DNA of 64,000 nt from an uncultured Elusimicrobia bacterium. Lineage in GTDB: Bacteria; Elusimicrobiota; Elusimicrobia; UBA1565; UBA9628. The position numbers and the translations under genes are program-made. The notes under the pieces were generated by a model, which made no database searches, was not told the DNA's origin, and saw nothing but the letters and a program-made list of their open reading frames with translations. Of the stretch, positions 1 through 64,000 are shown in pieces. Where the stretch lies: positions 62,001-126,000 of the forward strand of contig CAIKVT010000069.1 in NCBI GenBank assembly GCA_903830945.1. Direction: 5' to 3'. Position 1 is the stretch's first letter, and each line of letters starts with the position of its first letter.

Positions 1-664
1 GAAAGGTCAAGCCGAAGGCTTCTTTCCCGCGCAGCTTGCGGATAAGGTCGATGCCCATGGTGATGTTGCCCCACTGGTCGTCGCCCCCTGCCTGCAACCG
101 GCAGCCCAGCTCGTCGAATAGATGCAAAAAATCGTAGGCCTGCAGGATTATGTAGGAGAACTCGGTGTAGGAAAGTGACTGCTCGCGCTCCAGCCTGCGC
201 TTGGCCGAGTCCTTCTCCAGCATGTCCTTGACCGTGATGTGCTTGCCCGCTTCGCGCAAGAAATCGAGATACGAGAACTCGGCGATCCAATCCGCGTTGT
301 TGACCATGACCGCGGCGTTGTCGCCCTCGAAGGCGAAGAATTTCTGCAACTGCCGGCGCACCCCATCCATGTGCTCGCGGATTGTCTCTAGGTTCTGCAG
401 CTTTCGCTCCTCGGATTTGCCCGACGGGTCGCCGATCATGCCCGTAGCCCCGCCCATGAGGATGATGGGGGTGTGCCCGGCTTTCTGCAGGTGGGAAAGC
501 CCCATGATGGGAACCAATGAGCCGATGTGCAGGCTGGCCGCCGTAGGATCGAAGCCCACATAGACCTTGAGGCGTTCTTTGGACAGCAGGCCTTCCAACT
601 CGAGGCTGGTCTTCTGCTTGACAAAACCCCGCCACTCAAGCTCCTGGTAGACCGAGGTTTTCAT
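1..664 (-). CDS. tyrS: tyrosyl-tRNA synthetase, C-terminal part outside the window
   Basis: Charges tRNA-Tyr with tyrosine in the cytoplasm (class I synthetase). The visible 221 residues start MKTSVYQELEWRG and carry the class I signature as DPTAASLHIGS (near residue 40), then GGATGMIGDPSGKSEERKL and the tyrosine-pocket stretch QAYDFLHLF followed by GGDDQWGN. This is the typical bacterial TyrS order. The KMSKS-type loop and the S4-like tail lie beyond base 1. The ATG at 664 is chosen because a perfect TATAAT lies 8 bases upstream and no Shine-Dalgarno is visible, which suggests a leaderless mRNA. No adjoining gene shares its strand inside the window. Confidence 0.96.
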   Translation of the reverse strand, partial: MKTSVYQELEWRGFVKQKTSLELEGLLSKERLKVYVGFDPTAASLHIGSLVPIMGLSHLQKAGHTPIILMGGATGMIGDPSGKSEERKLQNLETIREHMDGVRRQLQKFFAFEGDNAAVMVNNADWIAEFSYLDFLREAGKHITVKDMLEKDSAKRRLEREQSLSYTEFSYIILQAYDFLHLFDELGCRLQAGGDDQWGNITMGIDLIRKLRGKEAFGLTF

Positions 665-672
665 CGCTGATG

Positions 673-678
673 ATTATA
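673..678 (-). promoter_or_regulatory. -10 box of tyrS
   Basis: A perfect TATAAT on the minus strand ends 8 bases before the tyrS ATG. No convincing -35 lies 16-18 bases upstream. Transcription would start at or within a few bases of the start codon. Confidence 0.6.
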
Positions 679-761
679 CACAATGCCGCCATGAAGTTCC
701 GCAACGACCGATCCTCTTCATCCCCGCCGATTCCTTAGGGCTGCCGACACAGGGAGCCTGG

Positions 762-790
762 TTGAACGCCTCTATCGGGTTTCATACAAT
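762..790 (+). promoter_or_regulatory. promoter of the OmpA-type lipoprotein gene
   Basis: TTGAAC (762-767), a 17-base spacer and TACAAT (785-790) form a sigma70-like promoter. The ATG at 800 follows after 9 bases, and no Shine-Dalgarno is present. The geometry fits a leaderless transcript. Confidence 0.65.
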
Positions 791-799
791 GGGCTTAAT

Positions 800-1801
800 A
801 TGAATAGAATCATTTATCTTGCCGTCTGCGTCCTGCTGGCCGGCTGCGCTTCGGGAAAGATCAAGCAGCTCCAGGCGAAGTCCGATCGCTGTGAACTCAA
901 CTCCGGTGAGTTGCGTAAGAAAATTCATGATGGGGCAGACCAGACCACGGCACTGCAATCCCAGATCAAGGACTTCGAAGGCCAAGTCGCGGACCTCGAC
1001 GGAAAGCTCACGGCGCAGCAGGAGCGCATCACCTCTCTGAGCAAGTCCAACCAGGACCTTCGCTCGGCCATCGCGGCCCACACCGGAGAGCTCTCCGGCA
1101 AAGTCGCTGAAGTCGTCAAAGAAAAAGACGACATCGCCCGCAGCCTGGACACGATTAAAAAGGAGAAGATCGCCGCGGACCGAGCCAAGGCCAACCTGAA
1201 ATCGATGCGTGATCGGCTCGCCGCCGAGTTGTCAACCGCGCAGGCCCGGCTCGATGAGTTGACCGCGGCCGCCTCAGCCGAAAAGGCCGACCATGAAAAA
1301 ATCCTAGCCGCCCGCAACCTGCGTCAGGCCAAGGCGCATGAGGACATGGGCAGCCTGGCCGACGCGGTCTTAAAAGAGATACAAGACGAGCAAGCCAAGA
1401 TAGAGCAGGACGGAGAATCCATCGCGCTGACACTGCGGGAGCCTCTTCTCTTCAAACCCCAGCAAGCCAAGCTGACCGAGGGCGGAGTGGCTCTTTTAGA
1501 TCGCCTGGGCCGGGCCCTGCAGGCCTTGAGCCCGCGCGCGGTCCGCGTCGAGGGCCATTCCGACAACTCAACCATCAAATGGGAGCTCTTCGGAAGCTTC
1601 ACTAGCCATTGGGACCTCTCCGCGGCCCGGGCAACGACCGTCGCCCGCTATCTGCACGAGCACGCCGGCCTCGACCCGCGCCACCTGACGGCCTCGGGAT
1701 TCGGAGAGTTCCACCCCATTAAGGGCAACGACACCCCGGAGGGCCGCTCAGCCAACCAGCGCGTGGTTCTGGTCGTGGCCCCCGCTGGGACCACTCCCTA
1801 A
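800..1801 (+). CDS. OmpA-family peptidoglycan-binding lipoprotein
   Basis: Predicted outer-membrane lipoprotein of 333 residues that ties the envelope to peptidoglycan. A signal peptide ends in lipobox LAGC (Cys16). Residues about 20-200 are charged and heptad-like, a long coiled coil. Residues about 210-330 form an OmpA C-terminal domain, with VEGHSDN and the peptidoglycan-contact segment DLSAARATTVARYL, then GFGEFHP and RSANQRVVLVV. The coiled coil plus OmpA layout resembles Pal- or MotB-like anchors, but there is no MotB membrane helix. It is transcribed alone, from the promoter at 762-790, and converges on the FKBP gene. The exact role is unknown; domain assignment is firm. Confidence 0.9.
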   Translation: MNRIIYLAVCVLLAGCASGKIKQLQAKSDRCELNSGELRKKIHDGADQTTALQSQIKDFEGQVADLDGKLTAQQERITSLSKSNQDLRSAIAAHTGELSGKVAEVVKEKDDIARSLDTIKKEKIAADRAKANLKSMRDRLAAELSTAQARLDELTAAASAEKADHEKILAARNLRQAKAHEDMGSLADAVLKEIQDEQAKIEQDGESIALTLREPLLFKPQQAKLTEGGVALLDRLGRALQALSPRAVRVEGHSDNSTIKWELFGSFTSHWDLSAARATTVARYLHEHAGLDPRHLTASGFGEFHPIKGNDTPEGRSANQRVVLVVAPAGTTP

Positions 1802-1820
1802 GAGCGTTCGGTGTTTTAAG

Positions 1821-1856
1821 CCGCCCGGGGGGGGCGGTTGAGGCTCCCCCCAACGG
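1821..1856. terminator. possible bidirectional terminator
   Basis: Between two convergent genes lie CCGCCC and GGGCGG (1821-1837, five-G loop) and GTTG...CAAC around a C run (1838-1854). These can fold into GC-rich hairpins. No clear U-tract follows on either strand, so the call rests mainly on position. Confidence 0.3.
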
Positions 1857-2960
1857 CTACTTCTTGACGATATCGAGCAGTTCGACCTCAAAAATAAGCG
1901 TGGATCCGCCCGGAATTCCCGGCCGTCCCTGCTCGCCGTAGGCGATGGACGCAGGGCAGACCAGCTTGGCCTTACCCCCCACCTTTATCTTTGGGATGCC
2001 CTCAGTCCAACAGGGGATGACGCCCCGAAGAGGAAACTCGCTAGGCTGCCCCCTCTGCACGGAACTGTCGAACACTTTACCATCCGGGAAGGTTCCGATG
2101 TAGTGGACCTTGACCGTATCCTCGGGCTTGGGTCTCTCTCCGGTGCCAGCCTTGATTTCCTTGTAGATGAGTCCAGACGCGAATTTCTGTGCGCCCTGCT
2201 CCGCGGCGACATGGGCGGCAAATTCCTTGGCTTTCTGATTCTCCTCCTCAACATTCTTAATGCCGACGAGCTCTACCTCAAAAATCAAAACCGCCCCGCC
2301 CGGAATTCCCCGTGTTCCTTGATCCCCATAGGCTATATCCGAAGGACAGATAAGCTTGGCCTTACCGCCCACCTTCATCTTCAGGATGCCCTCCGTCAAA
2401 CAAGGGGCACCACCACCAAGGGAGAACTCCACGGGCTCATCGCCATTTTTGGCGGGATCCTCGGCCACTGTGCCGTCGATGCGCATGCCCTTGTAATAAG
2501 CCCTAACCGTGTCCGAAGCCGTGGGGGCCGCGCCAGTCCCTCCCTTGACCTCGAAATAGATGAGCCCGGAAGCCGATTTCTGGGCGCCTGGCTCCCTGGC
2601 CGTCTTATCCAGGAAAGCCTGGGACTTCTGCTTCTCCTTAGCCGCCCTGACTTTCATCCGGGACTGAGCCAGGTCGTTGATCTTGGGGCCGTAGACCTCA
2701 AGATCCGCCTGAGGCTTCTTGCCCAGAACGGCGTCCTTAAGACCCATCTGCACGTACTTAAGCTCCACCGCGGTCAAGCTGAAAACATCGACCCGTTGCG
2801 CGAGCCACTGGCCCAAGACGTACAGGGTCTTCTGCTCATCGGTCTGCAGGGCCTCGGCGGGCTTGGCCGTCGTCCCAGCCGGGGCCGGACCGGCGGGCTG
2901 AGCGCGGATGATGGTCGGCGACAAAAATGCGCAGAGGACGGCGAATACAAGTATCTTCAC
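1857..2960 (-). CDS. secreted tandem FKBP-type peptidyl-prolyl isomerase
   Basis: Prolyl cis-trans isomerase and chaperone, probably periplasmic, 367 residues. A signal peptide (VKILVFAVLCAF...RAQ) is followed by a proline/alanine linker, an FKBP N-terminal helical domain (about residues 45-140), and two FKBP catalytic domains. Each domain has the VxxxYxG strand, a C(L/W)TEGI helix, KAKL(I/V)CP, IAYG(D/E)QG, IPGG and LIFEVEL; the second, near the C-terminus, has VHYIGT and FDSS. Two consecutive catalytic domains are unusual beside the single-domain Mip/FkpA forms. The start is GTG at 2960 because GAGGTGAG lies 4-8 bases upstream; an in-frame upstream extension (to 3119) is rich in Arg and precedes the signal peptide, so I reject it. 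Confidence 0.9.
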   Translation of the reverse strand: MKILVFAVLCAFLSPTIIRAQPAGPAPAGTTAKPAEALQTDEQKTLYVLGQWLAQRVDVFSLTAVELKYVQMGLKDAVLGKKPQADLEVYGPKINDLAQSRMKVRAAKEKQKSQAFLDKTAREPGAQKSASGLIYFEVKGGTGAAPTASDTVRAYYKGMRIDGTVAEDPAKNGDEPVEFSLGGGAPCLTEGILKMKVGGKAKLICPSDIAYGDQGTRGIPGGAVLIFEVELVGIKNVEEENQKAKEFAAHVAAEQGAQKFASGLIYKEIKAGTGERPKPEDTVKVHYIGTFPDGKVFDSSVQRGQPSEFPLRGVIPCWTEGIPKIKVGGKAKLVCPASIAYGEQGRPGIPGGSTLIFEVELLDIVKK

Positions 2961-3003
2961 TTTCTCACCTCTTTTACGGCATGAACGCCGGCGACGCCAG
3001 CCC

Positions 3004-3012
3004 ATCATAGCA
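3004..3012 (-). promoter_or_regulatory. extended -10 promoter of the FKBP gene
   Basis: TGCTATGAT on the minus strand is an extended -10 element. It leaves a leader of about 35 bases that contains the Shine-Dalgarno GAGGTGAG of the FKBP gene. No good -35 is seen. Confidence 0.5.
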
Positions 3013-3044
3013 GATTGCGGGCGGGACACGCTCGGGCCGCGAGA

Positions 3045-3053
3045 TGCTATGAT
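3045..3053 (+). promoter_or_regulatory. extended -10 promoter of the amidase/CoA-transferase operon
   Basis: TGCTATGAT (3045-3053) is the same element as on the opposite strand at 3004-3012. It lies 6 bases before the ATG at 3060, with no Shine-Dalgarno, so the operon's first mRNA is probably leaderless. Confidence 0.6.
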
Positions 3054-3059
3054 ACCTTG

Positions 3060-3824
3060 ATGAAGATCGCACTCTGCCAACTGGACATGGCTTGGGAGGA
3101 CAAAGCCGCCACCAAGCAACGGATACTATCCTTGATGAGTGCCTGCTCGCCCAAGGAGCGCATCGACTGGGTCGTATTCCCGGAGATGACCCTCTCCGGC
3201 TTCTCCATGAACAAGGAAAAGACCTCCCTGGACGCATCGGACACGGCATTCTTCGCGGACCTCGCGCGCCGGCACAAGACCTGCGTCTCATTCGGCGGCG
3301 TGCAGGACGGCCGCAACGACCTCGTCACTTTGGACGCTTCCGGGAAGATTATCTCCACCTATTCCAAGATACACCTCTATTCGTTCGGGAGCGAGGACAA
3401 AACCTACCGGCCGGGAAGCCGGCAGGAAAAATTCATTCTCAACGGCATGTCCGTGGTGCCGGCCGTCTGCTTTGACCTGCGCTTCCCCTACCTCTTCTGG
3501 AATACCGCCGCCGAAGCCGACCTCTACGTGGTCATCGCCTCCTGGCCGGCCCGACGCGCAGAACACTGGATGCGCCTCCTGCAAGCCCGGGCCATCGAAA
3601 ACCAATGCTACGTCGTCGGGGTCAACCGCACGGGCCGGGACCCCATGCTCGAGTACAGCGGCAATTCCATGATCTTCGACCCATTGGGCAAGGTCGTTCT
3701 CGACTGCAAGACGGGCGAAGGCGTGTTCATCACCGACACGGAGATCATCCGCGAACTCATCGTCAAGACCCGCACGCGCTTCCCATTCATCAAGGACCGC
3801 CGGCCCGACTTCCCCTTCTCCTGA
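3060..3824 (+). CDS. nitrilase-superfamily amidase, omega-amidase (YafV-like)
   Basis: Carbon-nitrogen hydrolase of 254 residues that likely deamidates 2-oxoglutaramate or a similar omega-amide in the cytoplasm. The catalytic Glu-Lys-Cys triad is readable: FPEMTLSGF, YSKIHLYSF and VPAVCFDLRFP. The CFDLRFP form and the length match the YafV/Nit2 branch better than true nitrilases. Start ATG 3060 gives the family-typical MKIALCQLDMAW; the in-frame extension to 3015 has no support. It is first in an operon: the CoA-transferase A gene begins 5 bases after its stop. The substrate is inferred from the family only. Confidence 0.85.
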   Translation: MKIALCQLDMAWEDKAATKQRILSLMSACSPKERIDWVVFPEMTLSGFSMNKEKTSLDASDTAFFADLARRHKTCVSFGGVQDGRNDLVTLDASGKIISTYSKIHLYSFGSEDKTYRPGSRQEKFILNGMSVVPAVCFDLRFPYLFWNTAAEADLYVVIASWPARRAEHWMRLLQARAIENQCYVVGVNRTGRDPMLEYSGNSMIFDPLGKVVLDCKTGEGVFITDTEIIRELIVKTRTRFPFIKDRRPDFPFS

Positions 3825-3829
3825 ACTCG

Positions 3830-4486
3830 ATGAAGAAAATCCAGACGCCCCAGGAAGCCGTCGCCCCCATCCCCGACGGGGCCGTCTTGATGATCGGCGG
3901 CTTCATGTGCTGCGGCCAGCCCATCCGGCTGACCGAGGCCCTCTTGGCCCAAGGCACCAAAGACCTCACTGTCATCACCAACGACGCGGGATTCCCGGAT
4001 CGGGGCGTAGGCAAGCTCGTGGTCGCGGGCCGCATCAAGCGCCTCATTGCTTCCCACATCGGCCTCAACCCCACGGCCGGACAGAAGATGAACTCTGGCG
4101 AGATGGCCGTAGAACTGGTGCCCCAAGGCACCCTCGCCGAGCGCATCCGCTGCGCGGGCGCAGGCCTGGGCGGGGTCCTGACCCCTACCGGCTTAGGCAC
4201 GCAAGTCGAGTCCGGCAAGCGCAAGATGGAAATAGACGGCCGCACGTATCTCCTGGAAACGCCGCTCAAGGCCGATTTCGCGTTGGTCAAGACCTCGGTT
4301 TGCGACCGCTGCGGCAACGCCTTTACGGCCAAGGCCGGCAAAAACTTCAACCTGGTCATGGCCATGGCCGCCCAGCACACCATCGCGGAGACGGACCGCC
4401 TCGTCGAGATCGGCGAGCTCGATCCGGAGCGGGTGACTATCCCGGGGATCTTCATCAACACGGTCGCCGTGCAGGGCGCCCGATGA
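3830..4486 (+). CDS. CoA-transferase subunit A (AtoD/ScoA type)
   Basis: Alpha subunit (218 residues) of a family I 3-oxoacid/acetate CoA-transferase, which moves CoA between acyl-CoA and a carboxylic acid. Signatures: PDGAVLMIGGF near the N-terminus, TVITNDAGFPDRGVG, IGLNPTAG and LVPQGTLAERIRCAGAGLGG, all typical of AtoD/PcaI/ScoA. The ATG at 3830 follows the amidase stop closely. Its stop overlaps the start of subunit B by ATGA, so translation is probably coupled. The paired acid (acetate, butyrate, succinate or acetoacetate) cannot be read from sequence. Together with ackA and the thiolase in this window, it fits acyl-CoA fermentation or short-chain acid exchange. Confidence 0.9.
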   Translation: MKKIQTPQEAVAPIPDGAVLMIGGFMCCGQPIRLTEALLAQGTKDLTVITNDAGFPDRGVGKLVVAGRIKRLIASHIGLNPTAGQKMNSGEMAVELVPQGTLAERIRCAGAGLGGVLTPTGLGTQVESGKRKMEIDGRTYLLETPLKADFALVKTSVCDRCGNAFTAKAGKNFNLVMAMAAQHTIAETDRLVEIGELDPERVTIPGIFINTVAVQGAR

Positions 4487-5172
4487 CACAAAAACCCAAG
4501 CCCACGGCAGAGCCTGCCGCCGGCGCGGACAAGCGCGTGCGCATCGCGCGCCGAGTGGCGGCCGAGCTGGCAGACGGCTCTCTAGTCAACCTCGGCATCG
4601 GCCTGCCCACCTTGGTCGCCAATTTCATCCCCAAGGACAAGACTGTTTTCCTCCAGTCCGAAAACGGATTCATCGGTCTGGGGCCCGAAGCGGCCCCCGG
4701 AACAGAGGACTGGGACCTGGTCAACGCCGGGGGCAAGCCCGTCACCATGGTCCCGGGCGGCTGCTACTTCGATTCCTCCCTATCCTTCGCCGTCATCCGC
4801 GGGGGCCACGTGGACGTAACCGTACTGGGTGCCCTGGAAGTCGACGAAGAGGGCAATCTCGCCAATTACATGATTCCAGGCAAGATGGTGCCGGGGATGG
4901 GCGGGGCCATGGACCTGGTGGTGGGCGCCAAAAAGGTCATCATCGCCATGGAGCACGTCAACAAGCATGGCGCGCCCAAGATACTGCGCCGCTGCACTTT
5001 GCCTCTGACCGCCCGCAAGGAAGTCGACCTTATCGTGACCGACATGGCGGTCATCCGCGTGGCCCACGACGGACTGATCCTAGAGCAGATCGCCGAGGGC
5101 ACGACCGTCGAGGCAGTCGTGCGTTGCACCGGCTGTCAACTGCAGATCCATCAGAAAGTCGGAGAATTCTAG
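4483..5172 (+). CDS. CoA-transferase subunit B (AtoA/ScoB type)
   Basis: Beta subunit (229 residues) of the same CoA-transferase. It carries the catalytic glutamate in SENGFIGLGPEA, plus VNLGIGLPTLV near the N-terminus and GGHVDVTVLGALEVDEEGNLANY, a family hallmark. The first 20 residues (Pro/Ala/Lys-rich) are a variable extension. Start ATG 4483 overlaps the subunit A stop by 4 bases. The next gene, a lipoprotein hydrolase, begins 14 bases after its stop. The heterodimer assignment is firm; the substrate is not. Confidence 0.92.
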   Translation: MTQKPKPTAEPAAGADKRVRIARRVAAELADGSLVNLGIGLPTLVANFIPKDKTVFLQSENGFIGLGPEAAPGTEDWDLVNAGGKPVTMVPGGCYFDSSLSFAVIRGGHVDVTVLGALEVDEEGNLANYMIPGKMVPGMGGAMDLVVGAKKVIIAMEHVNKHGAPKILRRCTLPLTARKEVDLIVTDMAVIRVAHDGLILEQIAEGTTVEAVVRCTGCQLQIHQKVGEF

Positions 5173-5186
5173 CCATGGGAGCATCC

Positions 5187-6335
5187 ATGAACCGCGTCAC
5201 CGTGGTCCTGCAGGCGTTGTTGGCCGTTACCGCTTTGAGCCTCGCCGGCTGCGGCCACGCCCCGGTCAAGCCCATCGAGCCGCTCAAAGTCCCGCGCTTT
5301 TATGGGTCTGACTCCCTGCAGAAAGACCTAGGCGCGCTGTTCAAGCAGCCCTACTCGGACACCCAGGCAATGGACATCATTTACGTCACCAACCGCAACG
5401 CGACTGGCGACGCAACGGAATGCGATGACTCATCCTTCGGGATCAACCCGTCGGACAAGCTCTCCTACGGCGTATGCACATTCAACGTTCCCAAGCGCCA
5501 CCATATCGGCGGCTTCGAATTCGCGCCCAATCCGCGCGCCGACCCGCACCAATATTACCGCCTGCTCAACCACGTCCCACTCGATGAAGCCGGCCTCTTT
5601 CATCTCCTGCGCCAAAAGCAGGGCTCGGACATCCTGGTCTTCATACACGGCTTCAACGTGAAATTCCAGGAGGCCCTGCTGCGCGCGGCGCAAATCGCCT
5701 ACGACCTCAAGTTTCAAGGGCCGGTCGTCCTGTTCTCCTGGCCAGCCGGCACGGAAGAGGGGCTGCTCAACTCCGCCATGGTCACCCGCACCTACCAGAA
5801 CAACTACTCAAACGCCATCAAGACCGTGCCCCAAGCCCAGGCCTTCTTTAAGCAGCTCTCGGACTTGAACCAGACCGTGCACATGATGGTCCATTCTATG
5901 GGGCATCAGGTGACCCTGCGGGCACTCTCCCAACTTGCCCAGAGCTCCGACAGACCCTTCATCGGCGAACTCATCCTCAACGCCCCGGATTTCCCACTCA
6001 AGGACTTCCAACGCGTCGTACCTATGCTCATGAAGGTGGCCGGTCGCGTGACCGTGTACTGCTCTTACAATGACAACGCCATCGCCGCCTCCGAGTCCTA
6101 TAACAAAAACCGGCGCATGGGCGCCTGCGAGCACGTGGCAGGCACGGACATGATCAACGTGGGCGAGATCGACGCCCCGACCTTGGGCGTCGGTGGTTTG
6201 GGTCACAGCTACTACTCATCACGGCCGATCCTGACCGACATCTTCCAAGTGCTCCTGGGTATACCGACCGAGAAGAGGCTCTTCATCCGCAAGAGCGAGC
6301 CCAACAGCACCGAAGATTACTATCTAAGGCCGTAG
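5187..6335 (+). CDS. alpha/beta-hydrolase lipoprotein (DUF900-like)
   Basis: Predicted lipoprotein esterase or lipase-like hydrolase, 382 residues. A signal peptide ends in lipobox LAGC (Cys22 from the chosen start). The hydrolase core shows VFIHGFNVKF (oxyanion region), FSWPAG, the nucleophile elbow HSMGHQV with Ser as likely nucleophile, and a late LGHSYY that may supply the His. This pattern matches the DUF900 alpha/beta-hydrolase group. I chose ATG 5187 because GGGAG lies 5 bases upstream; ATG 5175 is the alternative. It is last in the amidase/CoA-transferase operon. The link to CoA-transferase is unexplained, and the substrate is unknown. Confidence 0.8.
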   Translation: MNRVTVVLQALLAVTALSLAGCGHAPVKPIEPLKVPRFYGSDSLQKDLGALFKQPYSDTQAMDIIYVTNRNATGDATECDDSSFGINPSDKLSYGVCTFNVPKRHHIGGFEFAPNPRADPHQYYRLLNHVPLDEAGLFHLLRQKQGSDILVFIHGFNVKFQEALLRAAQIAYDLKFQGPVVLFSWPAGTEEGLLNSAMVTRTYQNNYSNAIKTVPQAQAFFKQLSDLNQTVHMMVHSMGHQVTLRALSQLAQSSDRPFIGELILNAPDFPLKDFQRVVPMLMKVAGRVTVYCSYNDNAIAASESYNKNRRMGACEHVAGTDMINVGEIDAPTLGVGGLGHSYYSSRPILTDIFQVLLGIPTEKRLFIRKSEPNSTEDYYLRP

Positions 6336-6352
6336 CCCTCGCGGCCGGATCC

Positions 6353-6751
6353 CTAAGCCTGCGCCCGGCGCTTCTCAAGGATCTTCGCCACGTTGCCGGT
6401 GAGGTCATCTGGGGCGAAGGGCTTAGTCAGAAATCCGTCGACTTGGACCGTGGCCGTAAAAAGCCTGCTCATCTCACGCAGAGCCGAGACCACCAAAATG
6501 GGGATTCCTCGAGTGCGCGGATTGTTGCGGATGACGGTCCCCACCGTGTAACCGTCCGACTTGGGCATCATGATGTCAAGAACCAGGAGGTCGGGCAGTT
6601 CCAGCGCGGGGTCATCCGGTTGGATGCCCAACTTCTTGAGCGTCTCCAGGCCGGAAGCACAGGTGACCACCTTGTGGCCGGCCTTGGTCAGGATGGTGGC
6701 CATAAGCTTCAGGACGCCCGCATCGTCGTCGCTCACCATGACCTGGGCCAT
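6353..6751 (-). CDS. single-domain response regulator (CheY-like)
   Basis: Stand-alone receiver domain of 132 residues. It has the acidic pocket SDDDAG near the N-terminus, the phospho-acceptor Asp in LLVLDIMMPKSDG (near residue 57), the conserved Thr/Ser region VVSALRE and the Lys in LTKPF. There is no output domain, so it must signal by protein contact or pass phosphate on. It is downstream of ackA and a zinc-ribbon gene on the same strand (18-base gap). Acetyl-phosphate made by acetate kinase can phosphorylate receivers in general; a specific link here is only inference from neighbourhood. Confidence 0.85.
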   Translation of the reverse strand: MAQVMVSDDDAGVLKLMATILTKAGHKVVTCASGLETLKKLGIQPDDPALELPDLLVLDIMMPKSDGYTVGTVIRNNPRTRGIPILVVSALREMSRLFTATVQVDGFLTKPFAPDDLTGNVAKILEKRRAQA

Positions 6752-6769
6752 GACTTCATGGTACCACCT

Positions 6770-7102
6770 TCACGCCGGGTCGTCAACACCCTCGTTCCGC
6801 GGCCGCCGAGACGGCCCATGGCGGAACAGCGTGTCGAAAGCGGCCCGGGTCCCAGGCGTCCCGGACTGCGGATCAGCCCGCGCCGGACCCTTGCGGGGAC
6901 GAAAATAATCGCAGTAGTTAGCCCGCTCCCGGTCGCGCACCGGCTCGGCCTGCGTCTCCCGGCATTCGGAACGGTAGCTCGGCTCCTCAAAAGCACAGTT
7001 GCGGCAACAGCGGTTATCGCCGCCGCAAGTGGGACAACGCTCGCTGCGACCGAAGGAATTGTCCGGGAGCTCTCCACCGCAACGATAGCACGGCGTGCTC
7101 AT
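6770..7102 (-). CDS. small zinc-ribbon protein of unknown function
   Basis: 110 residues. The N-terminus carries three Cys pairs: CYRCGG, CPTCGGDN and CCRNC, then further Cys in SECRE and YCDYF. The first two pairs form a zinc ribbon; the rest may bind a second metal. The C-terminal 40 residues are rich in Arg, Gly and Pro and look disordered. It sits 15 bases after ackA and 18 before the receiver gene, so the three are probably co-transcribed. I do not recognise a named family. A real gene is likely because of the Cys spacing, codon use and tight packing. Confidence 0.65.
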   Translation of the reverse strand: MSTPCYRCGGELPDNSFGRSERCPTCGGDNRCCRNCAFEEPSYRSECRETQAEPVRDRERANYCDYFRPRKGPARADPQSGTPGTRAAFDTLFRHGPSRRPRNEGVDDPA

Positions 7103-7117
7103 GGCGATCCGGATGGT

Positions 7118-8467
7118 CTAGGCGTGGACCTTGGGAAGATGGCAGGCTACCTTCGCCAGACCGGGCTTCTTCGCCAACTCCCGGCAGAAGGCCTCATCAC
7201 GCATGGTGTTGCGGTAGTCCGGCGATTGGAAGCGATAAGTGAAGCGCGTGTGGATGTCGTAATTGCCCGCCGTGATAGCCACCACGTCCTCAATAAAGAC
7301 GCGCTCCTCGTCCGTGGGGATGACGAAGACCTTGGTCGCCGCGCCCGCAGCCGAGATGTCGCACTCGGCGTTGCGCGTGTGGGTCAACTGGTTCTTCTCT
7401 GGATCGATCTTAATACCCAGGAAATCGAGGCCATGAGTGGCAATGGCGCGGATCTGGTCGCTCATCTCGCCTACGCCAGCGGTGAAGATCACGGCATCGA
7501 GCCCTCCCACCGCGGCAGCGTATGCGCCGATGTACTTCCGGATGCGGTAACCCTCCACCTGCAGCGCGAGCGCCGCGCGAGCGTCACCATTGGCCGCGGC
7601 CTCCTCAACGTCGCGACGGTCCGTGTAGCGGCCGGTGATCCCCAGAACGCCGCTTTTTTTATTGAGCAGTGAGTCCATCTCCTTGGCGGAGAGACCTTCC
7701 TTACCCATGACGAAGAAATCGATGGCTGGGTCATGATCGCCCGCGCGCGTGCCCATGACCAAGCCCTCCAGAGGAGTCATGCCCATGGAAGTGTCGTAAG
7801 AAAGCCCGTTCTGAACCGCGTTGACGGAGGCCCCGTTGCCAATATGACAGATGACCAGGTTGCACTTGAAGGGGTCCTTTTTGAGCAGCACGGCCGCGCG
7901 CTTGGCATTGTAAAGGAATGAAGTCCCATGAAAACCATAGCGCCGCACGCCGTATTTCTCATACCAAGCATAAGGCAGTGCATAGATGTACGATGAAGTC
8001 GGCATGGTCTGGTGCCAGGCCGTGTCCATGATAGCCACATGAGGGATGTCCGGCATCAAATCCTGGGCCGCCTCGATGCCCATGATATTTGGAGGGTTAT
8101 GCAAGGGCGCCAGAGCCGAGATCTTCTTGAAAGCGTCAATAGCCGCATCGTCGATGAGAGCCGACTTGGCGAATTTCTCGCCGCCGTGGACCACGCGGTG
8201 TCCCACGGCCGTGATGCTCTTGGTGTCGGCAATGACGCCGTGCTCCGGATGCGTCAGGGTGTCCATCACCAGCTTGATCGCCATCCGGTGGTCCGGGCAT
8301 TCACGGCTGATTGTGAGCTTATCCCGACCGCTCACCTCGTGTGCGATGAAAGACCCCCCGACGGTGACCCGCTCGACTACGCCCGTGGCCAAAGTCTCCT
8401 GACCCTCCCAGTCGTAAAGACGGTACTTGACGGAGGAACTGCCGCAGTTAAGACAGAGTATGCGCAT
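7118..8467 (-). CDS. ackA: acetate kinase
   Basis: Converts acetyl-phosphate and ADP to acetate and ATP (or the reverse) in the cytoplasm. The 449-residue protein begins MRILCLNCGSSSVKY, with the phosphate-binding NCGSSS, then VGHRVVHGG, HNPPN, FGFHGTS-like YGFHGTSFLY, LVICHIGNGAS, TPLEGLVMGTRAGDHDP and FTAGVGE. All are acetokinase signatures. It is about 45 residues longer than usual, with a C-terminal extension (SPDYRNTMRDEAFCRELAKK...) after the normal end. Start ATG 8467 matches the family; AAGGAG lies 10 bases upstream. No phosphotransacetylase gene is in the window. Propionate or butyrate cannot be ruled out as substrate. Confidence 0.93.
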   Translation of the reverse strand: MRILCLNCGSSSVKYRLYDWEGQETLATGVVERVTVGGSFIAHEVSGRDKLTISRECPDHRMAIKLVMDTLTHPEHGVIADTKSITAVGHRVVHGGEKFAKSALIDDAAIDAFKKISALAPLHNPPNIMGIEAAQDLMPDIPHVAIMDTAWHQTMPTSSYIYALPYAWYEKYGVRRYGFHGTSFLYNAKRAAVLLKKDPFKCNLVICHIGNGASVNAVQNGLSYDTSMGMTPLEGLVMGTRAGDHDPAIDFFVMGKEGLSAKEMDSLLNKKSGVLGITGRYTDRRDVEEAAANGDARAALALQVEGYRIRKYIGAYAAAVGGLDAVIFTAGVGEMSDQIRAIATHGLDFLGIKIDPEKNQLTHTRNAECDISAAGAATKVFVIPTDEERVFIEDVVAITAGNYDIHTRFTYRFQSPDYRNTMRDEAFCRELAKKPGLAKVACHLPKVHA

Positions 8468-8523
8468 GGGGAAAGGACTCCTTGGCCGTAAAGCGCCGCC
8501 AGATTCTATCAAATCCTAGAACT

Positions 8524-8538
8524 ATTAGCGCCGCTAAT
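8524..8538. promoter_or_regulatory. perfect palindrome upstream of ackA, possible operator
   Basis: ATTAGCG and CGCTAAT are inverted 7-base arms around one central base. The site overlaps the stop codon of the ZIP gene and lies about 20 bases upstream of TGATAGAAT (8506-8514 region, minus strand), a possible extended -10 for ackA. The short loop argues against a terminator, so an operator is likelier. Confidence 0.35.
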
Positions 8539-9265
8539 GGATCAAGGAGTGCAGCGCCCAGAAGACGGCGACCCCGCCGCCGAAAGACGCGAAGGCTGGG
8601 AAGTCGGCGGCCTTATGCAGGCGGGGCGCGAACTCGGCCGCGCTCAGGTACAAAAACGAGCCGCCAGCCACGCCCAGGAGAACCGCCGTGACGCTCGCGC
8701 TCAACCCGACGAGGCCCAAGGAGCCCGCCGCGCAGCCCAGCGGAGTGGCCGCGGCCATGACCGCCAAGCCCAGAAGGCTGCGCGCCCGGGAATAGCCGGC
8801 CTGCTGAAACAGCGAAGTCAGAGTAAATCCATCCATAAGCTTGTGTAAGGTCATGGCCATGCCAACGGCCAAACCGGCGCCGCTAGTCGCCGCAAAAGCG
8901 ATCGCCAGGTTGAATCCGTCCATGAAGGAGTGGATGAAGAGCCCGGCCAGCGCGGCCCAGCCCAGCAGATGCGTGTGGCATTCCTCGAGATACTCCGTAC
9001 AGGAATCGACCATAGTGAAATTCTGCATGCCGTAGAAAAGAAGGAACGAAACCATGGCGCCGGTGCCGGCCATGGTGGGATGATACTTCCAAGCCTCCGG
9101 CAGTATATCCAAAAAGGTCACCGCGACCAGGATCCCTGAACGGAAGGCGAAGAGACGCCGCATGCTTGGCCGCGATAGAAGGTTCTGCGCCAGAGGGATC
9201 AGTCCCCCAATTCCGGTAGCGAGCAGAGCCAGCGCGAGGAACGCGAAAAGCATCTCATCTATCAC
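8534..9265 (-). CDS. ZIP-family divalent metal transporter
   Basis: Inner-membrane zinc/iron-type transporter of 243 residues with about eight hydrophobic helices. The metal-binding helices 4 and 5 are visible as LFIHSFMDGFNLAIAF and TLHKLMDGFTL; His, Asp and Gly positions match the ZIP signature, though the usual HEIPHE in helix 5 is replaced by HKLMDG. A short acidic/His loop (YLEECHTH) precedes helix 4. The start is GTG at 9265; an ATG at 9253 is almost equally possible. It is the gene upstream of ackA on the same strand, but a possible ackA promoter lies between, so co-transcription is uncertain. Transport direction and metal are unknown. Confidence 0.85.
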   Translation of the reverse strand: MIDEMLFAFLALALLATGIGGLIPLAQNLLSRPSMRRLFAFRSGILVAVTFLDILPEAWKYHPTMAGTGAMVSFLLFYGMQNFTMVDSCTEYLEECHTHLLGWAALAGLFIHSFMDGFNLAIAFAATSGAGLAVGMAMTLHKLMDGFTLTSLFQQAGYSRARSLLGLAVMAAATPLGCAAGSLGLVGLSASVTAVLLGVAGGSFLYLSAAEFAPRLHKAADFPAFASFGGGVAVFWALHSLIH

Positions 9266-9305
9266 GATAGGTTATTGGAGCCGCCTGCGTCAATTTGACG
9301 TTTAG

Positions 9306-9311
9306 TATAAT
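9306..9311 (+). promoter_or_regulatory. -10 box of the PAP2 gene
   Basis: A perfect TATAAT lies 8 bases before the ATG at 9320. No spaced -35 and no Shine-Dalgarno are seen; the transcript would be leaderless. Confidence 0.6.
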
Positions 9312-9319
9312 ACAGGCCC

Positions 9320-9910
9320 ATGGCGAGCCTCTGGTCGGCACTGCGCGGCGTGGACGTGGCCCTCTTCCAGCGCATCAACCAAGTCTGGACACATCCCTAT
9401 CTCGACGCCTTCTTCCCCTGGCTGACCGACCTCGACCACAACGCCATCGCTCTCTGGGGAGCCCTGCCCGTGGCCCTGGCCTGGTGGCTCTACGTTCAGC
9501 GCGGCCGGGCCGTGAAGGTGCTCTTGGCCATGGTAGTGGCCATTGGCCTCTGCGACGCGGTAGCCTACCGCTTCATCAAGCCCTATATCCGACGCAACCG
9601 CCCCACAAACGCCGGAGTGTCCGTGACCCTGCGCACCCACCGCCCAGGCAGCTACGGCTTCCCCTCCAATCACGCCTGCAACACCTTCGCCGGCGCGACC
9701 GTGCTGGGCCTGGCCGAGCCGCCCTGGCTCTGGCCGGCGATGGCCGCCGCCACGCTGGTGTCCTACAGCCGGGTCTACGTGGGGGTCCATTTCCCGGCAG
9801 ACGCGGCCGCCGGGGCCCTTCTGGGGCTCCTAATCGGAGGAGCAGTCGGTGCCGGGCTCCTCCGATTCGGAGGATCAACCCGAGCGTCGCGCTCCAAAAA
9901 GAAGCCTTAA
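9320..9910 (+). CDS. PAP2-family membrane phosphatase
   Basis: Membrane phosphatase of 196 residues that likely acts on a lipid phosphate such as undecaprenyl diphosphate or phosphatidate at the outer face of the inner membrane. The three catalytic motifs are intact: KPYIRRNRP (KxxxxxxRP), GFPSNHA (PSGH-type with Asn) and SRVYVGVHFPAD (SRxxxxxHxxxD). Five to six hydrophobic helices surround them. It starts with ATG 9320 directly after its -10 box. The serine-hydrolase gene follows on the same strand with its own promoter. Undecaprenyl recycling would fit the cell-wall context, but substrate is inferred. Confidence 0.9.
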   Translation: MASLWSALRGVDVALFQRINQVWTHPYLDAFFPWLTDLDHNAIALWGALPVALAWWLYVQRGRAVKVLLAMVVAIGLCDAVAYRFIKPYIRRNRPTNAGVSVTLRTHRPGSYGFPSNHACNTFAGATVLGLAEPPWLWPAMAAATLVSYSRVYVGVHFPADAAAGALLGLLIGGAVGAGLLRFGGSTRASRSKKKP

Positions 9911-9914
9911 CCCC

Positions 9915-9943
9915 TTGCGGCGGCGCTCTCGTCCTGGTAACAT
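9915..9943 (+). promoter_or_regulatory. promoter of the serine-hydrolase gene
   Basis: TTGCGG (9915-9920), a 17-base spacer and TAACAT (9938-9943), preceded by TGG as an extended -10. The GTG start follows after 9 bases. Confidence 0.5.
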
Positions 9944-9952
9944 TGATGTACC

Positions 9953-10909
9953 GTGCTCAGCCTCGCCATGGCGGTATTCTATATTGCCGGGGACCTTTTA
10001 GCCCCACCAGCCCACGCCCGTTATGACGTCTCCTATTATCCAGACGGCGAGTTCCTCAGTTCCGCGCTGCGCTATAACCCGTCACCGCATCCCGCCACAG
10101 ACGAGGCCAAAGCCGCGCAGCGCCGCGGCCTTGAGGCTATAGTAGAGGAGCACGTCCGGCAGCTGCACCGCCAAGGCCGCCTAGCCAAGGACGAAAACAC
10201 GGCTTGGTCGGTCTACGACTTCACCAGCGGAGAGAAGCTGATGGAGATCAACGCGGATATCAAGCTGCAGGCCGCCAGTCTCATCAAGCCCTTCATCGCC
10301 CTGGCCTTCATGCACCAAGCCAAGCAGGGTCTCCTGACCTACGACGATGCCGCCCGCAACCGCCTTAGGCGCATGATCCAACACTCGGATAACAACGCCA
10401 CCAACTGGGCACTACGCAAACTCGGCGGCCCAGCCGCCGTGCAGGCTCTCTTACGCAAGAACTACGGCGCCTTGCTGGCCAACGTGGATATCGTAGAGTA
10501 CATCCCGCAGGGCGGCCGAACCTACCGCAACAAGGCCTCGGTGAGCGACTACAGCCGATTTCTGCTCGCGCTCTGGCGCGAGGAACTGCCCGGCGCGGCC
10601 GAGATCAAACGCCTTATGGCACTGCCCAAGCGGGACCGGCTGCTCACCGGAACGGACCTGCCGCAGGACACCGAGGTCTTCAGCAAGACCGGAAGCACCA
10701 GCCACATCTGCGGCGACATGGGCGTACTCCTGGCCAAAGGGCCAGACGGCCGACAGTACGCCTACGCTCTCATCGGCATTATTGAAAAGCGCCATGCCGC
10801 CCGTCACTATTTCCGCTGGCTGCGATCCCGGGGCGACATTATCCGCGAGATGTCAGGCATGGTCTACCACGTCATCGCCGACATGCACGGCTTCACCGCG
10901 CGCCGCTAA
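9953..10909 (+). CDS. periplasmic class A beta-lactamase-fold serine hydrolase
   Basis: Exported protein of 318 residues. A signal peptide ends near APPAHA. The penicillin-interacting fold shows SxxK as ASLIKPF, SDN as HSDNNATN and KTG as FSKTGSTSH. Between SDN and KTG I do not see the ExxLN that class A beta-lactamases use for deacylation; only an isolated Glu in DIVEYIPQ. It may therefore be a D,D-peptidase-like or cell-wall enzyme rather than an antibiotic-destroying one. The start is GTG 9953, placed 9 bases after a -10 box; an in-frame ATG at 9968 is the alternative. Its stop overlaps the STAS gene end by 4 bases (convergent). Confidence 0.82.
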   Translation: MLSLAMAVFYIAGDLLAPPAHARYDVSYYPDGEFLSSALRYNPSPHPATDEAKAAQRRGLEAIVEEHVRQLHRQGRLAKDENTAWSVYDFTSGEKLMEINADIKLQAASLIKPFIALAFMHQAKQGLLTYDDAARNRLRRMIQHSDNNATNWALRKLGGPAAVQALLRKNYGALLANVDIVEYIPQGGRTYRNKASVSDYSRFLLALWREELPGAAEIKRLMALPKRDRLLTGTDLPQDTEVFSKTGSTSHICGDMGVLLAKGPDGRQYAYALIGIIEKRHAARHYFRWLRSRGDIIREMSGMVYHVIADMHGFTARR

Positions 10910-11277
10910 CCCTGCTTGACCTTGGCCTGGATGGCGTCGTAATAGCGGTCCGCTTCTTCCACACTGACGAAGATGGAATCGTCAGATAGGATTTGGGCGA
11001 TATCAAAGACCCGTTTGACCTGCGGCTGCATGTTCGTCACCATGAAGAGAGCGCCTTGAACCTTTAAATCTTTCATGGCCTTCAAGATCACGCGCAGGCC
11101 CATGCTGCTGATATAGTCAATCTGGGCCAGGTCCAAAACAATGCCCTTAACCGACGTCGCCATCAACAAAGTGAATGTTTGTTCCAGCTGCATGTACGTG
11201 TTGGTATCCAGCCGGCCGGCCAGGGAAATCTCGAAGAAGCAAGGCTTCCTCTCCTGCGATCTGATTTGAAGGCTCAT
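10906..11277 (-). CDS. STAS-domain anti-sigma factor antagonist-like protein
   Basis: 123-residue single STAS domain. The conserved strand and helix are GIVLDLAQIDYISSMGLRVI, with Ser-Ser at the place that partner kinases phosphorylate in SpoIIAA/RsbV. It also has ISLAGRLDTNTY near the N-terminus. In known systems such proteins release a sigma factor from an anti-sigma factor, or work in stressosomes. No partner kinase, phosphatase or sigma factor is in the window. It is the last gene of the ATP synthase transcription unit (1-base gap after the upstream gene), so it is made together with the ATPase. The functional link is not known. Confidence 0.87.
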   Translation of the reverse strand: MSLQIRSQERKPCFFEISLAGRLDTNTYMQLEQTFTLLMATSVKGIVLDLAQIDYISSMGLRVILKAMKDLKVQGALFMVTNMQPQVKRVFDIAQILSDDSIFVSVEEADRYYDAIQAKVKQG

Positions 11278-11278
11278 T

Positions 11279-11872
11279 TCATTCTCCTTCCTTCTCTTTA
11301 ACGATGAGGTGAACCATCACCTCGACTTCCGGCTTGCTCAAGTCCGACTCCACCCCACGCAGATGCCCCAGCAACTCCTCCACCAGGGCCGACACCGCAG
11401 GCATCTTGGAGAGCTCCTCCGCATGCCCGGCCTTGTCCGCCTCCAAGGTCTCGATCTTGCCCTGCACCTCGACGAGCGAGACCGGCTCCACCAGTTGGCT
11501 CACCACAGGCGCCCCGAAAAACCCTATATTCCCGAGCTCCACCAACGCCCGCTTGGCCGATGCCTTCGGGCAGCGGTAGTCCAGCCGCCGCGTCTTGCCC
11601 GAGGACTCCTTAGCCCCAGCCAAGGCCGCGCCCACCTTGGAGAAAGCCTCCCTCACCCGCGGCAGGTCCCTCTCAAGGCTCTTCACCGAACCCTCCAGCC
11701 GCCAGCTCTCGGCGTTGATGGGAAGGTGGTAGATCTTCAACCACTGCACCGACGGATGCTCGATGAGCGCCTGATCCTCCGCCTTCTTATCCTGCGGCCG
11801 GTCCGTGGTGCTCAGCGGAGCCGCCAGACCCAACGCCGCCAGCGCCATGCCCAGCCAGATGCCCGACATCAC
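11279..11872 (-). CDS. exported protein of unknown function, downstream of atpC
   Basis: 197 residues. A short signal peptide (MMSGIWLGMALAALGLAAP) predicts export. The mature part is helical and charged, with one stretch (LVEPVSLVEVQGKIETLEADKAGHAEELSK, read here as two heptad segments) likely to be a coiled coil between two beta-like ends. This faintly recalls DUF4349-type proteins, but I cannot assign it. It overlaps atpC by 4 bases (ATGA), which supports co-translation with the ATP synthase genes. One Cys (DYRCPK) is present. No enzyme motif is seen. Confidence 0.6.
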   Translation of the reverse strand: MMSGIWLGMALAALGLAAPLSTTDRPQDKKAEDQALIEHPSVQWLKIYHLPINAESWRLEGSVKSLERDLPRVREAFSKVGAALAGAKESSGKTRRLDYRCPKASAKRALVELGNIGFFGAPVVSQLVEPVSLVEVQGKIETLEADKAGHAEELSKMPAVSALVEELLGHLRGVESDLSKPEVEVMVHLIVKEKEGE

Positions 11873-12294
11873 AGTTTTCTCCTGACAGAGCGCAGCTGCG
11901 CCACCTTCAGGCGCACTTGGGCGCGCCGCATCGCCGCCTCCGCCTGCGCCAAAGTCATCGAGTCCAGATCCTTATTGAGCAACTCAGCCTTAGCCCGCTC
12001 CAAAGCCTGGCGCGCCCGCTCCTCGTCGATACTCTCGGCCATCTCGGCCGTCTCCGCAAACAGAGATACCTTATCGTCGCGGATCTCGGCGAAGCCCCCG
12101 GAGACCGCAAAAATCTTCGTCTCGACGCCCGCCTTGAAGCGCACCTCGCCCGGCTTGAGTTGGACTAAGAATGGCGCATGTCCGGGCAGCACACCCATCT
12201 CGCCCTCCCAGGCAGGCAGGACCACGCAGTCCCCCTCCCCACTGAAGGCTGGGCGCTCCGGCGTGACCAGCTCCACAATCAATCTTCCGGCCAT
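11869..12294 (-). CDS. atpC: ATP synthase F1 subunit epsilon
   Basis: 141 residues. Rotor stalk subunit that couples F1 to the c-ring and restrains ATP hydrolysis. N-terminal beta-sandwich begins MAGRLIVELVTPERPAFSGE and has the family stretch GEMGVLPGHAPFLVQLKPGEV. The C-terminal part (about residues 90-141) is the two-helix domain, rich in Ala, Glu and Arg. It starts 1 base after the atpD stop and overlaps the next gene by 4 bases. Standard length. Confidence 0.95.
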   Translation of the reverse strand: MAGRLIVELVTPERPAFSGEGDCVVLPAWEGEMGVLPGHAPFLVQLKPGEVRFKAGVETKIFAVSGGFAEIRDDKVSLFAETAEMAESIDEERARQALERAKAELLNKDLDSMTLAQAEAAMRRAQVRLKVAQLRSVRRKL

Positions 12295-12295
12295 C

Positions 12296-14061
<1,766 letters not shown>

Positions 14062-14105
14062 CGTCTCTCCTTGCTCGAAAATGCTCTACTCATACCTGCT
14101 CGGGG

Positions 14106-15008
14106 TCATGCGACCAAGGCTTCGGCCCCGCCGACTAACTCCGCGATCTCCTTGGTGATCATGCCCTGACGCTGACGGTTGGCGGCCACGTTGAGGCTCT
14201 CGCGCAGCTCGGCCGCGTTCTTAGATGCCGCGTCCATGGCGTTCATGCGCGCCGAGAGCTCCGCGGCCTGCGACTCCAGCAGCATCCGGTAGAGCTGCGC
14301 CTTGACGAAGCGAGGCAACAGGGCCTGCAACAGCCGGCCGTAGTCCGGCTCGAAGCCGTACTCCGGCACCTGCTCTCCGGGAGGCGCGGGCGTGATTTCG
14401 GCCACAGGCAGCAAAGTCGCACTCACCAAGCGCTGCTGGGCCGCGGACTTGAATTCGTTGTAGATGACATCCCATTGGGCCAACCCTTTCTCTCTATAGG
14501 TGTCGATCACGGCCTTGCCCAGGACCTCTGCGTGATGAAAGCCAACCTTAGGGAAGATGCCTACCAATTCGGTGACCACCTCGCAGTCTTCCCCGCACAG
14601 GCGGCGGGCGAAGTCCCGGCCCTTACGTCCGACCACGGCCAGATAAGTCTTACGCCGCTCCCGGGCCCGGAGCCAATCCAGGGCCGCGCGCAACAGCGTG
14701 GTGTTGAAGGCGCCGCAGAGGCCCTTGTCCCCGGTGATGAGGATAAGGCCTGCGGGACCGTCGGCCGGGGACTCGAGGAACCCCCGGACCGATTCCGGGC
14801 AGCCCGCATCCGCCGCTCCCCGCGCATGGTAAACGGCATCGAGATCACGGATGAGCCCCTCCATCTTGACCGCGAAGGGCCGCGCGGAGAGGATGGCGCC
14901 CTGCGAGCGGCGCATGCGCGCCGCAGCCACCATCTTCATAGCCCGAGTGATCTGCTCGGTCGACTTAACCGACTTGATCTTGCGGCGGATGTCGCGCAAA
15001 GAGGCCAT
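14106..15008 (-). CDS. atpG: ATP synthase F1 subunit gamma
   Basis: 300 residues. Central shaft of F1. N-terminus MASLRDIRRKIKSVKSTEQITRAMKMVAA is the family signature helix (given here only as its start), followed by LILITGDKGLCGAFN, and the C-terminal helix with AMDAASKNA. Length is slightly over the common 285-290. It is separated from atpA by two unrelated genes (a secreted protein and an epimerase), with a 1-base gap to the epimerase stop. Confidence 0.96.
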   Translation of the reverse strand: MASLRDIRRKIKSVKSTEQITRAMKMVAAARMRRSQGAILSARPFAVKMEGLIRDLDAVYHARGAADAGCPESVRGFLESPADGPAGLILITGDKGLCGAFNTTLLRAALDWLRARERRKTYLAVVGRKGRDFARRLCGEDCEVVTELVGIFPKVGFHHAEVLGKAVIDTYREKGLAQWDVIYNEFKSAAQQRLVSATLLPVAEITPAPPGEQVPEYGFEPDYGRLLQALLPRFVKAQLYRMLLESQAAELSARMNAMDAASKNAAELRESLNVAANRQRQGMITKEIAELVGGAEALVA

Positions 15009-15009
15009 A

Positions 15010-15933
15010 TCAGAGTCTGGCGAAAGCCTCCGTCACTCCCAGATAGTCCTGGATGCCTTTCTCCACAGAAAAATCGGCCGAGAATCCGAAAGCCTTGCGG
15101 GCCAGGGCCGTGTCTCCCAGAGTCTCGTTCTGGTAGAACGAGTAGGGGTTCTTGAAATACTCGGGCTCCAAGCCCGTGCCCAGCGTCCGGTTGAGGAAGC
15201 GGATGATCTCGTTGAAGGTGGTCTTCTTGCCCGTGCAGACGTTATAGGCCCCGGAGGCGGCGGACTGCGCGGCGAGCAGGTTGGCCTTCACCACGTCCTT
15301 AACGTAGATGTGGTCCCGGTACTGCTCGCCGCCCTCGAAGATACGCGGCCGCTTGCCCGCGCGCATCTGCAGGGCCAGCTGCCAGATCATGCTGGCCACG
15401 GGACCCTTGAAGCTCTCGTGCGGCCCGAACACGTTGAAGTAGCGCAAGCCCACCACGCGCATCTGGGGCTGCGTCCGGACGAAGTCGGCCGCGACCTTCT
15501 CCATGACGCGCTTGGAGAAAGCGTAGACGTTGAGCGGCCGTGGAGCGGCCGTCTCACTCATGGGCACCGGCCCGTCGCCGTAGATCCCGGCCGAAGATGC
15601 GTAGACCACGGTGCGGACCTTCCGCTCGGCGGCCCAGCACAGCAGCAGGCGGAAGGCCTCTACGTTGGAGCGCATCATGCGCTTCTGATCGGTCACGGTC
15701 GTGTCCGTGATGGCGGCTTGGTGAAAGACGGCTTCCACTTCGCCCACCCGATTGATCCAGGACTCCGGCTCGCATAGATCTGCCGCCACGAAATCGCCCG
15801 CGAACCCCTGCAGGTTCGCGAAATTCCCAGAGGTAAATCCGTCCAATCCCACGACCTCATGGCCGGCCCCGGCCAAAGCCAAAGCCAGATTGGAGCCTAC
15901 GAAGCCGGCGGCGCCCGTCACCAAGGCCCGCAC
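15010..15933 (-). CDS. SDR sugar-nucleotide epimerase, HldD/RfaD-like
   Basis: 307 residues of an extended short-chain dehydrogenase. NAD(P)-binding GAAGFVGSNLA at the N-terminus, the catalytic YAFSK (YxxxK) near residue 140 and an upstream Ser in YASSAGIYGDG. The stretch RYFNVFGPHESFKGPVASM followed by EQYRDHIYVKDVVKANLLA resembles ADP-L-glycero-D-manno-heptose 6-epimerase (HldD), so LPS-core heptose synthesis is the best guess; a UDP-sugar epimerase is the alternative. It sits between atpA and atpG, with 1-base gaps on both sides. This is an odd place for a sugar gene and it shares the ATPase transcript. Confidence 0.8.
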   Translation of the reverse strand: MRALVTGAAGFVGSNLALALAGAGHEVVGLDGFTSGNFANLQGFAGDFVAADLCEPESWINRVGEVEAVFHQAAITDTTVTDQKRMMRSNVEAFRLLLCWAAERKVRTVVYASSAGIYGDGPVPMSETAAPRPLNVYAFSKRVMEKVAADFVRTQPQMRVVGLRYFNVFGPHESFKGPVASMIWQLALQMRAGKRPRIFEGGEQYRDHIYVKDVVKANLLAAQSAASGAYNVCTGKKTTFNEIIRFLNRTLGTGLEPEYFKNPYSFYQNETLGDTALARKAFGFSADFSVEKGIQDYLGVTEAFARL

Positions 15934-15934
15934 G

Positions 15935-16363
15935 CTATTTCCTCCTCCGCGCCGCCACCTGTTCCAAGCTCAGCTTGGGGGCGAGGCTCAACTCGTTGAT
16001 GCGGGTCAGGACCTTGGCGGAGGGCTTCTCCAAAGTCGCGGCCAGCGGCCCCGCATAAAGGGCGAGCACGGACATCAAAGCCTCGTGGTCCCAAGTCGTG
16101 ACCCCGCCGGCGGCCTTAAAGTCCTGCCCCACCTTCTCCACATATCTCTTGAGGGCCTTGCTGTCGTGAACGGTCAGGTCCGCGAAAGCGGCTGAGGAGT
16201 CCTTCTCGAAAATGAAAGAGAACACGCCCGCCAGACTGGGCTGGCCGATAGCCGCCAAAGCCTCGATGCAGCTGAGGTTCAAGACGCCGCCAGGAGTCGG
16301 TCCTGAGGACGGAGCCGCCGCGGCACCGGCGGCCAGAGCCACCGCAAGGATCAGAGTCGTCAT
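15935..16363 (-). CDS. exported protein of unknown function, after atpA
   Basis: 142 residues. A clear signal peptide ([19 protein letters not shown]) is followed by a mostly helical domain with a single Cys ([11 protein letters not shown]) and a basic tail (AARRRK). Charged helices such as [15 protein letters not shown] could face the periplasm. No known domain recognised. Its ATG overlaps the atpA stop by 4 bases (16360-16363), and the epimerase starts 1 base after its stop. Packing argues that it is a real gene of this operon. Confidence 0.6.
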
Positions 16364-17886
16364 GGGATTTTTCCCTCCAGGAATGAAGCCTTAAATTCCG
16401 TCACGGCCTGCGTCAGACGCGCTGCCAAGGCATCGTCGAACGCGCGCGACTGAACCAGTTGCGCGACGATGTTTGGATGCCGGGCCGAGACATGGGTCAG
16501 CAGTCCCGTCTCGAACTCGCGCACGCGCGTCGCGGGAATGTCATCGAGGTGCCCGTTGATGCCGGCGAAGATCGCGATGACCTGACGCTCAAAGGGCATG
16601 GGTTGGTACTGGTCTTGCTTTAAGAGCTCCACCAGGCGCTCGCCGCGCGCGATTTGAGCCTGCGAGGCCTTGTCCAGGTCCGCCCCGAATTGCGCGAAGG
16701 CGGCCAACTCATTGTACTGCGCCAGATCTAGGCGCAGTCGGCCGGCCACGGTCTTCATGGCCTTGGTCTGAGCCGCGCCGCCAACGCGCGAGACGGAAAG
16801 TCCCACGTTGACCGCGGGCCTCACCCCGGAGTAGAACAGACCCGTTTCCAGATAGATCTGCCCGTCCGTGATGGAGATGACATTGGTCGGGATGTAGGCC
16901 GAGACATCCCCGGCCTGGGTCTCGATGATGGGCAGGGCGGTCAAAGACCCGCCGCCGTTCTTCTCCGATAGAGCGCAGGCCCGCTCCAGGAGGCGCGAAT
17001 GTAGGTAAAAGACGTCGCCGGGGTAGGCTTCCCGGCCCGGCGGACGACGCAGCAGCAGCGAGAGTTGCCGATAGGACTGGGCGTGCTTGGAAAGGTCGTC
17101 GTAGACGATAAGAACGTCCCGGCCCTGCGCCAGGAACTCCTCGCCCATGGCACAGCCCGCGTAAGGCGCGATATAGAGCAGCGGCGCGGGGTCGGCAGCC
17201 CCGGCGCAGACCACGATCGAGTACTCCATGGCCCCATGGTCCTCAAGAGTTTTGATGACCTGCGCGACGGTGGACTGCTTCTGCCCGATGGCCACGTAAA
17301 TGCAGATAGGCCGCCTGGGAGCGCCTTTCTGGTTGATGATGGCGTCGATGGCGATGGCGGTTTTGCCTGTCTGCCGGTCGCCGATGATAAGCTCACGCTG
17401 GCCGCGGCCGATGGGGATCATGGCATCGATGGCCTTAAGTCCCGTCTGAAGGGGCTCCGTGACCGGAGCGCGCTCCACCACGCCCGGAGCTACGACCTCG
17501 ATAGGCCTTCTCTGCTGCGTTAAAATAGGCCCCTTGCCGTCGAGCGGCGCGCCCAGAGGGCTGACCACACGGCCGATCATGGCCTCGCCCACGGGCACGG
17601 ACATGACCTGTCCCGTGCGCTTGACCGGGTCGCCCTCGTGGATGAGGTGGTCCGGGCCCAAAAGTACGCAGCCGACATTCTCGGCCTCGAGATTCAAGAC
17701 CATGCCCACCACACCGTGAGGAAGCTCCAGAAGCTCCCCGGCCATGGCATGCTCCAGGCCGTAAACTCGGGCGATACCGTCGCCCACCTGAAGCACCGCG
17801 CCCTCCTCCTGAAGCCGCGCCGTCTGCCCCCAGGACTCCAGCCGGGATTTGATGACGGCGGTTATCTCTTCAGGTCTGATCGCCAC
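16360..17886 (-). CDS. atpA: ATP synthase F1 subunit alpha
   Basis: 508 residues. Non-catalytic nucleotide-binding subunit of F1. Walker A is [13 protein letters not shown] (near residue 170), then Walker B region [13 protein letters not shown] and the arginine finger region [13 protein letters not shown]. The N-terminus ([17 protein letters not shown]) and [13 protein letters not shown] are typical. It overlaps atpH by 17 bases upstream and the next secreted-protein gene by 4 bases downstream. Length is normal. Confidence 0.97.
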
Positions 17887-18412
17887 GGATGGCCTCCTTA
17901 AGACTCTGCAGCTGGCCGCGCAGGCTGCTGTCGAGGACCCAGTCCCCCAGCCGCACGGTCACGCCGCCCAAAAGCTCGGGGTCCTGCGCCACGTCCAACT
18001 CCACGCCGGCCCCGGTGAACGCCTCCAGGCTCTCGCGTAGCCGCTTGCGGTCCGCTTCAGAAAGGGGCCGCGCCGCGCGCACGCGCGCCCGGACGACCTG
18101 TCGCGCCTGCAGGATGAGCCTGTCGAAATTCCCCGCCACCACCGACAGCAGGCCGAAACGCTTCTTCTCGATCAAAAACTCCATAAAATCCGCGGTCATC
18201 GGCGCATTGCACCCGCGAAGGCTGTCACGGACCAGACTCTTCTTCTGGGCCGCAGGCACGCGCGGGTCGCGCAGGAGCGGCAGAGCCCGGGATAGGCAAC
18301 CGGAGCACGCGGCAAGGTCCTCGGCCACCGCAGCCTCTTCGTGCCGAGCCGCAGCCCAGGCGAAAAGCGCCCGCGCGTAGCGGCCGGCAAGGAGACGGTC
18401 CGCGCTGGTCAC
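17870..18412 (-). CDS. atpH: ATP synthase F1 subunit delta
   Basis: 180 residues. Peripheral stator cap of F1. It starts [20 protein letters not shown], the typical ARALF segment, and has [16 protein letters not shown] in the middle and [21 protein letters not shown] at the C-terminus, a hallmark of the family. Its start overlaps atpF by 4 bases and its end overlaps atpA by 17 bases. Length is standard. Confidence 0.94.
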
Positions 18413-18915
18413 TGCCGGCGCCCCCCCCTCTCGATGTCCTTAAGGAATTCATCGAGCACGGCCTTCTCCACGCCCGGGTCCACGGAGCGCCGCAGGAGCC
18501 GCTCCGCCGCCGCAACCGAAAGATCCGCCACCTCGCGGCGCAACTCCACGACAAGACGATCCTTCTCGCGTCCCAGCTCCGCGGCGGTCTTCTCGCGCAG
18601 CCTGCGGGTTTCCTCTTCCGCCGCGGCCTTGAACTGCGCCAGCACCGCCTCCCCATCCTTGGCGGCCCGGTCCAAGACCTCCTGCCGGCGCGCTTGGGCC
18701 TCGGCGAGCTGGGTGGAAAGTTCGTTCTTGATGCGCTCGGCCTCATCGCGCGCCTTTTGAGCCGCGGCACCCTCCGCCCTAAGACGGGCCTCGCGTTCCG
18801 CGATGGCCGTCAGCAGCGGCCCCCAGGCGAAACGCTTGAGCAACGCCACCAATGCCAGGAAGGTGACGATGGTCCATAACATCAGCCCCGGATCTGGGGT
18901 GACCAGCTTGTCCAT
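18409..18915 (-). CDS. atpF: ATP synthase F0 subunit b
   Basis: 168 residues. Peripheral stalk. One N-terminal membrane helix (LMLWTIVTFLALVALLKRF) is followed by about 130 residues of charged alpha helix (KARDEAERIKNEL...), the usual dimeric stalk. ATG 18915 gives MDKLVTPDPG, the canonical start, 1 base after the atpE stop; a longer reading to 18972 would add an Arg/Pro-rich stretch overlapping atpE and is rejected. A run of eight Gs near the 3' end encodes part of ERGGRRQ. Confidence 0.93.
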   Translation of the reverse strand: MDKLVTPDPGLMLWTIVTFLALVALLKRFAWGPLLTAIAEREARLRAEGAAAQKARDEAERIKNELSTQLAEAQARRQEVLDRAAKDGEAVLAQFKAAAEEETRRLREKTAAELGREKDRLVVELRREVADLSVAAAERLLRRSVDPGVEKAVLDEFLKDIERGGRRQ

Positions 18916-18916
18916 C

Positions 18917-19213
18917 TCAGCGCTGGGCCTGGGCTTCCACAGCCATCGGCGCCCGGCTGGCCGCCGCGGCATCGACGCCGCTGTTGAGCTTCAGCACTCC
19001 CAGAAAGCAAGCGACCAAGGCCAGAAGTCCAAGCCCCTCGATCATGGCTGCGGGAATGATCATCATAGTCTGCAGTGTCCCCGCCGCCTCCGGCTGGCGC
19101 GCCGTGCCTTCCAAGGCCGAGCTGGCCAGCTTGCCGATCCCGAGGCCGGCGCCAACAAGGCAGCCCGCCATACCAAGACCGATTCCGATGTAACCGAGTC
19201 CGAGGTAGTTCAT
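18917..19213 (-). CDS. atpE: ATP synthase F0 subunit c
   Basis: 98 residues. Rotor ring subunit: two hydrophobic helices joined by the polar loop EGTARQPEA. The ion-binding carboxylate is Glu in AAMIEGLGLLAL (helix 2). The residues that make a Na+ site (Gln in helix 1 and Ser/Thr after the Glu) are absent: helix 1 reads GAGLGIGK with Ile at the Gln position, and Gly follows the Glu. I infer H+ coupling. The tail (about 20 residues, Ala-rich, ending AQAQR) is longer than usual. Confidence 0.95.
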   Translation of the reverse strand: MNYLGLGYIGIGLGMAGCLVGAGLGIGKLASSALEGTARQPEAAGTLQTMMIIPAAMIEGLGLLALVACFLGVLKLNSGVDAAAASRAPMAVEAQAQR

Positions 19214-19229
19214 TGTCTCTCCTTTACAC

Positions 19230-20012
19230 TCAATGCGGATGTACCGCCATGCCCACGAACACGGCGGTGAGCAAGGTGAAGATGTAAGCCTGTATCAAGG
19301 CCACCAACAGATCCAGCGCGCCGACGAACAACGCCAGGCCGATCGCCGCGGGGGAAACCGCCAAACCGACCGCGCGACCGAACTGGGCGAAGACGAAGAT
19401 CATGCACAAAAATGCCAAGGACACGACATGCCCGGAGAAGATGTTGGCGAAGAGGCGGATACAGAGGGCCACGCATTTGGCGCACAGGCCGATGAGCTCG
19501 ATGACGTAAAGGAGCGGTATCAAGAGAGGACTGAGCCACCAGATCCAAGGCAGTCCGCCGGGCACCAGATGCTTAAAATGCGCGGCGAGCCCGAACTTGC
19601 TGATGCCGGCCAGGTTGATAAGACCGAAGGTGCTCAAAGCCAAGGCCGCGGTGACCCAGACATTGCCGGTCACGGCCGAGGCTCCGGGCAAGAGGCCCCA
19701 CAGATTGCAGCCCAGAATGAAAAAAAAGAGGGTCAAGAAATACGGCAGGTAAGCTTCGCTGTCGCGACCGAAGACAGGAGCCACGATGTAGTCGCGGACA
19801 TAGAGCACGATAGCCTCGATCGCTGTGCGCCACAGAAGTCCGGCGCCAGCGCGGCCCCGCGCCGCGGCCGATAGGGCCAAGACGAGCAGTACTGCTACGA
19901 CCCACATAGTGACCGAGTGCTTAGACACGGCCAGAGTGAAGCCCCCTTTGGTAAAAAGCGGGAAATAGACGTGGTCGAGAAGGTGGTGCGCCAGAATCTC
20001 CTCGAAGTTCAT
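19230..20012 (-). CDS. atpB: ATP synthase F0 subunit a
   Basis: 260 residues, 5-6 membrane helices. Forms the half-channels next to the c-ring. The essential Arg lies in CIRLFANIFSGHVV, and LFTKGGFTL, FILGCNLWGLLP and LIALIQAYIFTLLTAVFVG-type C-terminal segment (LLVALIQAYIFTLL) are family features. It overlaps the upstream AtpI-like gene by 4 bases. The order B-E-F-H-A is standard. Confidence 0.95.
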   Translation of the reverse strand: MNFEEILAHHLLDHVYFPLFTKGGFTLAVSKHSVTMWVVAVLLVLALSAAARGRAGAGLLWRTAIEAIVLYVRDYIVAPVFGRDSEAYLPYFLTLFFFILGCNLWGLLPGASAVTGNVWVTAALALSTFGLINLAGISKFGLAAHFKHLVPGGLPWIWWLSPLLIPLLYVIELIGLCAKCVALCIRLFANIFSGHVVSLAFLCMIFVFAQFGRAVGLAVSPAAIGLALFVGALDLLVALIQAYIFTLLTAVFVGMAVHPH

Positions 20013-20359
20013 CGCAGGGGCACCATCCGAAGTTCAAGGGGCAACAGGAAAGCGATTCCAAGGCCGTAGCCCGCCAACAGAGCCGGCGCGTAGGCCGCCG
20101 GCGTTCGCAGACACCAGAACATCAAAGCAACCAACATCACTCCGCGACCGCCAACCCCGGACCAGAAAGCCCACCAGAAGACACGGGGCGAGAACTTCTT
20201 GGCCGCCAGGAGAGTTGCAGTTCCCAGGGAAGCCAGGGCCCAGGCCGTCGCCAACCCCCATACGGCGCCGCGGCCCGCGGCGCCGGGCCAGAGCCTTAAC
20301 GCGCCGCCCCCCGCCGCGGCGGCCAAAAAACCGGCGGGCGCGGCGGCCTTAGCGGTCAC
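20009..20359 (-). CDS. ATP synthase subunit I-like membrane protein
   Basis: About 116 residues with four hydrophobic helices rich in Ala, Gly and Trp, placed directly before atpB (4-base overlap). This is the usual place and topology of AtpI, a c-ring assembly helper, but sequence similarity is too weak to be sure. I place the start at GTG 20359, which overlaps the atpZ stop by 11 bases. A longer reading from ATG 20422 would overlap atpZ by 74 bases and adds a basic segment (RWPEWRLRYIDLLNYRELAK); it cannot be excluded. Confidence 0.6.
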   Translation of the reverse strand: MTAKAAAPAGFLAAAAGGGALRLWPGAAGRGAVWGLATAWALASLGTATLLAAKKFSPRVFWWAFWSGVGGRGVMLVALMFWCLRTPAAYAPALLAGYGLGIAFLLPLELRMVPLR

Positions 20360-20534
20360 TTTGGCTAATTCTCGATAATTTAACAAGTCTATATAACGCA
20401 AGCGCCATTCCGGCCATCGCACCCAGGACAGTCAACCAGGGCCCCGTGCCGAAGACCGAGTCCAGCCAATAGCCTCCCCCGAGTCCGACCAGCACAGTCG
20501 CCGCCAGTTCGGTGCCTGCAGCCAGGGCATTCAT
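20349..20534 (-). CDS. AtpZ-like small membrane protein
   Basis: 61 residues, two membrane helices. The hairpin GLGGGYWLDSVFGTGPWLTVLGAMAGMALALYRL matches (shortened: GGYWLD, GTGPWLT, GMALALY) the AtpZ/AtpI pattern found at the head of many atp operons, where it is proposed to help Mg2+/Ca2+ handling or c-ring assembly. It is the first gene of the long ATP synthase transcription unit. No strong Shine-Dalgarno precedes the ATG. Confidence 0.75.
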   Translation of the reverse strand: MNALAAGTELAATVLVGLGGGYWLDSVFGTGPWLTVLGAMAGMALALYRLVKLSRISQSDR

Positions 20535-20552
20535 GTGCGGTGACGCGAAAAG

Positions 20553-20583
20553 ATTCTATGATTTATCCGCCTCCTTCTGTCAA
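20553..20583 (-). promoter_or_regulatory. promoter of the ATP synthase operon
   Basis: On the minus strand a perfect TTGACA (20578-20583) is followed after 19 bases by TAGAAT (20553-20558). The spacer is 1-2 bases longer than ideal. The leader to atpZ would be about 12-15 bases. The region is shared with the divergent GGDEF-like gene. Confidence 0.5.
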
Positions 20584-20611
20584 TGACAAACGCCGCTCTG
20601 AAGATTTGTTG

Positions 20612-20617
20612 TATACT
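20612..20617 (+). promoter_or_regulatory. -10 box of the receiver-GGDEF gene
   Basis: TATACT lies 14 bases before the ATG at 20632, giving a very short leader without a Shine-Dalgarno. No well-spaced -35 is seen. Confidence 0.45.
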
Positions 20618-20631
20618 TCTCGAATCTCACT

Positions 20632-21585
20632 ATGGCTGAGACACGCCATCCCCTCCCGAAGATTTTACTCGCCGACGACGAGCCCGACCTCCTAGCCTTG
20701 ATGAAGGAGACCTTGGAGCGCCAAGGCTTCACGGTGACCACGGCTTTAGACGGCCAGGAAGCACTGGCCTCCATCCGCAAAGATCCCCCGGACATCGCGG
20801 TCCTGGACCTTATCATGCCCCGCTGCGATGGCTTCACGGTCTGCCGGGAACTGCGCAAGGACCCGCTCTTCGCCCACCTGCCCATCATCATCCTCTCCGC
20901 CGCGGGCTCGCGCGACAGCCGCATCGAAGGCCTCAACCTAGGCGCGGACGATTTCATCACCAAGGCCATGGACATCCGGGAGCTTTTGGCGCGCATCCGC
21001 ATGATCCTCAAGCGCTCCCGGCAGGGCCTCGACGCCAACCCACTGACGCGCCTGCCCGGCAACCTCTCCATCGAATCGCGTATCGAGGACGCCCTGGCCC
21101 AGAACCAACCTCTGGCCGTACTCTACGTGGACCTCAACCAGTTCAAGGCCTACAACGACTGCTACGGCTACGAAGCGGGCGACCATGTCCTGCGCACCTT
21201 GGCCGATATCCTGATCAAGGCCTCGCGCACTCACGCCGGGACACCCGACTTCGTGGGCCACATCGGCGGCGACGACTATATCCTGCTCACCGCTCCCACC
21301 CGCATGGAAGAGACGGCGCAACATATCATCGCCGAATTCGACGCGGCCAGTCCCGGCTTCTACAACGAGAAGGATCGCCAACGCGGGCGCATCGTCTCCA
21401 CGGACCGACAAGGCAAGATCAAGGAATTCCCGCTGCTGTCGGTCTCCATCGGCATCTGTCACAACGCCAACAAGAAGCTCGAATCCCTGGCTCAGGTGTC
21501 GCAGCTCGGCGCAGAGCTCAAGAAGGCGGCCAAAGAGATGCCGGGCAGCAAATACCTCGTAGACCGCCGCCGAAAGGACGGTTAG
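20632..21585 (+). CDS. response regulator with GGDEF-like output domain
   Basis: 317 residues. Receiver domain (1-125): ILLADDEPD, phospho-acceptor Asp in IAVLDLIMPRCDG, ILSAAG, and DDFITKAMD with the conserved Lys. GGDEF-type domain (about 135-310): DANPLTRLPGN, VLYVDLNQFKAYND, YGYEAGDHVL and the active-site loop as GGDDY. In diguanylate cyclases the motif is GG(D/E)EF; here the catalytic Glu is Asp and the last residue Tyr, so activity is doubtful. No RxxD inhibitory site precedes the loop. It is divergent from the ATP synthase operon that encodes a PilZ protein. It may make or sense a cyclic dinucleotide, or act only as a scaffold. Confidence 0.88.
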   Translation: MAETRHPLPKILLADDEPDLLALMKETLERQGFTVTTALDGQEALASIRKDPPDIAVLDLIMPRCDGFTVCRELRKDPLFAHLPIIILSAAGSRDSRIEGLNLGADDFITKAMDIRELLARIRMILKRSRQGLDANPLTRLPGNLSIESRIEDALAQNQPLAVLYVDLNQFKAYNDCYGYEAGDHVLRTLADILIKASRTHAGTPDFVGHIGGDDYILLTAPTRMEETAQHIIAEFDAASPGFYNEKDRQRGRIVSTDRQGKIKEFPLLSVSIGICHNANKKLESLAQVSQLGAELKKAAKEMPGSKYLVDRRRKDG

Positions 21586-21655
21586 TCCGACCTCATCAGC
21601 GGACCGCCTAGACGGCCCACCGAAGCCCGAACCGCGGCCGCGGCTTCTCGTTCGC

Positions 21656-22207
21656 TCACTTGCGCTTCCATTCCGAGCGCAGCAAGCCCCAGCATTCCTG
21701 GTCGATCCAGCGGCCGTTCAAACGCTTATCGCGGCGCAGGCAGCCCTCGTAGCGAAATCCCGCGCGCTGGAGCATCTTGCGCGCCACCCGATTGGTCGGG
21801 TGAAGACGAGAATACAGTTTCTTCAGGGCATCATGCCGGAAGGCACGCGCGATGAGGAGCCGGCCCGCCTCCAAGCCGTAGCCCCGGCTCTGCCGATCGG
21901 CGCGGATCCAAAGCGAGAACTCGGCCAACCCCGGCACGACCAGCAGGGATTGCAGGGACGCCACCCCGACCAGGACGCCGGAGCGCGCCTCGAACACACC
22001 GAAGTCCTCCCGCTCGCCTCGGCACCGGGCCTCGGAGCACGCGCGGATAAAACTCCGACTATCTTCTACAGAGACCACGTCCCGAACCCAGCGCAGGCGA
22101 CGCTTAAGTCCCTCACGCGAAGAGTCCACCGAGGCGAAAAGCGCCTCGCCGTCTCCTTCGGAGAGAAGCCGCAGAACCAGTCGGCGCCCTTGTAATAGAT
22201 CGCTCAT
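21656..22207 (-). CDS. GNAT-family N-acetyltransferase (RimJ/RimL-like)
   Basis: 183 residues. Transfers an acetyl group from acetyl-CoA to an amine. It starts LLQGRRLVLRLLSEGDGEALF, a RimJ/RimL pattern, and has the CoA-binding loop in IRADRQSRGYGLEAGRLL (Q/RxxGxG/A as RQSRGYG) and HPTNRVARKMLQRAGFRYEG, the usual C-terminal motif. The target (ribosomal protein N-terminus, sugar amine or antibiotic) is not readable. Its start overlaps the upstream glycosyltransferase stop by 4 bases, so a role on a sugar precursor is possible but unproven. Confidence 0.85.
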   Translation of the reverse strand: MSDLLQGRRLVLRLLSEGDGEALFASVDSSREGLKRRLRWVRDVVSVEDSRSFIRACSEARCRGEREDFGVFEARSGVLVGVASLQSLLVVPGLAEFSLWIRADRQSRGYGLEAGRLLIARAFRHDALKKLYSRLHPTNRVARKMLQRAGFRYEGCLRRDKRLNGRWIDQECWGLLRSEWKRK

Positions 22208-23547
22208 TGGACTCCTTTCCCACCATCAGGACGGACTTCCCGGCAAGCCGCCAAGACCGCGTCGGCCGCGAGAGAGAAGGGCATGGCGGCCGCGCGCTCC
22301 CGGGCGCAGCGTCCCATTCCGGAGAGCCGCCCGTTGGCGCCCCAGGCAACCTCAAGAGATTCGGCCAGGCGCCGCGGTGCCGCGGTCAAGCTCGGATAAG
22401 GCACGACCAGGCCGCAGGAATCGTCTAGGATCTCACGCACCCCGTAATGGTCGCTGGCCAGCACCCCCAGCCCCGCCTGCATGGCCTCCACGAGGTTGAG
22501 ACCGTAACTCTCATGAACCGATGGGGAGATGAACAAATGAGCCAGCCGGAAATGGGCCTTCTTGGCCGCGGCGTCGAGATAGCCGGGAAAGAAGACCCGG
22601 ACCCGGCACAAAGCCGCTGCCGCGGCGCGCACGCGCCGGAAGTAGGCCGCGCCCTGCATGAAAGAAGCCTCGCCGCAGACCAGGAGCACCACGTCTCGGC
22701 CCTCCAGGCGGCCTTCACTTTCCAGAAGACGCAAGGCCTCAAGCAACAGGTGAATGCCCTTCTCCGGCGCGATGCGGCTCAAGGTCATGAGCACCACCGT
22801 GCGTTCCCCAATATGGAAACGCTCGCGCAATTCCAGCAGACGCTGATCCGAAGGCTCCGGGGCCTCATCCTCCCAAGCCCCCCAGGGCACGACGCGGATG
22901 CGCTCGGCAAGCCGGCCGCCCGGCGTCTCACCCTCGTAGCAGAGGCACAGCGTCTCGGCCATGGCTTGGGACGGAACGATAAGCCGACCCGAGCGGGCCA
23001 CAGTCTCGCGCTGCTTCTCGAAAATGAGGCGCAGCAGGTCCGGCACCGCGCTGGAGAGTCCCCACCTGCGACAGCGCTCGTAGAGCCGGGTCAGGCGCTG
23101 CGGCGAAACCAAGCTGTGGAGATAGAGCTTATTGAAGTAGTCCACCACGTCCACGTGCCACAGAGAAACGATTGGGTAACCGGCCTGGGCCAGGCGCGCC
23201 AAGGTCGGACCCTCGGAAACGTCGTTGACCAGCACCGTAGTCGCGGCCGGAGGTAGACGATCCTGGCGGGACAGGAGCCAATCAGTAGTGGCGGCCTCGA
23301 AATCCCGACAGAAGCGGGCGTACTCGAACTCAGAGAGACGCACCAGGTCATAGCCGGGTCCGCAGGGCAGTCGGACGTACTCGACTCCCGAGACCGGGGC
23401 CTCCAGGCCGGAGCCCAGGACCGTCAGATCGCGCAAGCCTGCGGCCGCCCAATGCCGGATGAGCCGCAGGCCGACCATGGCGCCGCCGCCTAAAGGGGTA
23501 CGGTCCATGGGATAACCCAGATGGCTGCCGATGAAGACGATTCCCAT
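22204..23547 (-). CDS. family 4-type glycosyltransferase
   Basis: 447 residues, GT-B fold. Moves a sugar from a nucleotide donor to a cell-surface or soluble acceptor. The N-terminal domain has PLGGGAMVGLRLIRHW, and the donor domain has LMTLSRIAPEKGIHLLLEAL and the ExxxxxxxE motif as HESYGLNLVEAMQAGLGVLASD. It precedes a GNAT gene in a two-gene unit. Upstream, TGTTATAAT gives an extended -10 about 40 bases before the ATG. Donor and acceptor are unknown. Confidence 0.87.
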   Translation of the reverse strand: MGIVFIGSHLGYPMDRTPLGGGAMVGLRLIRHWAAAGLRDLTVLGSGLEAPVSGVEYVRLPCGPGYDLVRLSEFEYARFCRDFEAATTDWLLSRQDRLPPAATTVLVNDVSEGPTLARLAQAGYPIVSLWHVDVVDYFNKLYLHSLVSPQRLTRLYERCRRWGLSSAVPDLLRLIFEKQRETVARSGRLIVPSQAMAETLCLCYEGETPGGRLAERIRVVPWGAWEDEAPEPSDQRLLELRERFHIGERTVVLMTLSRIAPEKGIHLLLEALRLLESEGRLEGRDVVLLVCGEASFMQGAAYFRRVRAAAAALCRVRVFFPGYLDAAAKKAHFRLAHLFISPSVHESYGLNLVEAMQAGLGVLASDHYGVREILDDSCGLVVPYPSLTAAPRRLAESLEVAWGANGRLSGMGRCARERAAAMPFSLAADAVLAACREVRPDGGKGVQ

Positions 23548-23586
23548 TTATATGTAGGGTTTTGACCCACTTACGATTTTGGTCTG

Positions 23587-23595
23587 ATTATAACA
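23587..23595 (-). promoter_or_regulatory. extended -10 promoter of the glycosyltransferase-GNAT unit
   Basis: TGTTATAAT on the minus strand, a consensus extended -10. It lies about 39 bases before the ATG at 23547 and faces away from the thiolase promoter at 23597-23625. Confidence 0.55.
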
Positions 23596-23596
23596 T

Positions 23597-23625
23597 TTGC
23601 CGGCGCGCGTCCTATGGACTATAAT
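23597..23625 (+). promoter_or_regulatory. promoter of the thiolase gene
   Basis: TTGCCG (23597-23602), 17 bases, then a perfect TATAAT (23620-23625). The -10 lies inside the in-frame segment after ATG 23614, so that ATG cannot be the start of this transcript. The ATG at 23635 lies 9 bases after the -10. Confidence 0.65.
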
Positions 23626-23634
23626 GGGATCCAG

Positions 23635-24984
23635 ATGCAGGCACAATCCAGACGCATCGTCCTGTGCGCGGGAGTGCGCACGCCCATCGGACACATCTCG
23701 CGCAGCCTGGCGGACCTGCCGCCGGCCGCGCTCATGCACGCCGCGGTACAGACCCTCCTGGACCGCGCCCGCCTCGAAGCCGCGGCCGCAGACGGTCTCA
23801 TCGTCGGCTGGGTCGGACAGACCTTCTCCGCTCCAAACATCGCGCGCGTGGTGGCCTTGACCAGCGGCTTGCCAGAAAAGTGCCAGTCCCTCACGGTCCA
23901 GAACAACTGCATCTCCTCCTTCGAGGCGATCAGCGAGGCGGCGCGCCGCATCCTGATCGGTGAGGGCCGCCTCTATATCGTAGGTGGAACCGAGAGCATG
24001 TCCCGCCTCCCCTACACCATCGAAGGCTCGCGCGCGGCTCGCGAGTTGCGCAGCCTAGCCACGGTCAAGGAGCGCTGGGGCGCGTTGTGGGACAGCCCCA
24101 ACGCCAGCATCGTCGACGCCATGGAGGAAGGCCTCACCGACCCGGTGGAGCACATCAGCATGGCCGCCACGGCGGAGGTCTGCGCGCAGTTCTACGCCAT
24201 CCCCAGACAGGAGCAGGACCGATTCGCCTGCGAGAGCTTCCGCCGGACATTGGCCTCCTGGAACCGGGGCTTCTACGCCTCGCATGTGGCGCCGGTGGTC
24301 GTGGACGGAAAAACCATCCTGGAAAAAGACGAGTACCCGTTCCTGCGCGAAGACCTGCCCAGCAAGCCCCAGATGTTCGCCAAAGCGCCGACCCTATTCG
24401 GCGCCTCCACCTATCCACTCAAGGATTTCTACCGGGACAACGCCGCCTTTTTAGGCGGAAAAGCCTACCAAGAGGACCAAAGCCAAGCCACGGTGACGCT
24501 GTTCAACTCCTGCGGCCGCTCTGACGGGGCCTCGGCCATGATCGTGACCACGCCAGAGCGCGCCAAGGAGCTGGGCTTAACGCCTTTAGCGGAGCTGCGC
24601 GGCTGGGGCTATTACGGCAACGAGCCGGCCTTCATGGGTGTCTCCCCCGCCTTGGCCGCGCCCGTGGCCCTGAAAGCAGCGGGCCTCTCTTTCGCGGAAA
24701 TGGACCATGTGGAACTACACGAGCCTTTCGCAGCCACGGTCCTCTCCATCTTCAAGCTGGGCCCGGAGCACGGCTGCGACTGGCGGGCCAAGTACGAGTC
24801 GGGCGCGCTCAACCCCAACGGCGGATCCATCGCCTTGGGGCACCCTCTGGGTGCGACCGGGGCACGCCTGATTTTGAACCTCATGTACGCCTTGGCCGAG
24901 GACCCCAAGGCCCGCCTGGGCTTGGCTGCGGCCTGCGCTGGAGGCGGAACGGGCGGAGCTCTCGTACTCGAGAAACTCGCCTGA
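23635..24984 (+). CDS. thiolase-family acyltransferase (acetyl-CoA C-acyltransferase-like)
   Basis: 449 residues. Condenses or cleaves acyl-CoA. Active-site residues are present: Cys in QNNCISSFEAI, His in ALGHPLGATGARL and the second Cys in CAGGGTGGALVLE, the normal thiolase trio. ELHEPFA carries the usual NEAFA block in altered form (Asn to His). Length is longer than the common 390-400, closer to FadI-like trifunctional-enzyme partners. Start ATG 23635 is preferred over 23614 because a perfect promoter -10 covers the region between. It is monocistronic. With CoA-transferase and ackA it fits acyl-CoA metabolism; chain length is unknown. Confidence 0.88.
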   Translation: MQAQSRRIVLCAGVRTPIGHISRSLADLPPAALMHAAVQTLLDRARLEAAAADGLIVGWVGQTFSAPNIARVVALTSGLPEKCQSLTVQNNCISSFEAISEAARRILIGEGRLYIVGGTESMSRLPYTIEGSRAARELRSLATVKERWGALWDSPNASIVDAMEEGLTDPVEHISMAATAEVCAQFYAIPRQEQDRFACESFRRTLASWNRGFYASHVAPVVVDGKTILEKDEYPFLREDLPSKPQMFAKAPTLFGASTYPLKDFYRDNAAFLGGKAYQEDQSQATVTLFNSCGRSDGASAMIVTTPERAKELGLTPLAELRGWGYYGNEPAFMGVSPALAAPVALKAAGLSFAEMDHVELHEPFAATVLSIFKLGPEHGCDWRAKYESGALNPNGGSIALGHPLGATGARLILNLMYALAEDPKARLGLAAACAGGGTGGALVLEKLA

Positions 24985-25028
24985 GCAGAGCGGCTCGTGG
25001 CCTGCCCCCAGACCCATCACCCGCATAG

Positions 25029-25658
25029 CTATTTCAGGCGCGGTGCGCACACCGGAGACCCGATCCCGAAAAAATTGGTCTGCTTGACGCGACCCTGCTC
25101 CCGGTATTGGGCCACCAAGGCGAACATCGGATCCTTAGGGTGCAGGAACAAAAATCTCCGCGCATGGCCTGTCTTCTTGGCCTTGCCGGTCACAACCTGC
25201 AGAGTAAACTCGCACATCAGATCACGCTCGGTACACTGGGTCTTGCCCATCACCCAGCTCTCCTCGTCGTCCGTGATCTCCTCGTAGCCCGCCATCTTCA
25301 GGACCCCGACCGAGTCTCCCTTGGCCTCCTTGGCGATAGAACAGTCCGCCTGAGGCATGCGCACGCCGCCCTTCTTCCTTCCCTCGACGAGCTGCTTGAG
25401 CGTATAGAGCTCGAGACGCTTGGCCGCAAAAGGCTGGCGCAGCTTCTGGGGCAGGTCATCGGGGTTGACGGCCAGAAACTCCGGAATAAAGTCGGGCGGA
25501 AGCTCCGCGATCGGCGTGTCCAGGAATGCCTGGACCAACGCCGCCGTATCCTGGGCCGAGGGGGCGCCGGCCTTCGGCAAAGCCGCGGCCTCCCCTGCGG
25601 CGCGCCCCGCAACCGGCAGGCACAAGATGAGCAGGGCCGTCAACATCGCGTTAGCCAC
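25029..25658 (-). CDS. exported protein of unknown function, after the Xer gene
   Basis: 209 residues. A signal peptide (MLTALLILCLPVAGRAAG) precedes a domain with three Cys (ADCSI, KTQCTERDLMCEF) and one near the C-terminus (SPVCAPRLK), which could form disulfides in the periplasm. It has helical (LPQKLRQPFAAKRLELYTLKQLV) and beta-like stretches, quoted in part. I do not recognise a family. Its start overlaps the Xer stop by 8 bases, so it probably belongs to the recA-xer transcription unit. Conserved Cys and Trp (ESWVMG) support a real gene. Confidence 0.6.
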   Translation of the reverse strand: MANAMLTALLILCLPVAGRAAGEAAALPKAGAPSAQDTAALVQAFLDTPIAELPPDFIPEFLAVNPDDLPQKLRQPFAAKRLELYTLKQLVEGRKKGGVRMPQADCSIAKEAKGDSVGVLKMAGYEEITDDEESWVMGKTQCTERDLMCEFTLQVVTGKAKKTGHARRFLFLHPKDPMFALVAQYREQGRVKQTNFFGIGSPVCAPRLK

Positions 25659-26496
25659 GGGGATGATGCCTCCTATGAGAATCCTTCAAGCCCGACTTTT
25701 CGAGGTGCGTGTAGATCTGTGTCGTTGAGAGGCTGGCATGTCCCAACATCTCCTGCACGCTCCTCAGGTCCGCCCCACCCTGGAGCAAGTGCGTGGCGAA
25801 CGTGTGTCGCAGCACATGAGGATGAACCTTGCCCTCCAGCCCCGCGCGCTTAGCCAAAGCCTGCAGGTCCCGCCAGAACTGCACGCGAGAGAGTCGGCGT
25901 CCTCGTCTATTAAGAAAAACCTCTCCGTCGACGGCGTGCGGGAAGCGCCGTTGGCGGATCTGCAGGAATTGCTTCAAGAACGCCAAGGCCCGCTCATGCA
26001 CGGGGATCAGACGCTCCTTGGAACCCTTGCCCAGAACGCGCACCCAGCCGTCCTGGAGGTTGACATACTCGGCCTTGAGCGCCAGGAGCTCAGAGACGCG
26101 CATGCCCGTGGCGTAGAGGAGCTCGAGCGTGACCTGAGTGCGCAGGGACTCATAGGCGACCCCGGCGGGGACGGCTAAAAGGCGCCCGACCTCCTCAGCG
26201 GTCAAAAACTGCGGCAGGCGCGTCGGCCGTCGGGGCGAGCGCAGCTCCGCGGCTGGGTTGACCTCGATGCGACGCTCCGCGGCCTGAAAAAAATAGAAGG
26301 AACGCAAAGCCTCGATCTTGCGAAAAAGTGAGCTGGCCTCGAGCCCTTTCTTGGACTTGAGCTCCCAGAGGTAGTCCTCCAGATCGCTGCGCAGGATTTT
26401 CAGGGGGTCCTGGCCGCGGCCCTCCAGGTAGGCCAGGAACTGCCCCAAATCCGAGACATATGCCAGGATCGTGTTGCGAGCCAACCCCCGCTCCAC
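25651..26496 (-). CDS. tyrosine recombinase XerC/XerD-like
   Basis: 281 or more residues. Cuts and rejoins DNA at dif-like sites for chromosome dimer resolution. Catalytic set: Arg in YATGMRVSELLAL, Lys in GKGSKERLIP, HxxR as HVLRHTFATHLL, His in MLGHASLSTTQ and the nucleophile Tyr in QIYTH. The N-terminal SAM-like domain begins ARNTILAYVSDLGQFL. The first canonical start is GTG 26496, but the in-frame upstream codons (from 26553) read a good continuation of the N-terminal helix (LQEYLRYISVERGL) with no ATG, GTG or TTG. The true start may be a rare codon such as CTG 26523. It follows recA closely; XerC versus XerD is undecided. Confidence 0.9.
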   Translation of the reverse strand: MERGLARNTILAYVSDLGQFLAYLEGRGQDPLKILRSDLEDYLWELKSKKGLEASSLFRKIEALRSFYFFQAAERRIEVNPAAELRSPRRPTRLPQFLTAEEVGRLLAVPAGVAYESLRTQVTLELLYATGMRVSELLALKAEYVNLQDGWVRVLGKGSKERLIPVHERALAFLKQFLQIRQRRFPHAVDGEVFLNRRGRRLSRVQFWRDLQALAKRAGLEGKVHPHVLRHTFATHLLQGGADLRSVQEMLGHASLSTTQIYTHLEKSGLKDSHRRHHPRG

Positions 26497-26549
26497 TGAG
26501 ATGTAGCGGAGGTACTCCTGCAGGATCGGCCGGGGCTTCCCTGGCGTAT

Positions 26550-27626
26550 CTACTCGGCTCCTTTGGCCTTAGCCACGGCAGGCTTACCGGCGGGCTTGGC
26601 CGCTGACTCAGGCTGAGCTTCGGTCGCGCCGCTTAAAAATTTCTCGCGCAAGGCCTTCTCGAGCCGGTTGGCCGCGTCGACATTGGCCTTGAGATAGGCC
26701 TTGGCGTTCTCGCGCCCCTGGCCCAGGCGTTCGCCCTGATAAAGGAACCAGGAGCCAGACTTCTCCAGGAGCTGTGACTCGACCCCCATATCGAGCAGGC
26801 AGCCTTCCCGTGAGGCGCCGTAGCCGTGCATCATCTCGAACTCCGCCGTGCGGTAGGGTGGGGCGACCTTGTTCTTGACGACCTTGACGCGGGCGCGCAT
26901 ACCGACCACCTGGTCGCCCTCCTTTATGTTCTCGATGCGCCGGATATCGAGCCGTATGGAAGCGTAGAACTTGAGGGCTAGACCGCCGGGGGTCGTCTCT
27001 GGGTTGCCGAACATGACGCCGATCTTATGACGGATCTGATTGATGAAGATAAGACAAGTCCTGGAGCGGGAGATGGAAGAGGTGAGTTTGCGCAGGGCCT
27101 GGCTCATGAGACGGGCCTGCAGTCCCATATGGGAGTCGCCCATCTCTCCTTCGATCTCGGCCTTAGGAACCAAAGCCGCGACTGAATCGACGACGATGAC
27201 ATCTAGGGCGCTGGAACGCACGAGCTTCTCGGTGATCTCCAGGGCCTCCTCGCCGGAATCGGGCTGGGAGATGAGGAGGTTATCAAGGTCCACACCGAGC
27301 TGTTTAGAGTAAGCCGGGTCCATGGCGTGCTCGACGTCGATGTACGCCGCCGATCCCCCGAGTTTCTGGGCCTGGGCCACGGCATGCAGCGCCAACGTAG
27401 TCTTGCCCGAAGACTCGGGCCCGTAGATCTCAACGATGCGGCCGCGCGGGAACCCCCCGACGCCCAGGGCGAGGTCCAAGGAGAGCACGCCTGTGGGGAT
27501 AGTCTCCACCTTAATCTTAGCGGCGCGCTCGCCCAACTTCATGATGGCCTCGCGGCCGTAGGCTTTCTCGATCTGTGCCAGAGCCAGCTCCAAGGCCTTG
27601 CCCTTCGCGGTCTCGGTCGTCGTCAT
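26550..27626 (-). CDS. recA: recombinase RecA
   Basis: 358 residues. DNA strand exchange and SOS co-protease. Walker A is [13 protein letters not shown], followed by [18 protein letters not shown], the Walker [11 protein letters not shown], loop L1 [22 protein letters not shown] (quoted in parts) and [22 protein letters not shown] (L2 region). The C-terminal tail is Ala/Lys/Pro-rich and less acidic than in E. coli. GGAGGAG lies 5-6 bases before the ATG. A TGCTAAAAT extended -10 about 27 bases upstream of the Shine-Dalgarno may drive it. I see no LexA box. It heads the recA-xer-secreted protein unit. Confidence 0.97.
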
Positions 27627-27744
27627 GGTGTCTCCTCCGGGGAAGTCGTCGGTTTATTTTAGCAAAAGACCCCGCACTCAATATACGACGCCGGCGCCAA
27701 AAAGTTCCCTCGCGTCTCGTGGCTTGGCAGGTCACTTGCAGGTC

Positions 27745-27773
27745 TTGACAGAAGTCGATGCCGGGCTTAGACT
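27745..27773 (+). promoter_or_regulatory. promoter of the candidate structured RNA
   Basis: A perfect TTGACA (27745-27750), a 17-base spacer and TAGACT (27768-27773). Transcription would start near 27780, just before the first arm of the long inverted repeat. This is one of the best-formed promoters in the window. Confidence 0.6.
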
Positions 27774-27779
27774 ATGAGT

Positions 27780-28004
27780 GACGGTCGGTCTTACGCCCGT
27801 CCTGAGTCCGGGTTCGTCGCAGTAGCAGTGGTTGTGAACGCAGACGTGGTTGTAGCGGAACGTATGCCGGTGTATTGGTCGTCGTAGTCAGCGTAGCCGT
27901 TGCATTCGCAGTCAGCAGCGTTCCGGACTCAGGACGGGCCCCGTAGCGCACATGAGGCGCCAAGGCAGTCGCTAGAACGACGATTGCCCTGGCGCCTCAC
28001 TTTT
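27780..28004 (+). ncRNA. candidate structured RNA (or long leader of the YaeQ-like gene)
   Basis: About 225 bases between recA and the YaeQ-like gene with no convincing protein. After the promoter at 27745-27773, a perfect 17-base inverted repeat (27795-27811 and 27923-27939, arm GCCCGTCCTGAGTCCGG) encloses about 111 bases that are rich in G and T and have a marked GNN/GTN triplet rhythm. A second, terminator-like hairpin follows and ends in TTTT. The order promoter, long-range helix, internal domain, terminator fits an independent small RNA. It could instead be a regulated leader of the gene at 28046. It does not match tmRNA, SRP RNA or RNase P by eye, and the interior does not pair as a 6S-like rod. 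Short reading frames inside (for example 37 codons from 27774) are Val/Ala-rich and unlikely to be real. Confidence 0.55.
27953..28004 (+). terminator. terminator hairpin of the candidate RNA
   Basis: TGAGGCGCCA (27953-27962) pairs with TGGCGCCTCA (27990-27999); inside, GGCA/TGCC and GTCG/CGAC extend the stem to a six-base loop. CTTTT follows directly. This is a strong rho-independent terminator, or an attenuator in front of the YaeQ-like gene 42 bases downstream. Confidence 0.65.
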
Positions 28005-28045
28005 ATCGAGGTCTGCCGCGATATCGCGCCGCACCGCCCAAGACC

Positions 28046-28570
28046 ATGAAAATCCGCTGCGATCTTCACATCAACGGCGAGGAGCGCAAGCTCCTCCTCG
28101 TGCCCGGCATCAACGAGTCCATAGAACACCGAGCCCTCAAGCTCGCCTCCTATCTCCTGTTTTGGTCTGAAAATCCGATTATGGACGTCAGCCTCAGAAA
28201 CAGCGCCCTGGCCGGCTACGACTTCCTCCCGGACCTTATGGCCTTAGATGAGACCGGCGCCATCAAACTCTGGGTCGAATGCGGCAGCACCACCATGAAC
28301 AAGCTCAACAAGCTCACGCGTCGGCTGTCCCAGAGCCGCATCGTGGTGATGAAGGAAACCGAACATGACGCGAACCGCTTACGTGAAGAACTTCGGAGGA
28401 AACTAGAACGAGAGGCCCGCGTCGAGATATGGTCATGGCCCGACCGCCTGTTCCGCGAGTGGGTCTCGGCCCTGCGGGAAAAGACTGAGATTTACGGAGA
28501 GAGCGGCGGGCTGCTCATCAACGTAGTCGTCAATGAGCATCCCCTGGTTGCGGAACTCAAGCGCTTTTAA
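28046..28570 (+). CDS. YaeQ-like protein of the PD-(D/E)XK fold
   Basis: 174 residues. It resembles the YaeQ family: an early GINESIEHRALKLASYLLFW helix (family: two helices after the first strand), then PDLMALDETGAIKLWVECG, which matches the DLWIELG motif of the family, and SQSRIVVM. YaeQ proteins have a restriction-endonuclease-like core, but their job is unclear. The gene lies 42 bases after the RNA terminator, with no Shine-Dalgarno and no promoter of its own that I can see, so it may depend on read-through. It converges on queE with a 6-base gap. Confidence 0.75.
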   Translation: MKIRCDLHINGEERKLLLVPGINESIEHRALKLASYLLFWSENPIMDVSLRNSALAGYDFLPDLMALDETGAIKLWVECGSTTMNKLNKLTRRLSQSRIVVMKETEHDANRLREELRRKLEREARVEIWSWPDRLFREWVSALREKTEIYGESGGLLINVVVNEHPLVAELKRF

Positions 28571-28576
28571 GAATGC

Positions 28577-29263
28577 TCAGGCCAATCCCCAGACCGGATG
28601 CCACTGCGGGATAAGCCGCACGTCCTTAAGCAACGCCGCCGCCTGGCGCAGAAAGAATATCACCGCCTCCGGTGCGGCCGGCTTCTCCCCCCCGCAAGCC
28701 GTGGCCGGCTGCAGCACCAAGGGCATGTTCGGCGCGGCTTCCTGCATCAGACGGATCAACTGACGCCATTCCGCCTTGGTCGTGCGCGCGGTCAACACCA
28801 CCTTCACGAAACTTTTCTCCGGCGCCACGCGCAGGAACTCCAGGTGATTGGACCAGGTCTCCCGCCCGATGGACGACGGCAACTTCACATCCACCGACGC
28901 CAGATCGCAAAAGGGCACGACTGTCTTAAAAGCCTCAACCATGGTCCCGTTAGTTTCCAAGAGATTCTTCACCCCCTGCCGCCGGACCCATTGCATGAGC
29001 CGCGGCAGAACTTCGATCTGCAAGAGAGGCTCCCCGCCGGTCCAAGAGACCGCCGCATGCGTCTTTTTAAAGAAAAGACGGGAGAGCGCCGCTTGGATCT
29101 TATCTTCCGGCCAAAGCTTGCCCGAAACAGTTGAACGCGTCTTGGGAGTATCGCAGTATCGGCAGCATAGGTTGCAGCCCACCAGACGCACGAAAGCATG
29201 CCGCTGGCCCAGCCAAAGACCCTCGCCCTGCAAAGAAGAGAATATCTCGGCGACGCGAATCAT
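28577..29263 (-). CDS. queE: 7-carboxy-7-deazaguanine synthase
   Basis: 228 residues. Radical SAM enzyme of queuosine and 7-deazaguanine synthesis; turns 6-carboxy-tetrahydropterin into CDG. It starts MIRVAEIFSSLQGEGLWLGQ, has the cluster-binding CX3CX2C as GCNLCCRYCDT, then VSWTGGEPLLQ and LLETNGT, all QueE marks. Its ATG overlaps the queC stop by 4 bases. It is last in a seven-gene operon that begins with glycan genes. QueD and QueF are not in the window. Confidence 0.95.
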   Translation of the reverse strand: MIRVAEIFSSLQGEGLWLGQRHAFVRLVGCNLCCRYCDTPKTRSTVSGKLWPEDKIQAALSRLFFKKTHAAVSWTGGEPLLQIEVLPRLMQWVRRQGVKNLLETNGTMVEAFKTVVPFCDLASVDVKLPSSIGRETWSNHLEFLRVAPEKSFVKVVLTARTTKAEWRQLIRLMQEAAPNMPLVLQPATACGGEKPAAPEAVIFFLRQAAALLKDVRLIPQWHPVWGLA

Positions 29264-29934
29264 CGGCTCAGCGCCGGGTCATTCACACCGGCCGCAGCAA
29301 AGCCCCGAGCGCGCAACTTGCAGGAATCACAGCGGCCGCACGGCCGCCGGCCCCCCTGATAGCATGACCAGGTCAGTTCCAGAGGCACATCCAAGCGGCG
29401 GGCCAAGCGCACGATGCCAGCCTTGTCCAAACGCTGCAACGGCGCCAGGAGCAAAAACCTCTGCCCCTCAGCCACACGCCGCATACCCAGCCGCGCCGCT
29501 TTCTGGAAGGCCGCGTTGAACTCAGGGCGGCAATCCGGATACCCCGAAAAATCCTGAGCGTTGCTGCCGATCGCCACAGCCTCTGCCCCTGTCGCATCCG
29601 CCAAAGAAGCGGCCAAAGAAAGGAATACCATATTGCGGCCCGGCACATAAGTGCTAGGGATGGGACCCTTGCCGATGCGTCCGGCCGGAAGATCCGGCAG
29701 ACGCTGCTTGCGGTCCACCAAAGAACTCGCTCTAAGCCACGGCAATGACAGCCGGACCGAAACCCAGTCCGCCCCGGCTCGCCGGGCCAAGGCCCGGGCG
29801 GCAACGAGCTCCCGCGCATGTCTTTGGCCGTAGTGCACGCTCAAAGCGGTGAGCTGGTAGTCCCGCGCCCGCGCCCAGTACAAAGCCGTGGCCGAATCGA
29901 GGCCCCCGGAGAGCAAAACAACAACGCGCTTCAT
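29260..29934 (-). CDS. queC: 7-cyano-7-deazaguanine synthase
   Basis: 224 residues. ATP-dependent conversion of CDG to preQ0, the next step after QueE. PP-loop motif VLLSGGLDSATALYW at the N-terminus, VHYGQRHARE, YVPGRNMVFLSLA, and the zinc-binding Cys set WSCYQGGRRPCGRCDSCKLR at the C-terminus. It overlaps the exonuclease start by 1 base and queE by 4. Product preQ0 feeds queuosine in tRNA or 7-deazaguanine in DNA; the rest of neither pathway is visible here. Confidence 0.96.
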   Translation of the reverse strand: MKRVVVLLSGGLDSATALYWARARDYQLTALSVHYGQRHARELVAARALARRAGADWVSVRLSLPWLRASSLVDRKQRLPDLPAGRIGKGPIPSTYVPGRNMVFLSLAASLADATGAEAVAIGSNAQDFSGYPDCRPEFNAAFQKAARLGMRRVAEGQRFLLLAPLQRLDKAGIVRLARRLDVPLELTWSCYQGGRRPCGRCDSCKLRARGFAAAGVNDPALSR

Positions 29935-30722
29935 TAGACTTTCCCGACCGGCTTGCCCGGGAACTTCCCCATCAAAGCGTCACGGCAGATGCGCGCCAGT
30001 TCCGGAGTGGTCTTCTCAGCGCCCATGAGCCATTCCAGATAGGATGGCTCCTTGCGCGCCACTTCCTCTAAAGTCAAGGTCCGGTGCTTCCCAAAATTGA
30101 AGGCTGCCTTGCCGTTGCGCCAAACCAGCTTGCCTTGACTGTCCACCCCTGACGTGCCGCGCTCCTGGCAGAAATTCGCCAGTCCCGTCATATCCTGAGG
30201 CAGCTCCGGATAGCGCTCCAGCTGAGCCCACAAGACCTCGCCTGAAGCACGCATATCCGCCTCGGCCCGATGCGCGTCCTCCAAAGTCTTGCCGCAGTAA
30301 TTTTTATAAGCCGCGGTCAGATTTCTCGGCTCCATGCGGTGAAAGATGGTCAAGGCGTCGACCAGATTGCGGCTGGCCGTGGTGAAGGTGATGCCCGCGC
30401 GCTTGAACTCCGCCGTGAGCATGGGTATGTCAAAGCGCAGGATCCCGAAGCCGGCCATATCCGCGTCGCCGATGAAGTCCAGGAGTTTGGGGGCCAGCGC
30501 CGAAAAACGCGGCTGGTCGCGCACCATCTCGTTGGTAATATGGTGCACGGCCGTAGCTTCGGGCGGGATGGGCAGGCCCGGGTCCACCAAGGAAGCAAAC
30601 ACATCCTCCTGGCCGTCCGGTTCGCGACGCAGGAAGGCGAGGTCTACGATGCGGTCTTGGTCCGGCGCCACTCCCGTGGTCTCCAGATCGAAGAAAATGA
30701 CAGCCCTGCGCAAGTTGATCAT
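29934..30722 (-). CDS. DEDDh 3'-5' exonuclease with C-terminal DUF3820-like tail
   Basis: 262 residues. DnaQ-like nuclease: FFDLETTG (Exo I, Asp and Glu), FGILRFDIPML (Exo II) and DAHRAEADMRA (Exo III, His-x4-Asp). The last 60 residues, with FNFGKHRTLTLEEVARKEPSYLEWLM, resemble the small module seen at the end of exonuclease X-type proteins. It probably trims or proofreads DNA or RNA ends in the cytoplasm. It lies between an FAD protein gene (4-base overlap) and queC (1-base overlap), so it is translated with biosynthesis genes it has no obvious link to. Confidence 0.88.
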   Translation of the reverse strand: MINLRRAVIFFDLETTGVAPDQDRIVDLAFLRREPDGQEDVFASLVDPGLPIPPEATAVHHITNEMVRDQPRFSALAPKLLDFIGDADMAGFGILRFDIPMLTAEFKRAGITFTTASRNLVDALTIFHRMEPRNLTAAYKNYCGKTLEDAHRAEADMRASGEVLWAQLERYPELPQDMTGLANFCQERGTSGVDSQGKLVWRNGKAAFNFGKHRTLTLEEVARKEPSYLEWLMGAEKTTPELARICRDALMGKFPGKPVGKV

Positions 30723-32107
30723 GGATGCTTGCCCTCCGAATAGGGATTGAGTAAGTGTTCGGCGCTGCGCCCTTCCTGACGCGGCGCTGGATGCATTTTA
30801 GAATTAAGCAGGCGCTCAGCGCAGGCTGTTCCGTCCAAGAGCGCCTCTTCCATGAAGGAGTACTTCCAGGCCCCGTAGCGACCGATAGACTCCACACCCT
30901 GGCGACCCAGCTCCCTGAAGATGGCGGCCAGCGCCGGCGCCCGTGGAAAATCGTAGAGCACGTAGGCATATGGGATAGGCCGCCACTCCTTGGCCAAGAG
31001 CCGATCGCCGCGCTCCAAGACCCCGCAGTCGCGCAAACCCACAAGGACTCGACGCTCCAGATCCCGCAGGTCGAAGCGCGCACCCCCGGGGCGGGAGACC
31101 TCGACGTAGTACGAAGAGGTCCCGGCCGGAGCATTGGCCGCGGCGAAATTGCTGTAGATGCCGACCCGATAGAAAGGATAGCGCGGCTCCGGGAAATAAA
31201 CCCAGTGGCGGCCGGTCTGATCCGGCCGGTCCAGGCCGATGTTGAGGCACCAAACGCTGGCATGTCGCAAGCGCCGCCGCGCCGCGCGCACCGCAGCCGG
31301 CCAGGGCCCCGAGAGGTCCAGGAACTCAGGCAGGGGCATAGTGTTGACCAGCCGCTCGAAGCGCACCTCCCCCAGGCCCCGAACCCACGCCGTCTTGCCA
31401 GCCAGATCCACGGAGATCACGGCCGCGCCGAGGCTCACCGTGCCCGACTCCAGGCGCGCGGCCAGGGCATCGGCCAAAGCCTGGCTGCCGCCGAGCCGGG
31501 GATAGCGGAAGACTGCGTTGTAGCCGAAACGCTTAGTCTGGTCCTGGAGTGCGCCGACCACAACCTCGGCCGGCGCGGGAGCCGGCACGAACCGACCCTG
31601 CCATTCAGTCGTCAAACGGGAGAGCGGCAGGCCCCACAGCTTGCGATTGTAGGGAAACATGAAGTGCCGGCAGATGCCGGAGCCGAACCGCCGCAAGCTC
31701 CACTGCTCGAAATCAGACGCACAGCAAAGCTCCCGCTTGTGGCCGTAGACCGTCTCCAGGAACCCGGCCAGGCAATCCACCACCGTGGCCGCGGGCAGGC
31801 CGTAAGTATTGGCCTGAAAAGGGTAGCGCGTGGTGCGTCCCTGCAGACGGATCCAGGCGCTGCGCAAGAGGGTCTTAAGATTGCCGCGCAGCAAGGAACC
31901 GACCAGCCGTCGGCCATAGAGGCTATGCAGGTGCAGCAGATGCCCGGTCTGGTCGAAGACGAAACCCTTCCGGATCGAGGACGAAGCCGTGCCGCCGACC
32001 CGCGCCTCCTTCTCCGCCACCAGGACGCTGGCCCCCGAGCGTCGCAGATGATAGGCGGTAGAAAGGCCCGCCAATCCCCCACCGAGGACGAGAACATCAA
32101 CACGCAT
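30719..32107 (-). CDS. FAD-dependent oxidoreductase, amine-oxidase fold (UDP-galactopyranose mutase/PPOX-like)
   Basis: About 462 residues. FAD-binding Rossmann motif VLVLGGGLAGLSTAYHL at the very N-terminus, then EKEARVGGTASS and an amine-oxidase-type C-terminal half (FRYPRLGGSQALADALAARL, MPLPEFLDL, IGRYGAWKY). The GGTA and HLLHLH patches resemble UDP-galactopyranose mutase and protoporphyrinogen-oxidase-like proteins of sugar clusters (COG1232). I prefer ATG 32107; GTG 32125 or TTG 32134 would add nine or fewer residues. It lies between a WecA-like gene and the exonuclease. Given its neighbours, a sugar-related role is likelier than heme synthesis. Confidence 0.78.
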   Translation of the reverse strand: MRVDVLVLGGGLAGLSTAYHLRRSGASVLVAEKEARVGGTASSSIRKGFVFDQTGHLLHLHSLYGRRLVGSLLRGNLKTLLRSAWIRLQGRTTRYPFQANTYGLPAATVVDCLAGFLETVYGHKRELCCASDFEQWSLRRFGSGICRHFMFPYNRKLWGLPLSRLTTEWQGRFVPAPAPAEVVVGALQDQTKRFGYNAVFRYPRLGGSQALADALAARLESGTVSLGAAVISVDLAGKTAWVRGLGEVRFERLVNTMPLPEFLDLSGPWPAAVRAARRRLRHASVWCLNIGLDRPDQTGRHWVYFPEPRYPFYRVGIYSNFAAANAPAGTSSYYVEVSRPGGARFDLRDLERRVLVGLRDCGVLERGDRLLAKEWRPIPYAYVLYDFPRAPALAAIFRELGRQGVESIGRYGAWKYSFMEEALLDGTACAERLLNSKMHPAPRQEGRSAEHLLNPYSEGKHP

Positions 32108-32130
32108 ATCGGAAGGGGCCGTCACGCGCC

Positions 32131-33180
32131 TCAATTAATCTCCACCTTGGCCAAGGCGTTGCTGAGGACGAGGACCTCGATGGCGACCGCGACGTAGATG
32201 CATAGGGCCAAAGCGGCGGAGAGTTGCGTCACCAGGAAAGCCAAGAAACCTAAAACCGCCGACACCGCGGCGGAGAAGGCCACGATCTGTCCGCGGGAGT
32301 GGCCCATTTTCTCCAGGCGAAGGGCGAAGTGATCTTTGGAACCCAGGAAGGGAGATTGGCCCTTGCGCAGGCGCAGGACCATCACGAAAAGCGTGTCGTA
32401 CATAGGAACCAAGAGGATCAACAGCGGCGCCAACACCCCAAGATCGTCGATATCGCTGTAACGGGTGCCCAGCGAGACCCCGGCGAGCAGGAATCCTAAA
32501 GTCATGGCGCCGGAGTCGCCCATGAAAATCTTCCTTTTGGCTGAAAGGTTCCAAGGGATGAATCCCAGAGCGGCTCCGGCCAAAGCCGCGGAAGCGAAAT
32601 TGACATAGAGTTCCTCTGAGGGCAAAGAGATCATCAGAAAGCCCAGCGCCGCCACCACGGCCTGGCTGGAGCTCAGGCCGTCCATGATGTCGATGATGTT
32701 GAAGGCATTGGTGATGCCCACAGCCCACAGGACGGTCAGCCCGATGGCCAGGTATTCCGGCTTGACGAAATTGATACGGATATCGAAATACAGGAGGCAA
32801 AGCGCGGCCAAACATTGCACCGCAAACTTGGGCTTGAAATGCAGCCCATGGCCGCGGGTCTTCTTGAGGTCGTCGACCACTCCCATGATGAAGACCAACG
32901 CGCCTCCCACCATCAGGCCGCGCAGGCTGTGCAAAGTCCCGGTCGGGAACCGCGTGAACATGCGCAAAAGCAGCAGGGTCGCGGCATAGCTCGCGAAGAT
33001 CGCCACGCCCCCCAAGGACGGGGTGCTGACCTTATGAGTCTTGACCGATGAGGACGGCGCGTCCATCCAGCCGAAGCGCAAAGCCAAAGAGCGCACCAGG
33101 GGAGTCAGCAGGAACGAGAATGCGAACGCCGCCGCCACGGCGATGGCGTAAAGCTTCCAATCCGCGGCTACGGTATCCAT
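32131..33180 (-). CDS. UDP-N-acetylglucosamine:polyprenyl-phosphate transferase (WecA/MraY family)
   Basis: 349 residues, about ten membrane helices. Loads a sugar phosphate onto undecaprenyl phosphate as the first step of a surface glycan. The family Asp motif VVDDL, the NAFNIIDIMDGLS stretch (NxxNxxDG) and GDSGAMTLG are visible, as well as the cytoplasmic loop THKVSTPSLGG near the N-terminus. Start ATG 33180 is 1 base after the upstream gene's stop; a longer reading to 33276 would overlap it. Compared with MraY, the peptidoglycan enzyme, the context (GT genes) favours WecA/TagO-type function. Confidence 0.87.
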   Translation of the reverse strand: MDTVAADWKLYAIAVAAAFAFSFLLTPLVRSLALRFGWMDAPSSSVKTHKVSTPSLGGVAIFASYAATLLLLRMFTRFPTGTLHSLRGLMVGGALVFIMGVVDDLKKTRGHGLHFKPKFAVQCLAALCLLYFDIRINFVKPEYLAIGLTVLWAVGITNAFNIIDIMDGLSSSQAVVAALGFLMISLPSEELYVNFASAALAGAALGFIPWNLSAKRKIFMGDSGAMTLGFLLAGVSLGTRYSDIDDLGVLAPLLILLVPMYDTLFVMVLRLRKGQSPFLGSKDHFALRLEKMGHSRGQIVAFSAAVSAVLGFLAFLVTQLSAALALCIYVAVAIEVLVLSNALAKVEIN

Positions 33181-33181
33181 T

Positions 33182-35185
33182 CTAGGGCAGACGGTAGATG
33201 GCGCAGGCCGGCCCTTGGAACACCGGCTCAACGAAACTCGATTGAAGTCCCATCCAGTTGCGCGCGCCCCGATCACTAAAGGGGTCCAACGCCGGCGCCA
33301 GGCGCCGGGCTTCGCGCGGGACGACCATCACGGCGCTAAAGCCTGCCGCCCGCAGCCGGGCGGCGTAGGCCGCGGGGCTGGCCGACTCATCGGCCCAGGC
33401 CCGGTACCGATTAGGAGCGTTGACTGTGGTGGCCATGTTGTCCTGCGTCCAATAGTAGGCCCGCTGCTCGCCCACGATAAGGATTCTATCATTTCCCCCG
33501 AGATGGTCCCGCGCCCAAGCGGCGCAGGAGTAGTACTCCAACCGACGGGAGAGGAACTCCTCGCGGCTCTCCAAACCGGCGAGCACCCGCCCGCTGCCGA
33601 AGACCGCGTGCGCATAAAGGAATACCAGGACATGGGTCGCCACCAGCAGGCCCGAGCCCGCGGCGAGCAAAACCCGACCCAAGCCCGACATCCTCGACCA
33701 TAGGGCGCGCAATCCGAAGGCGGCGAGCAAGCACAACAGCGGCGCCAGCGCGGTCAAAAAGCGCAGGACCACGCCCGTCGAAAACCAGGCAGCGAGGTAG
33801 AGGCCGCAAAAAACCAGCAGCCAGAGCACGGTGCGGTTTCGGCGGCGCCAACCGGCCCATGCCGCCAACGGCAAGGTCCAAAACAAGAGCTCCCAACCCA
33901 TGTCGCCCAGCACGTCCATGCCCCCGCCGAAGCGCAGGCTGTTGCCCAGGAGCTGGACGGGGAGGTCCCGCAGGGCCCGCGCCCATGCGCCCCCATGGCC
34001 GTACTCGGTGAGCACGGCGAAGTAGCGCTGGGCACCGGCCGCGGGCCAGCCGACCCGCGTGGCCGGGAACCAACGATAGAGGAATGGGAACACCGGGTCG
34101 CCGGTCTCAAGCGCGTTCTTGACCAACCAGGGCGAGAACACGGCCGTGACCACCGCGACGAAAAGCGCCAAGTCGCCGCCGCGCGCGCGCCGCGCGCCGG
34201 GCTGCGCCGCCAGCCAATCGACGACGAGCATGAGCCCGAGCACCCCGGCCGTGATGCCTGCCGTATACTTGGCGCCCAAGGCCAGACCGGTGAAGACCGC
34301 GGACAGCGCCAACCAAGAACGAGGCGCGCCCGCGCGCGCGCGCCGCCACCGCCAGAACAGCAGCACTGCGGCCGTAGTCCAAAGCATGACCAAAGACTCG
34401 ATATAAGTAGTCGAAGCCAGCAGCATCACGGCCGTATGCGTGGCCAGAAGCAGGGCCCCCAAGATCCGCGTCTCCGCCGTGATCTCCGAGCCGGCCATGG
34501 TCCACAACCACGCCACGCTCAGCGCCGCGGCCAGCCACATGAACATCTGGGCCAGCAAATCGGACTTGAAAGCCAGGGCCAGAGCAAAAAGCATCTCTCC
34601 ATTCTGGGGGAAATGCGCGAAAGCGGGGACCCCGGTCACGTTAAAGCCTCCCGCGCGCAGATAGGCGACCGGCAGGGCGAGGTGGTAAACCAAGGAATCG
34701 TACTGGTGGGGAGGCACCCAAGTGAGCCAGAAGGTCAGGCCCAACGCGGCGAATATGCCGTCCGCGGCCAGGGGACTGCTCCGCCATTGCTCCGGCAGAC
34801 GGAAGCCGGCAACAGCCGCGCGCAACTCCGAGAACCCGACCAGAAAAAAGCCGGCCAACATCAACGAAAGAGTCCAAGGCCGTAAAAGGTGCAAAGCCGC
34901 CAACGCGAAGACCGAAAGGCTTAAAAGCCCCAGCCCCAGAGTCATCCCAACCACGGTCTTGGCCCCTTCTTCCGGACCACGCAAGCCCAAGAATCCCACC
35001 ACGACCCGACCGCTGCCCGCCGCAATGCCCGCGATGACGGTCAGCAAAGCGCTTGCGGCAAGGCCGGCACGGGACACAGGCCAGAAGAAGCCAGCGGCCG
35101 TAGCCAAGCCGAGGACCGCGGTCGCGGCCGCGTATACCCCTCCCCAGCGCGCGGACTCCGGGGTGGACAAGGCGTCAGGGCTCAT
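33182..35185 (-). CDS. multi-pass membrane glycosyltransferase (GT39/ArnT-like)
   Basis: 667 residues with about 12-14 hydrophobic helices. Likely transfers a sugar from a polyprenyl-phosphate donor at the outer face of the inner membrane. The first large loop has [22 protein letters not shown], similar in position to the acidic (D/E) loop of GT-C enzymes; the Asp in HQYDSL may be the catalytic one. The C-terminus is a soluble domain ([19 protein letters not shown]). It overlaps the upstream GT2 gene by 4 bases and feeds naturally from a DPM1-type donor synthase. Substrates are unknown. Confidence 0.78.
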
Positions 35186-35922
35186 CGCGGCTTGGGAACT
35201 AGCCTCGGGGAACGCCCTAGGCCCAATCGGTGCAGGACATACTGCGCCAGCAGAAGAAGCGTGGCCAGACCGTAGACAAGGCTGCGCCGAAAGCTGATGG
35301 ACGAGGCCTCCGGGAAATAGCGCACCGCTACCGGCACGTCGCCCATGCGAAATCCGCAGCAGGCGGCCTGAATAAGAAACTGCTGGTCGAAGACGAAATC
35401 ATCCGAATTGAGCTCCCAGGGGAGAGTCTCCAAAACCTGACGTGAGTAAGCGCGCAGGCCAGAATGCCATTCACCCAGGTTCTGGCCGGTCAGCATGTTC
35501 TCGAAGATGGTCAGCGCGCGATTACCGATATACTTATAGAAGGGCATGCCGCCCTCCAATGCCTCCCAGCGCGTACGGATGCGGTTGCCGCAGACCACGT
35601 CACAAACCCCCGCGGCGATAAGGCCGGCCATATGCGGGGCAAGCCGCGCGTCGTATTGGTAGTCGGGATGGATCATGATGACGATGTCCGCCCCGCGCTT
35701 CAAGGCCTCGGCATAGCAGGTCTTCTGATTGCCGCCATAGCCGCGGTTCGTCGGGTGCACGATGGTGACCAGGCCGAGCTTGCGCGCGAGCTCAGCCGTA
35801 CCGTCCTGGGAGGCGTCGTCGACCAGGATAATCTCGTCGACGCAGCCGGCCGGGATATCCCGAACGGTCTTCTCTAGGGTCTTTTCCGCGTTGTAAGCCG
35901 GCATGACCGCGATGATCTTCAT
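35182..35922 (-). CDS. family 2 glycosyltransferase, polyprenyl-phosphate mannosyl/glucosyl synthase-like
   Basis: 246 residues. GT-A fold: [11 protein letters not shown], the nucleotide-binding [30 protein letters not shown] and the metal-site region [12 protein letters not shown] (DxD replaced by HPDYQYD). One or two membrane helices at the C-terminus ([17 protein letters not shown]). This resembles DPM1/DpgS-type enzymes that make polyprenyl-phosphate sugar donors. It is the first gene of the operon running to queE; the GT39-like gene overlaps its stop by 4 bases. An extended -10 lies 12 bases upstream of the ATG. Confidence 0.86.
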
Positions 35923-35934
35923 TCTGGCGGCGCT

Positions 35935-35943
35935 ATTCTACCA
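35935..35943 (-). promoter_or_regulatory. extended -10 promoter of the glycan-queE operon
   Basis: TGGTAGAAT on the minus strand, 12 bases before the ATG at 35922. The leader would be about 5-7 bases with no Shine-Dalgarno. Confidence 0.55.
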
Positions 35944-36034
35944 AGTTTAACATGCTCCGGCATCTCAACGCGCGACGATGCGCGACAACGTCTTACGTAA
36001 GTCAAAACGCGATGCGCTCGCTTAGGACAAATCA

Positions 36035-36043
36035 TGATATCAT
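36035..36043 (+). promoter_or_regulatory. extended -10 promoter of the POT/MFS transporter gene
   Basis: TGATATCAT lies 7 bases before the GTG at 36051. This fixes the start of the transporter and rules out an upstream reading to 35952 that lies before the promoter. Confidence 0.6.
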
Positions 36044-36050
36044 CTACGGC

Positions 36051-37541
36051 GTGACCACCAAACTCACCGTCTGGCAGCAGATCCGCGGGCTGCAATCAAA
36101 TTTCTGGTTTTCCAACTGGATGGAAGCCAATGAGCGGCTGGCCTTCTTCGGAGCGCGCGCCATCCTCCCGCTTTACATGGTCTACTCCGTGGCCCAAGGC
36201 GGCATGGGCCTCACCTACACGCAGAAAGGCGCCATCTTCTCCATCTGGGCGCTCGTGCAATGCCTGGTGCCCATGGTCTCGGGGGGCTTCACTGACCAAT
36301 ACGGCTACAAGAAGAGCCTCTGTGTGGCCTACTCCATCAACATCCTCGGCTACCTCGCGTTCGCCTTCGCCCACGGCTACTGGGGCGCCTTGGGCGCCTC
36401 CTGCCTCATCGGCCTGGGCACGGCCATCTTCAAACCGCCTGTGCAGGGCACCATCGCCAAAGCCTCCACCGAGGACAACAGCTCGATCGCCTGGGGCATC
36501 TTCTACTGGATGGTCAACGTAGGCGGCTTCCTGGCGCCGCTGTTGGCGGCCAACCTGCGCGGCGAAACGAATTTCAAGCTGGTATTCCTCTGCGCCGCGG
36601 GCGTGACCGCCTTCAACTTCTTCCCCACGCTCTTCTTCTACCAGGAGCCAGAGAAGTCCCCGGACGCCAAGCCCAAGACCATAGGCCAGACCTTCCTGGA
36701 CACCATCACCACGCTCAAGGACAAGAACTTCCTCATTTTCCTGGCCATCTTCAGCGGATTCTGGTTCATGTTCATGCAGCTCTGGGACCTGCTGCCCAAC
36801 TTCATCGACGAGTGGGTGGTATCCCGCGACGTGGCGCCGTTCTTCGCCGCCATCAGCAAAAGCAACGTCCTGGCCAACGGCTACGTCAAGCCCGAGATCC
36901 TCATCAATATCGACTCCCTCGCCATCATCGCCCTGATGCTGCCCATATCTTGGTGCACGGGAAAGCTGCATCCCATGGTGGCTTTAATCGGCGGCATGGT
37001 GGTCTCGGTCGCGGCTTTCGTAAGCGCCGGGGCCACCGCGGCGGGCTGGAGCGTGGCGCTGGCCATCTTCATCTTCGCCTTAGGCGAAATGATGTGCAGT
37101 CCAAAATTCTCCGAGTACATCGGCCTCACCGCGCCCCCGGACAAGAAGGCGCTCTATATGGGCTACTCCAACATCCCCTTCGCGGTGGGCTGGGGGCTGG
37201 GAAACCTCATCTCCGGTTATCTCTACGAGAACCTGGGCAGCAAAATCAACTTCGCCCGGCAGTATCTCACGGAGACCGCGGGCATGGGCGCTGAACAGGC
37301 CAGGGCCCTGCCGGTGGAGAAGGTCATGGAGACCATGGCCGGGGTCATCAACGGCGGCAAGGGCGGCACAGTCGAGGAGGCCACCCACCTGCTGTGGCAG
37401 ATGCATCACCCCTGGCTGGTCTGGGTCATCCTGGGCGCGGTAGGCTTGGCGGCCACCGGGGCCATGATCGTCTATTACCTGCGGACCAAGAGCCACGGCA
37501 TCTCCTCGGCTGCGGCGCCGCAGCCGAGCGTCGCCAACTGA
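36051..37541 (+). CDS. MFS transporter, POT/PTR2 (peptide transporter)-like
   Basis: 496 residues, at least 12 membrane helices. The N-terminus has NWMEANERLAFFGARAILPLYM, similar to the POT signature ExxERFxYYG that couples protons, with the Arg kept (ERLAFFG). GYKKSLCVAY and FKPPVQGTIAKAS follow, then a long hydrophilic loop near 250. It may import di- or tripeptides or related solutes, but it lacks several POT residues and some MFS relatives do other jobs. GTG 36051 is chosen because it lies 7 bases after an extended -10 and is preceded by no Shine-Dalgarno. It is a single gene. Confidence 0.78.
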   Translation: MTTKLTVWQQIRGLQSNFWFSNWMEANERLAFFGARAILPLYMVYSVAQGGMGLTYTQKGAIFSIWALVQCLVPMVSGGFTDQYGYKKSLCVAYSINILGYLAFAFAHGYWGALGASCLIGLGTAIFKPPVQGTIAKASTEDNSSIAWGIFYWMVNVGGFLAPLLAANLRGETNFKLVFLCAAGVTAFNFFPTLFFYQEPEKSPDAKPKTIGQTFLDTITTLKDKNFLIFLAIFSGFWFMFMQLWDLLPNFIDEWVVSRDVAPFFAAISKSNVLANGYVKPEILINIDSLAIIALMLPISWCTGKLHPMVALIGGMVVSVAAFVSAGATAAGWSVALAIFIFALGEMMCSPKFSEYIGLTAPPDKKALYMGYSNIPFAVGWGLGNLISGYLYENLGSKINFARQYLTETAGMGAEQARALPVEKVMETMAGVINGGKGGTVEEATHLLWQMHHPWLVWVILGAVGLAATGAMIVYYLRTKSHGISSAAAPQPSVAN

Positions 37542-37562
37542 ACGGGGTGGCGGCGCGAAGGA

Positions 37563-38198
37563 TCATCGCGCCTGGACTGGAGCAGGCGCCGGGGACGGGG
37601 CCGCGAGCCGAGACCGCAACTCCGGCGGCACGGGCCGGTTGCCCCGGACCTCGCCCGTACGCATCTTCCAGAAGGTCGGGCGGTTAGCAAGCACGCTCGA
37701 GTAGAGCTCGTCTCCTGCCTGAGTCAAGAGGCCGCTGCCCCGGTCGAAAAGCCTCCGGCCGTCGAGGTCCGTGAGCCAGTAGGCCCACTTGGTCTCGACT
37801 TCCTTGGATTCAAAGTACCACAGCGCCTCCTGGGACTTGATGGTGATATACCTCTCGTAGCCCCGGCGAGTCAGCCTCAGCCGGGTCGAGTTCTGGCCGG
37901 CCGGATGGTCGCGCAGCATGAATCCTTTCGAGGTCGCGAAATGCCGGCGCAGCAGCCCCAGGGCGCCAGCAGCCTCGGCTTGACGCATGCGCAGCAGCAG
38001 CGCTAGGTTCTCCGGGCTCCATTGGTTCATGTCCGCGCCCAGGATTCCCCTCTGCCACAGATCCTGCAAAGTCTCCTGCCTCTGGTCCCGAGCCGGGGAC
38101 TGCGCAAGGTTCTCGGCGGGAACGCGGTGGTCGTCCGGCCCTAAGGCCGAAGCCGAACCCGCGGCGAGGAGCAGGGCGACGCAGAGGCCGCGGATCAT
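37563..38198 (-). CDS. exported protein of unknown function, after dcd
   Basis: 211 residues. A signal peptide (MIRGLCVALLLAAGSASA) precedes a mostly helical and then beta-rich domain with several Trp and Tyr (ALWYFESKEVETKWAYWLTDL, in part). The C-terminus is Pro/Ala-rich (PAPAPVQAR). No known motif recognised. It starts 11 bases after the dcd stop on the same strand and is probably co-transcribed with it. The function is unknown; coding is supported by the signal peptide and regular codon use. Confidence 0.58.
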   Translation of the reverse strand: MIRGLCVALLLAAGSASALGPDDHRVPAENLAQSPARDQRQETLQDLWQRGILGADMNQWSPENLALLLRMRQAEAAGALGLLRRHFATSKGFMLRDHPAGQNSTRLRLTRRGYERYITIKSQEALWYFESKEVETKWAYWLTDLDGRRLFDRGSGLLTQAGDELYSSVLANRPTFWKMRTGEVRGNRPVPPELRSRLAAPSPAPAPVQAR

Positions 38199-38209
38199 CG
38201 CGGCGTCCG

Positions 38210-38776
38210 TCAGTCCTGCCCCGAGCGCACGCGCGGCAAGACGACGCCTACCTGGGCCTGGTACTTGCCATTACGGTCGGCGTAGCTGGTCTGGCAGACC
38301 TCGTCGCTCTCCAGGAACAACAGCTGCGCGATGCCCTCCTCCGAATACACCTTGGCGGGCAACGGCGTGGTGTTGGATATCTCGATGGTCAGATGTCCGG
38401 TCCAGCAGGGCTCCAGGGGCGTGACATTGACGATGATGCCGCAGCGGGCAAAGGTGCTCTTTCCCAGACAGATGGCCAGGACCTGACGTGGGATGTTGAA
38501 ATTCTCAACGGAGCGGGCCAAAACGAAAGAGTTGGGCGGGATGACGCAATGCGGGCCTCGATAGTCCACGAAGGCCTTGGGATCGAAGGCCTTAGGGTCC
38601 ACCACGGCCCCATAGACGTTGGTGAAGATCTTGTACTCATCAGCGAGCCGGATATCGTAGCCGTAGGAGGAAAGGCCATAAGAGATGCGGCCCTGGCCCT
38701 CGACCCGCTCGACGAACGGGTCGATCATCTGATGCTCCAGGCACATTTTGCGGATCCATTGATCTGATTTCAGCAT
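38210..38776 (-). CDS. dcd: dCTP deaminase
   Basis: 188 residues. Makes dUTP from dCTP in pyrimidine deoxynucleotide synthesis. It has [15 protein letters not shown] near residue 40, the catalytic/nucleotide region [20 protein letters not shown] and [29 protein letters not shown] (quoted as three blocks), the trimeric Dcd pattern. ATG 38776 has AAAGGAGAGG directly upstream. A longer reading to 39136 would cross the palindromic element at 38792-38850 and hpnD in antisense, and is rejected. A short repeat separates it from hpnD. No dut gene is in the window. Confidence 0.94.
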
Positions 38777-38794
38777 GACCTCTCCTTTAAATAT

Positions 38795-38849
38795 GGGGAC
38801 ACCATACTGAATTCCAGTGCCCGACGGCCGAATTAAATATGGTGTCCCC
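38795..38849. repeat. REP/MITE-like palindromic element
   Basis: GGGGACACCATA (38795-38806) and TATGGTGTCCCC (38838-38849) are perfect 12-base inverted repeats. Inside them GAATTC (38809-38814) and GAATT (38830-38834) continue the pairing after a two- or three-base mismatch, around a GC-rich centre. It fills the gap between dcd and hpnD. The shape and the ATGGTGTCCCC core resemble palindromes that accompany REP-associated (Y1) transposases. No transposase gene lies in the window. Confidence 0.6.
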
Positions 38850-38852
38850 CGA

Positions 38853-39737
38853 TTACAAACCGTGGCAGTAGAGCCACGCCCTGCCGGCCAGGACCGCCTT
38901 GCGCCAGGGGGGCAGGCTGTGGCGGTGGAACAGGACCCGGAATCCGTCTTTGCGAATTTCCTCCAGCAGGGCCTCGTAGATGTGGGCCATGACCTCGGCC
39001 GGCAGGAGCGCCGGACGGTCGCGGAAATCCACCAAACTGCGGGCCCGCCGATAATAGGTCTGGGCTCGGCGGTAGAGGGCCTGCATGAGACGGTCGAAAG
39101 CTGCGTTGTGCTCGCGCCGAAGCAGGGACTCTTCACTGTAGCCGGCCTCTTTCATGTCGTTGGCCGGGATGTAAACGCGGCCGAGCTCCAGGTCCGCGCC
39201 CACGTCGCGGATGATATTGGTAAGCTGGAAGGCATAGCCAAAAAGCGTGGCGAACTCGTGCATGCGCTCGGCCGGGGTGTACCGATATCCACAAATCTCC
39301 ACGGTGAGCAGGCCCACGGAAGAGGCCACCCCGCGCATATAGCTCTCCAAATCCTCAGGGCTTTGGTAGCGCGTGCCTTCCAGATCCATGGCACAGCCCC
39401 GGATCATCTCGAGGAATCCTTCCCTGGGGAGGTTGCAGGTCCGCACGTGGGGCAGCAGTCGGATGGCCACGGGATGGGTGGGCGACCCCGCATAGAGACG
39501 GGCCACTTCCTCTTTCCAGAATGACAGATCCCGCCGCGCCTCGTCCTTGGTCATCATCCCGGAATCCACGATGTCGTCAATGAGCCGGCAATAGGAGTAA
39601 GCCGCGGAGAGGGCCTCGCGTTTGGCTCGAGGCAGGAAAAGGAAGGCTAGAAAAAAATTCGAGTTTCTTTCAACGCGCAGGGGCGCGCCGTCTTCGAAGG
39701 GCGCCTGTTCTCCTGTTCTGGAGGGGACGGCGCTCAT
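38853..39737 (-). CDS. hpnD: presqualene diphosphate synthase-like (squalene/phytoene synthase family)
   Basis: 294 residues. Joins two farnesyl diphosphates. Both Asp-rich motifs are present: [12 protein letters not shown] (first) and [20 protein letters not shown] (second, DxxxD). The family patches [14 protein letters not shown] and HNAAFDRLM fit HpnD of the bacterial three-enzyme squalene route. Its start overlaps the hpnC stop by 4 bases (39734-39737), so the two are a translational pair. The third enzyme (HpnE) is not next to them; the FAD protein at 30.7 kb is not an obvious match. Confidence 0.88.
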
Positions 39738-40615
39738 GGTTTGAGGACGGCGCGCAGGATGAGCGGCAGCCAGTCCCAGCGCGAAAGCAGGGGCCTGTGA
39801 GTGATCGTGTCAAAGCCACGTTTGCGGATGCGGCGCAGGGTCTCGCGCCCCCCGTACCAGCTCAGACGCACCTGCCAGGCCAGCAAGCGCGGCAGCTTGT
39901 CCGGCAAGGGCCGGGCCTGCTCGAACAGAGCGCGGGTGCGATTGATCTCGAACTTCATCAGCTCCCTGAACTTCCCATTGCACACGCCCATGCGCAGGTC
40001 CGCCTCGGTGTAGCCGAATGCCTGAAAATCCTCCTCAGGGATGTAGACGTGGTCACGCTTGAGGTCCAGCGACAGATCGCGCCAGAAGCGGGTCATAAGC
40101 AAGCCAGAACAGAGCGCGTCAGAGTAGCGCAGCACCGACTCCTCGCGATAGCCATTCATAATGAACAGGAGCCGTCCCACAGGGTCCGCGCCGCGGCGGC
40201 ACAAGCCCAGCAGCTCATCATAAGTCCGATAGCGGCTCTGCGTCACATCCTGTAAGCAGGCCGCGATGATGTCATCCAGAAGAGCCACCGGCAAAGAGAA
40301 TTCCCGAACCGCGCGCCCAAGGGCCGCGAAGACCGGATGCTCCGGCGGACGGCTGTCCAGTTCACTCAGCTGGCGGCGCCAGTCCTCCAGACGCTGGGCC
40401 CTCACACCCTCGTGCGCCGGGTCTGCCGACATATCCCGTGCGATACGCGCGAAGGCGTAAAGGGCCGCGATATGCGACCGCAGGCGCCGGGAGGCGAAGC
40501 GCCGCACCATGTCGAAGCCATGGCGCTCGGAGGCCAGACGCAGGCAGAAGTCCTGGGCTTCGCCCAGGTCGGAAGGGTCGGCAAGCCGAGCCGCGTAGGC
40601 ATCGAGGGCGTTCAT
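39734..40615 (-). CDS. hpnC: hydroxysqualene synthase-like (squalene/phytoene synthase family)
   Basis: 293 residues. In the HpnCDE route HpnC turns presqualene diphosphate into hydroxysqualene. Helices and the second motif FWRDLSLDLKRDHVYIP are as expected. The first motif reads FARIARDMSAD where HpnC relatives have ADDIAD-like residues, so one Asp is replaced by Arg; it may still bind Mg2+ through the second site. ATG 40615 overlaps the obg stop by 4 bases, and GGGGA lies upstream. A longer reading to 40690 is rejected. It forms a tail of the ribosomal-protein/obg operon. Confidence 0.84.
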   Translation of the reverse strand: MNALDAYAARLADPSDLGEAQDFCLRLASERHGFDMVRRFASRRLRSHIAALYAFARIARDMSADPAHEGVRAQRLEDWRRQLSELDSRPPEHPVFAALGRAVREFSLPVALLDDIIAACLQDVTQSRYRTYDELLGLCRRGADPVGRLLFIMNGYREESVLRYSDALCSGLLMTRFWRDLSLDLKRDHVYIPEEDFQAFGYTEADLRMGVCNGKFRELMKFEINRTRALFEQARPLPDKLPRLLAWQVRLSWYGGRETLRRIRKRGFDTITHRPLLSRWDWLPLILRAVLKP

Positions 40616-41940
40616 TTCTTCCCCACCCCGATGCGGGTGCGGCGGTCCCCCTGGAGGCGCGGCAGCGACCGACGCGTCGCGTCCGTCCATTCGAACTCGA
40701 AGTCGCCGCAGCGCACCATATCGCCTGCCTGGATGCCGGCATGCTTGAGCGCGCGGTCCACGCCGATGTGCTTCAACGCCATCTGGAACCGTTCCACCGC
40801 CTCGGGCAGGCTCGCCTCCAACATGGCCGCGGCCCGCAGCACGAATCGACCCTCAAGAGCAAAGCGGCCTCCTCCCAAAGACTGGACCCGAAAACCGGAG
40901 TCCATGCGCACAACGCGGCCCTCGGCCGCGGCGCCGGGGAAGAGCACGGGGCCGGGCGGCAGGCGGGAGAGCTCCTGGATGACGCGGTCCAGGAGCGTGG
41001 CCACGCCCTCGCCGGTCGCGGCCGATATGCCGAAGGTCCGGCGCGGATAGCGGGCTTTGACCTGGCGCAGGACCTCACGACCGCCGGGCAGGTCGATCTT
41101 ATTGACGGCCAGCAGGCGCGGCTTGTCAGCGAGCTTTGACGAGAATGCCTTAAGCTCGTGCTCGATGTCCTTGATGCCGGGCAGCGGAGCCCGGCCGCCG
41201 AAGCCCTGCGGGTCCACGAGGTGGACCAAGACGCGGGTGCGCTCGATGTGGCGCAAGAAGGAGATGCCTAGGCCTTTGCCTTGATGCGCTCCCGCGATGA
41301 GGCCCGGGATGTCGGCGGCCACGAAGCTGATTTTCTTGTGCGCGACCACGCCCAAGTTCGGGGTCAGCGTGGTGAAGGGGTAATCCGCCACCTTGGGCCG
41401 AGCGTTGGAGATACGCGCCAGCAGGCTGGACTTGCCCGCATTGGGGAAGCCCGCCAGACCTACGTCCGCCAGGAGCTTGAGCTCTATGGTGAGCTCCGTC
41501 GTCTCCCCTGGAGCTCCCCGCTCGCAGAGACGCGGGGTGATCACTCGCCGGCTCTTGAAGGACAGGTTACCGCGCCCGCCCCGGCCTCCCTCCGCGGCCA
41601 GGAACCTCTGGCCGGGCTTGGAGAGGTCGGCCAGCAGCGTCCCATCGCGATAGAGCACGCTTCCCGCGGGCACGTACACGACCGTGTCCGCCGCGGACTC
41701 TCCGGTCTTGCCCTTGCCCTTGCCGGGCATAGCGTCAGCACCGCGCAGGTGCGGCTTGCGGGCGAGCTCCAGCAGGGTGGTCAGCTGCGGAGAAGCCTCA
41801 AGATAGACGGATCCTCCGCGGCCGCCGTCGCCGCCGTCGGGACCGCCGAACTCGATGAACTTCTCACGATGAAAAGAAAGGCAGCCGTTGCCACCGCTGC
41901 CCGCCGTGACGAAAAGACGGACCTTATCTATGAACTCCAA
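40612..41940 (-). CDS. obg: Obg-family GTPase
   Basis: 442 residues. Ribosome-assembly GTPase. N-terminal Obg fold, with Gly-rich loops GSGGNGCLSFHREK, GGPDGGDGGRGGS and GRGGRGNLSFK, then the G domain: GFPNAGKSSLL (G1), DYPFTTLTPN (G2), DIPGLIAGA (G3), NKIDLPGG (G4) and SAATGEG (G5), then an OCT-like C-terminal domain. The start is TTG 41940 (MEFIDKVRL..., the usual beginning) because GGAG lies 5 bases upstream; earlier in-frame codons extend into a low-complexity segment. It follows rpmA, as is common. Confidence 0.94.
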   Translation of the reverse strand: MEFIDKVRLFVTAGSGGNGCLSFHREKFIEFGGPDGGDGGRGGSVYLEASPQLTTLLELARKPHLRGADAMPGKGKGKTGESAADTVVYVPAGSVLYRDGTLLADLSKPGQRFLAAEGGRGGRGNLSFKSRRVITPRLCERGAPGETTELTIELKLLADVGLAGFPNAGKSSLLARISNARPKVADYPFTTLTPNLGVVAHKKISFVAADIPGLIAGAHQGKGLGISFLRHIERTRVLVHLVDPQGFGGRAPLPGIKDIEHELKAFSSKLADKPRLLAVNKIDLPGGREVLRQVKARYPRRTFGISAATGEGVATLLDRVIQELSRLPPGPVLFPGAAAEGRVVRMDSGFRVQSLGGGRFALEGRFVLRAAAMLEASLPEAVERFQMALKHIGVDRALKHAGIQAGDMVRCGDFEFEWTDATRRSLPRLQGDRRTRIGVGKK

Positions 41941-41971
41941 AGCGACTCCGGCCGAGAAAGGGGAGCTTCGG

Positions 41972-42232
41972 TCAGGCGGCCACGGGCAAGATGCTGATGC
42001 GCTTCTTGTCCTTGTGAGCCCACTCAAAGGCGACAACACCGTCGGCCTTGGCAAAAAGCGTGTCATCCTTGCCCCTCCCCACATTGAGACCGGGAAGGAA
42101 CTTGGTGCCGCGCTGGCGCACGATCACCGCGCCTGCGAGCACGCGCTGGCCGCCGTAGCGCTTCACGCCGAGACGTTGGCCATTGCTGTCGCGTCCGTTG
42201 CTGGAAGAGCCCTGCGCTTTAGTGTGTGCCAT
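41972..42232 (-). CDS. rpmA: ribosomal protein bL27
   Basis: 86 residues. Large-subunit protein near the peptidyl-transferase centre. Starts [29 protein letters not shown] (in part), the typical Gly-rich N-terminus, and has [16 protein letters not shown] and [16 protein letters not shown]. It lacks the N-terminal cleavable extension seen in Firmicutes. Starts 1 base after the rplU stop region and is followed by obg. Confidence 0.96.
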
Positions 42233-42233
42233 G

Positions 42234-42545
42234 TCAGTTGATGGAAATTGTTTTGATGAGGAGGTCGGTGTAGCTCTGGCGATGGCCCTTGGTCTTCCGG
42301 TAAGCCTTCTTGGTCCGCCGCTTGAAAACGATGATCTTCGGGCCGCGGGTCTGCTTGACCACCTCGACTGTGACCTGGGCCTCTCGCGAGACCGCGGGCT
42401 CTTTGCCTTCCACGGCGTCGCCCGCCGCCCAAAGGGCTTTAAACGTCAGCTCCTTTCCGGCTTCCACCACAAGCTTCTCCACGCGGATAGTCTCGCCGGG
42501 AGATACCCAGAACTGCCTGCCGCCAGTCTCTATGATCGCGTACAT
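42234..42545 (-). CDS. rplU: ribosomal protein bL21
   Basis: 103 residues. 23S rRNA-binding large-subunit protein. [25 protein letters not shown] is the family start (quoted in part), followed by [23 protein letters not shown], the RNA-binding tail. It opens the rplU-rpmA-obg-hpnC-hpnD operon. Promoter at 42555-42583 leaves 9 bases between the -10 and ATG, with no Shine-Dalgarno. Confidence 0.96.
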
Positions 42546-42554
42546 AAGGTCTAT

Positions 42555-42583
42555 ACGATATCAAATCCGAACCTTCCCTGCAA
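42555..42583 (-). promoter_or_regulatory. promoter of the rplU operon
   Basis: On the minus strand TTGCAG (42578-42583), 17 bases, then TATCGT (42555-42560) with TG one base before it. ATG 42545 is 9 bases downstream. TATAGA four bases closer is an alternative but is too near the start. Confidence 0.5.
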
Positions 42584-42596
42584 GAAACTTAGGAAA

Positions 42597-42605
42597 TGTT
42601 ATCAT
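42597..42605 (+). promoter_or_regulatory. extended -10 promoter of the second MFS gene
   Basis: TGTTATCAT, extended -10, 24 bases before ATG 42630. The gene divergent to it is rplU. Confidence 0.5.
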
Positions 42606-42629
42606 CCAGATTGTCCCCATCGCGCGATT

Positions 42630-43868
42630 ATGGCACTCCTAGATTCAAGACGTCCTTGGATGAAGTCAATCGGCAAGAACGTGGTATTCCTAGGCGTGGT
42701 CAGCGGCCTCACCGACATCTCCTCGGAGATGCTCTACCCCGTGCTGCCGCTGTTTTTGACCGGAGTCCTACGCGCACCCATGACCGTGGTGGGCATTATC
42801 GAAGGAGTGGCTGAGGCCACGGCGAGCCTGCTCAAGGCGGCCAGCGGCATATGGTCGGACCACGCCGGCAGACGCAAGCCTTTCGTGCTCTGGGGCTACG
42901 GCCTCTCCGCTTTAAGCAAGCCTCTCTTGGCCATGGCCGTGACCTGGCCCTTTGTGCTTTTCTGCCGATTCCTCGACCGTTCGGGCAAGGGGATGCGCAC
43001 CTCCGCACGCGACGCTCTGCTGACGGCCTCGACCGAGCCGGCGCATCTGGGACTGGCTTTTGGATTCCACCGCGCCATGGACACCGCCGGCGCCGTGGCC
43101 GGGCCGCTGGTGACGGTCTTCCTTATGTCGGTCTGCGGCCTGGGGTATCGCCCGATCTTCCTCATCGCCGCGGTCCCCGCCGCCCTGGGCGTCTTGGTGC
43201 TGGCTGCATTCGTCGAAGAACGAGCACTGCCCCCCGACGGAACCGCCGCCCCCCGTGGGGGGGCGGCGGGCTTCGCGGCGCTTCGCGCCGTGAAGGGGGT
43301 TTTCTCATCCGACTACACTCGATTCCTTCTTGTCTACGGCGTTTTCGCCCTGGGCAATTCGAGCGACGCTTTCCTGCTCCTGAAGGCCGCGCACGGAGGC
43401 CTGAGCCCGACACACGTCGTCTTAGCGTATGTGCTCTACAACGCTGTCTATGCCACGACCGCCATCCCAGCCGGCCACTTGGCGGACCGCCTAGGCCGCA
43501 CGCGATCTTTGGCCGCCGGCCTGGCCGTATTCGCCGCGACCTATCTTGGCTTCGCCTGGGCCGTAGCGGGTCAATGGTTCTGGCTGCTCTTCCCTGTCTA
43601 TGGTCTCTACGGCGCTTTGACAGAGAGCGCGCTCAAGGCGGCGGTGGCGGAGCGCTGCGTCCCGCAGAACCGGGCCACGGCCCTAGGCGTATTCCAAGGC
43701 GCCACCGGCGCCTTGGCGTTGGTCGCGAGCCTGGCCGCAGGCTGGCTGTGGAGCCATATCTCAGCCGCGGCACCGTTCTATCTGGGCGCGGCTTGCGCTG
43801 CGATCGCGGCACTGCTGCTTCTTCTGATCCCCCAGACCAGACATCATGGAATAGTCGTTCCGGTTTAG
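42630..43868 (+). CDS. MFS transporter
   Basis: 412 residues, 12 membrane helices. The GMRTSARDALL and DHAGRRKPFVLWGYGLSA loops (between helices 2/3 and 4/5) fit the MFS signature, with LADRLGRTRSLAAGL in the second half. The LTDISSEMLYPVLPLFLTG start resembles drug/solute exporters of unknown substrate. I choose ATG 42630, 24 bases after an extended -10; ATG 42660 is possible. A GC-rich loop (TAAPRGGAAGF) sits in the central cytoplasmic region. It is a single gene. Confidence 0.85.
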   Translation: MALLDSRRPWMKSIGKNVVFLGVVSGLTDISSEMLYPVLPLFLTGVLRAPMTVVGIIEGVAEATASLLKAASGIWSDHAGRRKPFVLWGYGLSALSKPLLAMAVTWPFVLFCRFLDRSGKGMRTSARDALLTASTEPAHLGLAFGFHRAMDTAGAVAGPLVTVFLMSVCGLGYRPIFLIAAVPAALGVLVLAAFVEERALPPDGTAAPRGGAAGFAALRAVKGVFSSDYTRFLLVYGVFALGNSSDAFLLLKAAHGGLSPTHVVLAYVLYNAVYATTAIPAGHLADRLGRTRSLAAGLAVFAATYLGFAWAVAGQWFWLLFPVYGLYGALTESALKAAVAERCVPQNRATALGVFQGATGALALVASLAAGWLWSHISAAAPFYLGAACAAIAALLLLLIPQTRHHGIVVPV

Positions 43869-43986
43869 CGTTTAGTTATTTCTACGCACGATAAGATGTT
43901 GTTTAATATCTTTTAGTATCTATTAGTACCATATATTACATATTTTTTGGAATCCAAAGGATAGCCCTCCCCCCTCGTCTGAGGAT

Positions 43987-44015
43987 TTGACAACCCAAAG
44001 GCACGCTGTTACACT
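43987..44015 (+). promoter_or_regulatory. promoter of nrdJ
   Basis: TTGACA (43987-43992), exactly 17 bases, TACACT (44010-44015, with TGT before it as extended -10). The leader is about 26 bases and holds TAAGGAG. The 43869-43980 gap before it is AT-rich and shows no gene. Confidence 0.65.
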
Positions 44016-44047
44016 GTCCTAACATTTTAGCCGTAAGGAGACCCGCC

Positions 44048-46576
44048 TTGAAGAACCGGCCCGCACCTACAGCCCACCACTCTTCGCATAAGCATCCCAA
44101 GATCGAAGTCACCGAAAACCAGCTCAAGGTCATCAAGGACAAGTACCTGCGCAGCGGCCAATCCATCGAGGTCTGGCTCGATGTAGTCGCGCACAACATC
44201 GCCTTAGCCGAGATCCTCACACACCCCGATGCCGAGGATTGGGGGGTCTTTTCCGGCGTACACTACAGCGCCCAACCCGTGGCCGCCCCGGCGCAAGTGA
44301 GGCCATCGCGAATGGTCCTGTTCCACGACGGCCTGGCCGAGTCCGGCCTGCGCGAGGCCAATTTCACCCGTCTCATCCAGAACCTGGAAACCGCCTACGC
44401 GACGGTGCCGGAGGCGCGCAAGCTCTCCGACCTATGGCGCGGCCGCTACTATGACATGCTCTCCAGCTGGGACTTCCTGCCCAACTCCCCGACCCTGATG
44501 AACGCAGGCCGCGATCTCCAACAGCTCTCCGCCTGCTACGTGCTGCCCGTGCCGGACTCCATGGAAGCCATCACCAAGTCTTTGGCCGCGCAGTCCCTGA
44601 TCCAGAAATCCGGCGGCGGCACGGGATTTGCCTTCAGCGCGCTGCGTCCCAAGGGCGACATCGTCAAGAAGACCCAGGGCGTGGCCTCGGGAGCGCTGTC
44701 TTTCATGCAGCTCTTCGACAAGCTCACCGACGTGGTCAAGCAGGGCGGCGCGCGCCGCGGCGCCAACATGGGCATCCTGCACTACACCCACCCGGAGATC
44801 AAGGACTTCATCACCATGAAATCGCAGTCCGCGACCATGGAGAACTTCAACGTCTCGGTCGCCATAGACGAGAAATTCATGAAGGCCGTGACCGCGGACG
44901 CCGAATACGACCTGGTCAACCCGCACACCAAAGCGGTGGCCGGGCAGGCACGGGCCAAGGAGGTATTCGACCTTATGGTGGAATGCGCCTGGAAATCCGG
45001 CGATCCGGGCTTCATAGTCATCGACCGCATCAACAAGTCCGGCTCCAACCCCACACCCGCCATCGGCCAGATCGAGGCCACCAACCCATGTGGGGAGCAA
45101 CCGCTCTTGGCCTGGGAGCCCTGCAACCTGGGCTCCGTGAACCTCGCCAATTTCGTAGCAGGCCCGGCCTTGGAGGGGACCTTTGATTTCAAGCGCCTGG
45201 CCGCGACCGTGGAAACCGCGATCCGCTTCCTCGACGATGTCATCGAGGTCAACAACTATCCCTTAGCCGAGATCGAGCGTATGGCCAAGGGCAACCGCCG
45301 CGTGGGCCTGGGCGTGATGGGGCTTGCCGAGGCCCTGGCCCATATGGGCATCCCCTTCGACTCGCCGGCCGCCCTGGAGTTCGCCAACAAGCTGATGCGC
45401 TACATCAACGACACCGCGCTGGCAGCCTCCGAGGCCCTGGGCCAGTCGCGCGGGGTTTTTCCGAACTGGAAGGATTCCATCTACGACCCCGAGAGCATCC
45501 ACTTCCGCGGCGAGAAGCGCACCCCGCGGCACTGCGCGCGCACCACCATCGCTCCGACCGGCACCATCGCCATCGCCGCGGGCCTGCAGGGCAGCGGCAT
45601 CGAGCCCTTCTTCGCCATCGCCTACACGCGCTACAACGCCAAGGCCCTGGAGACGATCAAGAAGGGCGAAGCGCCCTCCGATAAAGACGTGTTCTTCGAA
45701 GTCAACTCCCTCTTCAAGAAGGTCGCGGAACAGAACGACTTCTTCGGCCTCAAGGAAGCCGACCTCTGGAACCGGATCAGCGAGAACCACAAGGCGGTGC
45801 GCGGCATCGCGGAGATCCCGGCTCACATCCAGCGGCTCTTTCCGACCGCCCACGACGTCTCCTTGGAGTATCACATCCAGATCCAAGCCGCCTTCCAGAA
45901 ATACACGGATAACGGGGTCTCCAAGACCATCAACCTTCCCGCCGCGGCCACGGTGGCCGACGTGCGCAACGCCTACGCATTGGCCTACGAACTGGGCTGC
46001 AAGGGCATCACCATCTACCGCGACGGCTCCAAGGCCCAGCAGGTCTTGAACCTCGCCCCGGCTCCGTCGAAGACCAAGCGCCGCGACCCGGAGACCGCAT
46101 TCGGCGCCTCCTCCGAGTACTACCAGATCAAGACCGGCTACGGCCCCCTGCACATCCACATCAACTACGACGAGCGCGGGCCCTACCAGGTCTTCACCAA
46201 CATCCCGCCTCTGGGCACCGAGATCTCGGCCTTGACCTCCCTGGTTGGCATCCTGCTCTCTAAGTACTTCGCGGAAGGCGGCGATCCCTTGAAGGTGCTC
46301 AAGCACCTCAACTCGGTCAAGGGCGACAAGCCCATCGGCTTCGGCGAGAACCGTATCAACTCGATCGCCCACGCCATCTCGGTGGCCTTGCGCCAGCACC
46401 TCAAGAAGACCGGCTGGCTCAGCGACGGCGAGGACGCGGCCCAGAAGGCCAAGCTGGAGGGGCTCGCCTTGCCCAAGACGGAGTACTGCCCCAAGTGCTA
46501 CTCCTCCAACGTGTCCTACGAGTCCGGCTGCTCGGGGCCTACCTGCCACGACTGCGGGTTCTCGGAATGCTCCTGA
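44048..46576 (+). CDS. nrdJ: adenosylcobalamin-dependent ribonucleotide reductase (class II)
   Basis: 842 residues. Reduces ribonucleotides to deoxyribonucleotides using adenosyl-B12. Catalytic residues: Cys in LSACYVLPV, the active-site NPCGEQPLL (thiyl Cys with Asn and Glu) and the second Cys in EPCNLGSVNLANF. The region APTGTIAIAAG is near the usual PTGTIS. The C-terminus ends in a Cys-rich zinc-finger-like segment, CPKCYSSN...CSGPTCHDCGFSECS. The start is TTG 44048, with AAGGAG 7 bases upstream. No nrdA/B genes are in the window, so deoxynucleotide supply may depend on B12. No B12 riboswitch is seen in the short leader. Confidence 0.95.
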   Translation: MKNRPAPTAHHSSHKHPKIEVTENQLKVIKDKYLRSGQSIEVWLDVVAHNIALAEILTHPDAEDWGVFSGVHYSAQPVAAPAQVRPSRMVLFHDGLAESGLREANFTRLIQNLETAYATVPEARKLSDLWRGRYYDMLSSWDFLPNSPTLMNAGRDLQQLSACYVLPVPDSMEAITKSLAAQSLIQKSGGGTGFAFSALRPKGDIVKKTQGVASGALSFMQLFDKLTDVVKQGGARRGANMGILHYTHPEIKDFITMKSQSATMENFNVSVAIDEKFMKAVTADAEYDLVNPHTKAVAGQARAKEVFDLMVECAWKSGDPGFIVIDRINKSGSNPTPAIGQIEATNPCGEQPLLAWEPCNLGSVNLANFVAGPALEGTFDFKRLAATVETAIRFLDDVIEVNNYPLAEIERMAKGNRRVGLGVMGLAEALAHMGIPFDSPAALEFANKLMRYINDTALAASEALGQSRGVFPNWKDSIYDPESIHFRGEKRTPRHCARTTIAPTGTIAIAAGLQGSGIEPFFAIAYTRYNAKALETIKKGEAPSDKDVFFEVNSLFKKVAEQNDFFGLKEADLWNRISENHKAVRGIAEIPAHIQRLFPTAHDVSLEYHIQIQAAFQKYTDNGVSKTINLPAAATVADVRNAYALAYELGCKGITIYRDGSKAQQVLNLAPAPSKTKRRDPETAFGASSEYYQIKTGYGPLHIHINYDERGPYQVFTNIPPLGTEISALTSLVGILLSKYFAEGGDPLKVLKHLNSVKGDKPIGFGENRINSIAHAISVALRQHLKKTGWLSDGEDAAQKAKLEGLALPKTEYCPKCYSSNVSYESGCSGPTCHDCGFSECS

Positions 46577-46616
46577 CGCCGGCTTGACTAGACGCCCCGA
46601 CAGCCCTTGACCGGCC

Positions 46617-47030
46617 CTACTTCGTTCCCAGGACGTCCCTGTGATGACGCGTGGCCGTCTCGGTCTGGATGATGACGTCGAAGCGCACCTTATGGGTCGG
46701 GACATTCCTAGATTCCAGGAACTTGCGCGCCAGCTTCAAAGCGACAGCCCGAGCGGCGCCGTCGAGCACGCATTTTGACGGCCCCAGGGACCCCGATGGG
46801 TCGAATCGGATATCGATGAATACGAGCACGTCGTTCTCACGGCAGATGAAATCTACCGCTCCTTCGGCGCATTTCCATTCACGTTCCAGGATCTTCCAGC
46901 CCAGCCCCTCGATGAATTTGGCAGCCTGATTCAGTTGGCTGGCGGGCTTCTCCTTGCGAAACGGCTCGCCGCAGAATTCGCACCAGTTCCGATCTTCCTG
47001 AGCATCGAAGCCGCACTTCGGACACTTCAT
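46617..47030 (-). CDS. zinc ribbon fused to a YraN-like nuclease-fold domain
   Basis: 137 residues. The N-terminal 25 residues form a zinc ribbon: CPKCGFDAQEDRNWCEFCGE. Residues 35-135 resemble the YraN/UPF0102 fold: GWKILEREWKCAEGAVDFICRENDVLVFIDIRF, then ARAVALKLARKFLESRNV and KVRFDVIIQ. The family's catalytic set is E...D...ExK; here EGAVDF keeps the first residues but VFVEVK has become VFIDIR, so Glu is Asp and Lys is Arg. It may bind DNA without cutting it. A run of ten Gs lies 8 bases before its ATG on the coding strand. It is a single gene after nrdJ. Confidence 0.75.
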   Translation of the reverse strand: MKCPKCGFDAQEDRNWCEFCGEPFRKEKPASQLNQAAKFIEGLGWKILEREWKCAEGAVDFICRENDVLVFIDIRFDPSGSLGPSKCVLDGAARAVALKLARKFLESRNVPTHKVRFDVIIQTETATRHHRDVLGTK

Positions 47031-47038
47031 GGATATCG

Positions 47039-47048
47039 CCCCCCCCCC
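47039..47048. repeat. homopolymer (C)10/(G)10 tract before the YraN-like gene
   Basis: On the minus strand GGGGGGGGGG lies 8 bases upstream of ATG 47030, with a TAGTAT -10-like box directly before it. Such tracts slip in replication and could vary promoter or start spacing. Confidence 0.5.
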
Positions 47049-47126
47049 ACATACTATCCAACGGCGTTTGATATTATAACCTTTGCTAGGCCCACTCGGG
47101 GGCCTGAAGCGCCGGCGAACGACACC

Positions 47127-47155
47127 TTGAATCTAGGCATAAAACACCATATACT
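47127..47155 (+). promoter_or_regulatory. promoter of the pilin-like cluster
   Basis: TTGAAT (47127-47132), 17 bases, TATACT (47150-47155). The leader is about 24 bases and contains GGAGC just before the ATG. Confidence 0.55.
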
Positions 47156-47185
47156 TCTACTATTAACCTGACCAGAGCATGGAGC

Positions 47186-49771
47186 ATGAAAAAATCTCCG
47201 GGTGTCACACTCGTTGAGCTCATTGTCGCGGTCGCCATCCTGACCGCCGGCATCGTGAGCGTGGTAGCCACCTTCGGCGGCATCCAGCGGGCCATCCAGT
47301 CCTCCAAAGCCAAGACTTTGGCCGCGAACCTTTTGCAGGAGAAGATGCAGATCCTTAAACAGCAAAGCTACTACGCCGTCATCGTGACCTCGATGCCTGC
47401 ATTCAACAGCAACTACCATCCATCCGTCCCCTATGACAGCGGCTATTTCCCCCCGGAGAGCATCCTGGAAGGCGGCATAAATTTCACCCGGCTGACCTAC
47501 ATCCAAGGTGCGACCGAGAACTCCAACAAGATCGTGACGCTCGCGCCGGATGCGCCGGATGCGGGGATGCGGCTCATCACGGTGAGCGTCATCTGGACGC
47601 AGGGTGGAGACAATAAACTGCTGCAAATCTCCAGCATCATGGCCAATCCCAACACGGTCATGCCCGACGCGGTCATCTCGGGGCAGGTCACCAATGCCGT
47701 CGGCGGGGCCGGCATCGCCGGGGCCATGGTCGTGGCCGCCCAAGACATGGGCTACCAGGACACCACCGACTCCAGCGGCAACTACGGGATTATTCTCTCT
47801 CCCGGAAACTACAATATGGTGGCCTCGTCCCGAGGCTTCTTCACCTCCATCATCCCCGTCAACGTAGCGGCCAATCAGAACGTGACTCAGCCTTTCTCGC
47901 TGCGGCCCATGAGTTCCGGCTCCGTAATGGGAGTAGCCTGGATGAACACCGGGCCGATCATCAGCCAGGTCGTAATCGGCACCACGCAAGTCCAGCTTAA
48001 CGGCTTCGTGGCCGAATACGTGGAGCTCTTCAATCCCACCACCTATCCCATCACCATCGGCGGCAATCCGCCGCCCATCAAACTCAACGCGCAGAGCAAC
48101 TGCCCTGAGTCGAACAACGTGATCTGCGCCGATCCCACCTACGGAATCCTGCTGAATTACATCAACACCACGATCTCATCGGGCGGCTACTACGTCATCG
48201 CCAACACGCCGACCTTCTCGGCGGGCGGGGTGCAGGTCGCGGCCGATGCCGTCTATCTCGACGCGGCGGGCGCCGGCGACCCCCATTCCTGCAGCCCAGG
48301 TCCGACCGTCTTCACCCCCACTACCTACAACTGGAACCCGACCGGGACCCCCCCGGTCAAGATGCTGCTCAACCCCGCGCACGACGGCGCTTTCTGGCTG
48401 AACGACCAATCCGGCAACATCATCGACGGTGTGGGCTGGACGCACAGCCTCAACGTCCCATCGAATTGCGAGGGGACCTGCATCACCATGCCCAGCGGCA
48501 ACGGCTTGCAGATCCCGGAGCAACTGATGCGTTTTGCCAGCACTGCGGGCGTAAGCGCCATCTGGGGCCCGTCCTATGATTCCTCCAACAATACCGTGGA
48601 TTTCGCCACGGCCACGGCGCCAGGAGCACCATGGGGCCAACCGCCCCACAGCACCCTCAGCCCAGTGGCGGCCATCGTAGCGGGCAAGGTCCCCGTAGGC
48701 GCGGTCATCTCGGCTACGGACACACTCTCCTCTCCCATGTCCGCAACGATTATGGGAAGCCCCCCCTACGCCTCCTTCACCCTGACGCCCATCGCCACCG
48801 GGACCTGGACCGTCTACATCGCCAGCCGGGGCTACGAGTGTCTGCTGACCACGGTTCCCATCGCCGCCTCGGGCTCCACCTACCGATTCTTGAGCACCAC
48901 CACCTTCCTCAACCAGATCTCCACCGCGGGCTTTATCGTGGGCAGAGTGACCGACGCCTCCGGCATCCCGCTTTCAGGCTTTCCCGTCAACCCCGGATGG
49001 GCCGGCTCCCCGGCCACCACCGACGGCTCCGGCCGTTACATCTTGCGCGTCAGCACGGGCTTGATAGACGTGGTCGCCAACCAGATCGGAGACGCGGGCT
49101 ACAGCTCCAGCTACATCGCCGTGACCTCGGCCGCGGTCCCGGTGAGCATCGGAGTGGTCACCAACAATGTCGACTTCATGCTCTCCCAAGGCGGCGGGGT
49201 CACCGGCTTCGTCACACGCGACGGCAGCAATGCGCTGCCCGGCGTGGCCATAGCCCTCTTCGACAATAACGGCCAGTCTCACGACCAGGCGATCTCCGAC
49301 AACAACGGCCGCTTCACCATGAGCGCCGCGACCGGCAACTACACGCTCATGGGGGAAGTCGACTCCCTGGAAAGCGTCTCCCCGGCCTTCACCGTCGTCA
49401 CCATCCTGGCCGGGCATACGGTTTTCAGCGCGACCTTCACGGTCAGCGGAGCCCTGGGCTACATCTCCGGGCACGTCTACGCGAACTCACAACCCATCCA
49501 CAGCGGGGTCCTCATCCTCGCCTCCACCATGACCCTCTCCACCCCGCCGCCTGCTTTGAGCACCGCCGCCCTCATCAATGCCGCCATCTACGCGACCTCC
49601 AGCCTGGAGGACGGCAGCTACACGGTCGGGGTGCGTCAGAGCACCTATACGATCAACGCCTACTATTTCGTCATCAACTCCACCGGCGGCGTCACAATCA
49701 CTCCAAAGACCGCGACCAATAAACTAGTCTACCCGGGGCTGACGGTATCGGGGGTGGATTTTTCATGGTAA
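47186..49771 (+). CDS. giant pseudopilin with lamin-tail-like and carboxypeptidase-regulatory-like domains
   Basis: 861 residues. The N-terminus is a type IV prepilin signal: MKKSPGVTLVELIV, cleavage after Gly6 with Glu at +5. After a pilin-like stalk (to about 155) come a carboxypeptidase-regulatory-like beta domain (about 160-240: ISGQVTNAVGG, DSSGNYGIILSPGNY), a lamin-tail-like domain (about 260-420: YVELFNPTTYPITI, SSGGYYVIAN, LNDQSGNIIDGVGW), and three further beta modules (about 500-560, 580-665, 670-750, 755-861) with repeated VxGRVTD/GxVTRDG openings and DGSGRY or DNNGRF turns. It would sit at or near a pilus tip and act as a long adhesin. Normal minor pilins are about 120-250 residues. 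It leads an operon with PilW- and PilX-like genes; assembly ATPases are not present. Confidence 0.85.
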   Translation: MKKSPGVTLVELIVAVAILTAGIVSVVATFGGIQRAIQSSKAKTLAANLLQEKMQILKQQSYYAVIVTSMPAFNSNYHPSVPYDSGYFPPESILEGGINFTRLTYIQGATENSNKIVTLAPDAPDAGMRLITVSVIWTQGGDNKLLQISSIMANPNTVMPDAVISGQVTNAVGGAGIAGAMVVAAQDMGYQDTTDSSGNYGIILSPGNYNMVASSRGFFTSIIPVNVAANQNVTQPFSLRPMSSGSVMGVAWMNTGPIISQVVIGTTQVQLNGFVAEYVELFNPTTYPITIGGNPPPIKLNAQSNCPESNNVICADPTYGILLNYINTTISSGGYYVIANTPTFSAGGVQVAADAVYLDAAGAGDPHSCSPGPTVFTPTTYNWNPTGTPPVKMLLNPAHDGAFWLNDQSGNIIDGVGWTHSLNVPSNCEGTCITMPSGNGLQIPEQLMRFASTAGVSAIWGPSYDSSNNTVDFATATAPGAPWGQPPHSTLSPVAAIVAGKVPVGAVISATDTLSSPMSATIMGSPPYASFTLTPIATGTWTVYIASRGYECLLTTVPIAASGSTYRFLSTTTFLNQISTAGFIVGRVTDASGIPLSGFPVNPGWAGSPATTDGSGRYILRVSTGLIDVVANQIGDAGYSSSYIAVTSAAVPVSIGVVTNNVDFMLSQGGGVTGFVTRDGSNALPGVAIALFDNNGQSHDQAISDNNGRFTMSAATGNYTLMGEVDSLESVSPAFTVVTILAGHTVFSATFTVSGALGYISGHVYANSQPIHSGVLILASTMTLSTPPPALSTAALINAAIYATSSLEDGSYTVGVRQSTYTINAYYFVINSTGGVTITPKTATNKLVYPGLTVSGVDFSW

Positions 49772-50268
49772 CCAGCGGCGCGCGGGCGCGGCCGGGATTC
49801 ACCCTCCTCGAAGCCATGATCGTGGTGGCCGTCATGGGCATCATCGCCTCGGTGGGACCCGCCTTGCTCGTCCAGGCCAACCGGTTCTTCATGCTCAGCC
49901 GCGTCCGCGCCGACCTGCAGGGCCAGGCGCGCGGCATCATGTACGTCATCACCCGGGAGCTGCGCCAGGCGCAAAGCACGACCATCACCATAGACCAGGC
50001 TTCCAATCAGCCCTACTATTCGCGCATCAACTTCACGAAGCAGAACGGCACGAACATGATCTTCTATCAAAACGGCAACCGTCTCATGCAGCAGGTGGGG
50101 AACAACGTCCACACGCTCACCACCAGCTTGACCTATATGGCGTTCTCGTTTCCCCGCTCCGATAACATGAGCATCGTCTCCGTCTCGATGACCTTGCAGC
50201 AGACGATCTACCAAGGTCAGACCAAAGCCCTGCATATGGCCTCCCAGCAGGTGCGGGTCATGGACTGA
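49765..50268 (+). CDS. PilW-like minor pilin
   Basis: 167 residues. Prepilin motif: RPGFTLLEAMIVVAVMGIIASVGPALL (in part), Gly11/Phe12 cleavage and Glu at +5. The rest is a beta-rich domain with LRQAQSTTITIDQ and SVSMTLQQTIY. Gly-Phe cleavage plus length fits a pilin or pseudopilin of the PilW type. It overlaps the previous stop by 7 bases (coupled translation) and is followed at 2 bases by the PilX-like gene. Which machinery (type IV pilus or type II secretion) it serves is not shown. Confidence 0.85.
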   Translation: MVTSGARARPGFTLLEAMIVVAVMGIIASVGPALLVQANRFFMLSRVRADLQGQARGIMYVITRELRQAQSTTITIDQASNQPYYSRINFTKQNGTNMIFYQNGNRLMQQVGNNVHTLTTSLTYMAFSFPRSDNMSIVSVSMTLQQTIYQGQTKALHMASQQVRVMD

Positions 50269-50269
50269 T

Positions 50270-51682
50270 ATGAATAAGAATAAACTCCGTGCCGGCTCCG
50301 CGCGCGGACAGATCCTGGCCGGCGTGGTCATCCTGCTGGCCTTGCTGCTCATCATCGTTCCCGCCGTGGTCAGATGGGTGCAGATAGACTCAAAGCTGTC
50401 CGTCAAGAATCGGCAGAGCACCACGGCCTTCAACCTGGCTGAAGCCGCACTGGACCGCGGCATATGGAAGCTGGCAAGCACCACCAGCACCTGGTCCAAC
50501 GCCTCGAATGGGATCGTCATCCCCGGCTACAACTTCGACATGACCTACACGGATGTGCCGGGCGGAAGCTACCGCGTCCAGTTCTCCGCCGCCAGCAGCG
50601 GAATGGTGCAGATCTGGGGCGAGGGCCGCGACTCCTTGAACAAGGAGACCCGCTCCATCAAGGCGGTGTTCAAGAACACCAGCGCCCCGGGCGCTCTCAT
50701 GACCGGAGGCACCCTGACCCAGGCGGGTACGGCCATCGTTCATTGGGGGCCCATGCTGGCCCAAAATAATATCAACATCATCGGCGCCGGCCTCAACTAC
50801 CATTATCCAAGGAAGCTGTCCAAGCAAGTGGTCCTGCCCTACGACACCAACGGCCTGACTCCGCCCAACACGGACAACCTGGAGTGGTGGTCCGGCTTCG
50901 CGGTCCCCGACCTGCCGAACCTGGATTTCGCGACCCTGCGCTCCTCGGCCGTGGCCACCAACACCATCAACTGCAACGGCCAATGGAACGCCACCAACAA
51001 CCAGATCCACTGCGACAGCAACCTGTCGAGCTGCGTCAATTGCGTGGCGAATTTCATGGGCAACACCGTCAGCGTCACCAATTCCCATCACAACCTCGTC
51101 TATACATATACTAACGACGCTTCTGTTTCCGACAATCGCTCCAACAGCAATTACGTCTGGTACTGGGACAACAACGTCAATGTTTTTAACCCGCAGATCA
51201 AGGGGACCATCATCGTCCGGGGCAATCTCAGCACCCCCGCCAACGGCGATGACTGGTATGGAAAGAACGGATACATCAACAACAACGTGAACGTGGCAGT
51301 CCCGGTCAACGCCTGGCTCGAGTACCAGAAGACCAAGGTCAACGCCAACGCCAACGCCGTCAACCAGTTCCCGGCGGACAACGGCGCCAATCACAGTCTC
51401 ACCGCCAATTACGTGATCGGCTCCTGCGGCACGACCTGCGAAGCCAGCGCCAGCGGCAACGACCTGGGCTCCTACGGCTTCCTCTACGCTGGCGGCAGCA
51501 TCAACTTCGGGGCGGACGCCGCCTGGGACATATACGGGGCGGTCTGGGCGGTAAACAACTGGAACGCCTCCGGCAACAACCTGGTCTTCTACGACAACAA
51601 CCTGCTCTTGCCCATGCTCAACGTAGTGCTGGTGCGCCAGTCCTGGAATGAAGTGCCGTCGAGCACTCAGGCGTGGAATTAA
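50270..51682 (+). CDS. PilX-like pilus-tip protein with large Asn-rich domain
   Basis: 470 residues. N-terminal helix SARGQILAGVVILLALLLIIVPAVV (in part) lacks the prepilin Glu+5 but looks like PilX/PilY-type N-terminal helices; ALDRGIWKLA follows. The rest is large, Asn- and Ser-rich and has many Trp and Tyr (WNATNNQIH, WYWDNNVN, NNNVNVAV), with a Cys pair-rich patch (CDSNLSSCVNC). It could be an adhesive surface protein. It starts 2 bases after the previous gene and ends 10 bases inside the next. No known enzyme motif is seen. Confidence 0.72.
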   Translation: MNKNKLRAGSARGQILAGVVILLALLLIIVPAVVRWVQIDSKLSVKNRQSTTAFNLAEAALDRGIWKLASTTSTWSNASNGIVIPGYNFDMTYTDVPGGSYRVQFSAASSGMVQIWGEGRDSLNKETRSIKAVFKNTSAPGALMTGGTLTQAGTAIVHWGPMLAQNNINIIGAGLNYHYPRKLSKQVVLPYDTNGLTPPNTDNLEWWSGFAVPDLPNLDFATLRSSAVATNTINCNGQWNATNNQIHCDSNLSSCVNCVANFMGNTVSVTNSHHNLVYTYTNDASVSDNRSNSNYVWYWDNNVNVFNPQIKGTIIVRGNLSTPANGDDWYGKNGYINNNVNVAVPVNAWLEYQKTKVNANANAVNQFPADNGANHSLTANYVIGSCGTTCEASASGNDLGSYGFLYAGGSINFGADAAWDIYGAVWAVNNWNASGNNLVFYDNNLLLPMLNVVLVRQSWNEVPSSTQAWN

Positions 51683-53379
51683 AGCGCTGGCTTTTGCCCG
51701 CGTCTTTGCTTCTGTGCCTGCCGGCCTGCCTCAGGCCCATGACCGACCCGGACCTGCCCTGGCACCTGGCATCGGCCCGCTGGATACTGGAACACCACGC
51801 CGTGCCGCGCGCCGACTTTTTCTCTTGGACGCGCGCCGGCCGGCCCTGGGTGGACTTCGAATGGCTCGCCCAGCTAGTGCTCGCCGGCCTGGACCGCCTC
51901 GGCGGCGAGCCGGCGCTGTGGCTGTTCAAGTCCCTGGCTTTCTTCGCCCTGCTCCTCTATCTGGCTCTCCTGCTCAAGCGTTGGGCCGTGCCCGACACCT
52001 GGCTCGCCGCGGCCCTGCCGCCAGCGGCCCTGACCTTGGCTCCCTACCTCAACTACCGGCCAGAGCTCTTCTCTCTTTTTCTGTGCCTGACGCAACTCGC
52101 CATCCTGGAAGAATTGCGCGAACGCCCATGGCGCTGGCCCGCGGCCCACGTCCTAGTCCTGCAGGCGATAATCTACAGCCTGTGGGCCAACCTGCACGGA
52201 GCTTTCCCTTTGGGACTCGTGCTCTGTCTGCTCTACGCGGCCGAGGGCGGCCGCTCGGGCGGCCTGGCCCTGGCCCAGGCCGCGGCCGCCGTCCTGGGAA
52301 CCCTGGCGAACCCTTACGGGATCAAGCTCTACACCGTTTTCCTCCAGCATGCCCGGGACTGGATGCTGCTGCGCCACTACATCGTAGAATGGGCCGACCT
52401 CGAGCTCTTCGACCCGCCCAACCTGCCCCACCTGGGGATCATCCTGTTCTCATTGGCGGCCGCCTGGGCAGCAGTGTGGAAAAAGGTACGGCTGCCGCGC
52501 GCCCATCTGGGAGTCTTCGTATTAATAGGCCTTTTCTGCTCAGGCGCTTTTCGCCATAGTGTATACATTCCTCTACTTCTGCTGCCGCTAGCCCTCAAGA
52601 CCTGCCTGCGCCTAAAGTCCGGCCTCTGGTGGCGGCACGCGCGGTTCGGCCTCGCGGCCGGAATACTCCTTTTCACTTTGCATGCGGACGCCAAACTGGT
52701 CAAACTTCTTCCCCTGCTCTGGACCCCGCGCGGTCAGAACGACAGCGCTCCAACCGGGGCCATGCGCTTCCTCAAAAGCGAGCGAAAAACCTTGGCCCCA
52801 CTCAAATTCTTCAACTCCTGGAACTGCGGAGGATATCTCGATTACCACCTCTATCCGGACTATAAGGTATTCCTGGACGGCCGCTATCTATTCACGGACA
52901 TGCTGCCGGAGCTTGAAAACGCCGACAACGATCCTGCGGCTTGGCAGCGTTATGCGGATCGCTTCGGCCTAGAGGTGGTCCTCTTCTCTCTGGACCGGCC
53001 GCGCTATCGGCTGGATTCCAGGAAAGCCGGGCCATGGCGGCCTTTCGACGTCCTGGCCATGTCGGCCAAGGATTGGGCCTTGGTCTACTGGGACGATATG
53101 TCCATGGTCTTCGTGCGGCGCCGAGCCGTGCCCACGACCTGGATCGCATCCCATGAGTTCCGCTATCTGCGACCCGGGGACCTCCAAATCGTAGGGCTCA
53201 AGACCATGTCCGGTATGATTCCCTTCGCGGGGATAGCCAAGGAAGTGGCGCGCTACAGCAAGGAGATCGGCGCGCCGATCGAGACCATCCGGATCATCGC
53301 CTGGTTCGCGGCGCTGCAGAAGGAAACCGGACGCGCGGCGCCTGCCGTGACTTCCGGGCCCGGACCGCGACCAGATTGA
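51673..53379 (+). CDS. large membrane protein, GT-C glycosyltransferase-like
   Basis: 568 residues with about 10 hydrophobic helices, then a soluble tail of about 200 residues (from GGYLDYHLYPDYKVFLDGRY). The early RPMTDPDLPWHLASARWILEH loop, with acidic Asp pair, resembles the first extracytoplasmic loop of GT-C enzymes (ArnT/STT3 type). A GTG start at 51673 overlaps the previous stop by 10 bases. It is last in the pilin cluster, so it may glycosylate a pilin, but this is only inferred from position. Its 3' end overlaps the TPR gene's 3' end by 86 bases on the other strand. Confidence 0.68.
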   Translation: MELKRWLLPASLLLCLPACLRPMTDPDLPWHLASARWILEHHAVPRADFFSWTRAGRPWVDFEWLAQLVLAGLDRLGGEPALWLFKSLAFFALLLYLALLLKRWAVPDTWLAAALPPAALTLAPYLNYRPELFSLFLCLTQLAILEELRERPWRWPAAHVLVLQAIIYSLWANLHGAFPLGLVLCLLYAAEGGRSGGLALAQAAAAVLGTLANPYGIKLYTVFLQHARDWMLLRHYIVEWADLELFDPPNLPHLGIILFSLAAAWAAVWKKVRLPRAHLGVFVLIGLFCSGAFRHSVYIPLLLLPLALKTCLRLKSGLWWRHARFGLAAGILLFTLHADAKLVKLLPLLWTPRGQNDSAPTGAMRFLKSERKTLAPLKFFNSWNCGGYLDYHLYPDYKVFLDGRYLFTDMLPELENADNDPAAWQRYADRFGLEVVLFSLDRPRYRLDSRKAGPWRPFDVLAMSAKDWALVYWDDMSMVFVRRRAVPTTWIASHEFRYLRPGDLQIVGLKTMSGMIPFAGIAKEVARYSKEIGAPIETIRIIAWFAALQKETGRAAPAVTSGPGPRPD

Positions 53380-54991
53380 CTTGGGCGGCCCGAAAACCAG
53401 GGTCGAGCCGCAAGGCTTCGCGGAAACAGAACGCGGCCTTTTCCAGCCGGCCAAGGCGCAGCCAGGCCAGCCCGCAGTTGTAATGGCCCCGCGGGTCCGT
53501 GGGCGCTAGCCTGATAGCGCGCACATAGGCTCGCAACGCCTCGCCCGACGAGCCGGATTCGAGCAAGGCGTTGCCCATATTATTAAGCAGATTCAGGCGC
53601 CCCATCCGCACGGCGGGCAGGCTTTCGTTCAAGTCTTGGGCCAGGCCTTGCCGGAACAACGCCACGGCTTCAGCCATCTCTCCATGCGTATAAAGCGCCA
53701 CGCCCAGGTCATTATAGGCGCGCAGCTCCTTGGGGTCCAGCCGCAGAGCTTTCCCGTAACAGCGCGCGGCCAGTTCGTAATCGCCCACTGCCGCATAGAG
53801 CCGGCCCAAATCATAGTGCGCGGCCGCCATGTTCGGCGCGAGTCGAAGCGCGCCCTGATATTGAGTGAATGCCTCGTCCACGGAATGCCGCGCGAAATAA
53901 ACGTCGCCGAGCTTAAGATGGACCTCAGCGTCATCCGGATGCACGGCCACGACCCGGCCCCAGAGGGTCTCGGAGTCTCGCCAGAAGGCCAGCTGCAGAC
54001 GGGTCAGGCTGAAGAATAGTCCGACCAACAAAGTGGCCGTAACCAAGGCCGTGCCCAGGCGAGCGCGTGAGCCGCGGGCCCAGACGGCCAAGCCGGCAGC
54101 CGCAAGCCAGGCCCAGGGCAGACAGTAGATATATGAGGAGCGGTCAGCCGCAGAAAAAGCCGTCGCGTAGGAGGGGACCAGGTGCAGCGGCCATAATGTC
54201 TTACCAAAGTTGAAAATGAAATGCCACGCGCCCCAAGCGGCCAGGCTCATAAGGCTCGCCGTGGGCAGCGCGTGCTTCGCGGTATGAACCGCGATCCAGA
54301 CCGCAAGCAGAGCCGGAGCCAAGAAGAGAATCTTCTCAAAAAGAACGCGCCGGAAGCCGGAAGATAGCCATTCCCTCGGGTCCTGAGGGAGCCGACGCAA
54401 GGGATAGACATCCAGCATGAGTAAAAGCAGGGCCAAAGACGCAGCCAAGCTGGGAGCCAGGAGGGCTGCCGCAACGGCCGCCAGCCAGGCAACCCCTAGC
54501 CAAACCCAACGACCGGGCACTGCTGCGGCTTTAAGGTATCCCAGGAGACTAAAGAGACAAAAGGTTCCACAAAGCAGATCGCTTTGGGCCGCGGCCCAAG
54601 CCACGGACTCGACCCGTAAGGGATGCAGAGAGAACAAGAGCGCGGCCAAGCCGCCCCACCACCACGGCAGCGGGTCCTCCTCGTCTACGCGCCAAGCCGC
54701 GCGCAATAGCCAGACGGCGATGATGTTAAAAAGCGCGGCATTGAACGAATGCAGAAGCACGCTGATAAGGTGAGCAGTGGAAGGGATAGGATGGGTGTAA
54801 GGGAAGCCGCGCAGCCAAGGGCTGCGTAGGCCGAACGCGACGTCGTCGAGGTTGACGAAACCGTTATGTACCGCGGGCCAAAACACCACGGCGGTGGTGG
54901 CCGCCACCACAAGCGGCGCCCAGAACTGCGGATGTTCGCCTACGGGGATTCGGGAGGGCGCGTCGGCTGCGGTCTCAGCAAGGTCTTCCAT
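53294..54991 (-). CDS. membrane protein with C-terminal TPR repeats (TMTC-like)
   Basis: 565 residues. The N-terminal 360 residues form about nine helices with LHPLRVESVAWAAAQSDLL, a motif of TMTC-type and related glycosyl- or mannosyltransferase-like membrane proteins. Residues about 370-545 form at least five TPRs: ...AEVHLKLGDVYFARHSVDEAF, AAHYDLGRLYAAVGDYELAA, LRAYNDLGVALYTHGEMAEAV (quoted in parts). It ends in a basic Pro/Arg tail. ATG 54991 is 12 bases after a TATAAT. It converges on the pilin-cluster gene, with 86 bases shared between their coding ends. A role in glycan or protein modification is likely but not proven. Confidence 0.8.
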   Translation of the reverse strand: MEDLAETAADAPSRIPVGEHPQFWAPLVVAATTAVVFWPAVHNGFVNLDDVAFGLRSPWLRGFPYTHPIPSTAHLISVLLHSFNAALFNIIAVWLLRAAWRVDEEDPLPWWWGGLAALLFSLHPLRVESVAWAAAQSDLLCGTFCLFSLLGYLKAAAVPGRWVWLGVAWLAAVAAALLAPSLAASLALLLLMLDVYPLRRLPQDPREWLSSGFRRVLFEKILFLAPALLAVWIAVHTAKHALPTASLMSLAAWGAWHFIFNFGKTLWPLHLVPSYATAFSAADRSSYIYCLPWAWLAAAGLAVWARGSRARLGTALVTATLLVGLFFSLTRLQLAFWRDSETLWGRVVAVHPDDAEVHLKLGDVYFARHSVDEAFTQYQGALRLAPNMAAAHYDLGRLYAAVGDYELAARCYGKALRLDPKELRAYNDLGVALYTHGEMAEAVALFRQGLAQDLNESLPAVRMGRLNLLNNMGNALLESGSSGEALRAYVRAIRLAPTDPRGHYNCGLAWLRLGRLEKAAFCFREALRLDPGFRAAQVNLVAVRARKSRQAPRVRFPSAAPRTRR

Positions 54992-55003
54992 GGGAGCCGC
55001 CTG

Positions 55004-55009
55004 ATTATA
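55004..55009 (-). promoter_or_regulatory. -10 box of the TPR membrane protein gene
   Basis: A perfect TATAAT on the minus strand, 12 bases before ATG 54991. No -35 is seen at the right spacing. The palindrome at 55025-55049 lies upstream where a -35 would be. Confidence 0.5.
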
Positions 55010-55024
55010 TGAATTTGAGCATCG

Positions 55025-55049
55025 CCGTACCGTCGGCCCGGCGGTACGG
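55025..55049. promoter_or_regulatory. palindrome between divergent promoters, possible operator
   Basis: CCGTACCG (55025-55032) and CGGTACGG (55042-55049) are perfect 8-base inverted repeats. They lie between the -10 boxes of the TPR gene (55004-55009) and of the tmk operon (55056-55061), where a bound regulator would touch both promoters. Confidence 0.4.
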
Positions 55050-55052
55050 AAT

Positions 55053-55061
55053 TGATATAAT
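55053..55061 (+). promoter_or_regulatory. extended -10 promoter of the tmk operon
   Basis: TGATATAAT, a full consensus extended -10. The first ATG (55068) is 6 bases downstream; the tmk GTG is at 55099. Confidence 0.6.
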
Positions 55062-55067
55062 CACGTG

Positions 55068-55106
55068 ATGGCTCATTCAATATCCAAGAGGCCGCCCCGT
55101 GCCTAG
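55068..55106 (+). CDS. possible 12-codon leader peptide before tmk
   Basis: ATG 55068 lies 6 bases after the extended -10 and reads MAHSISKRPPRA then TAG at 55104-55106. Its stop overlaps the GTG of tmk (55099) by 8 bases, so ribosomes ending here could restart on tmk, whose own AAGAGG lies inside the leader. It may be a chance reading frame; overlap and promoter position are the only support. Confidence 0.35.
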   Translation: MAHSISKRPPRA

Positions 55107-55719
55107 ACGCCGCGGCCTCTTCATCGTCCTGGAAGGCCCGGATAAATGCGGCAAATCCACCCAGGCCAGGCTCCTGGCCCGGCATCTGCAACGGCAAGGC
55201 CGCCGCTTCATCCACACCCGCGAGCCCGGCGGCACCTCCTTGGCGGAATCGATCCGCCGCGTCCTGCTCGACCCGCGCCAAAAAGTCGACCCCTTGGCCG
55301 AACTCTTCCTTTATGAAGCCTCCCGCGCCCAGCACACGCGCGAGAAGATCCTGCCCGCGCTCAAGAAAGGCTCTTGGGTTCTCTGCGAGCGCTATAGCCT
55401 AGCCACCCTGGCCTACCAGGGCCATGCGCGACGCCTGCCCATGCCCATGATCCGCACCCTGGACCGCATCGCCACCGGAGGCCTGCGGCCTGATTTCACC
55501 ATCGTTCTAGACATCCCGGAATCCGAGTTCGCCGCCCGCGACCGCGGCCGCAAGCTCGACCGCCTGGAGCGCGAATCCTTGGCCTTCCGCAAGCGGGTGC
55601 GCGAAGGCTACCGCCGCCTGGCCCGGACCGAGCCCGGCTGCGCGCTCATCAACGGCCGCCGTCCCCTGGCCGAGGTGCACGCGGAGATCGTGCGCCGCGT
55701 GGATGACCTGCGCCGATGA
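55099..55719 (+). CDS. tmk: thymidylate kinase
   Basis: 206 residues. Phosphorylates dTMP to dTDP. P-loop is LEGPDKCGKSTQARLL (Lys at GKST), with HTREPGGTSLAESIR, the DR(Y/H) motif as CERYSLATLAYQG and the LID-like KLDRLERESLAF. The GTG start is used because AAGAGG lies 7 bases upstream. It overlaps holB by 4 bases (ATGA). Length matches bacterial TMPK. Confidence 0.95.
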   Translation: MPRRRGLFIVLEGPDKCGKSTQARLLARHLQRQGRRFIHTREPGGTSLAESIRRVLLDPRQKVDPLAELFLYEASRAQHTREKILPALKKGSWVLCERYSLATLAYQGHARRLPMPMIRTLDRIATGGLRPDFTIVLDIPESEFAARDRGRKLDRLERESLAFRKRVREGYRRLARTEPGCALINGRRPLAEVHAEIVRRVDDLRR

Positions 55720-56654
55720 CTTTCGGCAAGGTCAAGGGCCAGGCCCGGGCGGCCAAGATCCTCTCCGGGCTGCTGGAGAGCGACCGCATCCCCAACGCGC
55801 TGCTCTTCACCGGGATGGACGGGATCGGCAAGACTCTCATGGCCGTGGAATTCGCCCGCGCGCTCCTGTGCCAAGACCGCTCGCCGGCAGGGGCTTGCGG
55901 CTTCTGCTCCGATTGCCTGGCCGTAGACCGGCGCAACCATCCGGACCTCGCTTTGGTCAACGCCCAGTACCAAGCTCTTCTTGAGGAGAAGGAACCGGAG
56001 AAGCAGAAGATCCTGCATATCGACACGATCTGCCATGTGCGGCGCGACATGGGGATGCCGTCCATGCTGGGACGATGGAAGATCGCCGTCATCGAGAATG
56101 CGCACCGGATGAATGCAAGCGCGGCCAACGCCCTGCTCAAAAATCTGGAGGAGCCCATCCCGCGGTCGCTTTGGGTCCTAGTGACCTCCGGCCGCGAACA
56201 GCTGCCCCGGACCATCCCTTCCCGCTGTTTCGCCGTGCCCTTCGCGCCTCTGGCCGATGAGACGGTGCGCGCCATACTGGAGGACCAAGGCGTGGACCCG
56301 GAGCGCGCGGAGGCCGTCGCCGGGCTTGGCGAAGGCTCGGCCAGCCGGGCCTTGGAACTGGCCGCCGGAGAATATCCAAAAGCTCTCCGCGCCGGCCCGC
56401 TGGCCGCCTTCCAGGCGGCAGACAACCTGCCCCGCGAAGGATACCTCGCCCGCAGCCAGGTCGAATCAGCCCTCTTCGCCCTGTCCCAGGACCTGCGCCT
56501 CAAGCATCTGCAAGGCGCCTTGTCCTTCGCTCAAGTCGAGCGCCCGCTGCGCGAGCTGGTGCGCCTACGCCAGGCCCTGCGCTCCAACGCCGACGCCAAG
56601 ATCGTGTTGACTTTGGCCGGGCTTGCCGCGGAAAGCGCCTCCGCTCCCCTCTGA
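55716..56654 (+). CDS. holB: DNA polymerase III clamp-loader subunit delta'
   Basis: 312 residues. Clamp-loader AAA+ protein. It has VKGQARAAKIL, P-loop GMDGIGKTLMA, a zinc-finger-like CGFCSDC region, KIAVIENAHRMNASAANALLKNLEEP (Walker B and SRC-type block, in part) and TIPSRC. Length and order are typical of HolB rather than DnaX. It overlaps tmk and metG at their ends and lies between them, as in many bacterial genomes. Confidence 0.92.
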   Translation: MTFGKVKGQARAAKILSGLLESDRIPNALLFTGMDGIGKTLMAVEFARALLCQDRSPAGACGFCSDCLAVDRRNHPDLALVNAQYQALLEEKEPEKQKILHIDTICHVRRDMGMPSMLGRWKIAVIENAHRMNASAANALLKNLEEPIPRSLWVLVTSGREQLPRTIPSRCFAVPFAPLADETVRAILEDQGVDPERAEAVAGLGEGSASRALELAAGEYPKALRAGPLAAFQAADNLPREGYLARSQVESALFALSQDLRLKHLQGALSFAQVERPLRELVRLRQALRSNADAKIVLTLAGLAAESASAPL

Positions 56655-58174
56655 TGAAAAAATACTACCTGACCACCCCGCTCTACTACGTCAACGCCGC
56701 CCCGCACATCGGCCACGCCTACACCACGATTGCGGCCGACGTGCTGGCGCGCTTTTTGCGCGCCAAAAATAGGCCGGTTCATCTGCTGACCGGCACTGAC
56801 GAACACGGCGCCAAGATCGAGGAGGCCTCGCGCGAAGCCGGCCTGCCGGTCCAGGAATTCACGGAGCGCAACTCCGCGGCTTTCCGCGAGCTGTGGCAAC
56901 ACCTCGACATCCGCTACGACGACTTCATCCGCACCACCGAGCCGCGCCACGAGAGCCGGGTGCAGGAATGCTTCGCCAAACTCCTAAAATCGGGCGACGC
57001 CTACAAAGGCCGCTACCGAGGCTACTACTGCGTCTCGGACGAAACCTACTGGACCGAAACCGACGCTCCGCCGGATGAGAAGGGCCGCCGCCTCTGTCCC
57101 AACACCGAGTGCCGCAAGCCCCTCCAAGAAGTCGAGGAGGAAAGCTACTTCTTCAAGCTCTCCAAGTACCAGGAGCCTCTGCTCAAGCACTACCGGGAAA
57201 ACCCGAGCTTCTTGCTTCCCCCCCACCGCGCCAATGAGATTCTGCGCTTCGTGGAGAGCGGCCTGCAGGACACAGCCATCTCCCGCACCAAGGTCAAATG
57301 GGGCATCCCGGTGCCCGGCGACCCGGAGCACACCATCTACGTCTGGTTCGACGCCCTGCTCAACTACATCACCGCGCCGCAGAGCTCGGAGGCCTTTACG
57401 GAGATCTGGCCCGCGGACGTGCACATTGTGGGCAAGGAGATCTACCGCTTCCACTCGGTGACCTGGCCGGCCATGCTCATGGCTTTAGGCTTACCTCTGC
57501 CCAAGAGCGTTTTTGCCCACGGCTGGTGGACCGTGGACGGCGAGAAGATGTCCAAATCGCGGGGCAATTTCGTCGACCCCCGAGAGATCACCGGTGAATT
57601 CGGCGTGGATGCCTTCAGATACTTCCTGCTTCGCGAGATGCCTTTCGGTAATGACGGGAACTTCTCGCTGGACTCCCTGCGCAAGCGCTACAATGCGGAA
57701 CTGGCCAACGACCTAGGAAACCTCGTCAACCGCGTGGTGGACATGGTGGACCGATATCTGGGCGGCGCCCTGCCGGGCCGGACCAAGCAAGACACTCCAT
57801 CTTTGGCCAAAGAGTTCACGGCCCAGGGTCCAACGATCGACGCGCACATGGAAGAGCTGAATTTTTGCGGCGCCCTGATCCTGATCTGGAAATGCGTCGG
57901 CCGGCTCAACATACACATCAACGAGAAAGCGCCCTGGAAGCTGGTCAAGACCGACCCGGAGGCGACCCGTGAGATCCTCTTCGACCTGGTGCGCTGCCTG
58001 CGCATCGTAGCCGGCTGGATCGAACCCTTCATGCCCCAGACCGCGGCCAAGATGCACGCCCAAATCGGCGTACGTCAGTTCCCGGTGCCGCTCTCCCCCG
58101 AACAGGTCCTTGCCGGCGAGTCCGCGGGCACGGGCAAGATTCTTAAGGCCCCGCCTCTCTTTCCAAGGAAATAG
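56654..58174 (+). CDS. metG: methionyl-tRNA synthetase
   Basis: 506 residues. Charges tRNA-Met. HIGH motif as NAAPHIGHAYTTIAADVL, KMSKS motif as KMSKSRGNFVDPREI, and a single zinc-knuckle part CPNTECRKPL. The first CxxC of the double-knuckle form is missing (YCVSDETYW), so it is the one-knuckle type. The C-terminal tRNA-binding (EMAP) domain of E. coli MetG is absent, which is common. Its ATG overlaps the holB stop by 1 base. Confidence 0.96.
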   Translation: MKKYYLTTPLYYVNAAPHIGHAYTTIAADVLARFLRAKNRPVHLLTGTDEHGAKIEEASREAGLPVQEFTERNSAAFRELWQHLDIRYDDFIRTTEPRHESRVQECFAKLLKSGDAYKGRYRGYYCVSDETYWTETDAPPDEKGRRLCPNTECRKPLQEVEEESYFFKLSKYQEPLLKHYRENPSFLLPPHRANEILRFVESGLQDTAISRTKVKWGIPVPGDPEHTIYVWFDALLNYITAPQSSEAFTEIWPADVHIVGKEIYRFHSVTWPAMLMALGLPLPKSVFAHGWWTVDGEKMSKSRGNFVDPREITGEFGVDAFRYFLLREMPFGNDGNFSLDSLRKRYNAELANDLGNLVNRVVDMVDRYLGGALPGRTKQDTPSLAKEFTAQGPTIDAHMEELNFCGALILIWKCVGRLNIHINEKAPWKLVKTDPEATREILFDLVRCLRIVAGWIEPFMPQTAAKMHAQIGVRQFPVPLSPEQVLAGESAGTGKILKAPPLFPRK

Positions 58175-58182
58175 TCATTGCC

Positions 58183-58207
58183 ATTGCCGCGCCTTCGGCG
58201 CGGCAAT
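58183..58207. terminator. strong hairpin between convergent metG and pssA
   Basis: ATTGCCGCGCC (58183-58193) and GGCGCGGCAAT (58197-58207) form an 11-base-pair stem with a TTC loop. No U-tract follows, but position between two converging genes fits a bidirectional terminator. Confidence 0.5.
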
Positions 58208-58223
58208 CAGAAAGCCCTCGCCG

Positions 58224-59033
58224 TTATCCCATCGTCCCAGTAACATCCGCCGGCGGCTTGGATGCAAACCTCAACAGACGACGCACAACCCGCACTGCCA
58301 AGCCCACCGGCCCGAGAAGTGTGTAGGCGAAAAAGATGACGAAGACCGCGGTCTGCGGATAAGCATAGACCACCGCGGCTAGAGCGACGATTCCCGCGAT
58401 GCGCTTAGCCGAGCGCAGTCGCAGCAGGGGCATTTGCTTGAAAGCAGGATAGGAAATGTTGGAGACCATTAAAAAGGAAGCGCCCACCACCATGAGCGGA
58501 GCCAGGCCGTAAAGCGATGGGATCTGGGCCATGAGGAAATGCCAGGTGCGCGCGGGCCGTCCCTCCTCGATGATCTGGTAAAGCAGCACGAAGCTGGCCA
58601 AAAAACCCGCCGCGCCCGGGATGGGCAGGCCCGTGAAGTGGGTCTTGCTGCCGCCCGAGTCGTGCGCCACGGCGTTGAAGCGCGCCAGGCGCAAGGCCCC
58701 GCAGAGCGCGAAGAGAAAGGCCATGGGGTAGCCCCAAGCGCCGTAATCCTTGAGGATGAAGGCATACATCATGTAGCCGGGAGCCACGCCGAAAGTCAGG
58801 AAATCCGAGAGAGAATCGAACTCAACGCCGAAGGCGGAGTCGCCGTGCACCAACCGCGCCACGCGGCCGTCGAGAGAATCGAACGCCATTCCCAGGATGA
58901 TGGCGGTGGCCGCGGCGCTGAACTCGCCGCGGTAAGCGGAGAGAAGGGCGTAAAAGCCGCAGGCCATATTGCCCACGGTGAAGACCGAAGGCGCCAGGAC
59001 CTGCCCGCCGCGCTTGATGCTCAGCTTGTCCAT
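58224..59033 (-). CDS. pssA: CDP-diacylglycerol-serine O-phosphatidyltransferase
   Basis: 269 residues, membrane-bound. Makes phosphatidylserine from CDP-diacylglycerol and serine. The CDP-alcohol signature is DSLDGRVARLVHGDSAFGVEFDSLSDFLTFG (DGxxAR...G...D...D; quoted in parts), and about seven hydrophobic helices follow. Start ATG 59033 (MDKLSIKRG) overlaps the psd stop by 13 bases; a longer reading to 59186 is Arg/Gly-rich and rejected. The pair psd-pssA makes phosphatidylethanolamine. Confidence 0.92.
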   Translation of the reverse strand: MDKLSIKRGGQVLAPSVFTVGNMACGFYALLSAYRGEFSAAATAIILGMAFDSLDGRVARLVHGDSAFGVEFDSLSDFLTFGVAPGYMMYAFILKDYGAWGYPMAFLFALCGALRLARFNAVAHDSGGSKTHFTGLPIPGAAGFLASFVLLYQIIEEGRPARTWHFLMAQIPSLYGLAPLMVVGASFLMVSNISYPAFKQMPLLRLRSAKRIAGIVALAAVVYAYPQTAVFVIFFAYTLLGPVGLAVRVVRRLLRFASKPPADVTGTMG

Positions 59034-59662
59034 TCCGCTATGGGGGTGAGGCCCGCCGCGACGCGGTCGCCGACAGCGACCAGGACCCGGGTGCATGGAG
59101 GCAAAGTCACCGCGACCTGGGAGCCGAAATGGATCATGCCGTAACGCTCCCCGGCCGCAACATGGTCCCCCTCTCCTTTCCAGCACTCGATGCGCCGGGC
59201 GATGAGCCCGGCGATCTGCTCGATGACCAAAGTGCCTTCATGTCCGTCGGGGGTCAGGCTCAGGATACAGCGCTCGTTGCGACGGGCCGCGGGCGCGCTG
59301 GCCACGCGAAAGCTGCCCTTGATGTACTCGGCCTCGGTGACGGTCCCGGCGCAGGGCGCGCGCTGAAGGTGGACGTTGAAGATGGAGAGGAAGGTGCGGA
59401 TCGTGATCTCATCGCCCTCGCCTTCCGCTTCGATGGAGAGCACGCGGCCATCACCTGTCGAGTAGATCTTCTGAAGGTCCTGGGGCAAAGGGCGCTCCGG
59501 GTCCCGAAAGAAATAAGCGGCGAACAAAGCCCAAACCAGTCCCAGCACGACGACGACCTGACCGCCCGACCGCAGACCGGGATAGCGGCACAACAGCAGC
59601 CCCATCCCGGCGCCGACGAGGCAGCGGAAGATCACGGCCCAACCGGCTCTGGCGATGCTCAT
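59021..59662 (-). CDS. psd: phosphatidylserine decarboxylase, short type
   Basis: 213 residues. Decarboxylates phosphatidylserine to phosphatidylethanolamine. The self-cleavage site is Gly-Ser in MIHFGSQVAVTLPP, which yields the pyruvoyl group on the alpha chain. It has a membrane segment near the N-terminus and YFFRDPERPLP. The short form with FGS fits archaeal-type (asd-like) enzymes. The ATG has AAGGAG upstream, 5-6 bases away. It starts downstream of tRNA-Leu and couples to pssA. Confidence 0.93.
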   Translation of the reverse strand: MSIARAGWAVIFRCLVGAGMGLLLCRYPGLRSGGQVVVVLGLVWALFAAYFFRDPERPLPQDLQKIYSTGDGRVLSIEAEGEGDEITIRTFLSIFNVHLQRAPCAGTVTEAEYIKGSFRVASAPAARRNERCILSLTPDGHEGTLVIEQIAGLIARRIECWKGEGDHVAAGERYGMIHFGSQVAVTLPPCTRVLVAVGDRVAAGLTPIAEWTS

Positions 59663-59679
59663 CCACTCTCCTTAAACCA

Positions 59680-59763
59680 TGGGCAGGGCGGGACTCGAAC
59701 CCGCATGACCTTACGGTCGACGGATTTTAAGTCCGTTGCGTCTGCCAGTTCCGCCACCTGCCC
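59680..59763 (-). tRNA. tRNA-Leu (anticodon UAA)
   Basis: Minus-strand 84-base tRNA. The acceptor GGGCAGG pairs with CCTGCCC (7 bp), the anticodon stem ACGGA/TCCGT encloses CTTAAAA with anticodon TAA, and the T arm GCGGG-TTCGAGT-CCCGC is perfect. The long variable arm (class II) fits Leu. 3' CCA is not encoded. The gene lies 17 bases upstream of psd on the same strand. Confidence 0.93.
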
Positions 59764-59890
59764 GTTGTGGAAATTACAGCACTTTTCGATGGCGGCTGGG
59801 AACCGCCCACACGCTTGTGGCCAAATAGTGGCCCAAGTTTTCCTTGCGTGTCTGAATTCACGGGGTGGAAATGGCATGGGGAAGTCCGAG

Positions 59891-60247
59891 TTAGGGTTCA
59901 ATCACGACTCCCAGTGCATTAAGCGTCGCATCAGCCAGGTTCTCCAGCGTCTCGGCTAATACCCGCCTCAGGCGTTTGACGAGTCTGGAGACATCAAAAG
60001 CCCGCATCTGGAAAGCCAACGCCACGCCGTCATGGCTGAGGCCGCCGTCGCCGTGTTTGATGAAGCAGGTCCCAGGCAGGCCCAGGCGTCTGAGGTTAGT
60101 CGTCAGAGGGATGCAGATGGCGGTCGAGGTGAATCGAGCGAGGTCTGGGTTCTGCAAGACCACGGCTGGCCGCGTCTTTCCTTGTTCCGAGCCCTGCACG
60201 GGCTCCAAATTGACGAGATAGACTTCCCCGCTCTGAGGCCGCCTCAC
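59891..60247 (-). CDS. MazF/PemK-family toxin-like protein
   Basis: 118 residues. Sequence-specific endoribonuclease family. The pattern GEVYLVNLEPVQGSEQGKTRPAVVLQ matches MazF (dimer beta barrel, with the KTRP Arg), then AICIPLTTNLRR and VALAFQMRAFDVSRL. The GTG start at 60247 overlaps the stop of the HTH gene by 4 bases; a longer reading to 60484 is Arg/Gly-rich and overlaps that gene. The HTH gene precedes it, as an antitoxin would. The C-terminal 25 residues extend past the usual end (ETLENLADATLNALGVVIEP). Confidence 0.88.
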   Translation of the reverse strand: MRRPQSGEVYLVNLEPVQGSEQGKTRPAVVLQNPDLARFTSTAICIPLTTNLRRLGLPGTCFIKHGDGGLSHDGVALAFQMRAFDVSRLVKRLRRVLAETLENLADATLNALGVVIEP

Positions 60248-60723
60248 GGCTGGTCCTCTTTGGCGAGTGCTGCCGACCAGTCGGACACGCCTGCGTCCGC
60301 CCAGTCCTTGTCCTCCGCAGTTGGAGAATAACTGGAGACCTTGAACATGTCGGCCATGGCCAGTGACAGGGCTTGTGCCACGACCTTGATAGTCTCGACT
60401 CTGGGAGCGTGTCTCCCCGCCTCCATGCGGGCGATGTTGGCCCGCGCGATGCCGGAGTGATCTGCCAAATCCTGCTGGGTCCAACCCTTGGCGAGTCGGG
60501 CTGCCCGGATGCGCTGGCCGACGGCCCAGGATGCCGACATTTCGGGGGATGGTGCGGTCCTAACCCGAACCTTGCCCCTCCGATGGATAGTCAATCCCAG
60601 TGCTTCCTCCAGGGAGAGGACCGCATCGCGACCAAACACGGGGTCAAGCCTTTGAGTCACCTGCGCAGAAAGGACAAAAAGCCGGTGCGTCCTCTCGGGC
60701 AGGGCGGCTGGGGTAGTCCTCAT
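60244..60723 (-). CDS. HTH XRE-family regulator, candidate antitoxin
   Basis: 159 residues. The HTH (about 67-125) is GQRIRAARLAKGWTQQDLADHSGIARANIARMEAGRHAPRVET (in parts), a Cro/C1-type DNA-binding domain. The 65 residues before it and the acidic tail (SPTAEDKDWADAGVSDWSAAL) could bind the toxin. MazF is most often paired with a AbrB/SpoVT-like antitoxin; here it is an XRE protein, which is less common. It overlaps the coiled-coil gene by 4 bases and the toxin gene by 4 bases. Confidence 0.82.
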   Translation of the reverse strand: MRTTPAALPERTHRLFVLSAQVTQRLDPVFGRDAVLSLEEALGLTIHRRGKVRVRTAPSPEMSASWAVGQRIRAARLAKGWTQQDLADHSGIARANIARMEAGRHAPRVETIKVVAQALSLAMADMFKVSSYSPTAEDKDWADAGVSDWSAALAKEDQP

Positions 60724-60980
60724 GACGCGGCCCCCTTGACCGTGACCTGTTGCTGGAGCCGGTCGTTCTGCGCCCGTAGGTCAAGGACCTCCCGCTGTAA
60801 CTGCTGATTAACATGTGTGAGGGCTTGATACTGGCCGCAGACCTCGCGGTAGCGGGCGAAAAGGTTCTGATACAGCACCCGAAGTTTGCGTCTGTTGTCG
60901 GCCTGGACGAGATTGCCTACGGCACTCGCAAAGGCCGCGATTCCCAATAAATCCCAAGCGGCAGTTCGGGCTCTGGACAT
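60720..60980 (-). CDS. small coiled-coil membrane-like protein, first gene of the toxin operon
   Basis: 86 residues. A hydrophobic stretch near the N-terminus (WDLLGIAAFASAVGNLV) and then a long charged helix (YREVCGQYQALTHVNQQLQREVLDLRAQNDRLQQQ) that looks like a coiled coil. ATG 60980 has GGAGG upstream. I do not know a family. It shares promoter and overlaps with the XRE-MazF pair, so it may be a third member of the module. Confidence 0.6.
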   Translation of the reverse strand: MSRARTAAWDLLGIAAFASAVGNLVQADNRRKLRVLYQNLFARYREVCGQYQALTHVNQQLQREVLDLRAQNDRLQQQVTVKGAAS

Positions 60981-61000
60981 ATATCCTCCCTTCTGAGGAT

Positions 61001-61028
61001 AGTGTATCATATTTGATACATTTGTCAA
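61001..61028 (-). promoter_or_regulatory. promoter and operator of the toxin-like operon
   Basis: TTGACA (61023-61028), 16 bases, TACACT (61001-61006), minus strand. A perfect inverted repeat, TGTATCA-TATT-TGATACA (61003-61020 as read on the plus strand), covers the spacer and the -10. The XRE protein is the likely ligand, by analogy with other such operons. Confidence 0.65.
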
Positions 61029-61072
61029 GACCCCTTTCCCAGAAGGTTCAGTCGGCATGAATGACTCCTAAA

Positions 61073-61112
61073 AGATAACCCCACCCGAGGGCTTTCGCCA
61101 TGTCGGGTGGGG
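61073..61112 (-). terminator. terminator of the B3/4 gene
   Basis: On the minus strand CCCCACCCGA (61103-61112) and TCGGGTGGGG (61079-61088) form a perfect 10-base-pair stem with a 14-base loop, followed by TTATCTTTT (61070-61078). It lies 25 bases after the B3/4 gene stop. Confidence 0.75.
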
Positions 61113-61137
61113 AGCAAGTAATAGGACAACCTCCATG

Positions 61138-61809
61138 CTAGCCGAGCTGGAGGACTTGGGTCTGCACGTCGACGGCCCCGCCGAACTCCTTGAGCAGCCC
61201 GCCGAAACGTTCGACTAGCGCGGCCAGTTCGCGGCCCGGGGCGCAGTCGACGCTGGCGTAGATGACGCCGATGACCGCGTCCGTGTCATCCTTAAGCTTG
61301 GCGGCCATAGAGTCCTTGACCGCATTGCCCAGCGGAATACCGTCGGCGCCGTCCGCTCCGCCGCAGACGCAGAGCAGGCCTTCAAGGTCGATCTTCTGGC
61401 CGGCATTGTTGAAGACATATTCCTCCCCGGGCCGACCGCAGCGCAGCCAGGCTTCGCCCGCGAAGGCCCGTTGGTCGAGCAGACTGACGGGCAGGCCGCT
61501 CTCCAAAGAGAGCAGGTTGTTGACGTCCACGAGATTGTTGATGCGCGGAAAGCGTCCCTCGCGCGCGGCCTGGGCCAGATACTCGCTGGCCGGCTTGTTG
61601 CGGCCGGAAGGCTTGAAGCCGCCCCGCTTGAGAAGGGCGCGGATGGCGTCCTTGACTGGCGCGGGCGGGAAATCCTCGCCCGCGCGGCGCGCCACGAGTC
61701 CGTCGATGAGGCTCCCGAGCCCGGGGGCTGGCGCCGCGATACGCACTCCCTCGGCCAGCACGATGCCGGCCGCGAAGGACCGGTCCGGAACGAGGTTATG
61801 GATAATCAT
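61138..61809 (-). CDS. B3/4-domain protein (stand-alone Phe-tRNA synthetase editing-like domain)
   Basis: 223 residues. The core (ALLKRGGFKPSGRNKPASEYLAQAA, FPRINNLVDVNNLLSLESGLPVSLLDQ, in parts) is the B3/B4 fold of the phenylalanyl-tRNA synthetase beta subunit, here without the rest of it. Stand-alone relatives may edit mischarged tRNA or bind an amino acid; none of this is shown here. A rho-independent terminator follows. Its start lies 24 bases after the methyltransferase gene's stop, so both may share a transcript. Confidence 0.83.
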   Translation of the reverse strand: MIIHNLVPDRSFAAGIVLAEGVRIAAPAPGLGSLIDGLVARRAGEDFPPAPVKDAIRALLKRGGFKPSGRNKPASEYLAQAAREGRFPRINNLVDVNNLLSLESGLPVSLLDQRAFAGEAWLRCGRPGEEYVFNNAGQKIDLEGLLCVCGGADGADGIPLGNAVKDSMAAKLKDDTDAVIGVIYASVDCAPGRELAALVERFGGLLKEFGGAVDVQTQVLQLG

Positions 61810-61833
61810 CGCTGGTGATCCGGTCAGTAAGCT

Positions 61834-63489
61834 CTATTTCGTGCCGACGACAATCCCGTAGCGCCAGAGGTCGCGCCGCAAGGCCTGATACTGAAAATAG
61901 GCTGACCACACATTATTGGTCTGCGTTCTATTCCTGCGGCCGAGGAATTCGCTGACCTTGGTCACGATAAGGGCCGGGAAAAAGTAGCGATATAATCTTC
62001 GCGCGGAAGGCAGGATATGGGGAGTTTCGTCGCTCATGGACACTTCGCGAAAACCGACTCGTTTCATGGCCTCCAAGATCTCGGAGAATTTTGAAAAATC
62101 AGGGACCTTCCACGCCGACGTCCAGTTGCGCCAAATCGAAGCCTCCTTCGCGGTGAATGCGCGCTCGGATTTGTAAAAGTCTATGATCACCAGCCTCCCG
62201 CCGGACTTTAAAATCCTATAAGCCTCTCTTAAAAAATCTTCCTTGGAGTTAGCGTGGCATATGCTTTCAATGCCGCACACGGCATCGAAAGAATCCTCCG
62301 GATATCCGGTGCTGGTGAAATTTCTCTTCTCGAATTTGACCAAGTCCGCGACATTTTTCTCAGCCGCCAGTTGGCTTGCGCTTGCAACCTGTTTTTCGCT
62401 CAAGGTGATGCCCCTGACCCGGCAACCCACATGGGCGGCGATAAAAACGGCGGTGCCTCCGACCCCGCATCCCGCGTCCAGCACATGGTGCTCAGGCTTA
62501 AGACCTGCTTTTTTGATCAGAATATTGTTTACATTCAAGAGCGCTTCATGCAGCGTCTTCGTATTGTCTGTCCAATAGCCATAATGCAAGGACCGGCTTT
62601 CTTTGAGGTTCCACACCCACCTATAATCGACCTCACAATCATCATAATAGTCCACCACTTCCTTTTCACTGACCACGACATCTCGCCCGAAGGCTCCTAT
62701 TTCCTCGGCTTGGTCCGCGCAATTCAGGCTTAACCCGCGGGCCAGCTTCAAAGCCGTCAACATGACGGCCATATCCATCGCCATGCCGAAGGAGATCCCC
62801 CGAAAAAGACCCCAACAGCTTCCCGTCTGTGTGTAGTACGTCCAGCAACCGTTGGTCGTGCCCCAAAAATCTCCAAGAAGGATAAAGGTCATGCCGACCG
62901 CCAAAATCCAAAAGTCCGACCGCCAGCGCGGCTTGACGATCCAGCAGGCCATCAGCCAGGCTAGAAACACAAACGTGCCGGCAACCATCAGCCGGCTGCG
63001 CAGAAATCCCACGGCCGCCAAGAAAGAGAGCCCGACCAAGAGCCCATAGGCCTGCTTATAAAACTGCGGATTGAGCCGCCGCCCCCATCGAACCTCCGCC
63101 GCAGCAGCCAACCGATCCACAGCCAGCGCACCCAAGGGCCAAATCGGCAAAATCCAGAAAGGCGGCTTCTCGGCGGTGTAATAGTGCCAGAACCCTTGAC
63201 GTGTTCCCCAGGTCTCGACCACGGTCCCCACAACCAGTGAAAACAGGACGACACACGCGTCATGCCGCGGGCGGGGATCGATGGGGATCACGCGCAAACC
63301 CATCCAGAGCAGGCCGCCAAAGAGCAGCATCTCGGCCAGGATCCGCCAACGGGAGGGGCCTCCTGCCGCGAGCTGCCGCGCGCTCACGGACCAAGCCTCC
63401 GCGACCAAATCCCAGCGCCAAAGCGCAACCGCCAAGAACAAGGCGGCCACACCGAACCCATAGAGCCCGCGCAGCCGGCCCTCATTCAT
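61834..63489 (-). CDS. membrane domain fused to a SAM-dependent methyltransferase
   Basis: 551 residues. About eight membrane helices (1-270) hold two copies of a motif, ETWGTRQGFWHYYT and DFWGTTNGCWTYYT, so the membrane half seems duplicated. Residues about 290-550 are a class I methyltransferase: YGYWTDNTKTL, VLDAGCGVGGTAVF (SAM loop), GITLSEKQVA, VCGIESICH and a C-terminal helix. This half looks like sterol- or tocopherol-type C- or O-methyltransferases. GGAGG precedes the ATG. It is divergent from a geranylgeranyl-reductase-type gene. I infer methylation of a prenyl lipid or quinone; product unknown. Confidence 0.76.
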   Translation of the reverse strand: MNEGRLRGLYGFGVAALFLAVALWRWDLVAEAWSVSARQLAAGGPSRWRILAEMLLFGGLLWMGLRVIPIDPRPRHDACVVLFSLVVGTVVETWGTRQGFWHYYTAEKPPFWILPIWPLGALAVDRLAAAAEVRWGRRLNPQFYKQAYGLLVGLSFLAAVGFLRSRLMVAGTFVFLAWLMACWIVKPRWRSDFWILAVGMTFILLGDFWGTTNGCWTYYTQTGSCWGLFRGISFGMAMDMAVMLTALKLARGLSLNCADQAEEIGAFGRDVVVSEKEVVDYYDDCEVDYRWVWNLKESRSLHYGYWTDNTKTLHEALLNVNNILIKKAGLKPEHHVLDAGCGVGGTAVFIAAHVGCRVRGITLSEKQVASASQLAAEKNVADLVKFEKRNFTSTGYPEDSFDAVCGIESICHANSKEDFLREAYRILKSGGRLVIIDFYKSERAFTAKEASIWRNWTSAWKVPDFSKFSEILEAMKRVGFREVSMSDETPHILPSARRLYRYFFPALIVTKVSEFLGRRNRTQTNNVWSAYFQYQALRRDLWRYGIVVGTK

Positions 63490-63590
63490 GAACCAATCCT
63501 CCGCCGCACAGAGTCGTAAGCAAGAATTATGGCCACGTTTCCCAAAATATGAGGAGAAATTATATTATCAAATAACATATTGTTAAAAGC

Positions 63591-64000
63591 ATGCAGGCCA
63601 TGGAATGGGACGTCATCATCATCGGCGGCGGACCGGCGGGCGCCAGCGCCGGGATATCCCTGCGCGCCAGCGGACTCAAGGTCCTGCTCCTTGACCAGGC
63701 CTCGTTCCCACGGGAGAAACCCTGCGGCGGCGGCATCCGCAGTGCCGCTCTCGATCGCTTCCCCTGGCTGAATGCGGCCCTGCACTCCACAACCACCCAT
63801 TTCATCAATAAAATCCAGATCGAATCACCCGACGGAACGACCTTGCGGGAGGAGCGGACCGAGCCGCTTTATATCATGGTCCGGCGCCTTGAATTCGATC
63901 ACGCGCTCCTGCGCGCCTGCCGCCGCGCGGGCACGGAAGTGCGCGAAGGGCAGCGAGTGGTATCAATCCGCTCCACGGCGGAAGGAGTCGATATCACCAC
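63591..64000 (+). CDS. geranylgeranyl reductase-family FAD protein, cut by the window end
   Basis: 136 residues seen. FAD-binding GGGPAGASAGISL (Rossmann), LLDQASFPREKPCGGGIRS, which is the usual PCGGG of the family, and MVRRLEFDHALLRACRRAG. Family members reduce prenyl double bonds in chlorophyll, quinones or archaeal-type lipids. ATG 63591 or 63600 can start it; the first lies 7 bases after a weak TATTGT. Divergent from the methyltransferase fusion (102-base gap). It pairs well with the squalene-type genes in the same window. The rest of the protein lies outside. Confidence 0.87.
   Translation, partial: MQAMEWDVIIIGGGPAGASAGISLRASGLKVLLLDQASFPREKPCGGGIRSAALDRFPWLNAALHSTTTHFINKIQIESPDGTTLREERTEPLYIMVRRLEFDHALLRACRRAGTEVREGQRVVSIRSTAEGVDIT

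What the first reader, a model, noticed from the sequence alone, without database searches (positions are those of the whole stretch)
27745..28008. Candidate new structured RNA between recA and a YaeQ-like gene
A perfect TTGACA with 17-base spacing to TAGACT starts about 225 bases that hold a perfect 17-base inverted repeat (27795-27811 / 27923-27939) enclosing 111 bases, then an 18-pair terminator stem and CTTTT. It has all the parts of an RNA gene and no plausible protein. The enclosed domain is G/T-rich and shows triplet rhythm (repeated GTN/GCN), which I cannot explain by known RNA families.
Basis: partly seen in the sequence, partly recalled or inferred. Interest (0 to 1): 0.75.

Follow-up and report, generated by a model that had tools for sequence, protein, structure and literature searches.

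The report
Repeated hairpin RNA gene in Elusimicrobiota
The stretch beside recA is one copy of a previously uncatalogued small-RNA gene family, found in a little-studied bacterial phylum, in which a strong promoter drives a short RNA that ends in a conserved hairpin and often carries an unstructured loop with a G at every third base.

Summary
Window 27745-28004 is one of four copies in this genome. About 25 copies occur in seven genomes of the genus, and mostly single copies in other genera of the order and class (Elusimicrobiota). No Rfam family matches. Nearly every copy has a near-consensus sigma-70 promoter and a 3' hairpin-terminator with a 1x4 internal loop and a 6-7-nt loop. Covariation in that hairpin is strong (12 of 17 pairs changed on both sides, no shuffle equalling it). 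Three architectures share the hairpin: minimal (~55 nt), short, and long (this one). The ancestral site lies between convergent mutL and queE, and one young duplicate copied exactly the promoter-to-terminator unit. Most likely mechanism (inferred): a Hfq-independent small RNA whose 3' hairpin anchors a protein while the G-comb loop binds a ligand or target. Partner, target and expression are unknown. Known 6S RNA and Hfq were not detected in the relatives tested.

The parts
27741..27773 (+). Promoter: conserved upstream GGTC plus -35 TTGACA (27745-27750), 17-nt spacer, -10 TAGACT (27768-27773); predicted start near 27780
   Evidence: 38 of 39 homologues with enough upstream sequence have TTGA[CT]-N16-18-T[AG]nAnT, versus 0.6% of shuffled upstreams
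27795..27811 (+). Base helix P1, 5' arm
   Evidence: perfect 17-nt inverted repeat; covaries across genera, 9 of 16 pairs with changes on both sides
27812..27922 (+). Inner domain: variable, no more structured than shuffles
   Evidence: fold z +0.37; five homologues z -0.14 to +1.37
27819..27849 (+). G comb: G at 27819, 22, 25, 28, 31, 34, 40, 43, 46 and 49 (A at 27837)
   Evidence: columns 46-76 of alignment A2; mean identity 0.96 on the comb versus 0.82 and 0.80 at the other two phases, permutation p 0.0023; autocorrelation z 5.2
27853..27858 (+). Helix P2, 5' arm (pairs with 27897-27902); moderately supported
   Evidence: RNAalifold and pair counts on 15 homologues: 93% of cells paired, one pair with changes on both sides
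27897..27902 (+). Helix P2, 3' arm
27923..27939 (+). Base helix P1, 3' arm
27954..27998 (+). Core hairpin and terminator: stem 27954-27966/27986-27998, 1x4 internal loop (27967; 27982-27985), stem 27968-27971/27978-27981, hexaloop 27972-27977
   Evidence: covariance models R1 and R2; 41 homologues, 12 of 17 pairs with changes on both sides, 0 of 500 shuffles
28000..28004 (+). CTTTT terminator tail

Best explanation
Shown: this is one copy of an RNA gene family of Elusimicrobiota. A dedicated sigma-70-type promoter is followed by an optional 5' module and a strictly conserved 3' hairpin that is also the terminator. The module is nothing, a short hairpin, or a 15-17-bp helix holding 80-200 nt of loosely structured RNA. 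Inferred: the RNA is a trans-acting, Hfq-independent small RNA. Its 3' hairpin, with an asymmetric 1x4 internal loop and a 6-7-nt loop, is the handle for a bound protein. The base helix presents the unstructured G-comb loop to a ligand: a single-strand RNA-binding protein or complementary mRNAs. Extra copies raise dosage or diversify the loop. An RRM-domain protein is a plausible but unproven partner.
For: Core hairpin covaries and the base helix covaries across genera. Promoter in 38 of 39 copies versus 0.6% in shuffles. Minimal, short and long forms keep the same promoter and hairpin. Retention between mutL and queE, including in another family of the order. Inner domain lacks stable structure yet keeps phased G's. 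No reading frame survives. Hfq not detected in 32 relatives; RRM_1 proteins in all 7 genomes of the genus. An RRM gene lies divergently next to one copy.
Against: No transcript data were available. No binding partner or target was identified. RRM co-occurrence is significant only per genome (p 0.011), not per genus (p 0.33), and G008 has the RNA but no RRM_1 hit. The minimal forms show that the comb loop is dispensable for some members. Many genera of the same family gave no hit, so it is not universal.
Confidence: 0.5

Rival explanations
1. A protein-titrating decoy or regulator of a general machine (6S-, CsrB/RsmZ- or Y-RNA-like): abundant copies sequester one RNA-binding protein through the hairpin and comb loop, without base-pairing to mRNAs.
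For: Multi-copy with strong promoters; repeated near-identical hairpin; periodic unstructured loop suits repeated binding sites; known 6S RNA not detected in 34 relatives, so such a role may be vacant.
Against: No match to RF00013 in G000 even at E 10. Most genera outside g1 have a single copy. The inner domain shows no conserved rod structure as in 6S.
Confidence: 0.25
2. A small non-autonomous mobile element: promoter, RNA and terminator move as one unit, mobilised in trans, and the RNA structure serves mobility or persistence more than host regulation.
For: Two S-form copies 2.7 kb apart in G005 share an identical 130-nt block that ends exactly at the promoter upstream motif and the T run, with unrelated flanks. 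Copies sit in many unrelated intergenic sites in the genus. Pairwise homology between dispersed copies stops at the same ends.
Against: No terminal inverted repeat or target duplication seen. Same mutL-queE position kept in different genera and families. Long-term compensatory changes. Y1 transposases are also common in genomes without the RNA and not found in G004, which has three copies. The exact core pattern is absent from viral contigs.
Confidence: 0.15
3. Just a bidirectional terminator between convergent genes (mutL and queE) with an incidental promoter.
For: Lies between convergent mutL and queE in several genomes; the reverse strand also scores weakly as a hairpin.
Against: Promoter in nearly every copy; invariant loop and internal loop are not needed for termination; copies at many sites with no convergent pair.
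Confidence: 0.05
4. A small protein gene (the triplet rhythm is codons).
For: Triplet phase of G; in the window an ATG at 27774 opens a frame of 37 codons.
Against: That ATG lies upstream of the predicted start site; no conserved start codon; single-base indels and differing stops among copies; the first codon position would be the conserved one and the second as variable as the third; no Pfam hit for the antisense ORF.
Confidence: 0.03

Closest known systems
FopS / GibS multicopy sRNAs of Bacteroides thetaiotaomicron with the RNA-binding protein RbpB (PMC11697453)
   Same: Dispersed multi-copy family, most copies with their own promoter and a 3' Rho-independent hairpin; a global RNA-binding protein of the host is associated with it (here only a candidate)
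   Different: FopS are ~65-70 nt with a single-stranded 5' seed; here the 3' hairpin is the conserved part, with an asymmetric internal loop, and the 5' part is absent, a hairpin, or a helix-closed comb loop. No sequence relation shown.
6S RNA (Rfam RF00013)
   Same: Long helix enclosing unpaired RNA, own promoter, intergenic
   Different: No covariance-model match; inner domain of variable length without conserved structure; separate conserved terminator hairpin; minimal forms lack the helix
REP/RAYT or palindrome-associated non-autonomous elements
   Same: Dispersed hairpin elements, one precise young duplication
   Different: Promoter and terminator in nearly every copy, old fixed locus, no correlation with Y1 transposases

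Membership tests
Any Rfam 15 family | Covariance-model score at or near the gathering threshold | tested here: not met
   only chance matches far below gathering; the same tool recovers a tRNA in a neighbouring locus
6S RNA (RF00013) | Match to the 6S covariance model | tested here: not met
   no match in G000 at E 10; none over cut-off in 34 genomes
6S RNA (RF00013) | RNA polymerase binding and product-RNA synthesis | not testable with these tools
   needs biochemistry
Multi-copy trans-acting sRNA (FopS/RbpB type) | Several paralogous copies, each with own promoter and terminator | tested here: met
Multi-copy trans-acting sRNA (FopS/RbpB type) | Association with an RNA-binding protein, here an RRM-family candidate | tested here: inconclusive
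   co-occurrence p 0.011 per genome, 0.33 per genus; one adjacent gene
Multi-copy trans-acting sRNA (FopS/RbpB type) | Seed pairing with target mRNAs | not tested
Hfq-dependent sRNA | Hfq encoded in the genome | tested here: not met
   PF17209 in 0 of 32 genomes, controls positive
Riboswitch or cis leader | Located in the 5' leader of a downstream gene | tested here: not met
   Own terminator; head-on to queE or followed by unrelated genes
Non-autonomous mobile element (MITE, REP, PATE) | Precise copies in unrelated flanks | tested here: met
   one pair in G005
Non-autonomous mobile element (MITE, REP, PATE) | Terminal repeats, target duplication or matching transposase | tested here: inconclusive
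   no terminal inverted repeat or target duplication seen by eye; Y1 transposase not correlated; other transposases not tested
Small protein gene | Conserved start and reading frame | tested here: not met

The most novel reading that the evidence does not exclude
A new class of modular, occasionally mobile RNA gene in which a helix displays an unstructured loop with a conserved G every third nucleotide, read by a protein or filament that contacts RNA in triplets. As far as I know this would be a recognition mode not described for bacterial small RNAs, in a phylum where neither Hfq nor known 6S RNA was detected.
Probability: 0.2. Interest if true: 0.82.

Novelty: new variant of a known kind. 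Interest (0 to 1): 0.6.

Why it matters
It adds a well-supported, uncatalogued structured RNA family to a phylum for which my full-text searches found no small-RNA paper. The conserved core hairpin and covariance model give a direct handle for finding its protein partner. The phased G loop is a specific, testable oddity, and the precise promoter-to-terminator duplication raises the question of how a small-RNA gene multiplies.

Tried and rejected
Rfam scans with loose thresholds: only chance matches. Coding reading: rejected. 6S RNA: no model match. Link to recA: rejected as general, since recA has no copy next to it in G003, G004, G005 and G006. Y1 transposase as mobiliser: no correlation, none found in G004. 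Conserved stable fold of the inner domain: not found. A resemblance of part of the g9/g11 inner domain to 5S rRNA, noticed by eye, was dropped because cmscan gave no 5S match. A highly conserved ~100-nt block next to the G000:C63 copy turned out to be tRNA-Thr. Literature searches for Elusimicrobia or Elusimicrobiota with small RNA or 6S found nothing relevant. A negative-control genome set around L028 was not accepted by the tool. Alignment A4 was discarded because it held reverse-strand matches of the palindrome.

Full report
Observation. TTGACA and TAGACT are 17 nt apart, the 17-nt inverted repeat 27795-27811/27923-27939 is perfect, and a long hairpin is followed by CTTTT. The 231-nt stretch folds far below shuffles (z -6.4), but the enclosed 111 nt does not (z +0.37).

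It is a family. A BLAST search of the window's own genome found two further related places, and searches of relatives found more copies, at first only in the same genus. The strongest shared part is the 3' hairpin. A covariance model of it (R1) and an enlarged one (R2) found it in all seven genomes of the genus, with 2 to 6 copies each (four in this genome). Mostly single copies turned up in other genera of the family, in two other families of the order and in one other family of the class, with a weaker match in another. A pattern scan of 84,980 species genomes returned twelve stretches from Elusimicrobia assemblies and one chance hit in an Undibacterium assembly with no hairpin. Viral contigs had none. 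Copy counts are mine: I removed reverse-strand matches of the same palindrome.

Structure. On 41 hairpins, 98% of cells pair, 12 of 17 pairs have changes on both sides, and no shuffle reached these values. The architecture is a 13-bp stem, one unpaired base opposite four, a 4-bp stem and a 6-7-nt loop. The single base covaries with the third of the four opposite bases (A-U or G-C), so an extra pair inside the internal loop is likely. E-values from the models are rough, and alignment A5 was fitted to the structure, so the alignment A1, made without it, is the cleaner test. It agrees.

Promoter and forms. 38 of 39 genuine copies with enough upstream sequence have a promoter of the TTGAC-N16-18-TAnAnT type; shuffled upstreams have it 0.6% of the time. 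The exception, L003, has CACACT at -10. Three forms share promoter and hairpin. The minimal form has the hairpin directly after the start (G000, G001, G003, G008 and others). The short form has a small hairpin first (G005, G017, G036, G044). The long form has the base helix and an inner domain (window, and genera g9 and g11).

Place. In G014, G335, G280 and, in another family of the order, G044, the RNA lies between convergent mutL and queE. Minimal or short forms follow mutL in G000, G001, G003, G008 and G017, and long forms lie at queE in several others. In the window, queE is one gene further on and recA is on the other side. recA has no such neighbour in G003, G004, G005 and G006. The recA neighbourhood is therefore secondary.

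The triplet rhythm. G's recur at lags of 3, 6 and 9: z 5.2 in the window copy, z above 2 in most copies of the genus, weaker elsewhere. In the alignment of 15 copies, columns 46 to 76 have G at every third column but one. Mean identity on that comb is 0.96, against 0.82 and 0.80 on the other phases (p 0.0023). A coding reading fails: no conserved start, single-base indels, different stops, and the two non-comb positions equally variable. Stable folding of the inner domain fails too. One copy (L017) has a long run of CGT/CGC-like triplets in its 5' leader, so triplet slippage may feed the domain. Slippage alone does not explain conservation of only the G's.

Mobility. Two short-form copies in G005 share an identical 130-nt block, from ATTGGG before the -35 to the end of the T run, with unrelated flanks. 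Matches between dispersed copies end at about the same limits. The transcription unit is therefore also the duplication unit. No terminal repeats were seen, and Y1 transposases do not track the RNA.

Mechanism. I commit to a trans-acting small RNA with a protein-binding 3' hairpin and a displayed loop. The gene family, helices, promoter and synteny are shown by sequence. Transcription, partner and target are inferred. Hfq was not detected in 32 genomes, with positive controls. 6S was not detected in 34, although the control was over cut-off in only 4 of 14 well-known genomes, so 6S absence is weaker. RRM_1 proteins are in all seven genomes of the genus and in 12 of 13 RNA-bearing genomes, versus 9 of 19 others: p 0.011 per genome but 0.33 per genus. 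The Bacteroides FopS/RbpB system (PMC11697453) is the nearest working analogue, not a relative.

Verdict. A real, uncatalogued RNA gene family; a new variant of a known kind. The G comb and the precise duplication are the parts a specialist would find surprising.

Noticed in passing
L024:1120-1249 and L024:3828-3957 (G005:C12): Identical 130-nt promoter-to-terminator block in two places 2.7 kb apart with unrelated flanks: a recent precise duplication.
   Followed up: partly
L017:176-360 (G001:C435): This copy's 5' leader holds a long run of degenerate CGT/CGC/CGCAGC triplets between promoter and base helix.
   Followed up: no
L022:1671-2093: A glycine-rich RRM protein gene lies divergently next to one RNA copy in the window's own genome; a tRNA-Thr follows it.
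   Followed up: partly
32-34 Elusimicrobiota genomes: No Hfq (PF17209) match and no 6S (RF00013) match over cut-off; what replaces these functions is open.
   Followed up: partly
A3 alignment of genus g9 long forms (e.g. L058:1306-1557): An extra conserved hairpin (GCCGG ... GGCCGAGGCC ... AACCGGC) in the 5' half of the inner domain, absent from the window's genus.
   Followed up: no
L060 upstream of the hairpin (G055): An inverted repeat (GGGACGTACCATTC ... GAATGGTACGTCCC) stands just upstream of the RNA promoter.
   Followed up: no
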